Shown here one piece after another: positions 1 to 64,000 of a stretch of DNA of 64,000 nt (position 1 is the stretch's first letter; each line of letters begins with the position of its first letter). The position numbers were made by a program, and so were the translations under genes. The notes beneath the pieces are model-generated. The model had not been told where the DNA came from, ran no database searches, and worked only from the letters and a program-made list of their open reading frames with translations. The stretch lies in the NCBI GenBank assembly GCA_947259925.1, contig CAMYOG010000053.1, forward strand, positions 124,001 through 188,000, written 5' to 3'. The DNA is from Thermoanaerobaculia bacterium (GTDB lineage: Bacteria > Acidobacteriota > Thermoanaerobaculia > Multivoradales > JAHEKO01).

Positions 1-201
1 CGGGTCGAGCAGCTTGCCAAGCCGCGTCACCTGCCCCCGGCGCCGCGCGATGTAGCCGTCGAGGAAGTCGGTCAGCGACGCGAGCAGAAAGACACCCAGG
101 CCGATGTACTCCCAGTTCTCGCCCTTGGTCAACAGCACGGTGACCAGGATCGGGACGAGAAGAATGCGGAAGATCGAGAGACGGTTCGGTGTATTCAGCA
201 T
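1..201 (-). CDS. pgsA: CDP-diacylglycerol-glycerol-3-phosphate 3-phosphatidyltransferase, N-terminal part
   Basis: Membrane enzyme that makes phosphatidylglycerol phosphate from CDP-diacylglycerol and glycerol-3-phosphate. Only the first 67 codons lie in the window; the rest is beyond base 1. The start (ATG at 201) gives MLNTPNRLSIFRIL, a typical PgsA N-terminus, then two hydrophobic stretches. The CDP-alcohol phosphotransferase signature D-x2-D-G-x2-A-R-x8-G-x3-D is complete at residues 45-66 (DFLDGYIAR...GKLLD). It is 27 bp downstream of the lytic transglycosylase gene and probably in the same transcript. Family assignment is firm; a related CDP-alcohol transferase cannot be excluded without the C-terminus. 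Confidence 0.85.
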   Translation of the reverse strand, partial: MLNTPNRLSIFRILLVPILVTVLLTKGENWEYIGLGVFLLASLTDFLDGYIARRRGQVTRLGKLLDP

Positions 202-228
202 CGAGCGCGCGACACACCGGTCGCCGCT

Positions 229-879
229 CTACCCTGGCGGATCGGTGGTCATGACGAGGCTACCACTCGGGTCCCGGTAGAGGTACACCTTGGGCCGCTT
301 CCGGGGAGCCTCGGACCACTTGATCTTGAAGCTGGGATCGTGGCGGTGGATCCTGAGCACTTTCTCGACGTAGTTGCGGGTCTCGACGTACGGCGGTACC
401 CCACCGTAGCGAGCGACCGCCTCGGGGCCGGCGTTGTAGGCCGCCAGCGCCAGATCGGTGCGGCCGAACCGACGCAGCATCTGGTTCAGGTAGTCGGCGC
501 CGCCGCGGATGTTCTGCCGCGGATCGTAGGGATCGCTGACCGACAGCGTTGCCGCGGTCTGCGGCATGAGCTGCATCAGCCCCATCGCCCCCTTGTGTGA
601 CGTCGCCCGCGGGTTGAAGCCCGATTCGACCTGAATGACTGCGCGGATCAGGTCCGGATCCAGGTCGAGGCGCTCCCCGGCCTCATGGATCAAGACCTCC
701 ATCTCCCAGGGGGCCATCCGCGGGCGCGGCGCGGGCTTCCTGGTCGACCGCTTGGTCGAGCCGGTGCCGACAATCACCTTGCTGCCGTCGGGACGCACTT
801 GCAGGCGCACCTCCGCTGCCGAGGGGGCGGCGAGCACGACGACCCCCACGAGCAAAGAGGCGATTCTCCCGACGGGCAT
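229..879 (-). CDS. Lytic transglycosylase (SLT domain), secreted
   Basis: 216-residue exported murein lytic transglycosylase of the Slt70/MltE-like fold. Residues 1-22 look like a signal peptide (hydrophobic core, AAPSAAE cleavage region). After a basic linker (about 40-56) the SLT domain covers about 60-178: catalytic Glu85 in VIQVESGFNP, the GLMQLMP motif at 100-106, and AYNAGPEAV at 148-155, all standard landmarks. It follows alaS by 12 bp and precedes pgsA, so it probably belongs to the same minus-strand transcript. Likely role: cleavage of the glycan strand in the periplasm during wall remodelling. Confidence 0.88.
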   Translation of the reverse strand: MPVGRIASLLVGVVVLAAPSAAEVRLQVRPDGSKVIVGTGSTKRSTRKPAPRPRMAPWEMEVLIHEAGERLDLDPDLIRAVIQVESGFNPRATSHKGAMGLMQLMPQTAATLSVSDPYDPRQNIRGGADYLNQMLRRFGRTDLALAAYNAGPEAVARYGGVPPYVETRNYVEKVLRIHRHDPSFKIKWSEAPRKRPKVYLYRDPSGSLVMTTDPPG

Positions 880-891
880 CTCTGAGCTTTC

Positions 892-3585
892 TCATGCGGC
901 CCCCAGCTCCTCTCGGACCATTTCGGGAACCGCGGTCAACGCCGCCGGCAGCTTGTCCGGCCGGCGGCCGCCGGCCTGGGCGAAATCGGGCCGCCCCCCA
1001 CCCTTGCCGTCGACGATCGCCGCCACCCGCCGAGCAAGGGAACCAGCGTTCAGCCGATCGGTAAGGTCCTTGCTGACGGTAGCGACCAGGCTGACCTTCT
1101 CGCCGTCCCGACTCGCCAGTACCACGACTCCCGAGCCGAGGCGATCGCGAAGGACGTCAGCCATCCGGCGAATCTCATTCACCGGCGCCGCCGGCACCTC
1201 CCGGACGACCACACGAATCCCGGAGACTTCCGTCTCCGAATCATCCTGGGCCGCCCCCGACACCAGCTGCATGCGCAGCTGGGCCAGCTCGCGTTCCAGC
1301 ACGCGATTCCGCGCCCGCAGCTTCTCGACCTCGGCGCTCACCGCTTCCGCGGGAACTCCGAGCCCGGTCGCCGTGTCCTCGAGCCACTTTCTCCGCTCTT
1401 CCAGATGGGCCCTGGCCCGGTCTCCGGTAAGAGCTTCGATGCGGCGGACGCCGGACGCGACACCGCGCTCACTGATAATGACGAAGGGCCCTATCTCGCC
1501 GCTGTTAAGAACGTGACAGCCTCCGCACAGCTCCAGGCTGTCGATCTGGGCCACCCCGGAGTCCTCCGGAAGCTCCAGCCCGGCGACTTCGACGGTGCGT
1601 ACGCGGTCGCCGTACTTCTCGCCGAAAAGCGCCATCGCGCCTGCCTCTACCGCCTCTTCGTAGGGCCGGTCCTCGGTGATCACGGTCGGCCGAGCCAGCA
1701 GGATCCAGCGATTGACCAACGACTCGATGCGCTCGAGCTGCTCGGGCTCGATCGGGCGGCCGTGGGTAAAATCGAAACGAAACCGGTCGGGGGCCACCAG
1801 TGAGCCCGCCTGGCGCACGCCTTCGCCCAGCTCCTGGCGGAGCGCCGCGTGCAGAAGATGGGTAGCGGTGTGGTTGCGCTGCGTCGGTCGCCGCAGGCTC
1901 GCCGACACCACGGCGTCGACCCGGCCGCCCACCGTGAGCGCGCCCTCCTCGACCTCGACGAAGTGGAAGTGGGTTCCGACCTTGTCCTTCTGGGTATCGC
2001 CGACGCGCGCTCGGCCGTCCGGCCACCTGAACTCTCCCTGGTCGCCGACCTGGCCGCCCGCCTCGGCGTAGAACGGCGTCCGATCGAGCACCGCCACGCC
2101 CGTTTCGCCCGCCTCGAGCTTCTCCACGGCGGCCGCCTCGCCGCCGTCGAGGCGCGCGAGCGCGACCACCTCGGCATCGGCCAGCTGCCACTCGGCGTAG
2201 CCGGTGAACGGGGTCCCCTCGAGACGGCCACCCTCGCGCAGGGCCTCTCGTGCGGCGGTCAGTCGGCCGCCGGCCTCGTCCACCGCGGCGCGCGAGCGAG
2301 ACCGCTGCTCCTCGAGCGCGTGCTCGAAGCCCGCGACGTCGATGCTCACCCGCTCTTCCTCGGCGATCTCGGCGATCAGCTCGAGCGGCAGGCCATGGGT
2401 GTCGTAGAGCCGAAACACCGTCTCGCCGACCAGCGATCGCTCGACGCCGTCGTCGAGGCGATCGATCTCGGCCTGGACCTGCGCCGAGCCCGCCGCCACG
2501 GTGTCTAAGAACTTCTCTTCCTCGGCCTCCAGGGTGACCACCGACGCGGCCTCGACCTCTTCCAGCTCGCCGTACTGATCCCCCATCACCTCGCGCGCCA
2601 CCGGCAGCAGCCGGTGCAGGAACGGCTCTTCGAAGCCGAGCCGGATGCCGTGCCGGACCGCCCGTCGGAGGATTCGCCGCAGCACGTAGCCGCGCCCTTC
2701 GTTCTGCGGGATGACACCGTCGGCGAGCAGGAACGCGACCGCCCGCAGGTGGTCCGCGATCACCCGCATCTCGACGTCCGAGCGCTCGTTGGCACCGTAC
2801 TCGACTCCGGAGAGTGCCGCCGTCGCCCGCAGAATCGGCTCGAACAGGTCGGTGTCGTAGTTCGATTCGGTACCCTGCAGCACCGAGGTGACCCGCTCGA
2901 GGCCGGCGCCGGTGTCGATGGAGGGGTTCGGCAGCTCGATCAACTCGCCGCCCGGCTGCCGCTCGTACTGCATGAAGACCAGGTTCCAGATCTCGAGGTA
3001 GCGGCCGCTCTCGGTCCCCTCCTCCCAGTCGACCTGGGGCTGTTCCGGCGCCCGGTCGACGAAGATCTCGCTACACGGCCCGCACGGGCCGGTCTCGCCC
3101 ATCGCCCAGAAGTTGTCCTTGACCCCACAACGGAGGATCCGCTCGGCGGGCAGGCTCGAGAGCTTCGCCCAGAGCTCGGCCGCGTCGTCGTCCTCTTCGA
3201 AGACGGTAGCGAAGAGGTGCGCCGGATCGAGACTCCACGGCCCGGTGACCAGGTCCCAGCCGAAGCGGATCGCGTCCTCCTTGAAATAGTCGCCGAACGA
3301 GAAGTTGCCGAGCATCTCGAAGAACGTGTGGTGGCGGGGGCTCGGCCCGACGTTCTCGAGATCGTTGTGCTTGCCCGAGACGCGCATGCACTTCTGCACG
3401 GTGACGACCCGCGGCGCGGGCGGCGACGCCGCGCCGAGAAACGCGTCCTTGAACTGCACCATACCCGCGTTGGTGAACAACAGGGTCGGGTCGCCGTGCG
3501 GAACCAGCGGTGAGCTGGCGTGCGCCAGGTGTCCTTCGTCGACGAAGAAGTCGACGAAGCTCTGTCGAACCTCTCTACTCTTCAT
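892..3585 (-). CDS. alaS: Alanine-tRNA ligase
   Basis: 897 residues, full length for bacterial AlaRS. The N-terminal class II catalytic domain starts MKSREVRQSFVDFF and holds the motif TLLFTNAGMVQFKD; the editing domain carries the metal-binding NHTATHLLH motif (about 571-579) and the CGGCH motif (about 684-688). The C-terminal region has a coiled segment followed by the DHHA1-type end. It lies downstream of recX (14 bp gap), the common recX-alaS arrangement. Start is ATG at 3585. Confidence 0.97.
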   Translation of the reverse strand: MKSREVRQSFVDFFVDEGHLAHASSPLVPHGDPTLLFTNAGMVQFKDAFLGAASPPAPRVVTVQKCMRVSGKHNDLENVGPSPRHHTFFEMLGNFSFGDYFKEDAIRFGWDLVTGPWSLDPAHLFATVFEEDDDAAELWAKLSSLPAERILRCGVKDNFWAMGETGPCGPCSEIFVDRAPEQPQVDWEEGTESGRYLEIWNLVFMQYERQPGGELIELPNPSIDTGAGLERVTSVLQGTESNYDTDLFEPILRATAALSGVEYGANERSDVEMRVIADHLRAVAFLLADGVIPQNEGRGYVLRRILRRAVRHGIRLGFEEPFLHRLLPVAREVMGDQYGELEEVEAASVVTLEAEEEKFLDTVAAGSAQVQAEIDRLDDGVERSLVGETVFRLYDTHGLPLELIAEIAEEERVSIDVAGFEHALEEQRSRSRAAVDEAGGRLTAAREALREGGRLEGTPFTGYAEWQLADAEVVALARLDGGEAAAVEKLEAGETGVAVLDRTPFYAEAGGQVGDQGEFRWPDGRARVGDTQKDKVGTHFHFVEVEEGALTVGGRVDAVVSASLRRPTQRNHTATHLLHAALRQELGEGVRQAGSLVAPDRFRFDFTHGRPIEPEQLERIESLVNRWILLARPTVITEDRPYEEAVEAGAMALFGEKYGDRVRTVEVAGLELPEDSGVAQIDSLELCGGCHVLNSGEIGPFVIISERGVASGVRRIEALTGDRARAHLEERRKWLEDTATGLGVPAEAVSAEVEKLRARNRVLERELAQLRMQLVSGAAQDDSETEVSGIRVVVREVPAAPVNEIRRMADVLRDRLGSGVVVLASRDGEKVSLVATVSKDLTDRLNAGSLARRVAAIVDGKGGGRPDFAQAGGRRPDKLPAALTAVPEMVREELGAA

Positions 3586-3599
3586 ATCCGTCTCAGACC

Positions 3600-4052
3600 C
3601 TACCGATCGTCGAGCTCCTCGGCGAAGCGCGTCAGCAGGTCGTAGACTACCTCCCCAGAATAGCCTCTCCGGCTGAGATGCCGTGCCAGCGCCTCGCGGG
3701 AGCCGCCAGAAGTCCGCAGCCAGCGGCGGGCCGCCTCCTCGGCCATATCGGTCTCATGACTGGCGCTCTCTCGCAGTACCGTATCGATGATACGACCGTC
3801 GACGCCTCGCCGCTCCAACTCCGCCCTCATCCTGAGCGGGCCGTAGCCGCGCCGACGCCAGGTGCCCTCCACCATCCCCCGCGCGCACTCGAGGTCGTCG
3901 AGTAGGCCACTCTCCTCCAGACGCCCGCACACGCTCTCGATCTCCTCCGAGTCGAAACCGCGCGCACCGAGCTTCTGTGCCAACGCCCTCCTGAAGTGAG
4001 GCCGCCTGGCGAGCAGGTCTACGGCTTTATCGTAGCAGTCGTCTGAGCTCAC
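3600..4052 (-). CDS. recX: Regulatory protein RecX
   Basis: 150 residues with the three-helix tandem repeats of RecX: A-L-A-Q-K-L-G-A-R-G-F near residues 24-34, then [19 protein letters not shown] and a third repeat ending in RRGYSGEVVYDLL. RecX binds and inhibits RecA filaments. recA itself is not in the window; here recX follows pilT and precedes alaS. The start is GTG at 4052, overlapping the pilT stop as GTGA, so translation is probably coupled. Confidence 0.9.
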   Translation of the reverse strand: MSSDDCYDKAVDLLARRPHFRRALAQKLGARGFDSEEIESVCGRLEESGLLDDLECARGMVEGTWRRRGYGPLRMRAELERRGVDGRIIDTVLRESASHETDMAEEAARRWLRTSGGSREALARHLSRRGYSGEVVYDLLTRFAEELDDR

Positions 4053-5206
4053 CGACCGGTCATTTCGAGCGGCGAGTCGTCCGCCGTATCGCCGGCCAGC
4101 GAGGATTCCATCTCCTCGCGAGCCGCGTCGGCGGTGAACTGGACGCCCTCCATCTTGAGTCGTAGCTCATCGGGGTTGGAGGCCCGGCGCAGGGCCTCGT
4201 CCAGCGTGATCAGATCACTCTGGTACAGCTGGTAGAGCGACTGATCGAAGGTCTGCATTCCGTACTGGCTGGTTCCGAGAGCGATCTGCTCTCGAATGTA
4301 CTTGGTTTTCTCCTTGTTCTCAATGCACTCGCGGATGTACGGGGTGACGCGCATCACCTCGACCGCGGGTACCCGGCCCTCGCCATCGGCACGGGAGATG
4401 AGCCGGAGGGAGATCACCGCGCGCAGAACCTGCGCCAGCTGAATACGGATCTGTTTCTGTTGATGGGGCGGGAAGACCGAGATGATCCGATTGACCGTCT
4501 CGGTCGCATCCACCGTGTGCAGGGTCGAGAAAACCAGGTGGCCAGTCTCGGCCGCCAGCAGGGCGGTCTCGATGGTCTCGAAGTCACGCATCTCACCGAC
4601 CAGCACGACATCGGGATCCTGACGCATGGCCGAGCGGAGCGCATTCGGAAAGGCGCGGGTGTCGACGTCCACCTCGCGCTGGTTGACGAGCGACTTCTTG
4701 TCCCGGTGGAGGAACTCGATCGGGTCCTCGATGGTGATGATGTGCTCGGTGCGGACGGCGTTGATGTGGTCGATCATCGACGCCAGAGTAGTCGACTTAC
4801 CCGAGCCGGTCGTGCCGGTGCAGAGGACCAGGCCCCGGCGCTCGTGGCAGATAGTCTCCATCACCGCGGGCAGGGTCAGCTCCTTGAAACCCAGGATATG
4901 GGCCGGAATGACACGCAGCACCATGCCGACCGAGCCGCGCTGCTGGAAAACGTTGCAACGGAAGCGGCCGAGCCCAGGCACCGAATAGGCGATGTCGATC
5001 TCGAGATCTTCCTTGAAGCGCTGCTTCTGCCGCGCATTCATGATCGAGTAGGCCATCGCGACCGTGTCTTCCTGCATCATTCGCTTGACCTCCACCATCG
5101 GCACGAGGCCTCCGTCGATACGGATGACGGGGTGGCCACCCACCTTGAGGTGTAGGTCTGAGGCGCCGCGCTCGACGGCGACCTTCAGAAGATCATTGAT
5201 GTTCAT
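4049..5206 (-). CDS. pilT: Type IV pilus retraction ATPase PilT
   Basis: 385 residues from ATG 5206, which has a good GGAGAG ribosome site; the frame stays open far upstream but that stretch is arginine-rich shadow sequence. Features: N-terminal PAS-like domain (SDLHLKVGGHP), Walker A GTTGSGKST (about 129-137), Asp box IITIEDPIEF, Walker B VVLVGEMRD (about 197-205), His box GHLVFSTLHT. PilT powers pilus retraction (twitching). No other pilus gene is visible in the window. The C-terminus runs past the usual end with an acidic tail. Confidence 0.95.
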   Translation of the reverse strand: MNINDLLKVAVERGASDLHLKVGGHPVIRIDGGLVPMVEVKRMMQEDTVAMAYSIMNARQKQRFKEDLEIDIAYSVPGLGRFRCNVFQQRGSVGMVLRVIPAHILGFKELTLPAVMETICHERRGLVLCTGTTGSGKSTTLASMIDHINAVRTEHIITIEDPIEFLHRDKKSLVNQREVDVDTRAFPNALRSAMRQDPDVVLVGEMRDFETIETALLAAETGHLVFSTLHTVDATETVNRIISVFPPHQQKQIRIQLAQVLRAVISLRLISRADGEGRVPAVEVMRVTPYIRECIENKEKTKYIREQIALGTSQYGMQTFDQSLYQLYQSDLITLDEALRRASNPDELRLKMEGVQFTADAAREEMESSLAGDTADDSPLEMTGR

Positions 5207-5292
5207 CTCGCTCTCCTGCGGTCGTAAACGACGGCAACTTCCGCAGGCTACCGAGCCGGCGGCACGGGGCCAATGGAATGCTCCACTAGTGC

Positions 5293-5991
5293 TCAGTAGG
5301 ACAGCGCCAGGGCGGCGGCCACCAGCGCCGCGGTCTCGACGCGCAGGGTCGTCGGGCCGAGCCCGACCGCTCGACAGGGGAGCTGCTCGAGGACGCCCAG
5401 CTCGGTGGCGGTCCAGCCCCCCTCCGGCCCGATCAGCAGGCTGAGAGTGGCGTCTCCTTCGGCGGCCGGCGCCCCGGCGGGTGGCGGCGCACCAGGAGTC
5501 AGAAGCCAACGCTCTCCGAGGACAGCCACGAGCTCGAGCCCTTCCTCCCACGGATGGACACTGATCTCGGGCAGCCGGCTGCGCTCGCACTGCTCGACGG
5601 CGGCGGCGGCCACCCGCCCGAGTCGCTCCAGGGTGCCGGCACCGTAGCGCCGGGGTGCCCGCTCGGTCGCCCAGAGGCGGATCGCCCACACTCCGACCTC
5701 GGTCAGCTTCTCGACCATCCAGGCGGCCCTGGCCGATCTCGGTGGCGCCACGAACAGCTCCAGCCGTCTCGACGGCTCGTTGGCTGGCGCCGCCCCGCCG
5801 AGCTCGAGCACCGCCCGGCGCCGATCGACCGAGGCGACCGTCGCCCAGCGCGCCGCTCCCCGACCGTCGACGACCCTCAGGGTGTCGTCCGGACCGAGCC
5901 GTCGCGCGCGGAAGAGGTGCCGGAACGAGTCGCCCTCGACGATCACCGAATCGTCGTGGAAGCGGTCCGGAGCCAGCAGTAGCGTCGTCAT
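5293..5991 (-). CDS. rsmE: 16S rRNA (uracil-1498-N3)-methyltransferase RsmE
   Basis: 232 residues from ATG 5991, which overlaps the prmA stop as ATGA; an upstream in-frame start would extend into prmA and is less likely. N-terminal PUA-like part (DSFRHLFRARRLGPDD) and a C-terminal SPOUT methyltransferase knot with LLIGPEGGWTATEL and LGPTTLRVETAAL. It follows prmA in the heat-shock operon, a conserved neighbourhood for this gene. Confidence 0.93.
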   Translation of the reverse strand: MTTLLLAPDRFHDDSVIVEGDSFRHLFRARRLGPDDTLRVVDGRGAARWATVASVDRRRAVLELGGAAPANEPSRRLELFVAPPRSARAAWMVEKLTEVGVWAIRLWATERAPRRYGAGTLERLGRVAAAAVEQCERSRLPEISVHPWEEGLELVAVLGERWLLTPGAPPPAGAPAAEGDATLSLLIGPEGGWTATELGVLEQLPCRAVGLGPTTLRVETAALVAAALALSY

Positions 5992-6848
5992 TCGCCGGCT
6001 GCCTCGACCAGCAGCGCCGACCACTCCTCCATCGACCGCCGCCGAACCGGCGCGAACCCGCTCTCGGTCAGCCGCCGTTCGACCTCGTCGGCCGACTCGG
6101 TGAGGACGCCCGAGAAGATCGCCAAGCCGCCCACGACCAGCAGACGCCGGATGACACCCAGTTCGGCGGCGATCCGCTCGGGCAGAACGTTGACCAGCGC
6201 CAGATCGAAGTGAGAGGCCGGCGCGAGGGCGTCGAGGCCGCCGGCCACCAGGTCGGGTGCCAGGCGGTTGAGGCGCCGGTTCTGGGCCCCGACGAGCGCC
6301 GCCTCGAGATCGATCTCGACCCCCACGACCCTGGCCGCGCCGAACAGGAGCGTGGCGAACGACAGGATGCCGCTGCCGGCGCCGACGTCCAGGGCTCTCG
6401 CGCCTTCGAGGTCTAGATCGTCGAGGATCTCGATCACCAGGCGGGTCGACGGATGGCTACCGGTTCCGAAGGCGGTCCGCGCCGGCAGCCGCAGAGTCCA
6501 GCGATCCGACTCTCGGGCATCGGCGTTTTCCTGCGCGGCGGCTGGGTGCGGCTCGCGCGGATCGACGATCAATCGACGGCCGACCGGCAGCGGCCTCGCG
6601 TGCTCCCGGTAGGCCTCCATCCAGTCGTGCTCCTCGCATTCCTCGGTCGCCACCAGGCGGGCGCCGGAGTCGCGCCAGTCGTCGGGAGTCAGCGCCACAC
6701 CGGGCACGAAGTAGGCGGCGACCGAGGCGGGCCCGGCACCGTCGAGCTGCTCGATGCCGAGCGTCCCCTGTTCCCAGAGCGACGCGCTCAGCAGCTCCAG
6801 ACCTTCGGCCTCGACCTGGAAGACGAGGCGGCGGTAGCGATCCGGCAC
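5988..6848 (-). CDS. prmA: Ribosomal protein L11 methyltransferase
   Basis: 286 residues. The SAM-binding motif LDVGAGSGILSFA, preceded by AFGTGSHPSTRL, is the PrmA hallmark; the catalytic loop ALVNVLPERI follows. It trimethylates ribosomal protein L11. It sits 16 bp after dnaJ and overlaps rsmE by 4 bp, so it is most likely translated from the dnaK operon transcript. Confidence 0.93.
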   Translation of the reverse strand: MPDRYRRLVFQVEAEGLELLSASLWEQGTLGIEQLDGAGPASVAAYFVPGVALTPDDWRDSGARLVATEECEEHDWMEAYREHARPLPVGRRLIVDPREPHPAAAQENADARESDRWTLRLPARTAFGTGSHPSTRLVIEILDDLDLEGARALDVGAGSGILSFATLLFGAARVVGVEIDLEAALVGAQNRRLNRLAPDLVAGGLDALAPASHFDLALVNVLPERIAAELGVIRRLLVVGGLAIFSGVLTESADEVERRLTESGFAPVRRRSMEEWSALLVEAAGE

Positions 6849-6864
6849 GGCGGGGCCCAGGCGA

Positions 6865-7986
6865 TCACCCGAACAGGTCGCGGACCCGTTCGAGAACCCG
6901 CTTGTCGCCCCGGACCTCGCTCCCTTCGAGCTCCGCCAGCGCCCGGAGCTGGTCGAGCTGTTCTTCCGAGAGTTCCTTCGGGTGCGGCACTTTCAGGTTG
7001 ACCTGTACGACATGGTCGCCGCGGCCGCGGCCGTTGAGGCGCTCGATCCCCTGCTGCGACAGCTCGAAGCGGGCGCCCGCGGCGGTTCCCGGGGGGATCG
7101 TCAGCGACTTCTCGCCGTGCAACGTCGGCACTTCGACCGTGGTGCCGAGCACCGCCTGCGCGTAGGTCAGATCGAGCTCGCTCAACACGTGTGGCCCCTC
7201 GCGATGGAAATCGGCGTGGGGATCGACGACGATATCGACATACAGGTCGCCGGTACGCCCGCCACGCCGGCCGTGCTCGCCCTCGCCCGACAAGCGCAGC
7301 CGAGTGCCGGTGTCGACGCCGGCCGGGATCTTGACCTCGATCGCGCGGCGTGCCTCGACCCTCCCTTGCCCCCGGCACTCGGTGCACGGATCGTTGATCA
7401 CCTGCCCCTCGCCCGCGCACTGTGGGCAGGCGCGCGCCACGGTGAAGAAGCCCTGGGTGAATCGAACCTGCCCCCGGCCGGCGCACGCCTGGCAGGTCGC
7501 CGGCTGCGCGCCGCCCGCGCTGGCCGAGCCCGAGCACGCGCCACACGTCTCGAGCCGCGGGATATCGAGCGTCTTCTCGAGACCGAACGCCGCCTCCTCG
7601 AGCGACAGGTGGAGCTGGTAGCGAAGATCGGACCCGGGCCGGCCGGCGCCGCGAGAGCGCCGCCCGCCGAACAGGTCGCCGAAGCCGAAGCCGAAGAAAT
7701 CGCCCAGGATGTCGGAGAAGTCGCCGAAGACGTCGGGGTCGAAGCCGCCGACGCCGCTGCCCAGCCCCTGGTGCCCGAAGCGGTCGTAGCGCGCGCGCTT
7801 GTCGGAATCCGAGAGCACCGCGTACGCCTGCGAAGCCTCCTTGAACTTGGCCTCCGCCTCCTTGTCGCCCTGGTTACGGTCGGGATGGAACTTGACCGCC
7901 AGCTTGCGATAGGCCGATTTGACCTCGCGCGCCGAGGCGTCCCGGCCCACGCCGAGCACCTCGTAATAGTCACGTTTGGCCGCCAT
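6865..7986 (-). CDS. dnaJ: Chaperone protein DnaJ
   Basis: 373 residues with the full class I DnaJ layout: J domain (residues 1-70, HPD at about 33-35), Gly/Phe-rich linker ([10 protein letters not shown]), four cysteine repeats ([32 protein letters not shown]) and the substrate-binding C-terminal domains. The first repeat has SGSA instead of xGxG, a mild deviation. It works with DnaK and GrpE, encoded directly upstream (19 bp gap to dnaK). Confidence 0.96.
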
Positions 7987-8005
7987 ACCGCTGCTGCCCG
8001 TCCGG

Positions 8006-9820
8006 CTAGTCCTCGATGCTCTCGAGCATCAGGTTCGAGAGCTTGCGCGACAATGCGCTCAGATCGAACGCCATGGTCTCCATCTCGTTGCGGTTGCTCG
8101 ACCCGAGCGCCCCACGCGCGGTGAGCAGCAGCTCTCGTGTCGTGCGCCGCTCGGCGTCCGACAGCATCTCACCGAACTGCTCGAAGACCCGTTCGTTGGT
8201 CAGTAGCATCCCTTCCAGCCGATTGCGCAGGCGAGCGGTCTCGCGACGCTCCTGGTCCATCTGCGAGTGCTGCTCGGCCTCCTCCACCAGGCGGTCGATC
8301 TCGTCCTTGTTAAGACCGCCGGCGGGGTTGATCTGGACGCTCTGCGACTTGTTGGTCGCCAGGTCGCGGGCGGCGACGTTGACGATGCCGTTCGAATCGA
8401 TGGCGAAGGTCACCTCGATCTGCGGCACGCCCCGCGGCGAGTTCGGAATGCCAACCAGGTCGAACTTGCCGAGCGACTTGTTCTCGGCCGCGATATCGCG
8501 CTCGCCCTGGAGCACGTGAATCTCGACCGTGTCCTGATTGTCGACCACGGTGGTGAAGATCTGTACCGCCTTGGTCGGAATCGTCGCGTTGCGCTCGATC
8601 AGCTTGGTGAACAGACCGCCGTGCGTCTCGACGCCGAGCGACAAGGGCGTCACGTCCAGCAGCACGATGTCCTTGATGTCGCCGCGCAGGATGCCGCCCT
8701 GAATCGCGGCACCGATGGCGACCACCTCATCGGGGTTGATTGCCTGATTCGGCGAGCGGCCAAAGATCCTCTCCACCGTCTGCACCACCAGCGGCGTGCG
8801 CGTCTGGCCGCCGATCAGCAGCACCTCGTCGATCTCCTGCGGCGAGAGCTCGGCGGACTCGAGCGCTTCGATGCACGGCCCTTCGGTCCGTTCGACCAGG
8901 TCCTGCACCAGGGTCTCGAGGTCATCACGCTTCAGATCGCGCGAGAGGTGCTTCGGGCCGTCGTCACCGGCCGAGATGAAAGGTAGGTTGATGGTCGTCT
9001 GCTCGACTTCGGACAGCTCGCACTTGGCCCGCTCGGCGGCTTCCTTCAGTCGCTGGAGGGCCATCCGGTCCCCGCGCAGGTCGATCCCGGTCTCGGTCTG
9101 AAACTCCGAGATCAACCAGTCCATGATCCGCTGGTCGAAGTCTTCGCCGCCGAGAAACGTCTCGCCCGCGCTCGCCAGCACCTCGAACAGGCCGTCCGAC
9201 AACTCCAGGATCGAGATGTCGAAGGTGCCGCCGCCCAGGTCGTAGATCGCGACTCGCCTGGCTCCGCCGGCCCCTTCGACGCCGTAGGCGAGCGCCGCCG
9301 CCGTCGGCTCGTTGATGATCCGCAGGACCTCCAGTCCGGCGATCCGGCCGGCGTCGCGGGTCGCCTGCCGCTGCGAATCGTTGAAGTAGGCCGGCACCGT
9401 GATGATCGCCTCTTCGATGTCCTCGCCGAGCAGCTCCTCGGAGAAGTCCTTGATCTCGCGCAGGATCAGCGCGGAGATCTCCTCCGGGCTGTACTGCCGC
9501 TCCCGGACCTGCACCTTGATGTCGCCGTTGTCCGCCTCGACCAGGGGATAGGGCAGGAACCCGCGCGCCCGCTGGACGTCCTCGTCGTTGAATTTGCGGC
9601 CGATTAGCCGTTTGACGGCGAACACGGTGTGCTCGGGGGTCGCGATCGCCTGCCGCTTCGCGATCTGACCGACCAGGCGCTCGTTGTCCTCGGTGAACGC
9701 CACGATCGAGGCCATCGTCCGACTGCCCTCGCGGTTCTCGAGCACCCGCGGCGCCGCGACGTCCACCACTGCCGCGCAGCTATTGGTGGTACCGAGGTCG
9801 ATGCCGAGTACCCTGCTCAC
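8006..9820 (-). CDS. dnaK: Chaperone protein DnaK (Hsp70)
   Basis: 604 residues from GTG 9820, giving [15 protein letters not shown], the Hsp70 N-terminus; the frame is open further upstream, but that part lies inside grpE. Signatures: [14 protein letters not shown] and [13 protein letters not shown]. The linker [15 protein letters not shown] is present. The C-terminal lid is shorter than in E. coli (about 638 residues) and lacks the disordered EEVD-like tail, ending ESIED. One base separates the grpE stop from this start, implying translational coupling. Confidence 0.96.
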
Positions 9821-9821
9821 G

Positions 9822-10490
9822 TCAGTCCTGGCCCTCCGAGGCCACCTCGTCGGACCGGACGGCGTTGGAGTCGGCGGGCACCCGCACTCGGACGCTCGCC
9901 GGTCGTACCAGCCGATCCCCCATGACATAACCGGCGCGCAGCTCCTCGGCGACGGTCGCCACTTCGATGTCCGGATCCTCCTCGCGCGAGACCGCATCGT
10001 GCAGGGTCGGGTCGAACGGTTTGCCCTCGGCGTCGATCCGTTCCACGCCGTGGCGACGCAGCAGATCCTGGAACTGCCGGGCGATCAGCTCGACTCCCAC
10101 CTTCAGGTCCTCGACGTCTCCTTCGGCGCCCAGGGCGAGCCCCAGGTTGTCGAGAATCGGCAGCAGCTCCGAGAGCACCCCCAGCCCCTCGTAGCGTCGG
10201 CTCTTGGCCTGCTCCCTCTCGACCCGCTTGCGGAAATTCTCGAAGTCGGCCAGCGTACGGACGTGGCGCTCTTTGAGCGCTACCAGCTCGGCATCGAGCT
10301 CGGTCTCCATGCCCTCGGCCGGCTCGTCCGCCGACGCCTCCGCCGCGTCCGGCGCCTCGTCCTCGTGGCGCTCGACCGCTTCGAGCGCCTCGCGCATGGC
10401 CACGTCCAGCTCTTCCCCGTTTCCGGTGCCCACTTCGGTCTCCTTGGCGCCCTGCGCCTGGTCCTGCTCTTCCAACCTGCGATCGTCCAT
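9822..10490 (-). CDS. grpE: Nucleotide exchange factor GrpE
   Basis: 222 residues: an acidic, low-complexity N-terminus (about 1-80), then the GrpE coiled coil with DFENFRKRVEREQ and the C-terminal beta domain ending in GYVMGDRLVRPASVRV. It releases ADP from DnaK. Order hrcA-grpE-dnaK-dnaJ is the classical heat-shock operon. Confidence 0.95.
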   Translation of the reverse strand: MDDRRLEEQDQAQGAKETEVGTGNGEELDVAMREALEAVERHEDEAPDAAEASADEPAEGMETELDAELVALKERHVRTLADFENFRKRVEREQAKSRRYEGLGVLSELLPILDNLGLALGAEGDVEDLKVGVELIARQFQDLLRRHGVERIDAEGKPFDPTLHDAVSREEDPDIEVATVAEELRAGYVMGDRLVRPASVRVRVPADSNAVRSDEVASEGQD

Positions 10491-10505
10491 CAGGATTCCC
10501 AGAGC

Positions 10506-11570
10506 CTAGCTACGTTCCGCGTAAGCGTTCTCGAGCGCTTGGCTCAACCGCTCGCCGAGGTAGTTCACCAGCGGGATCATCCGCTGGTAGGGCATACGGC
10601 TCGGGCCGAACACTCCCAGGGTACCGAGCGGCTTGCCGGCGACGCCGTAGGTGGTGGCGACCAGGCTGAAGTCGAGCTCACCGGTCAGATCGCTGTCGTC
10701 GCCGATCAGCACCCGGACGCCCCGGCCGGACATGATCTGGTTGAGCAGCTGGACGAGCCCGGCCCGATCGGCGAAGGTGTCGAGCAGGCGCTGCACGCGC
10801 TCGAGGTCGGCCAGCTCGGGGAGGTTCAGCACCGAGTTCGTCCCCTGGACGACCACATCTCGAGCGTCCTCGAGATCGAGCGCGCGGCGCGAGAGCTCGA
10901 TCGCGCTCGCCAGCAGCTCATCGACACGCGCCCGCTCCTGTGCCATCAGCTTGATCAGCTCGTCGCGAATCTGCCGCACGGTCAGTCCGGCGAAGCTGTC
11001 GGTGACGTAGTTGGAAACCCTGACCAGCTCGTCGGCCGAGATCTCGGAGGAGGTCTCGATCAGCTTGTTGTCGATGAAGCCGCTCGACGAGACGACCACG
11101 CACAGCACCTTCCGTCCGGTCAGTGGCACGAAGTTGATCGACTTGAGCTCGGTCTCCCCGATCGAGGGCGTCAACACGATGCCGATCTGATTGGAGAGCT
11201 GCGACAGGAGCTGGCTGGCCGCGGTCATCAGCTGGACGCCGTCGCCGCCGGCCTCGAGCTCCGCGTCGATGAACTCGCGGTCGCGCGCCGAGATCTGCCG
11301 GTTGGGCATCAGCGAGTCGATATAGAAGTGATAGCCGTCCTCGGTCGGAACCCTGCCGGCCGAGGTATGCGGCTGGGTCAGCAAGCCGAGGTCCTCGAGA
11401 TCGGCCATGACGTTCCGGATGGTCGCCGACGAGACGCCGTGCTGGCGATGCTTGGCCACCGAGCGCGAGCTGACTGGCTCACCGGTAACGATGAATGTAC
11501 CGATGATGTCGCGCAATATCTCCCGGTCGCGGGGACTCAGGATCGGCTCGGGGGTTGGCTTCCCTGGCAT
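10506..11570 (-). CDS. hrcA: Heat-inducible transcription repressor HrcA
   Basis: 354 residues from ATG 11570; a GTG at 11624 would add 18 residues without family similarity. N-terminal winged helix (SPRDREILRDIIGTFIVTGEPVSSR; SSATIRNVMADLEDLG), then the HrcA dimerisation and insertion domains ending near RMIPLVNYLGERLS. HrcA normally binds the CIRCE inverted repeat; I find no convincing CIRCE copy upstream of this operon, so its operator here is unclear. Confidence 0.93.
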   Translation of the reverse strand: MPGKPTPEPILSPRDREILRDIIGTFIVTGEPVSSRSVAKHRQHGVSSATIRNVMADLEDLGLLTQPHTSAGRVPTEDGYHFYIDSLMPNRQISARDREFIDAELEAGGDGVQLMTAASQLLSQLSNQIGIVLTPSIGETELKSINFVPLTGRKVLCVVVSSSGFIDNKLIETSSEISADELVRVSNYVTDSFAGLTVRQIRDELIKLMAQERARVDELLASAIELSRRALDLEDARDVVVQGTNSVLNLPELADLERVQRLLDTFADRAGLVQLLNQIMSGRGVRVLIGDDSDLTGELDFSLVATTYGVAGKPLGTLGVFGPSRMPYQRMIPLVNYLGERLSQALENAYAERS

Positions 11571-11650
11571 GGTCCCAACTAGGACTACCCCGAGCGAGAG
11601 GCGCCCGGAGGACCCGTCGGCCACCCGAAGGTGTGGCTACAGGCGCTTAC

Positions 11651-11656
11651 ATTGTA
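11651..11656 (-). promoter_or_regulatory. Possible -10 box for the hrcA operon
   Basis: On the minus strand the sequence reads TACAAT, about 80 bp before the hrcA ATG. No good -35 hexamer was identified. Assigned from sequence only. Confidence 0.35.
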
Positions 11657-11757
11657 GCGCGAGAGGGGTCGGCCCACTGTCACGTATTCAGCAGTTGGCG
11701 CTACCGGCCGGTGCTAAGATCCCGCCAGCCCGCGGCCCCGGGAGGCGCTGTTCGGAC

Positions 11758-12783
11758 ATGGCCTTCTTCAACTACAGCACCATGCAGATGACGGCGAAGA
11801 TCGTCTACTACGGTCCCGGACTGTGCGGCAAGACCACGAATCTCCAATACATCTACGAGCACACGACCGGCGATTCGCGCGGCGAGATGGTGTCGCTCGA
11901 GACCCAGACCGACCGGACGCTCTTCTTCGACCTGCTACCGATGGAGGTCGGCTCGGTCGCGGGCTTCAAGACCCGGATCCAACTCTACACCGTGCCCGGA
12001 CAGGTCTTCTACAACACGACGCGCAAGCTCGTGCTGAAGGGGGTCGACGGCGTCGTCTTCGTCGCCGATTCGCAGCGGCCGATGATCGGCGCCAATCAGG
12101 AAGCGATGGAGAACCTGTCGGAGAACCTGACTTCGCTCGGGTTGTCGCTCGACACGATCCCGCTGGTCCTCCAGTTCAACAAGCGCGACCTGCCGGACAT
12201 CGTGCCGGCTGAGGAGCTCCGCGCGGTACTCCACCGCAGCTCATGGCCGGTCTTCGAGGCGTCCGCAATCGCTGGCACCGGCGTCATCGAGACCCTGCGA
12301 GGGATCTCGAAGCTAACGCTGCTGTCGCTCCGGAAGCAGCTCGAATCGTCGGCCGCCGCCAGCGAGGCGACCGCGCGGGTGGCGGAGGGACACGCCTCGA
12401 CGGCTGCGGCACCGCAGCCGAAGCCGGCGGTCCAACCGCCGAGTCCACCGCCCTCACCCAAGCCGGCACCGCGTGCACCGGCGCCGACCGCCGTGTCGGC
12501 GCCGACGCCCGATCCCGCCCCGCCACCGGCGCCCGAACCGGCGCCGATCGTGCCGGTGCCCAAGGCGGCCAAGTCCGTGACGGTCCGACGGGACCTGCGC
12601 GTCGAGCTGCAGAAGGGCGGCCAGGGCGCCGCCGCGCAGCGCGTCCAGCTGGCCGTGCGGGTCGAGGACTCGGCGAATCGTCTCCTGGCCGAGCTGGGCG
12701 ATCTCGAACTCGACCTCGAGCCCCCCGCAGTCGTAGACTCGCTCCTGTTGCGGCTGAACGTGACGCTAGACCCAGAGGAGTGA
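11758..12783 (+). CDS. MglA-like small Ras-family GTPase with C-terminal extension
   Basis: 341 residues from ATG 11758 (MAFFNYSTMQMTAKIVYYGPGLCGKTTN). Residues 1-195 match MglA, the polarity GTPase of myxobacterial gliding and pilus switching: P-loop GPGLCGKTTN (19-28), the VPGQVFYNTTR switch region, and the QFNKRDLP specificity motif. Beyond the GTPase there is a Pro/Ala-rich linker (about 205-285) and a roughly 55-residue C-terminal segment (VTVRRDLRVELQKGGQ onward) that I do not recognise. The frame is open upstream of 11758, but nothing there looks like protein. Classical MglA ends near residue 195, so this is an extended form. Confidence 0.88.
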   Translation: MAFFNYSTMQMTAKIVYYGPGLCGKTTNLQYIYEHTTGDSRGEMVSLETQTDRTLFFDLLPMEVGSVAGFKTRIQLYTVPGQVFYNTTRKLVLKGVDGVVFVADSQRPMIGANQEAMENLSENLTSLGLSLDTIPLVLQFNKRDLPDIVPAEELRAVLHRSSWPVFEASAIAGTGVIETLRGISKLTLLSLRKQLESSAAASEATARVAEGHASTAAAPQPKPAVQPPSPPPSPKPAPRAPAPTAVSAPTPDPAPPPAPEPAPIVPVPKAAKSVTVRRDLRVELQKGGQGAAAQRVQLAVRVEDSANRLLAELGDLELDLEPPAVVDSLLLRLNVTLDPEE

Positions 12784-12787
12784 CAAC

Positions 12788-13246
12788 TTGAGGTGCCCGT
12801 TCTGCGGCGAGTCCGACGACCGCGTCGTCGACTCCCGCGAGAGTCGCGAGGGCCTGACCGTCCGGCGGCGGCGTGAGTGCACGGCGTGCAACCGTCGGTT
12901 CACCACCTACGAGCAGATCGAGGACATTCCCTACATGGTGGTCAAGTCGGGCGGAGCGCGCGAGGAGTTCGATCGCAAGAAGCTCCTGGTGGGCCTGTAC
13001 AAAGCGTGCGAGAAGCGGCCGGTGCCCGCCAAACGGCTCGACGCCGTGGTCGAGGACGTCGAGCAGGAGCTGCACGATCGCGAGGATCGCGAGATGACGA
13101 CCGCCGAGATCGGTCAGATCGTCTCGGACCACCTCCGCAAGCTCGATCAGGTCGCCTACGTCCGCTTCGCTTCGGTCTACCGGAACTTCGAGGACGTCGA
13201 GACCTTCATGGACGAGCTCAAGCACCTGATCAAGCAGCGGTCCTGA
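12788..13246 (+). CDS. nrdR: Transcriptional repressor NrdR
   Basis: 152 residues from TTG 12788. N-terminal zinc ribbon with Cys3, Cys6, Cys31 and Cys34 (MRCPFCG ... CTACNRRFTTYE) and the ATP-cone domain (VVKSGGAREEFDRKKLLVGL) ending near residue 140. NrdR represses ribonucleotide reductase genes by binding paired 16-bp boxes; a matching pair lies in front of the nrdJ gene at 48.4 kb. It is 4 bp after the GTPase gene and just upstream of lon. Confidence 0.96.
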   Translation: MRCPFCGESDDRVVDSRESREGLTVRRRRECTACNRRFTTYEQIEDIPYMVVKSGGAREEFDRKKLLVGLYKACEKRPVPAKRLDAVVEDVEQELHDREDREMTTAEIGQIVSDHLRKLDQVAYVRFASVYRNFEDVETFMDELKHLIKQRS

Positions 13247-13272
13247 GGCCCGCGGGGCGCGCACGCCGAGTC

Positions 13273-15635
<2,363 letters not shown>

Positions 15636-15639
<4 letters not shown>

Positions 15640-16634
15640 GCGCCGGCGAGGACCAGCTGATCGGCTGGCTCCGGCGCCGGTTACAGCGCCTGGGCTCGGA
15701 CCTGCTGGGCGACGACGCGGCACTGCTCGAAGAGAGAGCCGACTGGGCGATCTCGGTAGACCAGCAGATCGAGGGTGTCCACTTCCCGCCCGGGCTCGAC
15801 CCGGGCGTCGCCGGCCGACGGCTGGTCTCGGTCTGCCTGTCCGACCTCGCTGCCAGCGGCGCCGAGCCGGCCTACGGGTTCCTGACCGTCGCCCTTCCCC
15901 GTCGCTACGACGCGAAACGGCTGCTGACGGGCGTCCTGACCGCCTGCCGACGCTACGGCGTGACGCTGGCGGGCGGCGATACGGCCTCCGCACCGCGTGG
16001 CGTCAGCCTGACAATGACCGTGCTCGGCCGCCGGCGGCCGCGCTGCCGCTGGCTCAGGCGGAGCCACGGACGCCCGGGCGACGGCCTCTGGCTCGGCGGT
16101 CCGGTCGGTGAGTCCGCTCTCGGTCGCCATCTACTGGCGGCCGGAGCCTCGTTCGACGGCCGCAGCGTCACCCTGCCGCGTCGGCACCGCGCTCCCGAGC
16201 GCTGGCTGCGCTATGGCCGGCGCGCCGTCCGCCGGCATCTCGACCCACGGCCGCAGCTCGAGCTCGGTGGCACGCTGGCTCGCCGGCGGCGCGTCGCGGC
16301 GGTCGACATCTCGGACGGGCTGGCGATCGACCTCCATCGTCTCTGTCGAGAGAGCGGCGTCGGAGCCGACCTGGAGCGCGAGGCGATTCCGGTCAGCGGC
16401 GGCCTCGAGTACTGGGCGAGCGCTCTGGAGATCGATCCCGACCAGCTGATGCTCGCCGGCGGCGAAGACTACGTCCTCCTGTTCACGCTGCCGCCCCGCG
16501 GTCGTCCGGCGGACGCCGCAAGCCGTCGGATCGGGACCCTCACGGAGCGGCCCGGCGTGCGACTCGGTGCCGGGGACGAGGCGGTGCTCCTGCCGCCACG
16601 CGGCTGGGATCACCTCGCGAAGGACCGCACGTAG
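15636..16634 (+). CDS. thiL: Thiamine-monophosphate kinase
   Basis: 332 residues; GTG start overlaps the lon stop as GTGA. ThiL phosphorylates thiamine phosphate to thiamine pyrophosphate. Visible motifs: LGDDAALL (ATP/Mg site), SVDQQIEGVHF, LSDLAASGAEP, LAGGDTASA, the dimer-interface AAVDISDGLAIDL and MLAGGEDYVLLF. The middle part (about 125-215) is unusually rich in Arg. No other thiamine gene is nearby. Confidence 0.9.
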
Positions 16635-16641
16635 CGCGGCC

Positions 16642-17259
16642 CTATTCGGGCCGGATCGTCACCTGGACCGGCCGCTTGAGCAGCTTGATGACCGCGTCGA
16701 GCTGGCGCGACACCTCTTTCTGCGCCCGCTCGAGCTCGCGAATCCGGCGGGTCAACACCGGATCGGTCGCGCTGCCGGCGCGCACCCGCACGCCCTTGGA
16801 ACGACTCGCGCCCTTCGGCCGACCCCGCCTGCTGTTGCGGCGCAGGTCGGCGAAGACCGCCACCGCCTCGGGCGGGAAGCGGCGCTTACGTCCCTCTCCG
16901 ACGTGCGGGATCTGGTCGATGAACAGCTTCACGTAGCGCACCAGCGTCGGATACGAGATGCCGGTGCGCCGGCCGATCTCGGAGAGGGTCAGGAGCTGCG
17001 CCGCTCCCGAGCCCCGTGCCCGGGCCTTCTTCGCTCTTCCGGACGCTGCTTTGCGGGGTCGACCGCTGCGCTTCAGGTTCTCGGCCTTGATCTTCCGGAC
17101 CTCGGCGATCGCCCGCTTCGGGTAGCGCTGTCGGCGCCCCTCGCCGACCGAAGGGATCCGATTACTGTAGAGCTTCTTGTAGCGCTGAAGCGTCGGCATC
17201 GATACCCCGGCGCGCTTCGACACCTCGGTCAGGGTATACAGCTTCTCTTTCCTGGCCAA
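16642..17259 (-). CDS. Regulator with two tandem MerR-type DNA-binding domains
   Basis: 205 residues from TTG 17259. Two homologous winged-helix MerR-like units lie in one chain: residues about 7-61 (LYTLTEVSKRAGVSMPTLQRY ... VGEGRRQRYP) and 89-142 (LLTLSEIGRRTGISYPTLVRY ... VGEGRKRRFP). Both keep the same VGEGR-x-R-R/Q-x-P wing. They are joined by a basic linker, and a short coiled coil follows (about 166-195, RRIRELERAQKEVSRQLDAVIKLL). There is no ligand-binding domain. MerR proteins are normally dimers with one such domain each, so this chain may read a pseudo-palindrome alone. The target is unknown; it sits just beyond oppC-like and convergent to thiL. Confidence 0.75.
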   Translation of the reverse strand: MARKEKLYTLTEVSKRAGVSMPTLQRYKKLYSNRIPSVGEGRRQRYPKRAIAEVRKIKAENLKRSGRPRKAASGRAKKARARGSGAAQLLTLSEIGRRTGISYPTLVRYVKLFIDQIPHVGEGRKRRFPPEAVAVFADLRRNSRRGRPKGASRSKGVRVRAGSATDPVLTRRIRELERAQKEVSRQLDAVIKLLKRPVQVTIRPE

Positions 17260-17309
17260 TGACTCGTCCCCCTAGCTCTCGGTTTACGGACTGACTCGGG
17301 CCAACCACA

Positions 17310-17337
17310 AGTATTCATTCCGACAGCTTGATGTCAA
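17310..17337 (-). promoter_or_regulatory. Promoter of the tandem MerR-type regulator
   Basis: Minus strand: -35 TTGACA (17337-17332), 16-bp spacer, -10 AATACT (17315-17310), start of transcription expected near 17302. The -35 sits inside the palindrome GCTTGA-tg-TCAAGC (17326-17339), a possible operator for self-control. Confidence 0.5.
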
Positions 17338-17360
17338 GCAAGCGGGTGCCCGCCTCGAGA

Positions 17361-17392
17361 CGCGCAAGTCGTTTGTTGTGATTTCTTGCGCG
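17361..17392 (-). terminator. Hairpin directly after the DppC-like permease gene
   Basis: Perfect 8-bp arms CGCGCAAG (17361-17368) and CTTGCGCG (17385-17392) around a 16-nt AT-rich loop, starting one base after the permease stop codon. There is no T-run, so it would be a weak or Rho-assisted terminator, or an mRNA 3' stabiliser. Confidence 0.45.
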
Positions 17393-18217
17393 CTACTGCT
17401 TGATATGGAGGCGACGCTCGCGCGGGTCGAGCGAGTCGACCAGAGCATCGCCCAGATAGTTGAGCGCCATGACCGTCAGCAAGATCGCCAGACCGGGGAA
17501 GAGGCCGAGGTGGGGCGCATCGAGAAGGTGGCTGCGCCCGGCGTTGATCATCGCTCCCCAGGACGGCGTCGGCGGTTGGATCCCCAGGCCGAGAAACGAG
17601 AGGCTCGCCTCGGCGAGGATGGCACCCGCCATGCCGAGGCTCAGCTGCACGGTAAGAGTCGGCAGCACGTTCGGCAGGATGTGCCGTAGGAGAACCAGAC
17701 GACCGCGCACACCGGTGGCGCGGGCCGCGGCGACGAACTCCATCTCCCGGATCTGCAGCACCTGACCGCGCACCAGGCGCGCGTAGCCGACCCAGCCGAT
17801 CACCACCAGGGCGAGGATGACGTGGCGCAGCGCCGGACCGAGCACCGCGACCAGAGCGATCGCCAGCAGGATTCCGGGAAACGCCAGGAAGACGTCGCTG
17901 ACTCTCATCAGCACCGCGTCGACCCGGCCGCCCAGAAAGCCGGAGGCGGCGCCGATCAGACTGCCGATCGCTCCGGACAGGAGGACGACCGCCAGCCCGA
18001 CGCCAAGCGAGACGCGGGCGCCGAAGATGAGCCGCGAAAGGATGTCCCGACCGAGCTCGTCGAGGCCGAGCGGATGGGCGGCGGACGGCGACTCGAGCCG
18101 GCGCGCCAGGTTCTGCTCCGCCGGGTCGTGTGGCGCCAGGACCGGCGCCAGAATCGCCGCGAGCACGAACAGCGCCACCAGGCCGGCACCGATGACCACC
18201 GGCGGGCGGGCGGTCAC
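17393..18217 (-). CDS. Peptide/nickel-type ABC transporter permease (DppC/OppC family)
   Basis: 274 residues. N-terminal membrane segment, then the OppC signature HPLGLDELGRDILSRLIFGARVSL and the permease loop EFVAAARATGVRGRLVLLRHILPN (EAA-type motif), ending PRERRL. Pairs with the DppB-like permease at 18.7-19.7 kb. No periplasmic binding protein or ATPase gene is nearby, so those must be elsewhere. The two permease genes are separated by an oppositely directed msrC-like gene, which is unusual. Confidence 0.9.
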   Translation of the reverse strand: MTARPPVVIGAGLVALFVLAAILAPVLAPHDPAEQNLARRLESPSAAHPLGLDELGRDILSRLIFGARVSLGVGLAVVLLSGAIGSLIGAASGFLGGRVDAVLMRVSDVFLAFPGILLAIALVAVLGPALRHVILALVVIGWVGYARLVRGQVLQIREMEFVAAARATGVRGRLVLLRHILPNVLPTLTVQLSLGMAGAILAEASLSFLGLGIQPPTPSWGAMINAGRSHLLDAPHLGLFPGLAILLTVMALNYLGDALVDSLDPRERRLHIKQ

Positions 18218-18243
18218 CGGACGCCTCCAGCGCGGCTGGGCGG

Positions 18244-18249
18244 TAGAAT
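18244..18249 (+). promoter_or_regulatory. TAGAAT -10 box, 9 nt before the fRMsr ATG
   Basis: TAGAAT ends 9 nt before ATG 18259. Transcription would begin within a few bases of the start codon, giving a leaderless or nearly leaderless mRNA. The same box and spacing recur before other genes in the window. Confidence 0.5.
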
Positions 18250-18258
18250 CGCGGCTCG

Positions 18259-18726
18259 ATGACAGCGCCCGAGACCTACGACCAGGCCGAGCGTGAGGTG
18301 GCAGCGCTGATCGACGGACTGGACGATCCGATCGCCGCGATGGCGAGCTGTGCGTCGGTGCTGCACGAGCGCCTGCCGCAGGCGAGTTGGACCGGGTTCT
18401 ACCGCGTCGTGGCGCCGCGACTGCTGCGCGTCGGTCCCTACCAGGGACCGCCGGCGTGTCTCGAGATCGCCTTCGAGCGCGGGGTGTGCGGAACGGTCGC
18501 GAGCGGCGGTGAGCCGCTGGTCGTGCCCGACGTGCACGCGTTCGAAGGGCACGTGGTCTGCGACCCGCAGTCGCGCTCCGAGATCGTCGTGCCGGTGTTC
18601 GACCCGGCCGGCTCGCTGGTTGCGGTGCTGGACATCGATTCGCATCAGCCGTCTGCCTTCGACGACTCCGACCGCGCGGGGCTCGAGCGGATCACCGCCC
18701 TGCTGACGCCCTGCTTCGCATCCTGA
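18259..18726 (+). CDS. msrC: Free methionine-(R)-sulfoxide reductase (GAF type)
   Basis: 155 residues forming a single GAF domain. The three cysteines of the fRMsr family are in place: Cys67 (ACLEI), Cys77 (RGVCGT) and Cys101 (HVVCDP), in the family pattern. It reduces free Met-R-sulfoxide in the cytoplasm using thioredoxin. It lies on the plus strand between two minus-strand ABC permease genes; its own TAGAAT promoter is directly upstream. Confidence 0.92.
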   Translation: MTAPETYDQAEREVAALIDGLDDPIAAMASCASVLHERLPQASWTGFYRVVAPRLLRVGPYQGPPACLEIAFERGVCGTVASGGEPLVVPDVHAFEGHVVCDPQSRSEIVVPVFDPAGSLVAVLDIDSHQPSAFDDSDRAGLERITALLTPCFAS

Positions 18727-18737
18727 GCTCACGCGGC

Positions 18738-19658
18738 TCATGAGACCCGGATGCGCGGATCGAGCAGCGCATAGAGAAGATCGGTCAGCAGATTGAGCAC
18801 GACGTAGGTCAGAGCGATCGCCAGCACACCGCCCTGGACCAGCGGGTAGTCGCGGAATCGGATCGCCTGGATCACCAGGCGGCCGACCCCCGGCCACGAG
18901 AAGATCGTCTCGGTGATGATCGCCCCGGTCAGCAGGGCGCCGAACTGCAGTCCGACCACGGTGGTGACCGGAATCGACGCGTTGCGCAGCGCGTGCCGCA
19001 AGACGACGCCCGCCTTGGTCAGCCCCTTGGCCTCGGCGGTGACCAGATAGGGCCGGTGCAGCTCCTCAGCCAGTGACGTCCGCACCATGCGCGTCAGCAG
19101 ACCCGCCAGCGCCGTGCCGAGCGTGACCGCGGGCAGCACCAGACTGACCACCCCCGAGCGACCCGAGACCGGGAAGAGGTCGAGATGGATGGCGAACAGG
19201 AGGATCAACATCGGGCCGAGCCAGAAGTTGGGCAGCGACACGCCGAGCAGGGCAAAAAAGCGCGAGAAGTGATCCGCGAAGCTGTTTCGGTAGTAGGCGG
19301 CCAGGATCCCGAGCGGCAGCGCCACCATCAGGGCGACGATCATGCTGGCGACGGCCAGCAGAATGGTCGACGGGTAGCGGCGCAGGAGGATCTCCGAGAC
19401 CGGCTCGCCGTAATGAAGCGAGCGACCGAGGTCGCCCCGGAGCAGGCCTCCCATATAGGAGACGTACTGCGCACCGAGCGGCCGGTCGAGGCCGAGCTCG
19501 TGACGCAGCTGCTCGACGTCCGCCCGCTGGGCGCCCTCGCCGAGCATCATCTCGACCGGATCGCCCGGGATCAGGTGGATCAGCGAAAAGACCAGGGTCG
19601 AGACCAGGAGCGCGATCGGAATCGCCTGACCGAGGCGGCGCAGGAGATAGGCGGTCAT
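18738..19658 (-). CDS. Peptide/nickel-type ABC transporter permease (DppB/OppB family)
   Basis: 306 residues. Starts [26 protein letters not shown] with the family's LIPGDPVEMM segment, then about six membrane helices; the cytoplasmic loop is PYLVTAEAKGLTKAGVVLRHALRNASIPV. The start overlaps the stop of the sigma54 activator gene (ATGA), so the regulator and this permease are co-translated. Ends at Leu-Asp-Pro-Arg-Ile-Arg-Val, the usual LDPR-I-R tail. Confidence 0.92.
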   Translation of the reverse strand: MTAYLLRRLGQAIPIALLVSTLVFSLIHLIPGDPVEMMLGEGAQRADVEQLRHELGLDRPLGAQYVSYMGGLLRGDLGRSLHYGEPVSEILLRRYPSTILLAVASMIVALMVALPLGILAAYYRNSFADHFSRFFALLGVSLPNFWLGPMLILLFAIHLDLFPVSGRSGVVSLVLPAVTLGTALAGLLTRMVRTSLAEELHRPYLVTAEAKGLTKAGVVLRHALRNASIPVTTVVGLQFGALLTGAIITETIFSWPGVGRLVIQAIRFRDYPLVQGGVLAIALTYVVLNLLTDLLYALLDPRIRVS

Positions 19659-22636
19659 CCGAGTCCGAGGGATCGAACCAGATAGGAGAGCGCCTGGCGG
19701 CTCATACCGAGGCTGCGGGCGGCGGCCGCGCGGTTGCCGTCCGCCGCATCGAGTGCGTCGGCTATCAGTCGGCGGCGGAAGTCGAGCACGCGCTGATGAT
19801 AGCCGCCCCCGGTCGCGGCGCCCGACTCGGGCAGTCCGAGGTGCCGGGCGCGGATCAGTTCGTCGTCGGCCAGTGCCACCGCGACTGCGAGACAGCTCTC
19901 CAGCTCCCGAACGTTGCCAGGCCAGGGATGACGTCGCAGGCGAGCGCGCGCACCCCGCGAGAGCCGGAGCCGCCGGTCGGAGCTGAACCGGCCGAGAAAA
20001 TGGCGGGCCAGGAGGTCGAGATCGGCCCCACGCTCGCGCAGGGGCGGTAGCTCGACCCGGCCGACGGCGAGTCGAAAGAAGAGGTCCTGGCGGAATCGTC
20101 CTTCCTCGACCAGGCGCTCCAGCGGGCGGTGCGTCGCGGCGATGACCCGGACATCGACCCTGCGCACCCGACTCTCGCCGAGCCGGCGCACCTCCCCCTC
20201 CTGGAGCACCCGGAGCAGCATGCCCTGCGCCTGGAGTGGCAGATCCCCGAGCTCGTCGAGAAAGACGGTGCCGCCACGAGCCGCCTCGAAGACGCCCGCG
20301 CGATCGCGCTCCGCTCCGGTGAACGCGCCGCGCACGTGACCGAACAGATCGGACAGAACCAGGCTCTCCGAGACCGCGGCTGAGTTCAGCGTGACCAGAG
20401 GACCGTTGCGCCGAGGACTCGAGCGATGCACGTGGCGAGTCGCGAGCTCCTTGCCGGTTCCGGTCTCGCCCAGGATCAGAATCGGCACGTCACGGATCGC
20501 CAGTCGTCGGGCCTTCTCGAACGCTGCGAGCAACGCCGAGCACTCGCCGATCACTCCCTCGGCGGCGCTCCGAGGTGGCATCGGCTCAGGTCGCCAATCG
20601 CGAACGACCAGGCCGAACAGGGCCCGCAAGACGGGGTCGATCCGGTCGGCAGCGAGCACCAGCTCGCCGCCCGCCAACCGGGCCCGCAGCTCCTCGCCGC
20701 CGCCGGACCCGAAGAGCAGCTGCCGCTCTACTCCGGCTCGGTGCCAACTGAGCGCGACCCCTGGATAGCCGGCCTGGGTGAAGAGGCGAGTCAGCCCGCG
20801 GGCGCTTCCCGGTCGCTGCCCGAGATAGTCGGCGAGCGCACCCCACGCGCCGTCGCGGGATCCTTCGAGCACCCCTGTCAGCCACCGGTTCCCCTGACGG
20901 GTCAGGACCGCCAGCGCCCATTCGAGCCGGTCGCGGGGCGCGCAGCCGGACGACACCAACTCGACGTCGGCGATCAGCCGTGCCGCCCTGAACGGCTCGA
21001 GCTCGTCGAGACCGGACCAGTCCCGTTCGCTCGTTTCGTCGCCGTCCAGAACCCTCTGCCAGACGCGCCCGTCCGGGCCGCTCCCGACCGCGGCAAGCGC
21101 GCGCCGGCGATCTCCGGCCAGCGCCCAGAGCGCCGGTAGCTCCTCGCTCTCGAACAGGCCGCCGCTCGTATCGCCGACCCCGGCCAGGCGGTGGGCGGCT
21201 GCCCGTGGCCGTCCGAGCCAGCCGAGAGCCCGCGCGGCGACCGCTTGGAGCGCCGATCGCCGTGCCTCGACACCGCGACGTTCGAGCTCCGCCAACGCCC
21301 CGTCGACCTGCTCGAGCGCCACCATCGGCCGACCCCGAGCGAGCTCATAGCGGGCGCGTAGCTCCCGATCGTGGGCGACGGCGCGCCAGTTGCCCGACTC
21401 GAGATCGAGCCGGGTCGAGCGATCCAGGATCTCGCGGACACCACCCAGGCGGCCGCGACGCAACCGGATCTCGGCCAGGTTGAAGAGCGCCAGCGTCGTC
21501 CGCCGCGGGCCGTCGATGCGATCGTGCAGCCGGACCGCGTGCAGCAGGGCGCGCTCCGCCCCGGCGAGATCTCCGGCGGCCGCCCGGGCTACCCCCAGAT
21601 CGTTCCAGATCGACGCCGCCTCGTAGCGGCCGAGCTGGCGCCGCGACTCGCGCACCGCACTGCCCAGATGACCGCACGCCGAGGTCGCATCGCAGCGCGC
21701 GAGCGCCCCCAGGCCCGCCGTCCTTCGCCAGCTCCAGGGAGCTTCCGATCCCGCCGCCAGTTGCAGACAGCGCTCCATCTCCGGCAGGTCGCCCGATTCC
21801 AGGGCCAGGGTCGCTGCCGCGACCAGCGCCCGGCGGCGCGCGGCAGGCTCTCGCGATGCGAGCGACCGCTCCACCCAACCGTCGGCGGCTTCCGGTCGCC
21901 CCAGGCTGGAGTGCACCGAGACCGCCGTCTCCGCCAACTCTGACAGCTCGACCTCCGCCAGCGAGGAGGGGTCGAAGTTCTGGAGTGACCGACGAGCGGC
22001 ATGCAGCCGCCCGAGACGCGCCCGCGCCGAGATCCGCAGCGCCTCGGCCGACGCACCCGGCTGGGCTGCGAGCAGCTCAAGCGCCGACTCGAGCCGTCCA
22101 TCGGCCAGCAGCCGGCGTGCCCGGGTCACCCGATCGCCGCCGCGCCCGAGCTCGGTCCGCGGCCAGTGCGAGCGTGCATCGGCCGACAGCAGCCGGCGAC
22201 GCAGCCCGGACCAGGTCGGCGCTCGCGCCAGCAGGCGGCGTCGGAAGCGGCCCGAGCCGACCACCCACAGCCGCTCGCGCCGGCCGACCAAATGAGCTCC
22301 CGCCAGCGCCACCCGAGCCGGACCGAACGCCGGCTCCCAGAGGAATCCGGCGGCTCCCAGGAGCTGGTCCACGGCCAGATCGGGCGCCAGTGGCACCAGG
22401 CCCTGGCCGCAGCTGCGGACCAGCGACCGTGCTACCCGACGGGCCTCCCCGCGACCCGCGAGCTCACCGCGCGGGCTGTCGAACAGGAGCGACGCGAGCT
22501 CGAGCACGCTCTCCTGGGGCATGCGGACCGGGCGGCCGGGGCCGGCGATCACGCCTCGAAGGACGCCCTGGTCGTCGACCGTCGCCTCCCGCCAGGCGGT
22601 TCGCGGGCGCCAGCGGACGAGACGCAGATGCGCCAA
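19655..22636 (-). CDS. Sigma54-dependent activator with a large TPR-like N-terminal region
   Basis: 993 residues from TTG 22636; the frame continues upstream with protein-like sequence but has no ATG, GTG or TTG there, so the true start is uncertain. Residues about 1-680 are Leu/Ala/Arg-rich helical repeats (TPR-like). Then the AAA+ domain: Walker A GETGTGKE (about 720), the sigma54-contacting GAFTGA (about 769), Walker [14 protein letters not shown], and the FRQDLFFRL motif. The C-terminal Fis-type helix-turn-helix ends [24 protein letters not shown]. There is no phospho-receiver domain, so control is probably by protein or ligand contact with the repeats. It overlaps the dppB-like gene and may control it. 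Confidence 0.9.
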
Positions 22637-22758
22637 GAGCGCGCACGCCTGGAGCAGAATCGACAGACGCTGGCGGTCGGTGAGCGTGCGCGAGCCGAGC
22701 GGTGCCCCACTCCTCGCCGCCAGGGCCGAGTGCCGTAGCCCGTCACAGGGGCCGGAGG

Positions 22759-24036
22759 CTACCCCGCCAGGCAGCGCTCGAGGTCCTCCCAGAAAGCCGG
22801 ATACGATTTCGACACCACCCCCGACTCGGCGATGCGCACCCCCGGGCGCCTGAGCCCGACCAGCGCGAAGCTCATCGCGATCCGGTGATCGTCGTGGGTG
22901 GCGACCACGACCGGGTCGCTCGGCGGTGGCTGGCTGGCCCAGACGCCCTCGATCTCAAGGCCGTCCGGGAGATCGACGGCGACCGCGCCCAGCCGGCCGA
23001 GCTCGGTGGCGCTCGCGTGTAGTCGGTCGCTCTCCTTGAGGCGCAGATGGCTGACGTTTCGGATCCGCGTGGTGCCGGCGGCGAACGGTGCGATCGCCGC
23101 CATCGTCGGCACCTGATCGGGCATCTCGGACATGTCGACGTCGAGGGCCTCCAAGCGGGCGCCGCCCCTCACCATCACCCGATCGGACGCCGGCCACTCG
23201 ACGCCGGCACCCATCTCCTCGAGCAGGTCGAAGAACCCCAGATCTCCCTGCCGCGAGTCGCGGGGCAGACCGGTCAGCTCGACGGTGCCGCCGGTGAGAG
23301 CGGCCGCCGCCGCGAAGTAGCAGGCGGCCGAGGCGTCGCCCTCGACCGTGTACGCGTCGGGAGCGCTCAGCCCGGGTCTCACCCGCAGCGCGCCGGGCTC
23401 CGAACGCTCCACCCGGGCTCCGAAGCGCTCCATCATGTCGAGGGTCAGGTCGACGTAGGGCGCGGACGTCAGACCGGTCACTTCGACCTCTACCTGCCGC
23501 CGAGCGCCGGTCGCGGCCATCAGCAGTGCCGACAGGTATTGGCTCGACTCGCCGGCGTCGAGCGTCGCCCGCCCACCCTCGAGCACGCCGCCTCGGATCG
23601 CCAGCGGCAGGAAGTCCTCGTGCTCGAGACAGTCGATCGACGCCCCCAGGCTGCGCATACCTTCGATCAACGGACCGACCGGCCGCTCGCGCAGGCGCGG
23701 CGAGCCGTCCAGGCGCCAGGTGCCTGGGAGGACGCTCAGGATCGCGGTCATGAAGCGCGCCATGGTCCCCGAAGCGCCGCAGTCGATCGCCGCTCTGTCG
23801 GGCAGCTCCGCGGGCAGGAACCGTAGGCCGGCAGCGTCGCGTTCCGCCCCGATGCCCAGCGCCTCGACCGCCGCCAGCAGGGCCTTCGTATCGTCGGAGA
23901 GGAGCGGGCGCTCGAGCCTCATCGGCGCGCGCGCCAGGAGCGCCAGGCAGAGCGCCCGGTTGGTGAGACTCTTCGAGGGCGGAACGCTCACCCGGCCTGC
24001 CAGCCGCCGACCGGTGGGGACGTCGACGGCGCTCAT
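22759..24036 (-). CDS. aroA: 3-phosphoshikimate 1-carboxyvinyltransferase (EPSP synthase)
   Basis: 425 residues. Shikimate pathway enzyme joining PEP and shikimate-3-phosphate. Motifs: VPPSKSLTNRAL near the N-terminus, DCGASGTMARF (the conserved GxSGTxxR loop), and RLKESDRLHA and DDHRIAMSFAL in the C-terminal half. It begins 1 bp after the lpxH stop and precedes the sigma54 activator. Confidence 0.96.
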   Translation of the reverse strand: MSAVDVPTGRRLAGRVSVPPSKSLTNRALCLALLARAPMRLERPLLSDDTKALLAAVEALGIGAERDAAGLRFLPAELPDRAAIDCGASGTMARFMTAILSVLPGTWRLDGSPRLRERPVGPLIEGMRSLGASIDCLEHEDFLPLAIRGGVLEGGRATLDAGESSQYLSALLMAATGARRQVEVEVTGLTSAPYVDLTLDMMERFGARVERSEPGALRVRPGLSAPDAYTVEGDASAACYFAAAAALTGGTVELTGLPRDSRQGDLGFFDLLEEMGAGVEWPASDRVMVRGGARLEALDVDMSEMPDQVPTMAAIAPFAAGTTRIRNVSHLRLKESDRLHASATELGRLGAVAVDLPDGLEIEGVWASQPPPSDPVVVATHDDHRIAMSFALVGLRRPGVRIAESGVVSKSYPAFWEDLERCLAG

Positions 24037-24037
24037 C

Positions 24038-24730
24038 TCAGTTGAGCCACTCGATCTCGCGGGTGTTGAACCAGGCGTCTACCAGGCGCAGCACACCGCC
24101 CTCGACCTGAAAGGTCTGCGGCTGGTGGAAGTGGCCGAGCAGGACCTCGTCGAAGCCCTCCACCAGGCGCGACTCGGCGTAACGGATCAGGACCTCCTCG
24201 GGCACCTCGATCTTGTGCCTGAAGTTGGTCTGGGCGAGGCGACGCTCGGTGCGTTGCGCGAGATAGTGCGCGACCGGTCCGGGAAGGCCGAACCAGAGCG
24301 TGCGACTCAGCCGGCTCTTGGACAGCCTGTTCCAGAAGCGGTACTTGCGATCACTCGGATCGAGACCGTCGCCGTGCACCGCGAGATACCGGCGGCCGCC
24401 GACCTCGAACGGCACCGACAGGCCGATGCCGTCGAAGAGCTCGTCGTATGGACTGTCGACCAGGAAGAAGTCGCGGTTGCCCTCGACGTAGTCGAGTCGC
24501 ACGCCCGCTCCGCGCAGGCGGCGCAGGGCGTCGGCCACGACTCGATGATCGGCGGTCTCGAACTTGCGGCTGCCGACCCAGACGTGGAACAGATCCCCGA
24601 GCAGCACCAGCCGGCCGCAGCTCGCGGCGGGCAGTGCGTCGAGCTGGTCGACCAGCGGCCCGGCCTCCCCGCCCGGCCCGCCGATATGGGCGTCCGCCAG
24701 GATGGCGACCCGACCGTTGCCCGACTCCAC
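24038..24730 (-). CDS. lpxH: UDP-2,3-diacylglucosamine diphosphatase-like metallophosphoesterase
   Basis: 230 residues from GTG 24730 (a TTG six bases earlier is also possible); both overlap or abut the mrp stop. Calcineurin-type metal sites are all visible: ADAHIG, GDLFHVW, GNRDFF, HGDGL and GHFHQP, with SRLSRTLWFGLPGPVAHYLA in the lid. This pattern fits LpxH-type hydrolases of lipid A synthesis, implying an LPS-bearing outer membrane. The longer open frame upstream is a shadow of mrp. Confidence 0.85.
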   Translation of the reverse strand: MESGNGRVAILADAHIGGPGGEAGPLVDQLDALPAASCGRLVLLGDLFHVWVGSRKFETADHRVVADALRRLRGAGVRLDYVEGNRDFFLVDSPYDELFDGIGLSVPFEVGGRRYLAVHGDGLDPSDRKYRFWNRLSKSRLSRTLWFGLPGPVAHYLAQRTERRLAQTNFRHKIEVPEEVLIRYAESRLVEGFDEVLLGHFHQPQTFQVEGGVLRLVDAWFNTREIEWLN

Positions 24731-24732
24731 CG

Positions 24733-25803
24733 TCAAAAGATCGAGAGCTTGGGACGCTGCTGCTGGCTGACGCCCGCTATCACCGCTTCGGCCAGCTGCT
24801 TGAATGATTCGCCGTGAGGCCCGTCCGGCGTCGACGCCACCACCGGCACGCCGTCGTCGCCCCCTTGCATGATGGCGGGATCGAGCGGCACCGAGCCGAG
24901 GAACTCGCAGCCGAGAGTCTCGGCGGTGCGCGCACCGCCGCCGGACTTGAAGACCTCGGTGGTCTCGCCACAGTGCGGACAGACGAACGTAGACATGTTC
25001 TCGATGATGCCGATGACCGGCACGCTCACCTTCTGGAACATCGCCAGGCCCTTGCGGGCATCGATCAGGGCGATGTCCTGGGGCGTGGTGACGATCACCG
25101 CGCCGGAGAGTGGCACGCGCTGGCTGATGGTCAGCTGCGCATCGCCGGTGCCGGGTGGCAGATCGACGACCAGGTAATCGAGCGGCCCCCACTCGACGTC
25201 GCCGAGCATCTGCTCGATCGCCTTCATCACCATCGGGCCACGCCAGATCACCGGCTGGTCGACGTCCAGAATGAAGCCGAGCGACATCACCTTGATGCCA
25301 TGCTTCTCGAACGGGATCAAGCGGTTTCCCTCGACCACCGGCTGCTGATCGATACCGACCATCATCGGCAGGGACGGCCCGTAGATATCGGCGTCGAGGA
25401 GCCCGACGCGATGGCCGAGCTGCCCGAGCTTGACCGCCAGGTTGGTGGCGACGGTCGACTTGCCGACGCCGCCCTTGCCGCTGGCGACCGCCACGACGTG
25501 CTGTACCTCCGGGATCAGGTCCGGAGCTTGCGCGACCTGCTGCGCCGCGGACGGCGGTGTGGCGATGCGCAGACCGACCTCGATCTGCGCCGGGCCGAAT
25601 CGGGCCAACGCCTGCTCGACGTCAGCGCGCACCTTCTCCGCCGCCTCCGGGTTGCCGGTGCTGATCGCCAGATCCACGTGCACTCGCTCGGCGGTCGCTT
25701 CGACCCGGTCGACGAAGCCGAACGAGACGATATCCCGGCTCATGCCGGGAAACCTGATCCCCTTGAGAACTTCCCAGACCCGCTCTTCCGTAGGTGCAGT
25801 CAT
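24733..25803 (-). CDS. mrp: Mrp/NBP35-family iron-sulfur carrier ATPase
   Basis: 356 residues. N-terminal MIP18/DUF59 domain (about 1-85), then a P-loop ATPase with the deviant Walker A GKGGVGKST, the DADIYGPSLP loop and IIENMSTFVCPHCG, whose CPHC cysteines bind the transferred Fe-S cluster. ATG 25803 has a GAGAGGAG ribosome site. First gene of the run mrp-lpxH-aroA. Confidence 0.94.
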   Translation of the reverse strand: MTAPTEERVWEVLKGIRFPGMSRDIVSFGFVDRVEATAERVHVDLAISTGNPEAAEKVRADVEQALARFGPAQIEVGLRIATPPSAAQQVAQAPDLIPEVQHVVAVASGKGGVGKSTVATNLAVKLGQLGHRVGLLDADIYGPSLPMMVGIDQQPVVEGNRLIPFEKHGIKVMSLGFILDVDQPVIWRGPMVMKAIEQMLGDVEWGPLDYLVVDLPPGTGDAQLTISQRVPLSGAVIVTTPQDIALIDARKGLAMFQKVSVPVIGIIENMSTFVCPHCGETTEVFKSGGGARTAETLGCEFLGSVPLDPAIMQGGDDGVPVVASTPDGPHGESFKQLAEAVIAGVSQQQRPKLSIF

Positions 25804-25830
25804 GACTCCTCTCGAACGGTGGAGTGTAAC

Positions 25831-25836
25831 AGTCTA
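25831..25836 (-). promoter_or_regulatory. TAGACT -10 box before mrp
   Basis: Minus strand TAGACT, 27 nt before the mrp ATG; unlike the leaderless cases this mRNA would include the GAGAGGAG ribosome site. Confidence 0.4.
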
Positions 25837-25864
25837 GGGTCCGGTCGGAACGCCCCGACGCTCG

Positions 25865-26620
25865 TCAGTCGAGGTCGGCGAGCTCGGCGATTCGCGAGCG
25901 CAGCTCTTCGCCCAGCCGGCCGCTCTCGCGCGCCCCGTAGGCCGTCGGATCGAGCGGCTCGCCATAGCGAATGACCGCGGTTCCGGGTCGAATCAGATAG
26001 GAGTTGCGGGGCCGGATCGCCAGGGTCCCGCGGATGCCGACCGGCACGATCGGAAAGCCGCTCCGCATCGCCAGCAGGAGGCCGCCGCGCTTGAAGGACA
26101 GGAGCTCGCCGTCGAGCGACCGGGTGCCCTCTGGGAAGATCAGGATCGAAGCTCCCGAGCGGAGCTCACGGAGAGCGCTGGTGAAGCCCGACCGCGACCG
26201 CTGCGCGCTCTTGCGGTCGATGCTCACGAAGCCCGCGAGCTTCAGCGCCCAGCCGAAGATCGGGATCTGGAAGAGGCTGCGCTTGGCCATGAAGCGCGTC
26301 TCGACCGGGGCGCTCACCAGCAGCGCCGGGATGTCGAACAGACTCTGGTGATTGGCCATGAAGACGTAGCTCGACGAGCGGTCGAGCTCGACTCGGGCGG
26401 AGCTGTCCAATCCGACGCCGCTGAAGAAGAGGACGCAGCGACTCCAGAAGCGCGCCAGCCGAAAGACTACCCGGCCGCGCGGCGGGATCCAGCCGAGAAC
26501 GATGGCCAGGAGCGACAGGAAGAGGGTCCCGAGAATCAGGAAGAGGCTCCCCGCCAGGGTGGCGACGAGGGTCGCTACGGCGCTCGGCCGGGCGTCCGGG
26601 CTCTTCGAGGGGCTCTCCAC
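25865..26620 (-). CDS. plsC: 1-acyl-sn-glycerol-3-phosphate acyltransferase
   Basis: 251 residues from GTG 26620. A TTG at 26671 would add 17 residues, but a TTAGTC box sits 6 nt before the GTG, and the longer form would place that box inside the gene. One or two membrane segments (about 15-45), the acyltransferase motif NHQSLFD (HxxxxD), FMAKRSLFQIP, FPEGTRS and VPVGIRG. Makes phosphatidic acid for phospholipid synthesis. Divergent from the mla operon. Confidence 0.9.
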   Translation of the reverse strand: MESPSKSPDARPSAVATLVATLAGSLFLILGTLFLSLLAIVLGWIPPRGRVVFRLARFWSRCVLFFSGVGLDSSARVELDRSSSYVFMANHQSLFDIPALLVSAPVETRFMAKRSLFQIPIFGWALKLAGFVSIDRKSAQRSRSGFTSALRELRSGASILIFPEGTRSLDGELLSFKRGGLLLAMRSGFPIVPVGIRGTLAIRPRNSYLIRPGTAVIRYGEPLDPTAYGARESGRLGEELRSRIAELADLD

Positions 26621-26809
26621 GATGCGGACTAACCTGCCGTTTTCTCCACCCTTCGATTTAGAGTGACGCAAATGCCTGGAGATACGAGGCGCGCGATCGA
26701 GGGCGACGCAGGCTCATCGAGTTTATGTCGAGGCGACCGAGCGGAGCGCCACGCTGCAGATTCAGGTATTTCCGGCATCCTGGGCGGAGGGCTGGTGAGA
26801 ACGGCAGGC

Positions 26810-26815
26810 TAGAAT
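26810..26815 (+). promoter_or_regulatory. TAGAAT -10 box of the mla operon
   Basis: TAGAAT followed 9 nt later by ATG 26825, the start of a 19-codon leader ORF. The 16-base context is nearly the same as that before the fRMsr gene (TAGAATCGCxGCTCGATG). Confidence 0.5.
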
Positions 26816-26824
26816 CGCAGCTCG

Positions 26825-26884
26825 ATGATCTCGGCAGCGAGAGTCGCATTCTACTCGGCCCACCGGCCGCCCCACAGATCGTGA
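26825..26884 (+). CDS. Putative 19-codon leader peptide overlapping mlaE
   Basis: ATG 26825 to TGA 26884 encodes MISAARVAFYSAHRPPHRS. It starts 9 nt after a TAGAAT box, the same spacing as the leaderless-type genes here, and its TGA overlaps the mlaE GTG as GTGA. mlaE has no ribosome-binding site of its own, so ribosomes ending this ORF could re-start on mlaE. The function of the peptide, if any, is unknown; the role is inferred from layout. Confidence 0.45.
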   Translation: MISAARVAFYSAHRPPHRS

Positions 26885-27636
26885 ACGCGCTCACCAACGC
26901 GGCTGAGACCGTCGGTCGGCTCACCCTGCTCACCGGGCGAGCGTTCGTCGGGATGCTCCGACGACCCTGGGAGGTGCGGCTCTGGATCCGCGAGGCCGAA
27001 CAGATCGGAGTGCGCTCGCTGGGCGTGGCCGCTATCACCACGGTCTTCACCGGCATGGTGTTGGCACTCCAGACCGCGTACAGCCTGCCGGAGATCGGCG
27101 TCAAGTACTACATCGGCACGGTGGTATCGAAATCGATCGTTCGGGAGCTCGGACCGGTGCTGACCGCGCTGATCGTCGGCGGCCGGATCGGCTCCGGGAT
27201 GACCGCCGAGCTCGGCACGATGAAGGTGACGGAGCAGATCGACGCCCTCCGCTCGATGGGCACCGACCCGGTCAAGAAGCTGGTGGTCCCGAAGCTGGTC
27301 GCGACCCTGGTGATGCTGCCGGTGCTGACGGTCCTCGGCAACGCTCTCGGGGTGCTCGGCGGGCTGGTGATCTCCGCCACCCAGCTCGACCTGACGCCCG
27401 GCTTCTACATCAACGACGTCCTCGACGCGATCACCATCGAAGACATCTCGAGCGGTATCGGCAAGTCCTTCTTTTTCTCTTATTTCATCGCAATTATCGG
27501 GTGCTACAATGGCCTCCGCGCTAGCGGCGGAGCCGACGGGGTCGGGCGGGCGACCACCGACACCGTGGTGATGGCAGCCATCATGGTGCTGGTCTCGGAC
27601 TTCTTCCTGACCAAGTTCTTCTACATTCTCCTCTAG
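26881..27636 (+). CDS. mlaE: MlaE-type phospholipid ABC transporter permease
   Basis: 251 residues from GTG 26881. This start aligns with E. coli MlaE (MNALTNAAETVGRLTLLTGRAF); an ATG at 26725 in frame would add 52 residues without similarity. Conserved VFTGMVLALQ, VRELGPVLTALIVGGRIGSGMTAELGTM and TEQIDALRSMGTDPV. About five membrane helices. Works with MlaF and the MCE protein encoded next to move lipids between the membranes. Confidence 0.92.
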   Translation: MNALTNAAETVGRLTLLTGRAFVGMLRRPWEVRLWIREAEQIGVRSLGVAAITTVFTGMVLALQTAYSLPEIGVKYYIGTVVSKSIVRELGPVLTALIVGGRIGSGMTAELGTMKVTEQIDALRSMGTDPVKKLVVPKLVATLVMLPVLTVLGNALGVLGGLVISATQLDLTPGFYINDVLDAITIEDISSGIGKSFFFSYFIAIIGCYNGLRASGGADGVGRATTDTVVMAAIMVLVSDFFLTKFFYILL

Positions 27637-28398
27637 ATGTCTTCCAGCAAGGCTCTGTTCGAGATCCGCGGCCTGTCGAAGGCCTACCGGGATCGGCCGG
27701 TACTGGACGGCCTCGATTTCGACGTCTACGACGGCGAGTGCTTGGTCCTTCTCGGCCGATCCGGCAGCGGCAAGAGCGTCACCCTGCGGCAGCTGAACGG
27801 ACTCGAGAAGCCGGACACCGGTTCGGTCGTCTTCGATGGCATCGAGATCTCCTCGTTGAGCGAGCGGGAGCTCCACGCCGTTCGCAAGCGGATCGCCATG
27901 CTCTTCCAGGGCGGCGCCCTGTTCGACTCGATGACAGTCTACGAGAACATCTCCTTCCCGCTGCGCGAGCACGAGGACCTCGAGGAAGCGGAGATCGCCG
28001 AGACCGTGCGCCAGAAGCTCGCCACGGTACGGCTCGAAGGGATCCAGGAGAAGATGCCCGCGGCGCTCTCAGGAGGGATGAAGAAGCGAGTGGCACTGGC
28101 CCGTTCGCTCGCCCTCGATCCCGAGGTGGTGCTCTTCGACGAGCCGACCACCGGCCTCGACCCGATGACCTCGGCGACCATCGGCCAGCTGATCCAGGGG
28201 ACCCGTCGCGACCTCGGCGTCACCTCCGTGGTCGTCACCCACGATCTCGAGCTGACGCGCCGGGTGGCCGATCGGATCGGCTTCCTCGATCAGGGACGGT
28301 TCCGGTTCCTCGGCACCTGGGACGAGGCCGAGGCGAGCGGCGATCGTCTGCTCGCGGACTTCCTCGCCGGACGGGAGGGTGATCGCGATGTCGCGTGA
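27637..28398 (+). CDS. mlaF: MlaF-type ABC transporter ATPase
   Basis: 253 residues; ATG begins on the base after the mlaE stop. Walker A GRSGSGKSV, signature LSGGMKKRVALARSLA, Walker B VVLFDEPTTGLDP, H-loop VVTHD. The LFQGGALFDSMTVYENI motif is typical of the MlaF/Ttg2A branch. Confidence 0.95.
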   Translation: MSSSKALFEIRGLSKAYRDRPVLDGLDFDVYDGECLVLLGRSGSGKSVTLRQLNGLEKPDTGSVVFDGIEISSLSERELHAVRKRIAMLFQGGALFDSMTVYENISFPLREHEDLEEAEIAETVRQKLATVRLEGIQEKMPAALSGGMKKRVALARSLALDPEVVLFDEPTTGLDPMTSATIGQLIQGTRRDLGVTSVVVTHDLELTRRVADRIGFLDQGRFRFLGTWDEAEASGDRLLADFLAGREGDRDVA

Positions 28399-29536
28399 GC
28401 TGCGAGTCGGTCTGCTCACCCTGGTGGCAGTGGTGATCCTGGCGATCTCCATCTTCATGGTCGGCGAGCGGCGGAACCTGTTCGCCCGCACCAACACGTA
28501 CTCCGTCCGCTTCGAGAACGTGGCCGGCCTCTCCTCCGGCAATCCGGTCCAGCTCAACGGCGTAACCGTTGGCCGGGTCGAGGACGTCATCCTTCCCGAG
28601 GACGTTTCCCAGGGCGAGCTGACGGTCTGGATCTCGGTCGATCGGAGGTTCGCCGAACGGGTGCGCGAAGACTCGGAAGCGAGGATCAAGACCCTCGGGC
28701 TCCTGGGCGACAAGTACGTCGAGATCTCCTCGGGATCGCCCGCCAGCGCCGCGATCCCGTCCGGCGGCGAGATTCCGACCGCACCGCCGACCGACGTCGA
28801 TCGTCTGATCGCCTCGGGAGAGGACCTGGTCGAGAACGTCGTCGCCATCGCCGTCTCCCTGCGGACCATCCTCGCCAACATGGAAGAGGGCCGCGGGATC
28901 CTCGGTCAGCTGCTGACCGACGACGAAGGGGTCGCCAACGCCAAGGCCTCGGTGATCGCCTCGATCGACTCGCTGCGCCGCATCCTGGAAGGGGTCGAGC
29001 GGGGCGAGGGCTCGCTGGGCAGGATGATCTCGGACGATACCCTGGCCGAGCGGGTCAACAGCTCTCTGGGCCGGCTCGAAAACGTGCTGGGGATGATCGA
29101 GAGCGGTGACGGGATGCTCCCCGCCCTGCTCAACGATGCCGAGACTCGCGAACGGTTCGAAAGCCTGGTCGGCAAGTTCGACACCACAGCCGACCGGCTC
29201 GGCGCCTTCGCCGACGACCTCAACGAAGGGAGCGGGCTGCTGCCCCGGCTGATCCACGACGAGGCGTACGGCCAGGAGGTGTCCGAGGACCTGCAGGAGC
29301 TGCTCAGGAACCTCAGCAGCCTCTCGGAGAAGCTGGAACAGGGCGAGGGCAGCCTGGGCAAGATCATCAACGACCCGGCGCTCTACGAGGCGGTGGATCA
29401 GATCGTGATCGGCATCAACGAGTCGAAGCTCCTGCGCTGGGCGATCCGCAATCGGCAGAAGGCGGGGATCAAGAAGCAGACGCTCGACGAGATCGAAGCC
29501 GAAGAGGCGGCAGCGCAGGCAGATCCCGGCAACTGA
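28388..29536 (+). CDS. mlaD: MlaD-type MCE protein with five short C-terminal repeats
   Basis: 382 residues from ATG 28388 (GGGAGG nine bases upstream); overlaps mlaF by 11 bp. One N-terminal membrane anchor (about 7-26), MCE domain (SVRFENVAGLSSGNPVQLNGVTVGRV, then LGLLGDKYVEI). After it come five related repeats of about 40 residues built on G-x-G-x-L (GRGILGQLL, GEGSLGRMI, GDGMLPALL, GSGLLPRLI, GEGSLGKII), each followed by an acidic or Asn turn and helix. The end is charged. Such repeats are typical of long MCE proteins. Confidence 0.92.
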   Translation: MSRELRVGLLTLVAVVILAISIFMVGERRNLFARTNTYSVRFENVAGLSSGNPVQLNGVTVGRVEDVILPEDVSQGELTVWISVDRRFAERVREDSEARIKTLGLLGDKYVEISSGSPASAAIPSGGEIPTAPPTDVDRLIASGEDLVENVVAIAVSLRTILANMEEGRGILGQLLTDDEGVANAKASVIASIDSLRRILEGVERGEGSLGRMISDDTLAERVNSSLGRLENVLGMIESGDGMLPALLNDAETRERFESLVGKFDTTADRLGAFADDLNEGSGLLPRLIHDEAYGQEVSEDLQELLRNLSSLSEKLEQGEGSLGKIINDPALYEAVDQIVIGINESKLLRWAIRNRQKAGIKKQTLDEIEAEEAAAQADPGN

Positions 29537-29625
29537 CGGGGGCTCGCTTCGCACCTCGAGCGCTCGACTGGCGACTTTCGACCTGGGCGACTAAACTACC
29601 CACCCGCCGACAACGCGAGAGAGAC

Positions 29626-30579
29626 ATGGCAAGCCACATTCTAGTGACGGGCGGCGCCGGCTTCATCGGCTCACACCTGACCCGCCGACTGCTCGATCGG
29701 GGCGATCGGGTCACGATTCTGGACGATTTCAACGACTTCTACGACCCGCAGCGGAAGCGGGCCAATATCCGGCGGCTCGGCGCGTCGGCCGATCTACGTC
29801 TGGTCGAGGGTGATATCCGCGATGGCGAGCTGGTCGATCGGCTGTTCGCGGAGAGCGGCTTCGACGGCGTGATCCACCTGGCCGCCCGCGCCGGCGTCCG
29901 ACCGAGCCTCCAGGAGCCGATCCTCTATGAGGACGTCAACTGCATCGGCACCCTGCGGCTACTCGAGGCCGCGCGCAAGCACGGTCCCAAGCTGTTTACT
30001 TTCGGGTCCTCGTCGTCGGTCTACGGCATCAACGAGAAGGTCCCGTTTGCCGAGGACGACGAGATCATCGCGCCGATCAGTCCGTACGCGACCACCAAGA
30101 GGACCGGCGAGCTACTCTGCTTCAACTACCACCATCTCTACGACTTCAGGGTCTCCTGCCTGCGCTTCTTCACCGTCTACGGGCCGGCGCAGCGACCGGA
30201 GATGGCGATCCACAAGTTCACCGACCTGATCGCCCGTGGCGAGTCGATCACGCTCTTCGGCAAGGGCGACACGCGCCGCGACTACACCTACGTCGACGAC
30301 ATCATCGACGGCATCGTCGCTTCTTTCGACCTGGCGCCAGGCTTCGAGATCTTCAATCTGGGCGGTGCCGAGACCACCAGCCTGAGCGACCTGGTCGGCT
30401 ACATCGCCAAGGAGCTGGGGCGCGAACCGAAGATAGAATACTCTCCCGAGCAGCCGGGCGACGTCCCGATCACCTACGCCGACGTGAGCAAGGCGGGTCG
30501 GATGCTGGGCTACTCTCCGAAAGTGCCGATCGAAGAGGGTATTCACCGCTTCGTCACCTGGTATCGAGAGAACGACTGA
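29626..30579 (+). CDS. NAD-dependent epimerase, UDP-glucuronate 4-epimerase-like
   Basis: 317 residues. Rossmann motif TGGAGFIGSH (8-17), SDR catalytic triad with Ser in FGSSSSVYG and YATTK (Tyr-x3-Lys), DFNDFYDPQRKRANI near the N-terminus, which is characteristic of UDP-glucuronate epimerases, and RFFTVYGPAQRPEMAI. It is followed by UDP-glucose dehydrogenase and UDP-xylose synthase, so it likely turns UDP-glucuronate into UDP-galacturonate for surface sugars. Confidence 0.88.
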   Translation: MASHILVTGGAGFIGSHLTRRLLDRGDRVTILDDFNDFYDPQRKRANIRRLGASADLRLVEGDIRDGELVDRLFAESGFDGVIHLAARAGVRPSLQEPILYEDVNCIGTLRLLEAARKHGPKLFTFGSSSSVYGINEKVPFAEDDEIIAPISPYATTKRTGELLCFNYHHLYDFRVSCLRFFTVYGPAQRPEMAIHKFTDLIARGESITLFGKGDTRRDYTYVDDIIDGIVASFDLAPGFEIFNLGGAETTSLSDLVGYIAKELGREPKIEYSPEQPGDVPITYADVSKAGRMLGYSPKVPIEEGIHRFVTWYREND

Positions 30580-30613
30580 GGCGCTCGACCTCGCGCGCCC
30601 GACATAGAGACTT

Positions 30614-31936
30614 ATGAAGATCTGCGTCGTAGGAACTGGCTACGTCGGCCTCGTCACCGGTGCGTGTCTTGCCGATTTCGGCATGGACGTCGTCGGCGTC
30701 GACAAGGACGAGGCGAAAATCGAGGCACTCAAGCAGTGCCAGATGCCGATCTACGAGCCCGGCCTCGAGAGCCTGGTGCGCAAGAACATGCAAGCGAACC
30801 GGCTCTCCTTCACCACCGAGCTCGCTCATGGCATCCAGGAATCACAGGCGGTGTTCATCGCCGTCGGCACCCCCTCAAGGCCCGACGGGTCCGCCGATCT
30901 GACCTTTGTGCGGCAGGTCGCAAAGTCGATAGGCGAGAACCTGACCGGCTACAAGGTGATCGTCACCAAGAGCACCGTGCCGACCGGCACCGGCAAGCTG
31001 ATCGAGACGATCGTGCGCGAGGAGGCGGGCGACGGCGCGAAGTTCGCGGTGGTCAGCAACCCGGAGTTCCTACGCGAGGGCTCGGCGATCGAGGACTTCA
31101 TGCAGCCGGATCGAGTGGTCATCGGCAGCAGCGATCAGCGCGCGGTCGATATGATGCTCGACGTCTACTCACCCCTACGGGTCGCCGACGTTCCGTTCGT
31201 CATCTCGAGCGTCGAGACCGCGGAGCTGATCAAGTACGCGTCGAACGCGTTTCTGGCGACCAAGATCTCGTTCATCAACGAGGTGGCGAAGCTGAGCGAG
31301 CCGCTCGGCGCGGATGTCGAGGCGGTTGCGCACGGCATGGGTCTCGACAACCGGATCGGCCCGAAGTTCCTCCATCCGGGCCCGGGGTTCGGCGGCTCCT
31401 GCTTCCCGAAGGACTCGCGCGCGATCACCCAGCTGGCGCGCGAGCAGGGACTCCGCTTCCAGATCATGGAAGCGGTCCTCGAGGTCAATCAGTCGACCAA
31501 GCGGCGCGCGGTCGAGAAGATCGTCGAGGCGATCGGCGGCGGCGCGGGCAAGGTCGTCGGGATCCTCGGCCTGTCGTTCAAGCCGGAGACCGACGACGTG
31601 CGCGAGTCGCCGGCGATCGAGATCATCGATGCGCTGCGGGAAGCCGGAGCCACGGTGCGCGCCTACGATCCCGCTGCCATGGACGAATGCAGGAGCCGGT
31701 GGGACGACGTTCATTTCACCGAAGACGCCTATCAGGCGGCTGACGGCGCCGACGCGTTGGTGATCGTGACCGAGTGGAATCAGTTCCGCGCCCTCGACCT
31801 CGACCGCCTGCGCAGGCTGCTGGCGCGGCCGCTGATCGTCGACCTCCGAAATATCTATGAGCCGGGCAAGATGGCCGCCGCTGGCTTCGACTACGTCTCG
31901 GTCGGCCGGCCCGTCGTGGAGAAGAGCGAATCATGA
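30614..31936 (+). CDS. ugd: UDP-glucose 6-dehydrogenase
   Basis: 440 residues. N-terminal NAD site [38 protein letters not shown], catalytic Cys in FGGSCFPKD, and the C-terminal domain [16 protein letters not shown]. It oxidises UDP-glucose to UDP-glucuronate, the substrate of both neighbours. Overlaps the next gene by 4 bp (ATGA). Confidence 0.96.
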
Positions 31937-32883
31937 CGACCTCCCTGGTGACCGGCGGAGCCGGGTTTCTCGGCTCGCACCTGTGCGAGCGGCTCCTGGC
32001 CGAGTCGCATCGCGTGATCTGCGTCGACAGCCTGATTACCGGCAAGACCGGCAACATCGATCATCTGCGCGACAACCCACAGTTCAAGCTCCTGCGCCAT
32101 GACGTGACGGTACCGTTCGAGGTCGACGAGGCGGTCGACAACGTCCTGCACTTCGCGTCGCCGGCGAGCCCGATCGACTACCTGGAGCTGCCGATCCAGA
32201 CCCTCAAGGTCGGTTCGCTCGGCACCCACAACACCCTCGGGCTGGCGAAGGCCAAGAACGCTCGCTACTTCCTCGCCTCCACCTCCGAGGTCTACGGCGA
32301 TCCGCTGGTGCACCCTCAGCCCGAGTCGTACTGGGGCAACGTCAACCCGGTCGGCCCGCGCGGCGTCTACGACGAGGCCAAGCGCTTCGGCGAGGCGATG
32401 GTGATGGCCTATCACCGGGTGCACGGCCTCGACACCCGCATCGTCCGGATCTTCAACACCTACGGACCCCGGATGCGTCCGCACGACGGCCGGGTGGTCC
32501 CGGCCTTCATTCAGCAGGCGATCGCCAACACCCCGCTCACCGTCTTCGGCGACGGCTCGCAGACCCGCTCGTTCTGCTTCGTCGACGACCTGATCGAGGG
32601 CGTCTGGCGGCTGCTGAACAGCGACGTCAACGAGCCGATGAACCTGGGCAATCCCACCGAGATGACCATTCTCGAGTTCGCTCAGGCGATCATCGAGTTG
32701 ACCGGCAGCTCGAGCGAGATCGGCTTCGAGCCGTTGCCGACGGACGATCCGAAGATCCGCCAGCCGGATATCACCTTCGCGCGCACCGAGCTGGGCTGGG
32801 AGCCCACCACGCTGCTCAAGGACGGCCTCGCGGAGACGATCGCGTACTTCCGACAGACGCTGGCCGCGGAATCGAACGAGTAG
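31933..32883 (+). CDS. UDP-glucuronate decarboxylase (UDP-xylose synthase)
   Basis: 316 residues of the SDR family. [38 protein letters not shown] (signature of UXS enzymes), [27 protein letters not shown] (Tyr-x3-Lys) and [12 protein letters not shown]. It converts UDP-glucuronate to UDP-xylose. With the dehydrogenase and epimerase it forms a three-gene UDP-sugar unit. Confidence 0.94.
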
Positions 32884-32905
32884 CGGGGCCGCCAAAGGAG
32901 ACTAC

Positions 32906-33169
32906 ATGGAGAACCCGGTCGAACAGCTCGCCTACGCGCTCGACAAGTACCGCGAGCGGGTCGAGGTCGCACCGATCCAGGAGCTGCTGATGGACAGCGC
33001 GCGGCAGAACGCCAAGCGGCCGGCCTACGTCAAGCTGGCCGTTCCCGACGAGGTCGTCAAGAGCTTGCGTGGCTCGCGCGCGCAGAGCGATCTGATGCTC
33101 CTGGTCCGGGTGCCGAAAGAGATACAGGCCCGGGCCGATAGTCCGATCGTCCTGCCCGGAGAGGTCTAG
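32906..33169 (+). CDS. Hypothetical protein, 87 residues
   Basis: Small soluble protein preceded by AAAGGAGA. Charged helices with no cysteine and no membrane segment; the central part (AKRPAYVKLAVPDEVVKSL) reads like a compact alpha/beta domain. It lies 22 bp after the UDP-xylose synthase and 2 bp before the YggX-like gene, so it is co-transcribed with them. No family recognised. Confidence 0.7.
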   Translation: MENPVEQLAYALDKYRERVEVAPIQELLMDSARQNAKRPAYVKLAVPDEVVKSLRGSRAQSDLMLLVRVPKEIQARADSPIVLPGEV

Positions 33170-33171
33170 CC

Positions 33172-33447
33172 ATGTCCGACGTCAGCTGCGTTCGGTGCCA
33201 CCGGACAGCGCCCGAGATCTCGGGCGTCTCCTACCCGGGTGAGCTCGGCGAGGAGCTGCGAGCGAAGATCTGCGCCAACTGCTGGGCTGAGTGGCAACAC
33301 GCCGAGGTCATGGTGATCAACGAACTCCGACTCAACTTCATGGACCCGCGCTCCCAGGAGATTCTGGTACATCACATGCGCGAGTTCCTGTGCCTCGACG
33401 GACCCCCCTCCGGGCCCCCACCCGGACCACCGCCGACCGAATCGTGA
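33172..33447 (+). CDS. YggX-like Fe(II)-trafficking protein with two CxxC pairs
   Basis: 91 residues. The YggX core is clear: SYPGELGEEL, WAEWQHAEVMVINE and LNFMDP. Unlike the classical YggX, which has one N-terminal cysteine, this has CVRC (6-9) and CANC (about 35-38), a four-cysteine set able to bind a metal. The C-terminus ends in a Pro-rich tail. YggX protects Fe-S enzymes and carries iron in enterobacteria; that role is inferred here. Confidence 0.8.
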   Translation: MSDVSCVRCHRTAPEISGVSYPGELGEELRAKICANCWAEWQHAEVMVINELRLNFMDPRSQEILVHHMREFLCLDGPPSGPPPGPPPTES

Positions 33448-34202
33448 GCGTCGAGTCGCCACCCGATGAGTCGCTCGCGCCGGCGGGCGGCCGGGACGAC
33501 AGCGAGACGTCGGAGGGGAGAGCCCGGATACCACGCCGGCTCTGGCTCCGGTTCGGGCTCCTGATCGCTCTCCTGGTCGCTGGCGTGGCGATCGTGCGCT
33601 ACAGCCCGGTCGGCGAGTACGTCGAGCTCGAGCGGGCGGTGGCGGCCCTGGAGGAGCTCGGCCGCAACCCGCTGGCGCCGGTGGTCTTGCTCGGCCTTTG
33701 GGCGATCGCGTCGCCGCTCGGCATTCCGGTATCGCCGCTGGTGTTCGCGAGCGGCGCGGTGTTCGGGACCCTCTGGGGCTGGCTCTACAGCCTGGCTGGA
33801 GCCACCCTCGGGGCCAGCCTGAGCTTCTGGATAGCGCGCCGGCTCGGGCACGAGTTGGTCGCGCATTCCCTGGGTGAGAACCGACTTCGTCGGGTCGAGG
33901 AAGCGGTGATGCGGCACGGCTTCTGGACCGTCTGCCGCCTCCGGTTCGCTCCGCTGCCGTTCGTGCTGATCAACACCGGCGCCGCCCTCGCCGGCATGCG
34001 CTATCCCAAGTTCGTGCTCGGCTCGATCCTCGGGCTGGCACCGTCGCTCTGGGTCTACAATTACTTCTCGCACGCCCTCGTCGATGCGACCGCCGCCGAC
34101 CGGCCGGGCGTGTGGAGGAATCTCTTCCTCGCCCTGGCGGCGTTCCTCGCGATCACCCTGCTGCCGCAGGTCATCGCGCGGCTGCGGGCCAGAGCGCGCT
34201 GA
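33444..34202 (+). CDS. TVP38/TMEM64 (SNARE-associated) membrane protein
   Basis: 252 residues; GTG start overlaps the YggX-like stop as GTGA. A charged 30-residue N-terminus, a membrane helix (about 37-52), then the VTT/DedA-like domain: GIPVSPLVFASGAVFGTLWGW, GASLSFWIARRLG and RFAPLPFVLINTGAALAGM. Predicted inner-membrane protein, possibly lipid-related; exact substrate unknown. Confidence 0.85.
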   Translation: MSVESPPDESLAPAGGRDDSETSEGRARIPRRLWLRFGLLIALLVAGVAIVRYSPVGEYVELERAVAALEELGRNPLAPVVLLGLWAIASPLGIPVSPLVFASGAVFGTLWGWLYSLAGATLGASLSFWIARRLGHELVAHSLGENRLRRVEEAVMRHGFWTVCRLRFAPLPFVLINTGAALAGMRYPKFVLGSILGLAPSLWVYNYFSHALVDATAADRPGVWRNLFLALAAFLAITLLPQVIARLRARAR

Positions 34203-34211
34203 CCGCCGGCC

Positions 34212-35339
34212 CTACGGGCTCTCGTCCGGCGCTGCGAGCGCCGCTTCCACTTCCGGGAGGTCGATGACGATCGCCGTGTCGCCGCCGGCCGCGGTCGGGT
34301 CGAACTCGTGGTCGCGCACCACGCGCCGGAAGACTTCCTTGAGGGCGCGCGCGCCCAGGCGGGGCCGGCTCGCGGCCTCTTCCGCGATCCGGCGCACGGC
34401 GGCCGGCGACAGCGCCAGCTCCCGGCCGTGGTGCTCGAAGTACGCTTGCGACTGCCTGAAGCCCGAGTCTGGACTCTCGAGGAAGATGTGCACGAGATCG
34501 TCGACTGTCAGATCGTGCAGCAGGATGACCGAATCGAAGCGTGACAGGAACTGCGGCGACATACCGTACTGGAACAGATCCTCGCTCCGCAGCCAGTCGC
34601 TCAGCTGGAAGCGCACCTCCTGGTGCACGGTACCGTCCTCGACGACCGTGGTTGGCTGGAGCGCGCCGCGGTCGCTGCCCAGGGTGACCCGATCGTGCAC
34701 CGCGTCGTAGAGGCCCTCGAAGGCTCCGGCGCCGACGAACCAGAGATCGGCGGCGTCGAACGCCATCCTCCCACCACCCGCCCAGTCGGGCAGCGTGACC
34801 GGCACCGAGGCGTTCTCCATCAGCGTCAGCAGCGCCTCCTGCGCCCGGATTCCGGTCAGATGGGGCTCGCCTCCGACTACCGAACGGATCTTGTCGATCT
34901 CGTCGACGAAGACGATGCCGTCCCGTGCCCGCTCGATGATCCGCTCGACCGGCGCGTCGAGTCCGAGCTGCTCCCGCCCGCGCTCGAGCAGGCGTCGGAT
35001 CACACCCGCGCCCGGGCGGCCGCTCTCGGCTTCCTCGGCCAGCACGTTGGCGTGCACACGGATCTGGGTCGAGCGACGCGCCAGCTCGGGCCGTTCCGAC
35101 AGGAAGGTCTCGACCGTGCGCATCAGCGTCGTCTTGCCGGTTCCGGAGGAACCGATCAGCAAGACGTTGCCCGCCGGGAGCCCGGCCAGCTTTTTGGCCA
35201 GGGCAATGGACATCTCCTCGACCGCCCGCCTCTGGCCGACCACACTCCGACCCAGAGCGTCGGCCAGTGCGACCGGAGTCAGCGACGCGTCGTGCACACT
35301 GGGATTGTAGAGGCGGTCCGCGCGGTCAGGCTGCGTCAT
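34212..35339 (-). CDS. ClpX-like AAA+ ATPase without zinc domain
   Basis: 375 residues. Walker A IGSSGTGKTTL, Walker B GIVFVDEIDKI, sensor SPQFLSRFDSVILL and the C-terminal RLGARALKEVFRRVV are those of ClpX/HslU. The N-terminal four-Cys zinc domain of ClpX is absent and the chain starts close to the ATPase core. The GAFEGL motif (ClpX GAFxGL) is kept. No clpP or hslV lies next to it, so its protease partner is unknown. It is convergent with the TVP38 gene and divergent from the TPR protein. Confidence 0.85.
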   Translation of the reverse strand: MTQPDRADRLYNPSVHDASLTPVALADALGRSVVGQRRAVEEMSIALAKKLAGLPAGNVLLIGSSGTGKTTLMRTVETFLSERPELARRSTQIRVHANVLAEEAESGRPGAGVIRRLLERGREQLGLDAPVERIIERARDGIVFVDEIDKIRSVVGGEPHLTGIRAQEALLTLMENASVPVTLPDWAGGGRMAFDAADLWFVGAGAFEGLYDAVHDRVTLGSDRGALQPTTVVEDGTVHQEVRFQLSDWLRSEDLFQYGMSPQFLSRFDSVILLHDLTVDDLVHIFLESPDSGFRQSQAYFEHHGRELALSPAAVRRIAEEAASRPRLGARALKEVFRRVVRDHEFDPTAAGGDTAIVIDLPEVEAALAAPDESP

Positions 35340-35369
35340 GCTCCACTGCCCTTGCGGCCGCCGTTTGCC

Positions 35370-35375
35370 TAGAAT
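35370..35375 (+). promoter_or_regulatory. TAGAAT -10 box, 9 nt before the TPR protein ATG
   Basis: TAGAAT ends 9 nt before ATG 35385, the same arrangement as at 18244; transcript would be almost leaderless. Confidence 0.5.
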
Positions 35376-35384
35376 CTCTCGTCG

Positions 35385-36377
35385 ATGGAAGCGACCTCTC
35401 CCGCCCGCTCGGCGCTGGCTGCCCTGCTGCTGGCTGCACTGGCTGTCTTCCCGGCGCCGGCGCTACCCCAGGCGGAGTCCAGCCTCGATCGGATCGAAGG
35501 GATCATCGAGGCCGGTCGTCCCGACGAAGCGCTCCGGATGCTCGCTCAGGTCGAGCCGACGGACGAGTCGACCGAGGCTCGGGTGCTCCTGCTCCAGAGC
35601 ACCGCGCACTTCATGCTCGGCCAGCTCGAGATCGGGCGGAGCGAGCTCGAGGCGGCGCTCGCGAAAGACCCGACGCTGCGGCAGGCGTGGCTCAATCGGG
35701 CGGCGCTCGACATCTCCGACGGCGAGCTCGACCGGGCCATCGAGGCGCTCCAGCGAGCCCGCGCTCTCGATCCCGAGGCTCCCGACACCGATCTGAATCT
35801 CGGGGCCGTGCTGCTGATGCAGGGGAAGATCGGGGACGCCCAGCCCTACTTCAAGCGCTACCTCACGGCCGCCGGCGACTCCGCCGAGGCCTGGTATCTG
35901 GTGGCGTCGAACTACGCCATCGCCGGGCAGTCCGAGGCCGCGGTTCAGCATCTGGCACGGGCGTTCTCGATCGACGAGCGCATCCGCCTGCGCGCCCGGA
36001 CCGACGCCAACTTCACCCAGCTGGGCGAGGACTCGGCCTTCCAGGCTCTGCTGAACGTCGACTCCTACCGGATCCCAGCCGGCAGCCACGCCGTCTACCG
36101 CAGCTACGAGGCACCCTACCTCGGCGGCCAGGGGAAGCTCTTGCCGGCGGTGCTGGACGCACTCCAGCTGACCGGCGAGCCGTTCGACCGGCAGATCGAG
36201 GTGACCCCGGACTGGGCCCTGATCTGGGGCGAGATGCGGATCAAGGTCCGCGATGACGGCCACGAGGGCGGCCGGGTCGAGCTCACCGCACCGCGCAGCC
36301 GGTTCAGCGACAGCGCCTGGCGAGAGCGCGTCGGCCCTCTGTTCGCCGAGATCACCGTCCAGCTGGCGAAGCGCTAG
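35385..36377 (+). CDS. Exported TPR-repeat protein
   Basis: 330 residues. Signal peptide about 1-29 (ALAALLLAALAVFPAPALPQA). TPR helices about 35-210 (e.g. LNLGAVLLMQGKIGDAQPYFKRYL, WYLVASNYAIAGQSEAAVQHLARAF). The C-terminal 115 residues form a beta-rich domain (GQGKLLPAVL ... WALIWGEMRIKV). No catalytic motif is visible; likely a periplasmic scaffold. Convergent with fabH (4-bp overlap). Confidence 0.82.
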   Translation: MEATSPARSALAALLLAALAVFPAPALPQAESSLDRIEGIIEAGRPDEALRMLAQVEPTDESTEARVLLLQSTAHFMLGQLEIGRSELEAALAKDPTLRQAWLNRAALDISDGELDRAIEALQRARALDPEAPDTDLNLGAVLLMQGKIGDAQPYFKRYLTAAGDSAEAWYLVASNYAIAGQSEAAVQHLARAFSIDERIRLRARTDANFTQLGEDSAFQALLNVDSYRIPAGSHAVYRSYEAPYLGGQGKLLPAVLDALQLTGEPFDRQIEVTPDWALIWGEMRIKVRDDGHEGGRVELTAPRSRFSDSAWRERVGPLFAEITVQLAKR

Positions 36378-37450
36378 ACCCGCACCAACACCGAGCCCCA
36401 GTGGAGGCCGGCGCCCAGGGCGGTGAACGCGACCAATGACCCGGGGGGCGCCTTGCCCATCTCACGGGCCTCGTGGAAGCAGAGCGGCAGCGTCGCCGAC
36501 GTCGTATTGCCGTACCGCTGGATGTTGTTGTGGACCTTGTCGTCGGGCAGCCTGAGGGCCCGTTGGGCGGCCTGGTTGATCCTCAGGTTCGCCTGGTGCA
36601 TTACCAGCAGATCGAGATCTTCGAGCGACAGCTCTTGCGCGGCGAGGAGATCGGCCGTCGCCCGCGGCATGTGACTGACGGCGAGCTTGAACACCTTGCG
36701 ACCGTCCATGACTGGAACCTGGGTGGAGGTCTCGAGCATCACCATGTCGATCCAGGGGCGGTGCGCCGAGCCGACGCCCGGGACGTAGAGGATCTCCTTC
36801 TGGCCGCCGTCACCGAACAGCGCCGAGCCCAGGATCCCGCTCTCCGACTGCCGTTCCGCGCGGAAGACCATCGCGCCGGCGGCGTCGCCGAACAGGACCA
36901 GTAGGTGGCGAAAGCGCGAATTGTGCTCGTAGTCGGCCGCGTCGAGCGGGCCATCGGCGTCGCCCAGCAACACCTTCCAGGTGGCCTCACTGTACGGCAT
37001 CAGGCAGCTGTGGACGTCGCTGCCGACCAGCAGCACGCGTCGCGCCAGACCGCCGCGGATGAGCGCGTCGACGACCTGCAGCCCATAGGCGAACCCGGCG
37101 CACTGCTGCCGGATGTCGAGCACTGGCAGCGGATCGATCCCCAGCTTGTGCTGGATCGACGTCCCGGCGCCGGGGAAGTAGTGATCCGGCGTCATCGTCG
37201 CGCAGACGATGTAGTCGAGCTCCTCGGCCGCCATTCCGGCGTCCTCGAGCGCGGCCGCGGCCGCCTCGGCTCCGAGGTCCGACGAGGCGACCCCGGCCTC
37301 GACGTAGAACCGCGTCGAGATCCCGCTCCGCTCCAGAATCCACTCGTCGCTGGTATCCATCACCCGCGCCAGCATCGCGTTGTCGATCTCCCGGCTCGGC
37401 ACCGCGATTCCGGTGCCCGCCAGCACGGCACGAGGAGTCGGCGAGCTCAT
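36374..37450 (-). CDS. 3-oxoacyl-ACP synthase III family protein
   Basis: 358 residues of the FabH/thiolase family. Catalytic triad: Cys117 (RQQCAGFAYGL), His in LLVMHQANLRI, Asn in RYGNTTSATLP; DTSDEWILERSGI near the N-terminus is typical. FabH starts fatty-acid synthesis from acetyl-CoA and malonyl-ACP. The chain is longer than E. coli FabH (317), with insertions about 140-190, so a specialised ketosynthase III is possible. It begins 4 bp inside the GWxTD gene (ATGA). Confidence 0.88.
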   Translation of the reverse strand: MSSPTPRAVLAGTGIAVPSREIDNAMLARVMDTSDEWILERSGISTRFYVEAGVASSDLGAEAAAAALEDAGMAAEELDYIVCATMTPDHYFPGAGTSIQHKLGIDPLPVLDIRQQCAGFAYGLQVVDALIRGGLARRVLLVGSDVHSCLMPYSEATWKVLLGDADGPLDAADYEHNSRFRHLLVLFGDAAGAMVFRAERQSESGILGSALFGDGGQKEILYVPGVGSAHRPWIDMVMLETSTQVPVMDGRKVFKLAVSHMPRATADLLAAQELSLEDLDLLVMHQANLRINQAAQRALRLPDDKVHNNIQRYGNTTSATLPLCFHEAREMGKAPPGSLVAFTALGAGLHWGSVLVRV

Positions 37451-38079
37451 CGGTCGAACGCTCCCGGCCTCAGGCGCCGGCGCGGCGGGGCCGCGGTCTC
37501 GACCGTGTACTCACCCCGGCGTACGAAGTAGTAGTAGCGCTTGGGGCGCTGGCCGTCGAGACCCGGCTCGGCGTCCTTCGGATAGACCCAGACCTCGACC
37601 GACTCGTGGCCGGGCCGAGCGCCGACCTCGTACTTCACCTCCTCGGGCGGCCCGTACAGGATGTGGATCGTCCCGCGGTCCGAGCGGCGCCCCTGCCGGG
37701 CGCCCTCGGCGAACTGCCGGTCGGCCTCACGGGCGCGAGTCTCGAAGATCCCCTGCGGCTGGTCGGCCGGCCAGACCGAGTCGGTCGACCGCCGGCGCGC
37801 CCAGAACTCCTCGACGAAGTTCGCGGCCTCGTCGTCGGAGGTGAGTCGCAGGTAGTCGGCGATCTCCTCGTCGCTGGCGATTCGGCCGATCGCTCCTACC
37901 AGCCAGATCGATTCCTCGGGACCGAGGAGGAAGTTCGTCAGCTCTTCCGGCGAGTGCTCTTTCTTTTTTTTCTTCTTCTGGGCCTGGAGCTCGCCCGGGA
38001 GGACGAGGACCGAGACCACGACCAACGCGCTAAGGGCGGCGCAGCAGGTCCAGAAACTCTTCACGTACCGGCCGTTCAT
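37447..38079 (-). CDS. GWxTD-domain lipoprotein-like exported protein
   Basis: 210 residues from ATG 38079; a GTG at 38064 giving MKSFWTCC... is also possible. Signal-like hydrophobic stretch about 8-33, then a lysine run after the cleavage region (QAQKKKKKK). The rest matches the GWxTD domain found in Acidobacteria and Bacteroidetes: ANFVEEFWARR, READRQFAEG and RGTIHILYGPPEEVKYE. Function of this domain is unknown. Its start overlaps folE by about 50 bp. Confidence 0.82.
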   Translation of the reverse strand: MNGRYVKSFWTCCAALSALVVVSVLVLPGELQAQKKKKKKEHSPEELTNFLLGPEESIWLVGAIGRIASDEEIADYLRLTSDDEAANFVEEFWARRRSTDSVWPADQPQGIFETRAREADRQFAEGARQGRRSDRGTIHILYGPPEEVKYEVGARPGHESVEVWVYPKDAEPGLDGQRPKRYYYFVRRGEYTVETAAPPRRRLRPGAFDR

Positions 38080-38665
38080 GGAAGACCCCTCTCAGGGCCG
38101 AGGTTACGGTAAGCGCCCCGGGCTTCTTCACCCCGCGCATCTCCACGCACAGGTGACGCGCTTCGATCACCACCATCGCCCCGCGCGGCGCGAGCTTCTC
38201 GACCAGGCAGTCGACTACCTGCTCGGTCAGCCGCTCCTGCAGCTGCGGGCGCTTGGCATAGAACTCGAGGATACGCGCGAACTTGGAGAGGCCGACAATG
38301 CGCTCACCCGGGATGTAGGCGATGTGGGCGTGACCGTAGAACGGCACCAGGTGGTGGGAGCACATCGAGTAGAACGGGATGTTCTTCTCCATCACCATGT
38401 GCGAGTACTGCTCGTCGTTCGGGAAGGTCGTCACCTCGGGCTCGGCGCCTTCGCGAAGGCCGTGGAACATCTCGAGATAGAGGTCGGCTACCCGCTCGTC
38501 CGTGCGCTCCAGGTTCGGATCGTTCAGGTCGAGGCCGAGCTCCTCGAGAATGGCGCGAACGTGCCGGGCGATACGCTCGCGCGCCTCGTCCTCGCTCTCC
38601 CCGACTGCCGGGGTTCCCTTCGCCTCGGTCTCGGTCGGTGCGACCGCTTCACTGATTCGACTCAT
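38030..38665 (-). CDS. folE: GTP cyclohydrolase I
   Basis: 211 residues. Zinc and active-site motifs: CSHHLVPFYGHAHIAYIPG, VGLSKFARI and HLCVEMRGVKKPG. First step of folate/pterin synthesis (GTP to dihydroneopterin triphosphate). The N-terminus has a 25-residue extension. Divergent from the selenoprotein gene. Confidence 0.95.
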   Translation of the reverse strand: MSRISEAVAPTETEAKGTPAVGESEDEARERIARHVRAILEELGLDLNDPNLERTDERVADLYLEMFHGLREGAEPEVTTFPNDEQYSHMVMEKNIPFYSMCSHHLVPFYGHAHIAYIPGERIVGLSKFARILEFYAKRPQLQERLTEQVVDCLVEKLAPRGAMVVIEARHLCVEMRGVKKPGALTVTSALRGVFHERPVREEFLDLLRRP

Positions 38666-38736
38666 CTACGCCTCCATGCCGTGCGCATGAAGCGCACACT
38701 CTACCGCACGCTCGGCATTCGCAGCCTCGGGTCACA

Positions 38737-38742
38737 TATAAT
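38737..38742 (+). promoter_or_regulatory. TATAAT -10 box of the selenoprotein gene
   Basis: Perfect TATAAT 18 bp before the ATG, followed by GAGG ribosome site at 38752-38755 and ATG 38761. The -35 region is weak. Confidence 0.55.
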
Positions 38743-38760
38743 CGCCGCGCCGAGGAACGA

Positions 38761-38994
38761 ATGCCTGAGATCACGATTGAATACTGCGTTGTTTGAAACT
38801 ACGAGCCCCGCGCCGCCGGTCTGGCGGACGAGCTCGAAGCCCGGTTCGGTGTCACCCCGCGGCTGATCAAGGGCCGCGACGGCGTCTTCGAAGTCAAGGT
38901 CGACGCCCAACTCATCTATTCGAAGCACGCCACCGGACGGTTTCCGGAAGCTGGCGAAGTCGAGGCCGCGGCCGAGCCGCTGCTCGCCTCCTGA
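38761..38994 (+). CDS. SelW-like Rdx-family selenoprotein (in-frame UGA = Sec12)
   Basis: 77-residue protein read from ATG 38761 to TGA 38992-38994, with one internal TGA at 38794-38796. Upstream of it the sequence is MPEITIEYCVV, then TGA, then NYEPRAAGLADELEARFG. With TGA as selenocysteine the motif becomes C-V-V-U-N-Y-x-P-R-A, which is the CxxU (or CxxC) redox motif of the SelW/SelH Rdx family; the later GVFEVKVDAQLIYSKHATGRFPE also matches that family. A SECIS-like hairpin follows the TGA and there is a GAGG ribosome site. The family is a thioredoxin-fold redox protein; substrate unknown. A premature-stop pseudogene is the alternative, but the conserved context argues against it. selA/B/C/D are not in the window. 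Confidence 0.88.
38802..38836 (+). promoter_or_regulatory. Bacterial SECIS-like hairpin
   Basis: Upper stem CCGCC (38813-38817) pairs with GGCGG (38823-38827) around the loop GGTCT (38818-38822). A lower stem CGAGC (38802-38806) pairs with GCTCG (38832-38836). The apical loop begins 22 nt after the UGA, inside the 16-37 nt range for bacterial SECIS elements, and has the conserved G in its first two positions. It would recruit SelB. Confidence 0.8.
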
Positions 38995-39007
38995 AGCGTC
39001 TTCCGGC

Positions 39008-40195
39008 TCAGGAAGATTCGACTTCCAGCTGCACGACCGTCTCCATATGGCCGGTCTGCGGGAAGAGATCGAACAGGGCGACATCGGCCATCCGATAGCG
39101 GGTGAGCAGCGTCTGGAGGTCACGGGCCAGCGCCGCCGGATGGCACGAGACGTAGGTGAGTCGGCGCGGCAGGCGGTCCAGCAGGGTCCGGCGGACGGTA
39201 GGCGTGAGGCCCGGACGCGGTGGATCGACCACCACGCGATCGACGCCCTCGGCGAGCTCGCCGACTCGCGAATCGACCGACCCGCCGACGACGTCCAGGT
39301 TTCGCGCGTGGTTCCGTCGCGCGTTGATCCGAGCGTAGCGGGCGGCCACGGTGTCACCCTCGACCGCCTGCACTCTCTGGTAGCGCTCGGCCAGCGGGAT
39401 CGCGAAGAAACCGACTCCGGCATAGAGGTCCCACGCCACCGACCCGGTCGCGCCTCCCACCACCGTCTCGACCAGGCGCTCCAGTAGGCCGACGTGCCCC
39501 TGAAAGAAGCAGCGGGCGTCGAAGGCGTAGGTGAAGTCACCGACCCGGCGGGTCACCTCGCCGTGCCCGAGGCTGTCGACGACCGGTGACGTTGTCACCG
39601 CGCCGTGGTCGCCGAGGGCGAGATCGAGCCGCTCCGGAGCACCTTCCGCGGGCAGCTGGTCAGCCAGTGCCAGCACCGCGGCTTCGAGCTCCGGCATCAG
39701 GACCCGGCAACTCTCGATCGCTACCAGCCGCCAGCTGCGGGGAGCGCGATAGCCGACCGCGTAGCCGTCCTCGTATGCTTCGATCCGGACCCGGGTGCGC
39801 AACCGATAACCGAACGGCTCGGCGGCATGCACCGCGACCTCCTCGGGTAGCTCGACGCCACCGAGTCGCCGCATCGTCTCCCGCACGGCGGCGACCTTGA
39901 GCTCGAGCTGGAGGTCGTCTTCGATGTGCTGTAGGTCGCAGCCCCCACAGCGGTCAAAGTGTGGGCAGGGCGGCTCGCGGCGGCCGGGACCGGACTCCAA
40001 CACCTCCAGGACCTCGGCGCGCAGGTAGTGGCGGCGACGGTCACACACACGCGCCCGTACCCGGTCGCCCGGCACCGAGCGCGCGACGAACACCGGCAGG
40101 CCGAAATGCCGGGCGAGGCCGTCGCCACCGGCGACCAGCTTCTCCACCCGCAGCTCGAGCTCGGTGCCCAGGGTCGGCTCCCGGGTAGAGCTCAT
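39008..40195 (-). CDS. RlmD/RumA-type RNA (uracil-C5) methyltransferase
   Basis: 395 residues: TRAM domain (LELRVEKLVAGGDGLARHFGLPVFV), Fe-S cysteines in CPHFDRCGGCDLQH plus a later Cys (ESCRV), SAM motif DLYAGVGFFAIPLAERY, and the catalytic LTYVSCHPAALARDL. The family methylates U1939 or U747 of 23S rRNA or U54 of tRNA; I cannot tell which here. Its stop is convergent with the selenoprotein gene (14 bp apart). Confidence 0.9.
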   Translation of the reverse strand: MSSTREPTLGTELELRVEKLVAGGDGLARHFGLPVFVARSVPGDRVRARVCDRRRHYLRAEVLEVLESGPGRREPPCPHFDRCGGCDLQHIEDDLQLELKVAAVRETMRRLGGVELPEEVAVHAAEPFGYRLRTRVRIEAYEDGYAVGYRAPRSWRLVAIESCRVLMPELEAAVLALADQLPAEGAPERLDLALGDHGAVTTSPVVDSLGHGEVTRRVGDFTYAFDARCFFQGHVGLLERLVETVVGGATGSVAWDLYAGVGFFAIPLAERYQRVQAVEGDTVAARYARINARRNHARNLDVVGGSVDSRVGELAEGVDRVVVDPPRPGLTPTVRRTLLDRLPRRLTYVSCHPAALARDLQTLLTRYRMADVALFDLFPQTGHMETVVQLEVESS

Positions 40196-41031
40196 TGCTG
40201 CTCTCCCCAGATATGGACCCGGGCGGCGATCGCCGGCAGCTGTCGCTCGACCGCCGCGCGCAGCTCCTCGAAGCGGTGTCGCCGGCTCAGGTGATGCAGC
40301 ACGATCGCCTCGTTCCGGAAGCGCTCCTGGATCGCGGCCAGGTCTTCGACATGCGTGTGGCCGAACTCGCGGCCCCGTTGGCGCAGTGCGGGCTCGACGT
40401 AGGTAGCCTCCAGCAACAGGACCTTGCCTTCGAAGAGGCGGGGATCGTGCTCGAACACCGCCGGTCCGGTGTCGCCACAGTAGCTCAGGAAGAGCTCCTC
40501 CGTGTGGGCGCTGACGTCGACTCCCTGGCTGCGCAGGCGCGCGATCTCGGAAGGCTCCAGCCCCTGGAGCTCGGGTGCCAGATGACTGCGGCGACGCCAG
40601 AGGTGGTAGCCGAGGCTCGCTACCGGGTGCTCGGTCGCGAACGCTTCGACCTCGAACCCCTTCCCCACCGCGACGCGCGCCCCGGGGGTGAGTGGCCGTA
40701 GCTCGTAGTCGTACTCGCGCTCCTCGAGGGCGAAGGCACTGGCGACGAACCGCTCGAAGGCCGCCGCCACCGGCTCCGGGCAGAAGACCCTGGTGGTCGA
40801 ATCGGTTCCCTGCATCGCCCGGTGCGAGAGCAGAAACGGGAGGCCGAGCGCATGATCGAGGTGACCGTGCGTGAGGAAGAGGTCCCTGACGCCGGTCAGC
40901 TTGAGCGGCCCCCGCCCGACATCGAAGGCGACGCCCGGCGGATTGACCCGGAACCAGGTCTGGTCACCCGCCCGCGAGCAGCCTTCGACGACCAGGTCTG
41001 CCAACCGGAAGGTGTTCAGGCCCGCCTCCAA
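40192..41031 (-). CDS. Ribonuclease Z-like beta-lactamase-fold hydrolase
   Basis: 279 residues from TTG 41031. Metallo-beta-lactamase motifs: THGHLDHALGLPFL, EHPVASLGYHL, YCGDTGPAVFEHDPRLF, EATYVEP and VLHHLSRRH. This is the tRNA 3' processing RNase Z / ElaC layout without the usual exosite length, so a related phosphodiesterase is possible. Overlaps the RNA methylase gene by 4 bp. A hairpin-forming inverted repeat lies immediately before its start. Confidence 0.82.
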   Translation of the reverse strand: MEAGLNTFRLADLVVEGCSRAGDQTWFRVNPPGVAFDVGRGPLKLTGVRDLFLTHGHLDHALGLPFLLSHRAMQGTDSTTRVFCPEPVAAAFERFVASAFALEEREYDYELRPLTPGARVAVGKGFEVEAFATEHPVASLGYHLWRRRSHLAPELQGLEPSEIARLRSQGVDVSAHTEELFLSYCGDTGPAVFEHDPRLFEGKVLLLEATYVEPALRQRGREFGHTHVEDLAAIQERFRNEAIVLHHLSRRHRFEELRAAVERQLPAIAARVHIWGEQQ

Positions 41032-41033
41032 TA

Positions 41034-41100
41034 CGGTGACACGATACTCATTGCCGCCCCCGTGACCTGCATCGGCGCGGAACTGAGTAACGTGTCACCG
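41034..41100. repeat. 17-bp inverted repeat between two minus-strand genes
   Basis: Arms 41034-41050 (CGGTGACACGATACTCA) and 41084-41100 pair at 16 of 17 positions around a 33-nt GC-rich loop. It lies after the stop of the type II GAPDH-like gene and 2 bp before the RNase-Z-like TTG start. It could be a terminator/attenuator or a palindromic operator; no T-run follows. Confidence 0.7.
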
Positions 41101-41112
41101 CATTCCGCGGGT

Positions 41113-42171
41113 CTAGATTTCCGTGTAGAGCCAGCGGCGAATCGGGCTGAGCCTCTCCTTCACCGCCGCCCAGTCCGGATCGATCATCCAGAGCGCCCCG
41201 GCCACCGACGAGAGCAGCGAGTTGCCGTCCTGTGGGGTGAAGCAGAACCCGAAGAGCTCTCGGTCGCGAACCTGCAGGGTCGGCACCACGACGACCGTCT
41301 GCGACAGGATCCGGCCGTAGTAGCCATGATCGCGGCCGAAGCTGAAGACCACGTTGGCGTGCTTCTTGTCGGTGACCGCCACCCGCGGGTTGGCGCGCAG
41401 ACGCTCGATGACCTCGTCGCGCGTGATGTCGCGATCGAAGCCGATCTGGAACCAGATCGAGTGCATGTACTGAGTGTTCAGCTTGACCGCGCTCGAAAAG
41501 AGATTGAAGTCACGATCGAGAGTGGTGAACAGCGAGTGCGCGTCGCGGGCGTGGTGGGTCCCGAAGCGCGGATCGTCGTGCTTGCCGACCGCGGGCGCCG
41601 GAACGAAGCTGCTCTCCTGGGTAACGTCGTTCGCCCGGCGCATGCAGACGAAGACCCCTTTCTGCAGCGAGTAGTCGTCGCTCTCCTCGTAGCAGAGGGT
41701 CTTGATCAGGGTGGTGATGTTGTGGGTGTTGCACGAGACGATCTGCGCGAAGTTGTCCTCGCCAGCGACCAGCGCCTCGTCGTTGACACCGCGGGCGTAC
41801 GGCTTGCCGAACCCGAACTCGCTCCCCTGGGCCAGAAAGCCACGCGGTCCCGAGAGCGCTGCGTAGCGCTCTTTGTGTTGATTGCCGGCGGGGGTGCAGT
41901 CGATGACCACCGTGGCTCGCTCCAGCGCCTCGTCGTGCGTGAACGAGACCTCGTGACCGAGTTCCTCGAAGTCCTCGGTGCGATTCGCGTCGGTGGCCAG
42001 GAGCGCGCCACGCGACATCAGGTGCTCGAGGCGCGGCCTGTCCGAGGCGAGGGGCGTCCGCTTGTGGAAGGTGACTTCGTCGATCCCCATGCGGTCGCGG
42101 AAGTCGGTGAACAGCCCGATCAGAGGCTCCCCGATCGTACCGGTACCTACGATGTGAACGATGGTCTTCAT
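41113..42171 (-). CDS. Type II (archaeal-like) glyceraldehyde-3-phosphate dehydrogenase family protein
   Basis: 352 residues. N-terminal nucleotide fold VHIVGTGTIGEPLIGL, VVIDCTPAGNQHKERY, QGSEFG and active-site Cys147 in VSCNTHNITTL, followed by VFVCMRRANDVTQ, DAHSLF and TQYMHSIWFQ. This is the arrangement of the archaeal type II GAPDH (SCNT motif), quite unlike bacterial GapA. The usual GapA is not in the window. Substrate could be GAP or a related aldehyde. ATG 42171 with a weak ribosome site. Confidence 0.82.
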   Translation of the reverse strand: MKTIVHIVGTGTIGEPLIGLFTDFRDRMGIDEVTFHKRTPLASDRPRLEHLMSRGALLATDANRTEDFEELGHEVSFTHDEALERATVVIDCTPAGNQHKERYAALSGPRGFLAQGSEFGFGKPYARGVNDEALVAGEDNFAQIVSCNTHNITTLIKTLCYEESDDYSLQKGVFVCMRRANDVTQESSFVPAPAVGKHDDPRFGTHHARDAHSLFTTLDRDFNLFSSAVKLNTQYMHSIWFQIGFDRDITRDEVIERLRANPRVAVTDKKHANVVFSFGRDHGYYGRILSQTVVVVPTLQVRDRELFGFCFTPQDGNSLLSSVAGALWMIDPDWAAVKERLSPIRRWLYTEI

Positions 42172-42262
42172 GGTCCCCTCGAGTCCGAATGACGGGGTGC
42201 GCAGCCTTGGCGACCCCTGAAATTGAGGGCGTCAGACTAGCACACGACCGTCGGCCCCGACC

Positions 42263-42526
42263 CTATCCTTCCGGGTCGCTCAGGTCCTCGCCGTGGCGTC
42301 CTCCGCCCCGCCATCCCGGATCGCGCCGCGCGAACTCGTCGAGCTCCCGAGGCACCTCAACGAGGGTCCTGGTGACGGCCGGATCGCAGATGTCGTTCTC
42401 ACACTCGTAGGTGTAGACGTTCCACTCGTGCCGCTGAGCGAACCCCGTCAGCGTCTGATAAGTCTCACAGTTGCCGCACTTGATCGAGATGTTTCGGATG
42501 TTGATCGAGCTCGCCCCGGTTTCCAT
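42263..42526 (-). CDS. Small protein with CxxC and CxxxxC motifs
   Basis: 87 residues from ATG 42526; the same frame is open to 42682, but upstream residues look like shadow of the divergent gene. Motifs KCGNCETYQTL (Cys-x2-Cys) and YECENDICDP (Cys-x4-Cys) suggest a small zinc or redox domain. The C-terminus is Arg/Gly rich. No family recognised. Divergent from the VWFA gene. Confidence 0.65.
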   Translation of the reverse strand: METGASSINIRNISIKCGNCETYQTLTGFAQRHEWNVYTYECENDICDPAVTRTLVEVPRELDEFARRDPGWRGGGRHGEDLSDPEG

Positions 42527-42557
42527 GACGGGAGGATACTGAAAACCGCCGCTACGG

Positions 42558-42563
42558 TATAAC
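42558..42563 (+). promoter_or_regulatory. TATAAC -10 box before the VWFA protein gene
   Basis: TATAAC followed 13 nt later by the GTG start at 42577, so the leader would be only about 7 nt. Confidence 0.45.
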
Positions 42564-42576
42564 CTAGCCCCGGACC

Positions 42577-43542
42577 GTGCCACCTCGCAGTTCAACGGGT
42601 TCCAGCCTGCGGCTATCGATCCTCCTTCTGTCCCTGCTGTTGTCGGACCCGTTGGGCGCCCAGGCTGCCCAGGAACCGGCACCGCCTCCCGACTCCGCGT
42701 TCTCCGACAGCGTCTCCGTGGAGCAGGTGTTGGTGCCGGTTGTGGTCCGTCAGGGCAGCCGCTTCGTCAAGGACCTGGAGATCGAGGACTTCCGACTCCT
42801 CGTCGACGACCAGCCGACGGCGATCTCGAGCTTCGAGCGGAGCAGTGGCGCTCCGGTTCACACCCTGGTGCTCCAGGATCTCTCGGGCAGCATGGGCGGC
42901 CACCCCAAGCTCGAGCTGAGCCGCGAGATCCTGAGCTGGCTGTTGGCGACCGGCAAGCCGGGCGATCTCTACTCGCTGGCGTCGTTCGCCGCCTCCGGGG
43001 TCGAGGTGGAGCCCGAGTCGACCTCGGACCCCGCGGTCATCGGCGGCTGGATGGGAGCGTGGAAGGCGTTCGGTCGCACCGCCATCCACGACGCGATCGC
43101 GCGTATCCCCGAGCTGATCTCGGCCGACTCGGCCTGGAGGGGAGCGGTTCTGCTGATCACCGACGGCATCGACAACGCGAGCGACATCGACCCCCGCGAG
43201 GCACGCCGCCTGGCTCGGTTGGCTGAGGTGCCGGTCCACGTCGTCGCCCTGGTCGGCAGACCGCCGCGCCAGGATCCCGAGGTGAGCTGGAGCTCCGACC
43301 CGCTCCGGCTTCTCGCCTGGGTGACCGGTGGACGGTTTCATTCGATCGAGGATCCTGCTAACGTCAAGAGCGCTTCCGAGGCGTTCATGCAGGAGTTGCG
43401 CTCTCAGTACATCCTCGGATTCCCGACCAGCGGTAAGGGGCGAATCAGCCCCAGAACAATTCGTGTCGAGGTGCGTGGCAAGCGGCGGAAAGTGAGTTTC
43501 CGTCGGGAATATTACGGGACCTTGCCGGGACCCCCGGAGTAG
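42577..43542 (+). CDS. Exported VWFA-domain protein
   Basis: 321 residues from GTG 42577. Signal peptide about 1-30 (SILLLSLLLSDPLGAQA). VWFA domain with MIDAS start HTLVLQDLSGSMGG (DxSxS), Thr in RTAIHDAIARI and VLLITDGIDNASD (Asp). It has the N-terminal VPVVVRQGSRFVKDLEIEDFRLLVDD module typical of Acidobacteria VWFA-related proteins. Metal-dependent protein binding in the periplasm or on the surface is likely. Confidence 0.88.
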   Translation: MPPRSSTGSSLRLSILLLSLLLSDPLGAQAAQEPAPPPDSAFSDSVSVEQVLVPVVVRQGSRFVKDLEIEDFRLLVDDQPTAISSFERSSGAPVHTLVLQDLSGSMGGHPKLELSREILSWLLATGKPGDLYSLASFAASGVEVEPESTSDPAVIGGWMGAWKAFGRTAIHDAIARIPELISADSAWRGAVLLITDGIDNASDIDPREARRLARLAEVPVHVVALVGRPPRQDPEVSWSSDPLRLLAWVTGGRFHSIEDPANVKSASEAFMQELRSQYILGFPTSGKGRISPRTIRVEVRGKRRKVSFRREYYGTLPGPPE

Positions 43543-43587
43543 CGTCCGCCACCTATCTGATCTTGTGAACAGCGGAGAGAGGAACCG

Positions 43588-44226
43588 ATGAAGCAGCAGA
43601 CCACTCTTGTGACGGCCGTGGTGGCCACTCTCGTTTTCGCGCCTGGCTGCGCGACCAAGAAGTACACGCGCACTCAGGTCTCGGACTCCGAAGCGCGCCT
43701 CGCCGAGCGCCTCGACGGGGTCGACTCGACCATCGAGGAGAACCAGGACCTGATTCTGGAGCAGAGCCGGCGCCTCGGCGAGCAGGAGGCGCAGCTGGGC
43801 GAGGTCTCGAAGACCGCCCAGGACGCCCTGGAGCGGGCGATCGCCGCCGGTAAGCTGGCCGAGGGCAAGCTGATCTACGAGCGCGTCCTGAGTGACGACG
43901 AGGTCCAGTTCCCGGTCAACGGCGCGACCCTCAACGACGCCGCGAAGGCCGCTCTCGACGAGTTCGCCGCGGAGCTGGCGGCCCGCAACGAGGGTGTCTT
44001 CATCGAGATCCAGGGTCACACCGACTCAACCGGCAACGAGGACCACAACATGCGGCTCGGCCAGCGCCGAGCGGAGGCGGTGCGCCTCCACCTGAACCGT
44101 GCGCACGGCTTCCCGCTGCACCGGACGTCGGTCATCTCGTACGGGGAGTCGGAGCCGATCGCCGACAACAGCACGCGCGAGGGACGCTCGCGCAACCGGC
44201 GCGTCTCGCTGGTGGTGCTGCAGTAG
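43588..44226 (+). CDS. OmpA/Pal-family peptidoglycan-binding lipoprotein
   Basis: 212 residues. Lipoprotein signal with lipobox FAPGC (Cys21). A helical, heptad-like region (about 30-85, SEARLAERLDGVDSTIEENQDL...), then the OmpA C-terminal domain with EIQGHTDSTGNEDHN, LGQRRAEAVRLHL and GESEPIADNSTREGRSRNRRVSL. Anchors the outer membrane to the cell wall. Confidence 0.92.
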   Translation: MKQQTTLVTAVVATLVFAPGCATKKYTRTQVSDSEARLAERLDGVDSTIEENQDLILEQSRRLGEQEAQLGEVSKTAQDALERAIAAGKLAEGKLIYERVLSDDEVQFPVNGATLNDAAKAALDEFAAELAARNEGVFIEIQGHTDSTGNEDHNMRLGQRRAEAVRLHLNRAHGFPLHRTSVISYGESEPIADNSTREGRSRNRRVSLVVLQ

Positions 44227-44232
44227 CCGCGG

Positions 44233-44733
44233 CTAGCCGACCGTCTGCTCCAGCACCCGTCGCAGGGCCTCGCCGCTCGACAGGCCGGGCTGGCGGTAGG
44301 CGACCCTACCCGCCTGGTCGACGATGATCACCGTCGGCAGGGCGTAGATCCCGATCCGGGCGCTCAACTCGTCGTTCGGGTCGAGGAGCACCTGGTACGG
44401 GAAGGGTGTGCGGTCGACGAACTCGGCCACGATGGTCGCGTCCTCGCCCAGGTTGACCGCCACGAACTCGACGCCGCGCTGCTCGAAGTCGCGATGTAGC
44501 GGCTCGAGGATCCGGGCCTGTGCCACGCACGGCGTGCACCAGGTCGCCCAGAACTCGAGCAGCAGGACCTTGCCGTCGAACTGCGTCGAGCTCACCATGC
44601 CGCCACGCAGCGAGGCGAGCTCGAACTCGGGGCCGAGCTCGACCGACGCCTGCTCGTCGGCCTGCGGTGCCGCACAGCCGCTGACGGCGATCAGGACCAA
44701 CACGATAACGCCCAACGCGCGTCGGTTCGTCAT
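44233..44733 (-). CDS. TlpA-like thioredoxin-fold lipoprotein
   Basis: 166 residues from ATG 44733 (the frame extends 15 codons further upstream, but the lipoprotein signal starts here). Lipobox IAVSGC, then a thioredoxin fold with active site EFWATWCTPCVAQAR (CxxC) and the cis-Pro loop YALPTVIIVD. Likely a periplasmic thiol reductase for cytochrome or protein maturation. Convergent with the OmpA gene. Confidence 0.9.
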   Translation of the reverse strand: MTNRRALGVIVLVLIAVSGCAAPQADEQASVELGPEFELASLRGGMVSSTQFDGKVLLLEFWATWCTPCVAQARILEPLHRDFEQRGVEFVAVNLGEDATIVAEFVDRTPFPYQVLLDPNDELSARIGIYALPTVIIVDQAGRVAYRQPGLSSGEALRRVLEQTVG

Positions 44734-44893
44734 CAACAATCGGCCTCCGCGGGCCGGGGTCGGGCCATGGAGCGCCACCGTACCATCGTGCGGCGAGACG
44801 CGAAACCCGGATCTGGGAAAACGAGAAATGCCCAGCCTGGGGCCCGGGCCGGACCCGAGCCCCAGGGGGCGAGAGGTAACTCTACGAAGGCTA

Positions 44894-45397
44894 CTAGCGG
44901 CGCCGCTTCGCGGTCTTGCGCTTGGTCGCCTTGCGCTTGGTGGCCTTCTTCTTGGCCTTGCGCTTCGGAGCCTTCCGCTTGGCGGTCTTGCGCTTCGCGG
45001 CCTTGCGCTTGGTCGCCTTCTTCTTGGCCTTACGCTTGGTGGCCTTCTTCTTCGTCGCCTTCTTCTTGGCCTTGCGCTTTACGGTCTTGCGCTTGGTCGC
45101 CTTCTTCTTGGCCTTACGCTTGGTGGCCTTCTTCTTCGTCGCCTTCTTCTTGGCCTTGCGCTTGGTCGCCTTGCGCTTGGTGGCCTTCTTCTTCTTGGCG
45201 ACCTTCCTCTTGACGGCACGCTTCTTCTTCGTCGCCTTCCTCTTTGTAGCCTTCTTCTTCTTGGCGACCTTCCTCTTGACGGCGCGCTTCTTCTTCGTCG
45301 CCTTCTTCTTCGTGGCCTTGCGCTTCGGAGCAGCCTTGCGCTTGGTCGCCTTCTTCTTGGTGGCCTTCCGCTTGGTGGCCTTCTTCCGTGCAACCAT
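44894..45397 (-). CDS. Lysine/alanine-rich histone H1-like repeat protein
   Basis: 167 residues from ATG 45397 (GGGAGG ribosome site); longer in-frame starts are unlikely. Almost the whole chain is KKATKRKA-type repeats with very few other residues, no folded domain, estimated pI above 12. Histone H1-like proteins of this kind bind DNA. The gene has long exact internal repeats (78 bp at 45002-45079 and 45086-45163; about 34 bp at 45184 and 45250). Repeat number may vary between strains. Confidence 0.85.
   Translation of the reverse strand: MVARKKATKRKATKKKATKRKAAPKRKATKKKATKKKRAVKRKVAKKKKATKRKATKKKRAVKRKVAKKKKATKRKATKRKAKKKATKKKATKRKAKKKATKRKTVKRKAKKKATKKKATKRKAKKKATKRKAAKRKTAKRKAPKRKAKKKATKRKATKRKTAKRRR
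45002..45163. repeat. Exact 78-bp direct repeat inside the histone-like gene
   Basis: Bases 45002-45079 and 45086-45163 are identical and 84 bp apart (28 codons), so unequal crossing over would change the protein by 28 residues. Confidence 0.8.
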
Positions 45398-45565
45398 ACC
45401 TAGTGCCTCCCGCCCCAAACTAGGGGCATTCTGGACCCTCAGGTCCGAGTCCACGCGACTGGACGACATTGTCCACCGCAGTTATGGGCCCCGAGGACCC
45501 GCCGAACAGATGACTAAGCGGGTCGTCGACCCGCGCGATCACAATCCTGTATCTCACCCTGAGCA

Positions 45566-48274
45566 TCAACTACAACCACTCGTGGAACCACAGTTCAGAC
45601 ATTTGTAGCAGGTCCCGTTTCGAACCATGATCGAGCCGCACTCGGCGCAACTGGGTGAGTCCTGTTGCTGCAAGAAGGTGATAGTAGACCGCAATTCGGG
45701 AGCAGATTCTGTTGGCTCCTCCACAGCGTCGCCACGGCTGACGATGCCGACCGACTCGTGTTCTTCGACGCTCAGGAACTTCGAAGCCAGCCACCGGAAG
45801 ACGTAGTCGACGATCGACTTCGCGATCGGAATCTGTGAGTTGTTGGTAAATCCGGACGGCTCGAACCGCATGTGCGTGAACTTGTCGACCAGTGTCTGCA
45901 GCGGCACGCCGTATTGCAGGGCGATCGACACGGAGGTCGCGATGGTGTCCATCAACCCCGAGATCGTCGACCCCTCCTTGGCCATCACCAGGAACATCTC
46001 TCCGGGCGACCCGTCCTCGTACATACCTACGGTGATGTAGCCCTCATGGCCGCCGACCGAGAACTTGTGGGTCACCGCCTGGCGCTCCTCGGGAAGCTTG
46101 CGGCGAGACGGTGTCGCCGTCTCGCTCGCCCGCCGATCGCTCTCGGAGGTCGACAGCGGCTGCGAGCTCTTGCAGCCATCGCGGTAGATCGCCACCGCCT
46201 TCAGGCCCAGGCGCCAGCTCTCCAGGTAGGCGTCGAAGATGTCGTCGGTGGTCGACGACTCCGGCATGTTGATCGTCTTGCTGATCGCCCCCGAGACGAA
46301 CGGCTGCACCGACGCGACCATCTTCAGGTGCCCCAGGTGGTGGATCGACCGCATGCCGTTGGCCGGTTGAAAGGCGCAGTCGAACACCGGCAGGTGCTCG
46401 GGCTTCAGCCACGGCGCCCCTTCGATCGTGTCGTTGGCGTCGATGTACTCGACGATCTCCCGCACCTGCGCGGCCTCGTACCCGAGCCGCTGCAGCGCGG
46501 CCGCCACGCTGCGGTTGACCAGCTTGATCATGCCGCCGCCGTGGAGCCGCTTGTACTTGACCAGCGCGATGTCCGGCTCGATGCCGGTCGTATCGCAGTC
46601 CATCATGAAGGCGATCGTGCCGGTCGGCGCGATCACCGAGATCTGGCTGTTACGCAGTCCGTGCCGCTCGCCGTGCTCGACCACGTCCTCCCAGATCGCT
46701 CGGCACGCCTTGGCCAGCGGCAGCGGTACGTGCGCCGAGTCGACCTCCTTGAGCGCGTCTCGATGCTTGCGCATGACCCGGAGCATCGGCTCGCGGTTGG
46801 CCTCAAAACCGACGAAGGCGCCGCGCGTGGCGGCGATGCGCGCCGACTGCCGGTAGCCGGCGCCGGTCAGGAGAGCGCTCAGCGCCGCCGCGAAGCCGCG
46901 CCCCGCCTCCGAGTCGTACGGCACGCCGCGCGCCATCAGCAGCGCGCCCAGATTGGCGAACCCGAGCCCGAGCGGGCGGAAGTCGCGCGAGTTCCGATCG
47001 ATCGCCTCGGTCGGGTACGAGGCCCGATCGACGATGATCTCCTGCGCCGTGATCAGCAGCTCACAGGCGTGGACGAACCCGTCGATGTCGAATCGCTCCT
47101 GCTCGTCGTCGTAGAACGCTAGTAGATTGAGCGACGCCAGGTTGCAGGCGCTGTCGTCGAGGAACATGTACTCGCTGCACGGGTTGCTCGCATTGATCCG
47201 ACCACTGTTCGGGCAGGTGTGCCAGTCGTTGATCGTGGTATCGAACTGAACACCCGGGTCGCCGCACAGCCAGGTCGCATCAGCGATGTCGCGCAACAGC
47301 TCGCGGGCCTTCATGGTCTCGACCGTTTCGTCGCCGCACACCGTGCGCGTCGTCCACTCGCCATCCTCCTCCACCGCGCGCATGAACTCGTCTGGGACCC
47401 GCACGGAGTGGTTGGCGTTCTGGTGGAAGACCGAGTCGTAGGCGCCGCCATCGACGTTGAAGCTCGGGTCCCAGCCAGCGGCGATCAGGGTGCGCGCCTT
47501 CTTCTCCTCTTCGGCCTTGCACCAGACGAACTCCTTGATGTCCGGATGACCGGCGTTGAGGATCACCATCTTCGCCGCCCGCCGCGTTGTGCCGCCACTC
47601 TTGATCACGCCCGCGAAGGCGTCGAAGCCGCGCATGAAGGAGACCGGACCGGAAGCGTGACCGCCGCCCGAGAGCACCTCGCAGGAACCGCGCAGCGACG
47701 ACAGGTTGCTGCCGGTGCCGGAGCCGTACTTGAACAGCATCCCTTCGGTGTGCGCGAGCTGGAGAATCGCTGGCATCGAGTCTTCGACCGAGTTGATGAA
47801 GCACGCCGAGCACTGTGGCCGGTCCTTGATGCCGACGTTGAACCAGACCGGGGAGTTGAACGACGCCGCCTGATGCAGGAGGAGATGGGTCAGCTCGGCG
47901 TCGAAGGTCTGCGCGCTCGCCTCGTCTTCGAAATACCCGTCCGCGCGACCCCAGCCGGTGACCGTGTCGACCACCCGAGCGATCATCTGCCGGACGCTGC
48001 TCTCGCGGCTGTCGCTACCGGTGTGACCGCGGAAGTACTTGCTCGCCACCACATTGAGCGCAGACACCGACCAGGACTTCGGAACCTCGACGTTCTTCTG
48101 CTCGAAGAGGGTCGTGCCGTCGGGCGCGGTGATGCGTGCGGTGCTCGTCTCCCACTCGACGGTCGCGAACGGATCGGCTCCGACCTCGGTGCGCACGCGG
48201 GCGAAGCGGAGTCGCTTCGGAGCAGCGGAAGGCGTCGGCTTCCTACCCTCTGAAACGTGCGTCTCAGTGGACAT
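45566..48274 (-). CDS. nrdJ: Class II (adenosylcobalamin-dependent) ribonucleoside-diphosphate reductase
   Basis: 902 residues from ATG 48274; an in-frame start at 48322 would add 16 residues. Class II features: N-terminal WSVSALNVVASKYF, SFNSPVWFNVGI, the substrate/active-site region NPCSEYMFLDDSACNLASLNL, VIAPTGTIAFMMDCDTTGIEP, and a cysteine-rich C-terminal tail (SCAECGSIMVRNGTCYKCLNCGST). It makes deoxyribonucleotides without oxygen. Its promoter region carries a pair of NrdR-type boxes and nrdR lies in the window. Confidence 0.95.
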   Translation of the reverse strand: MSTETHVSEGRKPTPSAAPKRLRFARVRTEVGADPFATVEWETSTARITAPDGTTLFEQKNVEVPKSWSVSALNVVASKYFRGHTGSDSRESSVRQMIARVVDTVTGWGRADGYFEDEASAQTFDAELTHLLLHQAASFNSPVWFNVGIKDRPQCSACFINSVEDSMPAILQLAHTEGMLFKYGSGTGSNLSSLRGSCEVLSGGGHASGPVSFMRGFDAFAGVIKSGGTTRRAAKMVILNAGHPDIKEFVWCKAEEEKKARTLIAAGWDPSFNVDGGAYDSVFHQNANHSVRVPDEFMRAVEEDGEWTTRTVCGDETVETMKARELLRDIADATWLCGDPGVQFDTTINDWHTCPNSGRINASNPCSEYMFLDDSACNLASLNLLAFYDDEQERFDIDGFVHACELLITAQEIIVDRASYPTEAIDRNSRDFRPLGLGFANLGALLMARGVPYDSEAGRGFAAALSALLTGAGYRQSARIAATRGAFVGFEANREPMLRVMRKHRDALKEVDSAHVPLPLAKACRAIWEDVVEHGERHGLRNSQISVIAPTGTIAFMMDCDTTGIEPDIALVKYKRLHGGGMIKLVNRSVAAALQRLGYEAAQVREIVEYIDANDTIEGAPWLKPEHLPVFDCAFQPANGMRSIHHLGHLKMVASVQPFVSGAISKTINMPESSTTDDIFDAYLESWRLGLKAVAIYRDGCKSSQPLSTSESDRRASETATPSRRKLPEERQAVTHKFSVGGHEGYITVGMYEDGSPGEMFLVMAKEGSTISGLMDTIATSVSIALQYGVPLQTLVDKFTHMRFEPSGFTNNSQIPIAKSIVDYVFRWLASKFLSVEEHESVGIVSRGDAVEEPTESAPELRSTITFLQQQDSPSCAECGSIMVRNGTCYKCLNCGSTSGCS

Positions 48275-48356
48275 GGGTCTCGAATGTGGGTGCGCTGGGG
48301 ACGCGGAGCAAGGTCGGGTCAAACCTCGGGCGGAGGAACGTTTGGCAACTCGTCGA

Positions 48357-48385
48357 CACTAACGTTTCGACTGATGACAAGTCAA
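48357..48385 (-). promoter_or_regulatory. Possible promoter of nrdJ
   Basis: Minus strand TTGACT (48385-48380), 17-bp spacer, TTAGTG (48362-48357). It lies directly downstream of the NrdR-type boxes as seen from nrdJ. Confidence 0.4.
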
Positions 48386-48393
48386 GACAAGTC

Positions 48394-48440
48394 ACACCAC
48401 ATGTTGGGGTGTTCGCGGCGACTGCGACTACATGTTGGTG
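48394..48440. promoter_or_regulatory. Pair of NrdR-type boxes
   Basis: 16-mers at 48394-48409 (ACACCACATGTTGGGG) and 48425-48440 (CGACTACATGTTGGTG) share ACATGTTGG with the same phase; their centres are 31 bp apart, three helical turns, the spacing seen for NrdR-box pairs. They lie about 120-165 bp before nrdJ and about 80-125 bp before the methylmalonyl-CoA mutase gene. Confidence 0.7.
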
Positions 48441-48504
48441 TGACGAGGTGCGACCAGCTCGACGCCGCCCCGGACGCCACGGCGCGCTCCGCGAGCCGCT
48501 CTGG

Positions 48505-48512
48505 TAGATAAT
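48505..48512 (+). promoter_or_regulatory. TAGATAAT -10 region before the mutase gene
   Basis: TAGATA (48505-48510) or GATAAT (48507-48512) ends 7-9 nt before ATG 48520, so this mRNA would be leaderless or have a 1-2 nt leader. Confidence 0.5.
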
Positions 48513-48519
48513 CGATCCG

Positions 48520-50106
48520 ATGGCCAACGACGATCCGAAATCCGACGACCGCACCACCTCGTCCGGTATTCCGCTCGCCGCGAGCTACAGCGAGCGGCCG
48601 GCCGATCGGGAGGGGGTCGGCGAGCCCGGACGCTTCCCCTACACGCGCGGTCTCTACTCGGAGATGTACCGCAAGCGACTCTGGACCATGCGCCAGTACG
48701 CCGGCTACGCCGACGCCGAGGAGTCGAATCGGCGCTATCACTTCCTGCTCGAGCAGGGCATCAGCGGTCTGTCGGTCGCGTTCGACCTGCCGACACAGAT
48801 CGGCTACGACTCCGACCGCTCGATGGCGCGAGGCGAGGTCGGGCGGGTTGGCGTTGCGATCGACTCGATCGACGACATGCGCCGGCTGCTCGCCGACATC
48901 CCGCTCGATCGGGTCACCACCTCGATGACGATCAACGCGACGGCGCCGATTCTCCTGGCACTCTATCTGGCGGTCGCCGAGGAGCAGGGGGTGCCCTGGG
49001 AGAAGGTCGGGGGCACGGTGCAGAACGACATTCTCAAGGAGTACGCGGCGCGCGGCACCCACATCTATCCGCCCCGCCCGTCGCTCAAGCTGGTGACCGA
49101 CATCATGGAGTTCTGCGCCGATCGAGTGCCGCGCTGGAACACGATCTCGGTCTCCGGCTATCACATGCGGGAGGCGGGCTGCACCGCGGTTCAGGAGGTT
49201 GCGTTCACCCTCGCCAACGGCCTCTGCTACCTCGAGGCGGCGGTCGAGCGCGGCCTCGACATCGACGACTTCGCCCCTAGGGTCTCGTTCTTCTTCAACG
49301 CCCACAATCACTTCCTCGAAGAGGTGGCGAAGTTCCGCGCCGCCCGCAGGCTCTGGGCCGAGCTGGTGCGCGAGCGCTTCGCGCCGAACAACGAGCGCTC
49401 CTGCTGGCTCCGGTTTCACACCCAGACGGCGGGCTCGACGCTCACCGCGCAGCAGCCCGACAACAACATCGTGCGGGTCGCGATCCAGGCGCTGGCGGCG
49501 GTCTGCGGCGGTACCCAATCGTTGCACACCAACTCGCGCGACGAGGCGCTCGGTCTGCCGACCGAGGAGTCGGCACGGGTCGCCCTCCGGACCCAGCAGA
49601 TCCTGGCGCGCGAGTCGGGGATCGCCGACGTCGCCGACCCACTGGGCGGTGCGTGGGCGATCGAAGCGCTGACCGACGAGATCGCCGCGCGCGCGCGTGC
49701 GTACATCGACCGGATCGACGACCTGGGCGGAGCACTCCCCGCCATCGAGCGCGGCTTCCAGCAACAGGAGATCGCCGACGCCGCCTACCAGTTCCAGCGC
49801 GACGTCGAGTCGGGCGAGGCGACGGTGGTCGGCGTCAACGCCCACACGCTCGAGACCGAGCCTCCGGTCGAGCTCCTGCACATCGACGAGGCGTCCGAGG
49901 CACGCCAGATCGAGAGGCTCCGAGAGTTCCGAGAGCATCGCGACGCGGAGCGCGCCGCGGCCGCGGCGGCAGAGCTGGCCGCGGCGGCGCGGGAGGACCG
50001 CAATCTGATGCCGGCGATCCTCAACTGCGTGCGCGCTTCGGTCACGCTGGGCGAGATCTCGGATCAGCTGCGCAGCGTCTACGGCGAATACGAAGAGGCT
50101 GGCTAA
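48520..50106 (+). CDS. Methylmalonyl-CoA mutase, catalytic (large) subunit without B12 domain
   Basis: 528 residues. TIM-barrel mutase: [73 protein letters not shown] and [22 protein letters not shown]. It lacks the roughly 130-residue C-terminal cobalamin-binding domain, so it needs a separate B12 subunit that is not in the window. The [10 protein letters not shown] motif supports a methylmalonyl-CoA rather than isobutyryl-CoA substrate. Divergent from nrdJ, the other B12-dependent enzyme here. Confidence 0.9.
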
Positions 50107-51488
50107 CCCTCTTCCGTCTGCTCGTCGTCCGCGGTGACAGGGGGCTCGTCGCGAATCGCCTGGAGCTTGACCCGCAGGTCGTCGACGGTACCGGCAGAGA
50201 GCGCCAGCAGATAGCGTCGACCCTCCCGCGTCGCGATCATCCCCTCCGGCCGCTCGTAGAGCGACAGCTCTTCTTCGGCTTCGCTCCCCTTCACGGTGAG
50301 CTGGAGCGCCGGCTCGCCGAGCTCCTCGGCGACGGCGTCGCGCTCGAGGACTCGCTCGCCCGCGGCGCCCGTCAGCGCATACAGGAAATCGCTGACCGGA
50401 GAGTAGGAGATCCTGACTCCGTCTCGTGACCAGTCGGCCCCCGCACGCTCGAGCAGCGACTCGCCCGCCTGGTCGACCACGCGGAACGAATCGATCTCGT
50501 AGACCTCGAGCGCCGTCCACGCGGTCGCCTGCCACTCAGCCGCCGTCCGCCCGATCGCCTCGTCGAGGTCGTTGCCGATGCTGACGATCTGGCCGTCGAT
50601 CCGGGCGTAGCGCTCATCCCCCTCCTCCGTGACCGCCCCACCGAGCTCCAGCACGACCGGCTCGTCCCGTCCGGTGAACGCCACCGCGACGTGGCCGGCG
50701 GGAACGGCCAGACCCATCTCCTCGGGCGTCAGCTTCGGAGCGTCGAAGAACGACTCGACTTCGATTCGGAACATCGCGTCGAGCAGCTCGTTCACCCGGT
50801 CGCTCTCCGCCAGGTCTTCGATCGGGCGCTCGAGCCAGAAGGTCTCGCCGCGGCGGACCAGCGCCAGCTCGTCGGCGGTCGAGCCGGCGAGCTCGATCGA
50901 CTCCACCGCCCCGCGATGCAGCGGAAAGACGCTGCGCGCGCGCCACTCCCCCGGCTCCTTCTCGAGCGTCGACCAGATCGAGTCGGCGACCACGTAAGTG
51001 CCGGCCGTGGTGGCGACCACCATGCGCGAGGAGGCCGGGATCTCGGAGCCGACCTCGAGCGTCGCTTCGGCGTCGGCGGTGCGCAGCGTGACGCTCGCGC
51101 GCGGCTCTGTGAGTCCCACGGCCTCTCGATCGACCTCTTCCAGCGTGCGCTCTTTTTCGAGCGTCGCCAGGCTCTCGACCAGCCGATCGACGGCGGCCGT
51201 ATCCGCCCGCGCGTCGTATGGCTCGAGCAGCCGCCACTGACGCTTGACCGTCGCCGGGTCGTCACTCTCCGCCGCGACCTGCTCCTCCGCCGGCGGCCGC
51301 TCGACCCGCACCCGGCGCTTACCGCGCTCGAGGACCACCTCCGTGATCTGCTGCGGCTCGAGAGCGACGACGCGCTTGTCGAGCTGGGCGCGCTCGTCGC
51401 TCCCCGGCAGATCGCGCTCGAAGAACCAGATGAAGGCGCCGAGCCCGGCCACCAGCAGGAACAGGACCAGCAGCGTCTTGGGTCGCAA
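50103..51488 (-). CDS. DUF4340-domain protein of a Gld-type ABC system
   Basis: 461 residues. One N-terminal membrane helix (about 3-19, [18 protein letters not shown]) then a large beta-rich periplasmic part. It matches DUF4340: [17 protein letters not shown] and repeated beta-strand blocks. It is the last gene of a run ATPase-permease-GldG-DUF4340, an operon form often seen in Acidobacteria and Proteobacteria. Function of the domain is unknown. Confidence 0.8.
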
Positions 51489-51490
51489 CC

Positions 51491-53014
51491 CTACCTCCTC
51501 CGGCGCGAGTAGACCGCCACGCCGAGACCGATCGAAGCGGCCGGCAGGATGCCGAGGATCAGCCAGTTGAGCCAGCGCAGCTGACTCTGGGTCAGACTCA
51601 ACCGCACCTGTTCCGGCTCCTTGGGAGATATCCCGAGCAGGTTCTCGCGAACCACCAGCCAGTTCATCGCGTTGGCGAGCAGCTCGGCATTGCCGACGTT
51701 CGGCAGCTGACCGTTGGTCGCGAAATCGGAGTCCCCGAAGACCACGATCCGCGTCGGGGTACCCTCGGTCTCCGCGGCAGGCTCGGCCGCCAGCGCCTCC
51801 GGCACCTCCGGCTCGAGGTCGGCAGGGTCGTTTGCGGTCACCTCGATCGCGACGCCGAGGGAGACCGGCCCGGCCAGGTCGCCCTCGCCCTCCTCCACGG
51901 CGCCGAGATTGACCAGATCGGTCTCACCCCAGCCTTCGGTACTGGTGCGCAGGAGCTCGACCGAGGCGAATCGCTCATCGTCACCGGTCGAGCTGACCGA
52001 GCGAGCGAGCGGGAGGATCACCGGGAGCTCGGTCTCGTCGAGCGTCCGGGTGATCGGATGCGAGCCGTAGTCGCTGACGAAGAAGGTCTCGGCGCCGTAG
52101 AACGGCAGCGGGTTCGCCGGGTCGACCACCAGGTCCTCCCCGAGGCTGACGCCGTACTCCGCCAGCAGCCCTTCCAGTCCGGTACCGGTGAGCGCACCGG
52201 TGGCGCTGAGGATCGGATCCGCGAGCACCAGGAGTCGGCCACCACCCTCCAGGTAAGCGCGCAGCACCGCCACCTCGGGCTCGAGGAAGCCGCTGGTCGG
52301 ACCGGCCACGACCACCAGGTCGGTCCCCTCCGGAACGCTCGGCTGTCCCAGCGACGCCCACTCCTGGATCTCGAAGTTGTCGCGGCCGAGGAGGTCCTGG
52401 GCGGTGCTCAGTCCCCGTCCCGAAGCGTCGTCGAGCGGCAGCTCGCCGTGCCCGGTCGTGAACAGGATCTTCGACTTGCGGTTCTCTGCCAGCTCGAGGA
52501 TGGCGCCGGTGAACATCTGCTCGCCCTTGAACGCCTCGAGCGTCGGAGCCTGTCCGAACTGCATACCCGAATAGTCGAAGTCAGCCATGTCGTTGCTCTC
52601 GACCACGCGGCGATCGTCGCCGGCGTCAAAAACCACCACGTTGAGCTGGCTGATCTGGTACTGATCGACCAGGCTCTGGGCCTCGGCCGGGTTCTTGTCC
52701 GGATCGAGGGTCCGGAACGAGAACCTCTGCGAGGCGGCGGCGTAGCGCGACAGCAGCTCGACCGTCGGGTCGAACAGCTCGTCGCCGGGGCTCAGGAAGA
52801 CCACCGCTTCGATATCGCGATCGAGCGCGCCGATCACGTTCAGGCTCTTCTCCGAGAGGGTGTAGAGCTCACTGCCGGTCCAGTCGAAGCGCTGGTAGTA
52901 CTTCCAGCCGAAGTAGTTGACGATCGCCAACAGGGCGAGCGCCAGCAATGCGCCGATGCCCAGGGTCGAAGCAGCCACCACCTGACGTCGAGTCTGATCG
53001 GTCTTCTCGCTCAT
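51491..53014 (-). CDS. GldG-family ABC-associated protein
   Basis: 507 residues. N-terminal membrane helix (about 14-34), then a Rossmann-like region, LYTLSEKSLNVIGALDRDIEAVVFLSP, GHGELPLDDASGRGLSTAQDLLGRDNFEIQ and VVVAGPTSGFLEPEVAVLRAYLEGGGRLLVLADP, and a C-terminal membrane helix (about 485-503). Typical GldG/ABC-type uncharacterised transport auxiliary component. Adjacent to its permease (4-bp gap). Confidence 0.85.
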   Translation of the reverse strand: MSEKTDQTRRQVVAASTLGIGALLALALLAIVNYFGWKYYQRFDWTGSELYTLSEKSLNVIGALDRDIEAVVFLSPGDELFDPTVELLSRYAAASQRFSFRTLDPDKNPAEAQSLVDQYQISQLNVVVFDAGDDRRVVESNDMADFDYSGMQFGQAPTLEAFKGEQMFTGAILELAENRKSKILFTTGHGELPLDDASGRGLSTAQDLLGRDNFEIQEWASLGQPSVPEGTDLVVVAGPTSGFLEPEVAVLRAYLEGGGRLLVLADPILSATGALTGTGLEGLLAEYGVSLGEDLVVDPANPLPFYGAETFFVSDYGSHPITRTLDETELPVILPLARSVSSTGDDERFASVELLRTSTEGWGETDLVNLGAVEEGEGDLAGPVSLGVAIEVTANDPADLEPEVPEALAAEPAAETEGTPTRIVVFGDSDFATNGQLPNVGNAELLANAMNWLVVRENLLGISPKEPEQVRLSLTQSQLRWLNWLILGILPAASIGLGVAVYSRRRR

Positions 53015-53018
53015 CCGC

Positions 53019-53762
53019 CTACCTCCACTTCTTGGCTTCCAGCGAGCGCGCCGCCAGGAAGAGAAAGAAGATGCTCGCCGAGACGTAGTAGACGAGCCGC
53101 CGGGTGTCGACGATCCCCTTGGCGAACTCGTCCATGTGCTGCCAGAGATTGAGATAGCCGAACACGGTCTTGAGCGTCTCGTTGTTGAACAGCGACTCGA
53201 GCAGCCCGAAGACGAACAGCGGCATCAACAGGGTGAAGGTCGCGATCGCCGCCACCAGCTGATTCCGCGACAGCGTCGACGCGAAGGTGCCGATCGAGAG
53301 GAAGAGCGTGCCGATGCCGAAGACGCCCAGATACCCGGACGCCACCGGCCCCCAGTCGAGCTCCCCGTAGTAGGCGATCACCGCCGCGTAGACCAGGGTC
53401 GGCAACCAGAGGAAGACATAGAAGAGCAGGGCGGCCAGGTACTTGCCGACCACGATCTGGGTCTCGGTAACCGGCGCCGTCATCAGGACCTCGATCGTGC
53501 CGCTCCGGCGCTCCTCGCTCAGCAGCCGCATGGTCAGGACCGGCGCCACGAACAGGAGCACGAGCCAGAAGAAGAGCGTCTGACCGAAGAAGAGCTGCAT
53601 CGGGGCGGCGGCGCCCGAGGCTCGCGGATCGTTCAGGAAGCTGACGATCAGGGTGAAGACGAAGCCGTTGATCAGCATCAGGAGGGTCAGGACGACGTAG
53701 GCGAGCGGCGAGAAGAAGTAGGCGCGGAGCTCGCGCACCAGGGTGGCCCAGACGCCGGTCAT
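53019..53762 (-). CDS. ABC-2-type permease (GldF family)
   Basis: 247 residues from ATG 53762, overlapping the ATPase stop as ATGA; the longer open frame is shadow. Six hydrophobic stretches. The EERRSGTIEVLMTAPVTETQIVVGKYLAALLF segment is the ABC-2/GldF signature. Ends with a short basic tail (AAR-SLEAKKWR). Confidence 0.88.
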   Translation of the reverse strand: MTGVWATLVRELRAYFFSPLAYVVLTLLMLINGFVFTLIVSFLNDPRASGAAAPMQLFFGQTLFFWLVLLFVAPVLTMRLLSEERRSGTIEVLMTAPVTETQIVVGKYLAALLFYVFLWLPTLVYAAVIAYYGELDWGPVASGYLGVFGIGTLFLSIGTFASTLSRNQLVAAIATFTLLMPLFVFGLLESLFNNETLKTVFGYLNLWQHMDEFAKGIVDTRRLVYYVSASIFFLFLAARSLEAKKWR

Positions 53763-54742
53763 GACGCCACCTCCTCTTCGTCCGGCTCGGCGACCACCTC
53801 GGGCTCCGAGCGCGTCTCCTCGATCGTGGTCAGGCGGACGAAGACGTCCTCCAGAGAGGCCTTCGCCTCGGCCAGCTCCACCAGGGTGAGCGAGCCGTCG
53901 ACCGCGGAGCGGAAGATGTCGGCTCGGAGATCCCGCCCCGGCTGACACTCGATCTCGAGCCGCTCCGGCCGGGCGCCGTCGAGGCGCACCTCAATGACGC
54001 CCTCGAGCGATCCGAATCGACTCGCCGCTTCGGACCGCGGCGCGTCGAGCTCGACCCGGACCACCGGGTTGCCGACCCAGCGCTCCTGGAGATCCCCCGG
54101 CGTCCCTTCGGCGACGATCTTGCCCCGGTCGATGATCACCACCCGATCGCACAGCAGCTCGACCTCCGGCAGGATGTGCGTCGACAGCAGCAGCGTGCTC
54201 TCCTTGGCGAGCCCCCGGATCAGATCGCGGATGGCGACGATCTGCTTCGGATCGAGCCCGATGGTCGGCTCGTCGAGGACCAGCACCTTGGGCCGGTGCA
54301 GGATCGCCGTCGCCAGACCGACCCGCTGGCGGTAGCCCTTCGACAGCGTGCCGATGATCTGATCCTGGACACCGGTCAGCAGGCAGCGCTCGAGTGCCTC
54401 GCCGATCCGCTGCTTGGCTTCTCCACCGGTCAGGCCGAACAGTCGGGCTCGATAGGTCAGGTACTCCGCGACGCGCATCTCGGTGTAGAGCGCGACGCTC
54501 TCGGGCAGATAGCCGAGATCGCGGCGGGCGACCAGGGAGTTCTCGACGATGTCCTGGCCGGCCACGGTCACACGACCTGAGGTCGGCGGCAGGAAGCCGG
54601 TGATCATTCGGATGGTCGTCGTCTTGCCGGCACCGTTGGGTCCCAGGATGCCGACAATCTCCCCTTCGCTCACCGCGAAGGAGATCTGGTCGACCGCCAG
54701 GAAGTCGCCGTACCTCCGAGTCAGGCTCTGAGCTTCGATCAT
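53759..54742 (-). CDS. ABC transporter ATPase (GldA/CcmA-like)
   Basis: 327 residues. Walker A GPNGAGKTTT, signature LSKGYRQRVGLATAILHRP, Walker B KVLVLDEPTIGLDP, H-loop LLSTHILPE. The C-terminal 80 residues form the extension used by ABC-2 exporters, ending in an acidic tail. First gene of the four-gene exporter operon; AGGAGG ribosome site upstream, at a longish spacing. Confidence 0.94.
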   Translation of the reverse strand: MIEAQSLTRRYGDFLAVDQISFAVSEGEIVGILGPNGAGKTTTIRMITGFLPPTSGRVTVAGQDIVENSLVARRDLGYLPESVALYTEMRVAEYLTYRARLFGLTGGEAKQRIGEALERCLLTGVQDQIIGTLSKGYRQRVGLATAILHRPKVLVLDEPTIGLDPKQIVAIRDLIRGLAKESTLLLSTHILPEVELLCDRVVIIDRGKIVAEGTPGDLQERWVGNPVVRVELDAPRSEAASRFGSLEGVIEVRLDGARPERLEIECQPGRDLRADIFRSAVDGSLTLVELAEAKASLEDVFVRLTTIEETRSEPEVVAEPDEEEVAS

Positions 54743-54926
54743 CTACTGTCGGTCCTCCTACTTCAGCTGCGACGCGGCCGGAACGGGGCGCGCGAGTGGT
54801 CGAACCAAACGGCAATCACAAGCAAGAAGGATGCCTTGGCTCACGCCCCCAAGCCCGCCGTTTGCTCTGTCTTCGAGTTCCCTGGCGGCGGCGTCAACTT
54901 GAGCGGTCGGCGGGCGGCGCAGCGCG
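54743..54926. other. Intergenic stretch, no gene recognised
   Basis: Between the divergent ABC operon start and the end of the metalloenzyme gene (184 bp). It contains the ribosome site of the ATPase gene, but no convincing promoter hexamers, repeat or small ORF could be supported. Confidence 0.5.
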
Positions 54927-55847
54927 TCAGGATGGCACGCCGGCGGCGAGAAGACGGACGATCCGCGGAGTCACCTCGACGATCGAGGCGAGATCGGAGA
55001 ACGAGCTCGCCAGAGGGCCGACCACCAGCAGCGGCACGGGGTTGAGGGTGTGGCTGGTCGAGCGCTCGTCCTCGAGGTTGCCGTGATCCGAGGTCATGAG
55101 CAGGGTCAAGCCAGGCACCGCCAACTCGAGCACGCCCGCCAGTAGATCATCGAGCCGTCGGAGCGCCTCGGCCGCGGTCACTCCCCACCGGCCGTGGCCG
55201 GCGACGTCGGTCAGGAAGGTCTCGAAGAGCGTCAGGTCGTGGCGGCTGGCGAGGGTGGCGAGCTGGCGGCCGGCGGTGCGCGCAGCGACCGGCTCGACAG
55301 CCGTTCCGGTCCGCTCGCGAAACAGATCGCGCTCGATGTCCCAGGTCACGGCGTCGCCGCGCTCGAGGTCCTCGAGCAGCCGGAAGCGCAGTCCGGCCGC
55401 TTCGACCGCCCGGGTGGTGGCCGAGGCGCGCAGCCTTCCAGCGGCCATGCGGTCGAGATACTCGCGGCTGTAGGCGTTGGCGAAGGTCGGCGATCGCCCA
55501 CGCTCGCGCAGCTGGCTGAAGACGTTCTCGGCCTCGATCACCGCACGCAGGGTCGGACCGGGGACGGCGGTCAGATGACGCCCCATCACCTCCGCTCCGT
55601 TGACGCCGGTGAAGAGACTCGTCTGCCCGGTGGCGCTCTGTGGCAGACCCTCGACGCCGAGTCGGGCGTCGATCCCCTTGAGCAGAAGCCCCGGCCGCTC
55701 GGTCACCTGCTCGCTGGTGAGGGGTCCTCCTAGCAGACGTTCGAGATTCGGTGTCCCAACCGTCGCCAGCGGGTTGGCCGCGCTGGTCGGCGCCAGTCCG
55801 ACGCCGTCGACGAAGACAAAGAGCACCCGATGGTAGTCTGCGCTCAT
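54927..55847 (-). CDS. Alkaline-phosphatase-superfamily metalloenzyme (PGM-like)
   Basis: 306 residues. Metal motifs VFVDGVGLAP (first Asp), SATGQTSLFTGVNGA, DVAGHGRWG and TSDHGNLED, with HTLNPVPLLV near the end, which are those of cofactor-independent phosphoglycerate mutase and relatives. It is much shorter than iPGM (about 510) and lacks the inserted domain, so it is one of the small metalloenzymes of this superfamily with unknown substrate. Its start codon shares bases with the divergent gene start (CATG at 55845-55848). Confidence 0.83.
   Translation of the reverse strand: MSADYHRVLFVFVDGVGLAPTSAANPLATVGTPNLERLLGGPLTSEQVTERPGLLLKGIDARLGVEGLPQSATGQTSLFTGVNGAEVMGRHLTAVPGPTLRAVIEAENVFSQLRERGRSPTFANAYSREYLDRMAAGRLRASATTRAVEAAGLRFRLLEDLERGDAVTWDIERDLFRERTGTAVEPVAARTAGRQLATLASRHDLTLFETFLTDVAGHGRWGVTAAEALRRLDDLLAGVLELAVPGLTLLMTSDHGNLEDERSTSHTLNPVPLLVVGPLASSFSDLASIVEVTPRIVRLLAAGVPS
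55834..55839 (+). promoter_or_regulatory. TAGTCT -10-like box, 6 nt before an ATG
   Basis: TAGTCT ends 6 nt before ATG 55846; leaderless-type arrangement. Confidence 0.35.
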
Positions 55848-56124
55848 GAAATCGGCCTACGAGCTGGCGCTCGAGCGTCTGGAGAAGCAGGGTATCGAAC
55901 CGCCGCGCGACGAGGCGCTCGATGAAGAGACGCGGGAGCGCATGGCCGAGGTCAAGCGCAAGGCCAAGGCCGAGTTGGCGCAGCTCGAGATCCTCCATCG
56001 CGATCGCTCCCAGGCGCCGGGCGATCCGGCCGCGGCCGCCCAAGCCGAGCAGGACTACCTGCTCGAGCGCCGGCGGATCGAAGAGCGCCGCGACCGGGAG
56101 CTCGAGAAGCTGCGCTCCGGGTAG
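55846..56124 (+). CDS. Hypothetical charged coiled-coil protein, 92 residues
   Basis: Strongly charged and helical throughout (ALERLEKQG ... RRRIEERRDRELEKLRS), probably coiled coil. No cysteine, no membrane segment. Shares its CATG start with the divergent metalloenzyme gene, and its TAG stop lies in the left arm of the 27-bp inverted repeat. No family recognised. Confidence 0.65.
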   Translation: MKSAYELALERLEKQGIEPPRDEALDEETRERMAEVKRKAKAELAQLEILHRDRSQAPGDPAAAAQAEQDYLLERRRIEERRDRELEKLRSG

Positions 56125-56191
56125 GGTGCCAGGCCTGCAAGATGCAGGTTGGGGCCGCGCCGTTCTGCATCTTGCAGGCCTGGCACCCTAC
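56121..56191. repeat. Perfect 27-bp inverted repeat at convergent stop codons
   Basis: Arms 56121-56147 and 56165-56191 are exact reverse complements, starting GTAGGGTGCCAGGCCTGC, with a 17-nt loop. The TAG at 56122-56124 ends the plus-strand gene and the CTA at 56188-56190 is the stop of the minus-strand K+ channel gene, so each arm supplies one stop codon. It could be a bidirectional terminator or an inserted REP-like palindrome. Confidence 0.85.
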
Positions 56192-57816
56192 TGTGGGAAT
56201 GCGTTCAGGTACCGCTGGGTCGCATCGACGCTGCCGCAGACGTAGACCTCGTCGCCCGCCTGGAACCTGAAGTCGCCGCCCAGCTCGACCAGGACCTCCT
56301 CACCGCGCTCGACGGCGACGACCGAGCAGCCGGTGCGCTGGCGGATGCCGAGCTCGCGCGGCGGCTTGCCCTCGAGGCCGCTCGCCGAGACCTTGAGCAC
56401 CTTCAGCTGTGGATTGACTGAGATCGACTCCTGCTTGAGCAGCCGGCCGGCGAGGATCTGGCCCGACACCTGGCTGATCGAGAGCGCGAAGTCGGCACCC
56501 GCCCGGTGGATCCGCTCGACGTTCTGGGCCTGGTTGACGCGCGCGATGACCGGCACCTGCGGCGCGTGGTCTTTCAGGATGACGGTGGCGAAGAGCGTGG
56601 CGCTGTCGTTGTCGACGGCGACGATCACCGCCTGCGCGTCGACCACTCGTGAGCTCTCCAGAACCCGCAGATCCATGACGTCGCCGACGACGTCCACTCC
56701 CTTGACGGAATTCCGGTCGATGACCAGCGTATTCTCGCCGGCGTCACGCAGAAGCTGCACGACCTTCTGACCGACCTCACCGTAGCCGGCGATCACGAAG
56801 GGTCCCTCCTTGCGTAGCTCCTGGCGGCCGGACTTCTCGGCGAACGTCTGGATGTTCTCGCCGCTGCCGGCGACGATCAGGATGCCGCCGGCCGCGACCT
56901 TCATATCCACGGTCGGCTGGGCGAAGAGATTGCCCTCGATCCACTGACCGATGATGGTCACGCCCGAGCGAGCACCGATGGCCGCTTCACCGAGGGTCCG
57001 CCCGACCAGCTCACTGTCGCTGCGGACCCGCACCTCGCTCACCACCAGTTTGCGGCCAAGCGCCTGTGCCCCGATCACCCGAGGGTTGAGGCGCTCGCTC
57101 GCCCGGGCGGCGAGCGCGGCGCCCAGGATGTGACGGGGCGTGTAGACGGCGTTGGCACCGGCGAGCATCATCGGCTTGCGATGGAACGGCTCTTCTACGA
57201 CCGCCACGATCTCGCCGTCGAACCCGAGCTGGCGCGCGTGCAGGATCACGGCGGCGTTCTCGTCGTCGGACCCGTTGGCCACCAGCGCACGCACGCCTTC
57301 CAGCTCGACGCGACTCAGGACACCGTCGTCGAGCGTGCCGACCACCACTCGGCGGCCGCGGTCGATCTGACGCCGCGCCTCGTCCTCGTCTTCCTCCACC
57401 AGGAGGGTCGGAACACCCGAGCGCTCGAGCTCGTCCAGAAGGCTGGCGACCGCCGCACCCGAGTGGTAGACCACGACGCTCCCCACCTCGACGTTGGTCG
57501 CGGACTTGGGCAACCGCACCTCGAAGCGCTCCTCCAGAAACGGGATCAGGTAGATCGGGAAGATCAGGAAGATCAGGAAGACACCCAGAAACTGGAGCAC
57601 GATGACGAAGACCACCAGCGCCGGGTGGTCCCAGCCGCTGTCCTGGCCGTAGCCGGTCGTCGAGATGGTCTCGGCGACGAACTCGAGACTCTGCATGAAG
57701 GTCCGCTCCCGGCCTTCGAGCCTGTCCATCGCCACCATGTACGCGATCGCAGACACCAGCAGCAGAGCTAGCAGCGAAAGGACCAGGATCAGGAGTCGCG
57801 TGCGAGGCTGGAGCAC
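56188..57816 (-). CDS. K+ channel with two RCK (TrkA) domains
   Basis: 542 residues from GTG 57816. Membrane helices about 8-30 and 66-92 flank a pore loop with filter TTGYG at 53-57. RCK1 (about 108-315) has a degenerate nucleotide site (VVVYHSGAAVASLLDELE), whereas RCK2 (about 338-540) keeps the Rossmann motif VIAGYGEVGQKVVQLL and has TrkA-C segments (KPPRELGIRQRTGCSVVAVER). Two membrane helices plus two RCKs resembles GsuK/MthK-type channels. Ligand-gated K+ flux is the likely role. It ends inside the inverted repeat. Confidence 0.9.
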   Translation of the reverse strand: MLQPRTRLLILVLSLLALLLVSAIAYMVAMDRLEGRERTFMQSLEFVAETISTTGYGQDSGWDHPALVVFVIVLQFLGVFLIFLIFPIYLIPFLEERFEVRLPKSATNVEVGSVVVYHSGAAVASLLDELERSGVPTLLVEEDEDEARRQIDRGRRVVVGTLDDGVLSRVELEGVRALVANGSDDENAAVILHARQLGFDGEIVAVVEEPFHRKPMMLAGANAVYTPRHILGAALAARASERLNPRVIGAQALGRKLVVSEVRVRSDSELVGRTLGEAAIGARSGVTIIGQWIEGNLFAQPTVDMKVAAGGILIVAGSGENIQTFAEKSGRQELRKEGPFVIAGYGEVGQKVVQLLRDAGENTLVIDRNSVKGVDVVGDVMDLRVLESSRVVDAQAVIVAVDNDSATLFATVILKDHAPQVPVIARVNQAQNVERIHRAGADFALSISQVSGQILAGRLLKQESISVNPQLKVLKVSASGLEGKPPRELGIRQRTGCSVVAVERGEEVLVELGGDFRFQAGDEVYVCGSVDATQRYLNAFPQ

Positions 57817-57822
57817 GGGCCG

Positions 57823-57828
57823 ATTCTA
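57823..57828 (-). promoter_or_regulatory. TAGAAT -10 box, 6 nt before the K+ channel GTG
   Basis: Minus-strand TAGAAT ends 6 nt before the GTG at 57816. It is back-to-back with the TAGACT box of the divergent S4 gene. Confidence 0.5.
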
Positions 57829-57840
57829 AGTCAGGCGGTT

Positions 57841-57846
57841 TAGACT
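57841..57846 (+). promoter_or_regulatory. TAGACT -10 box, 8 nt before the S4-domain gene ATG
   Basis: TAGACT ends 8 nt before ATG 57855; leaderless-type arrangement. Confidence 0.5.
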
Positions 57847-57854
57847 CGTGTCGA

Positions 57855-58229
57855 ATGTCGGTCCGTCTCGACAAATGGCTTCAGGTTGCTCGCGCCTACA
57901 AGACCCGCAGCCAGGCGACTCGTGCCTGCACCCTGGGCCGGGTGCGGGTGAACGGCTACGTCGCCAAGCCCCACAAGTCGCTCGAGCTCGACGACCGGAT
58001 CGAGATCGACAAGGGCCGCGGCTGGGTCCGGATCCTGATCGTGAAAGAGCTCCGTGACAAGACCCTCCCGAAGGCCGAGGCCGGGCGGGTCTTCGAAGAC
58101 CTGAGCCCGCCGCCCCCCAAGCTCGAGCCGCTCGAGCTGCTGATGCGCCGCACCCCCGCCTCTCGCGATCGCGGCACCGGCCGCCCCACCAAGCGAGACC
58201 GACGGCGCATGGACCGGATCAAGCGGTAG
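57855..58229 (+). CDS. S4-domain RNA-binding protein (Hsp15-like)
   Basis: 124 residues. The S4 domain is at 1-60 (VRLDKWLQVARAYKTRSQATRACTLGRVRVNG). The C-terminal half is Pro/Arg rich. Hsp15 (HslR) recycles stalled 50S subunits with attached tRNA; the assignment rests on the domain and length only. Confidence 0.82.
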   Translation: MSVRLDKWLQVARAYKTRSQATRACTLGRVRVNGYVAKPHKSLELDDRIEIDKGRGWVRILIVKELRDKTLPKAEAGRVFEDLSPPPPKLEPLELLMRRTPASRDRGTGRPTKRDRRRMDRIKR

Positions 58230-58280
58230 TCCAGCGATTCCGACCCTCCTCACCCGCCGTGAACGGAGCCGCGGGCGCGG

Positions 58281-59348
58281 CTACTCCCCCGCGAACAGCC
58301 CGAGCTGCTCGATACGACCCGGGACGAGGTTGGAGCAGCCGACGCCGAGCAGACGGACGCGGCGCTTGCCGGCTTCGCTCTTGCGGAGCAGCTCCCTGGC
58401 GGCGGCGAGCAGGATGGAGGCCGAGCGAGTGGGCGCCCGGAAGGTGTGGGAGCGGGTCAGGGTGGTGAAGTCAGCGTAGCGGATCTTGACCGTCAGGGTC
58501 CGTCCGGAGACCTCACGTTTCTGCATCGCGGTGGCCACCCCGTCGGCCAACTTGGCGAGCTCGGCCTCCATCTCGAGGATCTCGCTCAGGTCGGTACCGT
58601 AGGTCCTCTCCTTGCTGATGCTCTTGCGGGTCCGGCTGATCCGCACCGGGCGCTCGTCCCGCCCGCGCGCGTAGTTGTAGAGCGCCACGCCCCAGCGACC
58701 GAAGCGGCTCTTGAGCTCGTCCTCGGTGAAGCGCCGGAGCTCCCCGATGAGCGTCACGCCGATCTTCTCCAGTCGCCTCTCGGTCGCCGGGCCGACCCCG
58801 GGGAGTCGCCGCACCGGCAGTGGGTCGAGGAACCGGCGGACACGATCGGGCGGCACGACCGTCAGGCCGTCCGGCTTGTCGAAGTCGGAGGCGATCTTGG
58901 CGATCAGGCGGTTCGGCCCGACGCCGACGCTGACGGTCAGCTGCCGCTCCTCGCGCACCCGGCGCCGGATCTCCCGGGCGGCGGCGGTCGCGCTCCCCCA
59001 CTCCTCCAGATGCTCGGTCATGTCGAGATAGCCCTCGTCGATCGAGACCGGCTGCACGAGCGGCGTGAACCGGCGCAGGATCTCGAACACCTGCTCGGAT
59101 TCGGCCCGGTAGCGAGAGAAGTCGGGTCGGATGAAGACCAGCTGCCGGCAGCGGCGGATCGCCTGCGCCGACGGCATCGCCGAGCGCACTCCGAACCTCC
59201 GAGCCTCGTAGCTGGCCGCGGCGATCACCCCACGCCCCTCGGGACTGCCCCCGATCACCACCGGTTTCCCACGCAGGCTGGGATCGTCGCGCATGTGGAC
59301 CGCCGCGTAGAAGCAGTCCATGTCGCAGTGGAGGATCCGTCGGCTCAC
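58281..59348 (-). CDS. dinB: DNA polymerase IV (DinB, Y-family)
   Basis: 355 residues. Catalytic Asp in LHCDMDCFYAAV and Asp-Glu in PVSIDEGYLDMT; steric-gate region FYAAV; little-finger domain ending RRVRLLGVGCSNL. Translesion synthesis polymerase. Full length for the family. Confidence 0.95.
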   Translation of the reverse strand: MSRRILHCDMDCFYAAVHMRDDPSLRGKPVVIGGSPEGRGVIAAASYEARRFGVRSAMPSAQAIRRCRQLVFIRPDFSRYRAESEQVFEILRRFTPLVQPVSIDEGYLDMTEHLEEWGSATAAAREIRRRVREERQLTVSVGVGPNRLIAKIASDFDKPDGLTVVPPDRVRRFLDPLPVRRLPGVGPATERRLEKIGVTLIGELRRFTEDELKSRFGRWGVALYNYARGRDERPVRISRTRKSISKERTYGTDLSEILEMEAELAKLADGVATAMQKREVSGRTLTVKIRYADFTTLTRSHTFRAPTRSASILLAAARELLRKSEAGKRRVRLLGVGCSNLVPGRIEQLGLFAGE

Positions 59349-59430
59349 TCTAGCCGCGCGCGCTGTTCCTGGGAGTGGCTGGGCACACCTGTTTATGCCA
59401 CATTTTCGCCCTTTTGGGAACGGGCTCGGC
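59349..59430. other. Short intergenic segment
   Basis: 82 bp between dinB and the AP-superfamily hydrolase, with no ORF or clear hairpin with T-run. Confidence 0.4.
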
Positions 59431-61287
59431 TCAGTTGCCGATGTAGCCCAGCGCTTCCAACCGCTCGCGGAGATCGGGGTCGAGGTCCTCCGGATTCTCG
59501 TCCGTCTCCATCTCGGTCGGATCGGAGAGCAGCTCGATCAGGGTCATCAGCCGCGCGTCGAGCTCGGCGATCACCTCGGGCCGCTCCGCCGACAGGTCGT
59601 GCCGCTCGCCCGGGTCGCGGGTCAGATCGAAGAGCTCCCGTCTCTCGACCAGGCCACGGCTCTCGCCCTTGCTACGCGGGAACGAGAAGATGTACTTGTA
59701 CTTGCTCGACCGCAGCGCCTTCGCGTCCTTCAGCTTGACGTTCAGGTTCTCGGCGAAGGCGTCGACCGGCGGCAGCTCGCCGCCCCCGAGCAGTGGGCGG
59801 AGAGAGCGGCCGTCGGTCCGGTAGTCAATCGGGATCCCGAGCAGATCGAGGAGGGTCGGAAAGAGATCGACCAGACGGACCTGCTGTTCGATGACCCTGC
59901 CGCGCACGGCGCTCGACCCGCCCAGCTCCCGCGCCAGGTCCGGCGGCAGATGGACGATCAACGGCACCAGGAGCTGGTGGTCGTAGAGGTTCATCCCGTG
60001 GCGCCACGAGCCGTGCTCCCAGAACTGCTCGCCGTGATCGCTGGTGACGATGACCACCGCCCGGTCGAACACGCCGCCTCGCTCGAACAGGTCGAACAGC
60101 TCGCCGAGCTTCCGATCGGTGTAGGCGATACCCCCATCGTAGAGCTCGCTCACCTGGCGCATCTGCTCATCCGTCAACCGGCCACGGATGCCCTGGTAGA
60201 GCTTCTTGTCCCAGCGCAGCTCGACGCCCGCCGGAAGCTCGCCGGTCACGAGCTCGGTGTGGGTGTAGGGGTCGTGGATCTCGTAGGTGTGCAGAAAGAG
60301 GAACCGGCGCCGTCCGGTCGAGCCGTCCAGCCAGCGCTTCAGCTCCTCCAGGTCCTTCACCCAGTCGAAGACCCGGTAGGTGTCGAAGCCCTTCGCGAAC
60401 CCGAGTCGGAAGTCCATCTGGCCGCCGCCGGTCAGGGCCTCGGTGCGATAGCCGCGCTCCCGGAGCGTCTCGGCCAGGTACGGTCGCAGGTCGCGATCGC
60501 GGTGCGACGGATAGAGCCCGCTGAACATCGACCGGTGTGACGGGCGCGTCCACGGTGCCTGGCTAACGGCGGTGGCGAAGCGGATCGAGCGCTCGGCCAG
60601 CCGGTCCAGGTTGGGACTGGTCGGCCGCTCGTAGCCGTAGCTGCCAAGGCGATCGGCGCGCAAGGTGTCGAGGCTGATCAGAATGACGTCCGGACCGTGC
60701 TCCGGGTGCGACTCGCTGACGATCTCGGGCGTGGCCCACGCGCCCCAGACCGGCGCGCCTCCTTCCGGAGCGCGGGTCTGGAAGGTCAGGCTGACCCTCT
60801 GCCCGGCCCACTCCGCCAGGTCGAGCCGAAACGGGCGCCAATCGCCGTCGGAGCGAGTCTCGACCTCGAGATCCAGCAGTACCCGCCCACCCCCGTCCGC
60901 GGTGGTCAGGAAGACGGAGGCCCGCATCCTCGGACCGACCGGCTCCTCCGGCGGCACGTATCCGAGCGCCAGCTCGAGGACGCCGTCGACCGGAGGTGTG
61001 ATCTCGAAGTCGTAGCGGGTGCCAGTCGGAGCGATCAGCGCCAGTCGCGAGTCGCCGTCCCGAACCGTCGGGTACATGGCCACCCGCCCAACCCGCTCGA
61101 GGCGCAGCACGCGGAAGGTGCGGGGGCCCCGAATGCCTTTGGGCAAGAGACGCGGGCGCTGCTTGGGCCAGCGCACCTCGGCGTCACCGGCGGCGTCGAT
61201 CAGACGGACCGCGGGAATCTCCTCGGGCGGCTGTCCGCACGCCGCGGCCAGGACCAGAGCGGCGCACAGCCAGGCGGTGGATCTCAT
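59431..61287 (-). CDS. Sulfatase-like AP-superfamily lipoprotein with Thr in place of the active Cys
   Basis: 618 residues. Lipobox AAACG (Cys17). An N-terminal beta-domain (about 45-195) precedes the sulfatase-fold domain: VILISLDTLRADRLGSYGY (metal Asp), SQAPWTRPSHRSMFSGLYP, VIVTSDHGEQFWEHGSWRHG and LVPLIVHLP. At the position of the formylglycine Cys/Ser (CxPSR) it has Thr247 (TRPSHR). The C-terminus ends LRERLEALGYIGN. Family members with Thr act as phosphotransferases; true sulfatase activity is doubtful. Overlaps the beta-helix gene as ATGA. Confidence 0.85.
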   Translation of the reverse strand: MRSTAWLCAALVLAAACGQPPEEIPAVRLIDAAGDAEVRWPKQRPRLLPKGIRGPRTFRVLRLERVGRVAMYPTVRDGDSRLALIAPTGTRYDFEITPPVDGVLELALGYVPPEEPVGPRMRASVFLTTADGGGRVLLDLEVETRSDGDWRPFRLDLAEWAGQRVSLTFQTRAPEGGAPVWGAWATPEIVSESHPEHGPDVILISLDTLRADRLGSYGYERPTSPNLDRLAERSIRFATAVSQAPWTRPSHRSMFSGLYPSHRDRDLRPYLAETLRERGYRTEALTGGGQMDFRLGFAKGFDTYRVFDWVKDLEELKRWLDGSTGRRRFLFLHTYEIHDPYTHTELVTGELPAGVELRWDKKLYQGIRGRLTDEQMRQVSELYDGGIAYTDRKLGELFDLFERGGVFDRAVVIVTSDHGEQFWEHGSWRHGMNLYDHQLLVPLIVHLPPDLARELGGSSAVRGRVIEQQVRLVDLFPTLLDLLGIPIDYRTDGRSLRPLLGGGELPPVDAFAENLNVKLKDAKALRSSKYKYIFSFPRSKGESRGLVERRELFDLTRDPGERHDLSAERPEVIAELDARLMTLIELLSDPTEMETDENPEDLDPDLRERLEALGYIGN

Positions 61288-62864
61288 GAGGCGGGCGACG
61301 AGGAGTCGGTGGGTCGGGACCGCGGCTTGGGCAGCGGCTCGGGTCGCGCCGCCGGACGGCCGAGACGCCGCGCGAGCTGTGCCGCGTGCAGGTCGCGCGG
61401 CCGCAGGCCCCGAACCGGCTCGATCCAGCCGTCCAGGGTCCGTGCCGATTCACCCTCGCGGCTGCGAATGTTGCCGATCACGTTCATCGCCGGCCAGAGC
61501 GGCAGCGAGTCGATCTTGACCTTGGGGAGCAGGTTCCAGAAGGTCTCCCGAGCGGCAGTGTAGTGGCCGGTCGGCGTGCCGCTGCACTCCCAGATCCGCC
61601 GCCCGCGCCAGCCGTTGCCGATGTGGATGTCGGAGAAGAGATTCTCGTACGCCGCGCCCCGATGATGGTCGAAATTGATGCTCGGTCCGCGGCCGCGCGA
61701 AAAGACGCTGCCGTTACCGAGGTTGGAGGTCGACAGATCGTGCAGCGACGAGTTCTCGAGCACGAAGCGGGTCATCAGGCAGTCCTGGCAGCCGCCCAGA
61801 TTGAGGCCGTAGTGGCCACCGCGCCCGGTGAGCAGGACGCCGTCAGCGGTCGAATACCGCGAGTACCAGAAGTGGATACCGGCATCGAAGTTGACGATCG
61901 CCACGTCCCGGACCCAGCCGTTGTAGACGTTCTGGAACAGGATGCCGTTGTACCCCGGCTCTTGGTGATGGCCGTTGTACTCGGTGGGTGGGAACTCGAT
62001 CGTCAGATGCTCGACGCCGACCTCCTCGAGGGTCGGTCGGTAGGCGCGGATCTCGGCTCCCCACTCCGGGCGCACGTCGAGACGGAATGGGCGACCGAAG
62101 TGAATCCGGTCGCGGTCGACCGCCTCTACCTCGAGTGCCCAGTCGACGATCTTGAAGTCGGGACGGTCGACCAGGCACCTGCCGCGCAGCGGATGGCCGT
62201 CGTGCAGGTGCAGACTGAGCGAGCCGTCGCTCTCGTACTGGACCAGCCGCACCATGCTGCCCGCCTCGAGGCCGACGGTGCTCGAGACCGCCACCGACAG
62301 ATCTCCGCGCGCGGCTCGCTCGGTCACCGTCGCCAGCGGGCCGTCGTCCTCGACACTCCCCTCGGCCCAGATGAAGCCGCCGCTCCACGACCACCCGTAC
62401 GGCCCGTACGGACTCTGCTGGGGGCCGACGCCTTCGACCGCGTAGAGGTGCTCGGGGAAGAAAAGGACGGTCTGATCGCGGCCGGCGCCGCGCAGGACGA
62501 CGTTGCTCCTGGTCAACCGCAAGACCCTGGTCAGGCGGTAGCGGCCGGCGGGGATGAAGATCGCACCACTCTCCACCTCCGCGAGCGCGTCCAGGAACGC
62601 CTGGCTGTCGTCGGTCACGCCGTCACCGACCGCACCGTAGTCGGTGACGTCAGCCGCTACCGGCAGCTCCGGCAGCGGGCTCTCGCCCTGGTGGTAGCCG
62701 GCGTGCGAGAAGTCGGGCAAGCGGCCGCTCGCCGACCAGCGCTCGCCACCGTCCCCCCAGAGCTCCGAGGCGTTGGCGCTCTTCTCCGGCAGCTCGGGCG
62801 TACCACAGCCGGCGACGTGCGCAGCGAGGGCGCCGAGGAACGCGAGGGTGACCGAGGATCTCAA
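61284..62864 (-). CDS. Right-handed beta-helix (pectate-lyase superfamily) lipoprotein
   Basis: 526 residues. Lipoprotein signal with lipobox HVAGC. The N-terminal DYGAVGDGVTDDSQAFLDAL is the start of the pectate lyase superfamily/GH28-like fold; parallel beta-helix rungs follow, with GAIFIPAGRYRL and VVLRGAGRDQTVLFF. The C-terminal 60 residues are Arg/Pro rich and probably disordered. It likely binds or cleaves polysaccharide at the cell surface. The two-gene unit with the AP-superfamily hydrolase suggests joint work on a substituted glycan. Confidence 0.82.
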   Translation of the reverse strand: MRSSVTLAFLGALAAHVAGCGTPELPEKSANASELWGDGGERWSASGRLPDFSHAGYHQGESPLPELPVAADVTDYGAVGDGVTDDSQAFLDALAEVESGAIFIPAGRYRLTRVLRLTRSNVVLRGAGRDQTVLFFPEHLYAVEGVGPQQSPYGPYGWSWSGGFIWAEGSVEDDGPLATVTERAARGDLSVAVSSTVGLEAGSMVRLVQYESDGSLSLHLHDGHPLRGRCLVDRPDFKIVDWALEVEAVDRDRIHFGRPFRLDVRPEWGAEIRAYRPTLEEVGVEHLTIEFPPTEYNGHHQEPGYNGILFQNVYNGWVRDVAIVNFDAGIHFWYSRYSTADGVLLTGRGGHYGLNLGGCQDCLMTRFVLENSSLHDLSTSNLGNGSVFSRGRGPSINFDHHRGAAYENLFSDIHIGNGWRGRRIWECSGTPTGHYTAARETFWNLLPKVKIDSLPLWPAMNVIGNIRSREGESARTLDGWIEPVRGLRPRDLHAAQLARRLGRPAARPEPLPKPRSRPTDSSSPAS

Positions 62865-62872
62865 GGCCGCGA

Positions 62873-64000
62873 TCAGTCCGACCGGACTCCACCTTCGGTC
62901 TGCGCGCGCGCGTCGAGCGCCCGCTCGAGCTCGTCCTCGGACAGCACCCCCTTCTCACGTGCCAGCTCGCGCACGGTGCGACCGGTCGAGAACGCTTCCT
63001 TGGCGATCTCGGCGGCACGGTCGTAACCGATCTTCGGCGCCAGCGACGTCACCATCGCCAACGACTTCTCGATCATCTCCTGGGCGTGCTCCCGGTTGGC
63101 GGTCAGCCCCGCGACGCAGCGGTCGGCGAGGAGACGGGACGCGTTGGCCAGGATCTCGGCCGACTGGAGCAGATTGAAGGCGATCACCGGCATCATGACG
63201 TTGAGCTCGAAGACCCCCGACATGCCGCCGGCGGTGATTGTCGCGTCGTTGCCGATCACCTGTGCCGCGACCATCAGTACCGACTCCGGGATCACCGGGT
63301 TCACCTTGCCGGGCATGATCGAGCTGCCCGGCTGCAGGCTGGGCAGGGAGATCTCGCCGATGCCGCAGCGCGGCCCGGAGCCGAGCCACCGGATGTCGTT
63401 GGCGATCTTGGTGAGCGAGACCGCGACGGTTTTGAGTGCGCCCGAGGTCTCGACCGCGGCGTCCTTCGCCGCCAGCGCCTCGAACAGGTTGGGGGCTTGT
63501 ACGAACGGATGGCCGGTCCGCTCGGCGAGCCGGGCGATCACCCGCTCGGCGAATCCGGGCGGCGCGTTCAGCCCGGTCCCGACCGCGGTCCCGCCGAGGG
63601 CGAGCTCGGCGAGCCGCGACTGCGACGCTCCGAGTCGATCGATACCGTTGCGGATCTGGCGAGCGTAGCCGGCGAACTCCTGTCCGAGGCGGACCGGCAC
63701 CGCATCCTGCAGATGAGTACGGCCGATCTTGACTACGTCGTCGAACTCCTCGGCCTTGGTCTCGAGCGCCTGCGCCAGATGGTCGAGCGCCGGCAGCAGG
63801 TCCTCGGCCACCGCGCCGTATGCCGAGACGTGGATCGCGGTCGGAATGACGTCGTTGGAGGACTGTCCGGCGTTGACGTGATCGTTGGGATGCACCGGCG
63901 ATTTGCTTCCCATCTCGCCACCCAGGAGCTCGATTGCCCGGTTCGAGATCACCTCGTTGGCGTTCATGTTGCTCGACGTACCAGAGCCGGTCTGGAAGAT
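62873..64000 (-). CDS. fumC: Fumarate hydratase class II, 3' part
   Basis: C-terminal 375 residues; the 5' end is beyond base 64000. Visible: [17 protein letters not shown] at the window edge, [29 protein letters not shown] and the signature [12 protein letters not shown] with the catalytic Ser. Converts fumarate to malate in the TCA cycle. It ends 8 bp before the beta-helix gene start, so they may be co-transcribed. Confidence 0.96.

Follow-up and report, generated by a model that had tools for sequence, protein, structure and literature searches.

A predicted SelW-like selenoprotein gene with an in-frame UGA and a SECIS-type hairpin in a Thermoanaerobaculia bacterium

Bacterial SelW-like selenoproteins and the gene at this locus

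SelW-like selenoproteins form a well-documented family in bacteria. They were reported in 2005 as the most abundant selenoprotein family in the Sargasso Sea set, with 48 genes that combine a CxxU motif with a bacterial SECIS element; their function was called unclear, with the CXXU motif suggestive of a redox role (PMC1088965). A 2006 study lists them for Geobacter sulfurreducens, Desulfotalea psychrophila and other bacteria, and finds very few or no Cys homologues of SelW-like proteins in Sec-using organisms (PMC1794560). More recently, an Acidobacteriota genome in which three selenoproteins were known served in a 2025 paper on a predictor (PMC12013277). The pathway that serves such genes is established in bacteria: SelA, SelD, SelB and tRNA-Sec insert selenocysteine (Sec) at a UGA that is followed by a SECIS hairpin (PMC1088965).

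Here, we describe a gene at positions 38761–38994 (forward strand) of a 64,000-nucleotide stretch of a Thermoanaerobaculia genome, which we call the window. Judged by its sequence and that of its relatives, this gene almost certainly encodes a SelW-like selenoprotein of the Rdx (thioredoxin-like) family. Like the bacterial SelW-like selenoproteins described previously (PMC1088965, PMC1794560), it specifies a small Rdx protein with a CxxU motif and has a bacterial SECIS-type element directly 3′ of the UGA. The coding frame opens with an ATG at 38761, continues through 11 sense codons to a TGA at codon 12 (38794–38796, forward strand), which is predicted to be read as Sec, and closes with a second TGA at 38992–38994, giving 77 codons plus the stop. 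The 77-residue read-through translation, MPEITIEYCVVUNYEPRAAGLADELEARFGVTPRLIKGRDGVFEVKVDAQLIYSKHATGRFPEAGEVEAAAEPLLAS, has U at position 12. A GAGG ribosome-binding-like site (38752–38755, forward strand) lies 5 nt 5′ of the ATG, and a TATAAT box (38737–38742, forward strand) is a possible −10 element by its resemblance to the consensus. The original prediction had placed the ATG, GAGG, TATAAT, C-V-V and both TGAs exactly. It had also warned that a standard gene finder would miss the gene or call only a fragment, and an open reading frame (ORF) list made with the standard code indeed lacks it; ORF callers that use this code miss the gene at 38761–38994. A paralogue search of the same genome found no second SelW-like copy (other matches had E > 0.1).

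The gene is flanked by two genes on the reverse strand. The divergent neighbor (38030–38665) is folE, encoding GTP cyclohydrolase I (Pfam GTP_cyclohydroI, E = 3.9e-66; TIGR00063, 222 bits), and the convergent neighbor (39008–40195) encodes an RlmD-type 23S rRNA (uracil-C5)-methyltransferase (TIGR00479, 243 bits, cut-off 183.55). In a comparison that leaves out locus L092, most loci from this bacterial family share the order folE, SelW-like gene, rlmD (38030–40195 of the window). It is tempting to speculate that this order reflects a functional link beyond shared ancestry, e.g., with SelW as a redox partner for the thiol chemistry of FolE, but we consider such a link quite unlikely.

Family membership and conservation of the in-frame TGA

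The read-through protein matches the Rdx family by several measures. It scores 71.6 bits with Pfam Rdx (E = 6.5e-20, cut-off 22.6) and 54.9 bits with TIGR02174 (cut-off 34.2). Scored as a whole protein against NCBIfam NF041051 (SelT/SelW/SelH family (seleno)protein), it reaches 89 bits with a cut-off of 88 (E = 1.7e-25), with residues 4–69 aligned to positions 1–67 of the 70-position profile; the same model gives 80.6 bits, under the cut-off of 88, in a six-frame search of the genome. Membership of the exact NF041051 equivalog thus appears borderline, whereas membership of the Rdx family does not. Sequence comparison also matches the protein to six solved Rdx chains, from which we infer a thioredoxin-like fold. 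Among the solved Rdx proteins, 3dex (SAV_2001) and 2oka are family members by sequence comparison, with E values of 1.5e-7 and 4.2e-7, respectively. Both have CxxC, whereas the protein described here has CxxU: its CVVU stands where Rdx proteins have CxxC. The Rdx kinship that the original prediction proposed to check is therefore borne out by Pfam Rdx, NF041051, TIGR02174 and the solved chains alike.

The in-frame TGA recurs in many other genomes. In a set of 25 close relatives plus the genome itself, 23 of the 26 genomes have the SelW-like gene, and all 23 copies, that of the present genome included, carry the TGA. Both other members of the genus are among the TGA carriers (87 and 77% identity). 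Within a phylum sample of 297 genomes, 94 have a SelW-like match, and 86 have at least one match that bears the TGA. Beyond the phylum sample, a scan of public records, limited to one genome per species, returned 13 relatives with 43–60% identity. All of them have TGA at the position of codon 12 (13/13), and all encode CxxU (13/13); the labels of these records include Acidobacteria, Myxococcota, Electrothrix, Actinomycetota and Thermomicrobiaceae. The match to the Rdx family, combined with the recurrence of TGA at codon 12 across dozens of different relatives, is far beyond chance.

Cysteine counterparts exist as well. Six phylum homologues that lack the in-frame stop were read, and each has CTQC (6/6) at the motif, as would be expected of a Sec/Cys pair with CxxU. 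Both kinds of relative that the original prediction had hoped to see, those with Cys and those with CxxU (the 13 public loci), were thus found.

This conservation bears directly on whether the TGA is simply a genuine stop, in a pseudogene or in a gene that once had Cys and was misread in sequencing, such that the protein is not made. We found no direct support for a genuine stop, although the frame of the assembly is disturbed at least once elsewhere, in selD (see below). Against it, the same TGA recurs across entire families and in further phyla, in relatives with 52–87% identity, the frame 3′ of the TGA stays conserved, and the hairpin that follows covaries. A pseudogene or a sequencing error is contradicted by the conservation of the TGA in many genomes, and we regard a genuine stop as a whole as highly improbable.

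A SECIS-type hairpin directly downstream of the UGA

A hairpin that was absent from the original prediction adds support to the reading of the UGA as Sec. The putative element occupies 38813–38827 (forward strand), with a CCGCC/GGCGG stem and a GGTCT loop at 38818–38822, and was recognized by folding, by comparison with fdhF and by covariation. In the RNA, the loop GGUCU lies at +24 from the UGA. Escherichia coli fdhF, taken from its own genome record, has an identical GGUCU loop, at +21 from its UGA rather than +24. A small apical loop with a G downstream of the UGA, a SECIS feature described previously (PMC1088965), is likewise present here. This hairpin also recurs in loci of the same bacterial family.

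The stem was examined for covariation in 26 distinct sequences with 500 shuffles; these are related sequences from a coding region, and the shuffle counts are therefore not probabilities. Stem cells are paired in 85% of cases, compared with 72.5% after shuffling, and 22 cells are changed on both sides, compared with a shuffled mean of 6.1. The covariation score of the stem is 0.363, compared with 0.137 after shuffling, and falls to 0.12 or less when the partner is slid by one to three columns. None of the 500 shuffles reaches the observed value of any of these three measures (0/500 for each). The two outer pairs of the stem are weak in the 26-sequence test. Taken together, these data suggest that compensatory changes preserve the stem, as they would in a bacterial SECIS element. 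A search of the window with Rfam returned no RNA family, and so the SECIS assignment rests on the covariation and the fdhF comparison. Two loci, from records titled Candidatus Microthrix and Actinomycetota (L024 and L030), have a post-UGA hairpin in a register different from that of the other loci.

Selenocysteine machinery and the proposed mechanism

The original prediction had made its case depend on Sec machinery in the same genome, and selA, selB, selC and selD are all present, the assembled selD with a broken frame. Contig 26 carries selA (519.8 bits), adjoined by the gene for tRNA-Sec (selC) with the anticodon UCA, and contig 57 carries selB (340.5 bits). Also on contig 26 is selD (283 bits; about 77271–78314, L015:1477–2520), which contains an in-frame TGA of its own (ACATTGGU). 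A hairpin, AGGTCC-GGG-GGACCT, lies 3′ of this TGA in both the present genome (L015:1531–1575) and a same-genus relative (L083:1531–1575), and is likely the SECIS element of selD itself.

The frame of the assembled selD changes near profile position 240. The break probably arose in assembly or as a lesion of recent origin, and an assembly error is the more likely of the two because same-genus relatives have an unbroken selD, with matches that span profile positions 1–310 (G297) and 1–308 (G298). A programmed frameshift common to the selD genes of relatives is ruled out by these unbroken matches, which include those of the same genus. If the break were real, the genome would be without selenophosphate from the selD on contig 26, a point that weighs against the Sec reading.

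Across the phylum sample, a strong selA match accompanies the TGA form in 79 of 86 TGA-bearing genomes, compared with 113 of the 211 others, an association for which the Fisher value is inflated by kinship among the genomes. The remaining 7 of the 86 are without a strong selA match, which also weighs against the Sec reading. Several of these seven are incomplete, but two (G046 and G193) are rated 99–100% complete and still combine a TGA-form SelW-like gene with the lack of a strong selA match in this sample.

The machinery also bears on whether the UGA might be read as another amino acid, through near-cognate read-through by Trp or Cys or in a recoded genome. Some bacterial lineages do recode UGA. 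Here, however, TGA also serves as the terminal stop of the same gene, the genome encodes a complete Sec system that includes a tRNA-Sec with the UCA anticodon, homologues have Cys at the same place, as in the usual Sec/Cys pair, and a SECIS-type hairpin follows the codon. General recoding of UGA is contradicted by the terminal TGA and the complete Sec system, and we consider any non-Sec reading even less probable than a genuine stop.

Four features recognized at the level of sequence, namely the gene itself, the conservation of its UGA, the SECIS-type hairpin and a full complement of Sec genes, together point to Sec insertion at codon 12. By analogy with the pathway established in bacteria, SelA and SelD would charge the UCA-bearing tRNA-Sec, and SelB would bind the SECIS hairpin just 3′ of the UGA and deliver Sec there, such that the UGA would not be read as a stop. 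Judging by the family, Cys-9 and Sec-12 may then form a redox-active CxxU pair near the start of the thioredoxin-like fold, joined as a selenenylsulfide when oxidized, and the protein may act as a small thiol oxidoreductase. The proposal that an in-frame UGA conceals a SelW/Rdx selenoprotein is thus supported by the family match, the conserved TGA, the Cys and CxxU relatives, the sel genes and the hairpin.

Compared with the bacterial SelW-like selenoproteins known previously (PMC1088965, PMC1794560), we see no structural difference; the host alone, an uncultured bacterium, is different. The gene is thus an ordinary one, from a selenoprotein family that has been documented in bacteria since 2005 or earlier, and the known biology of SelW-like proteins is unchanged by it. 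What it adds, in a bacterial lineage that has received little study, is a well-supported Sec user with a recognizable SECIS element.
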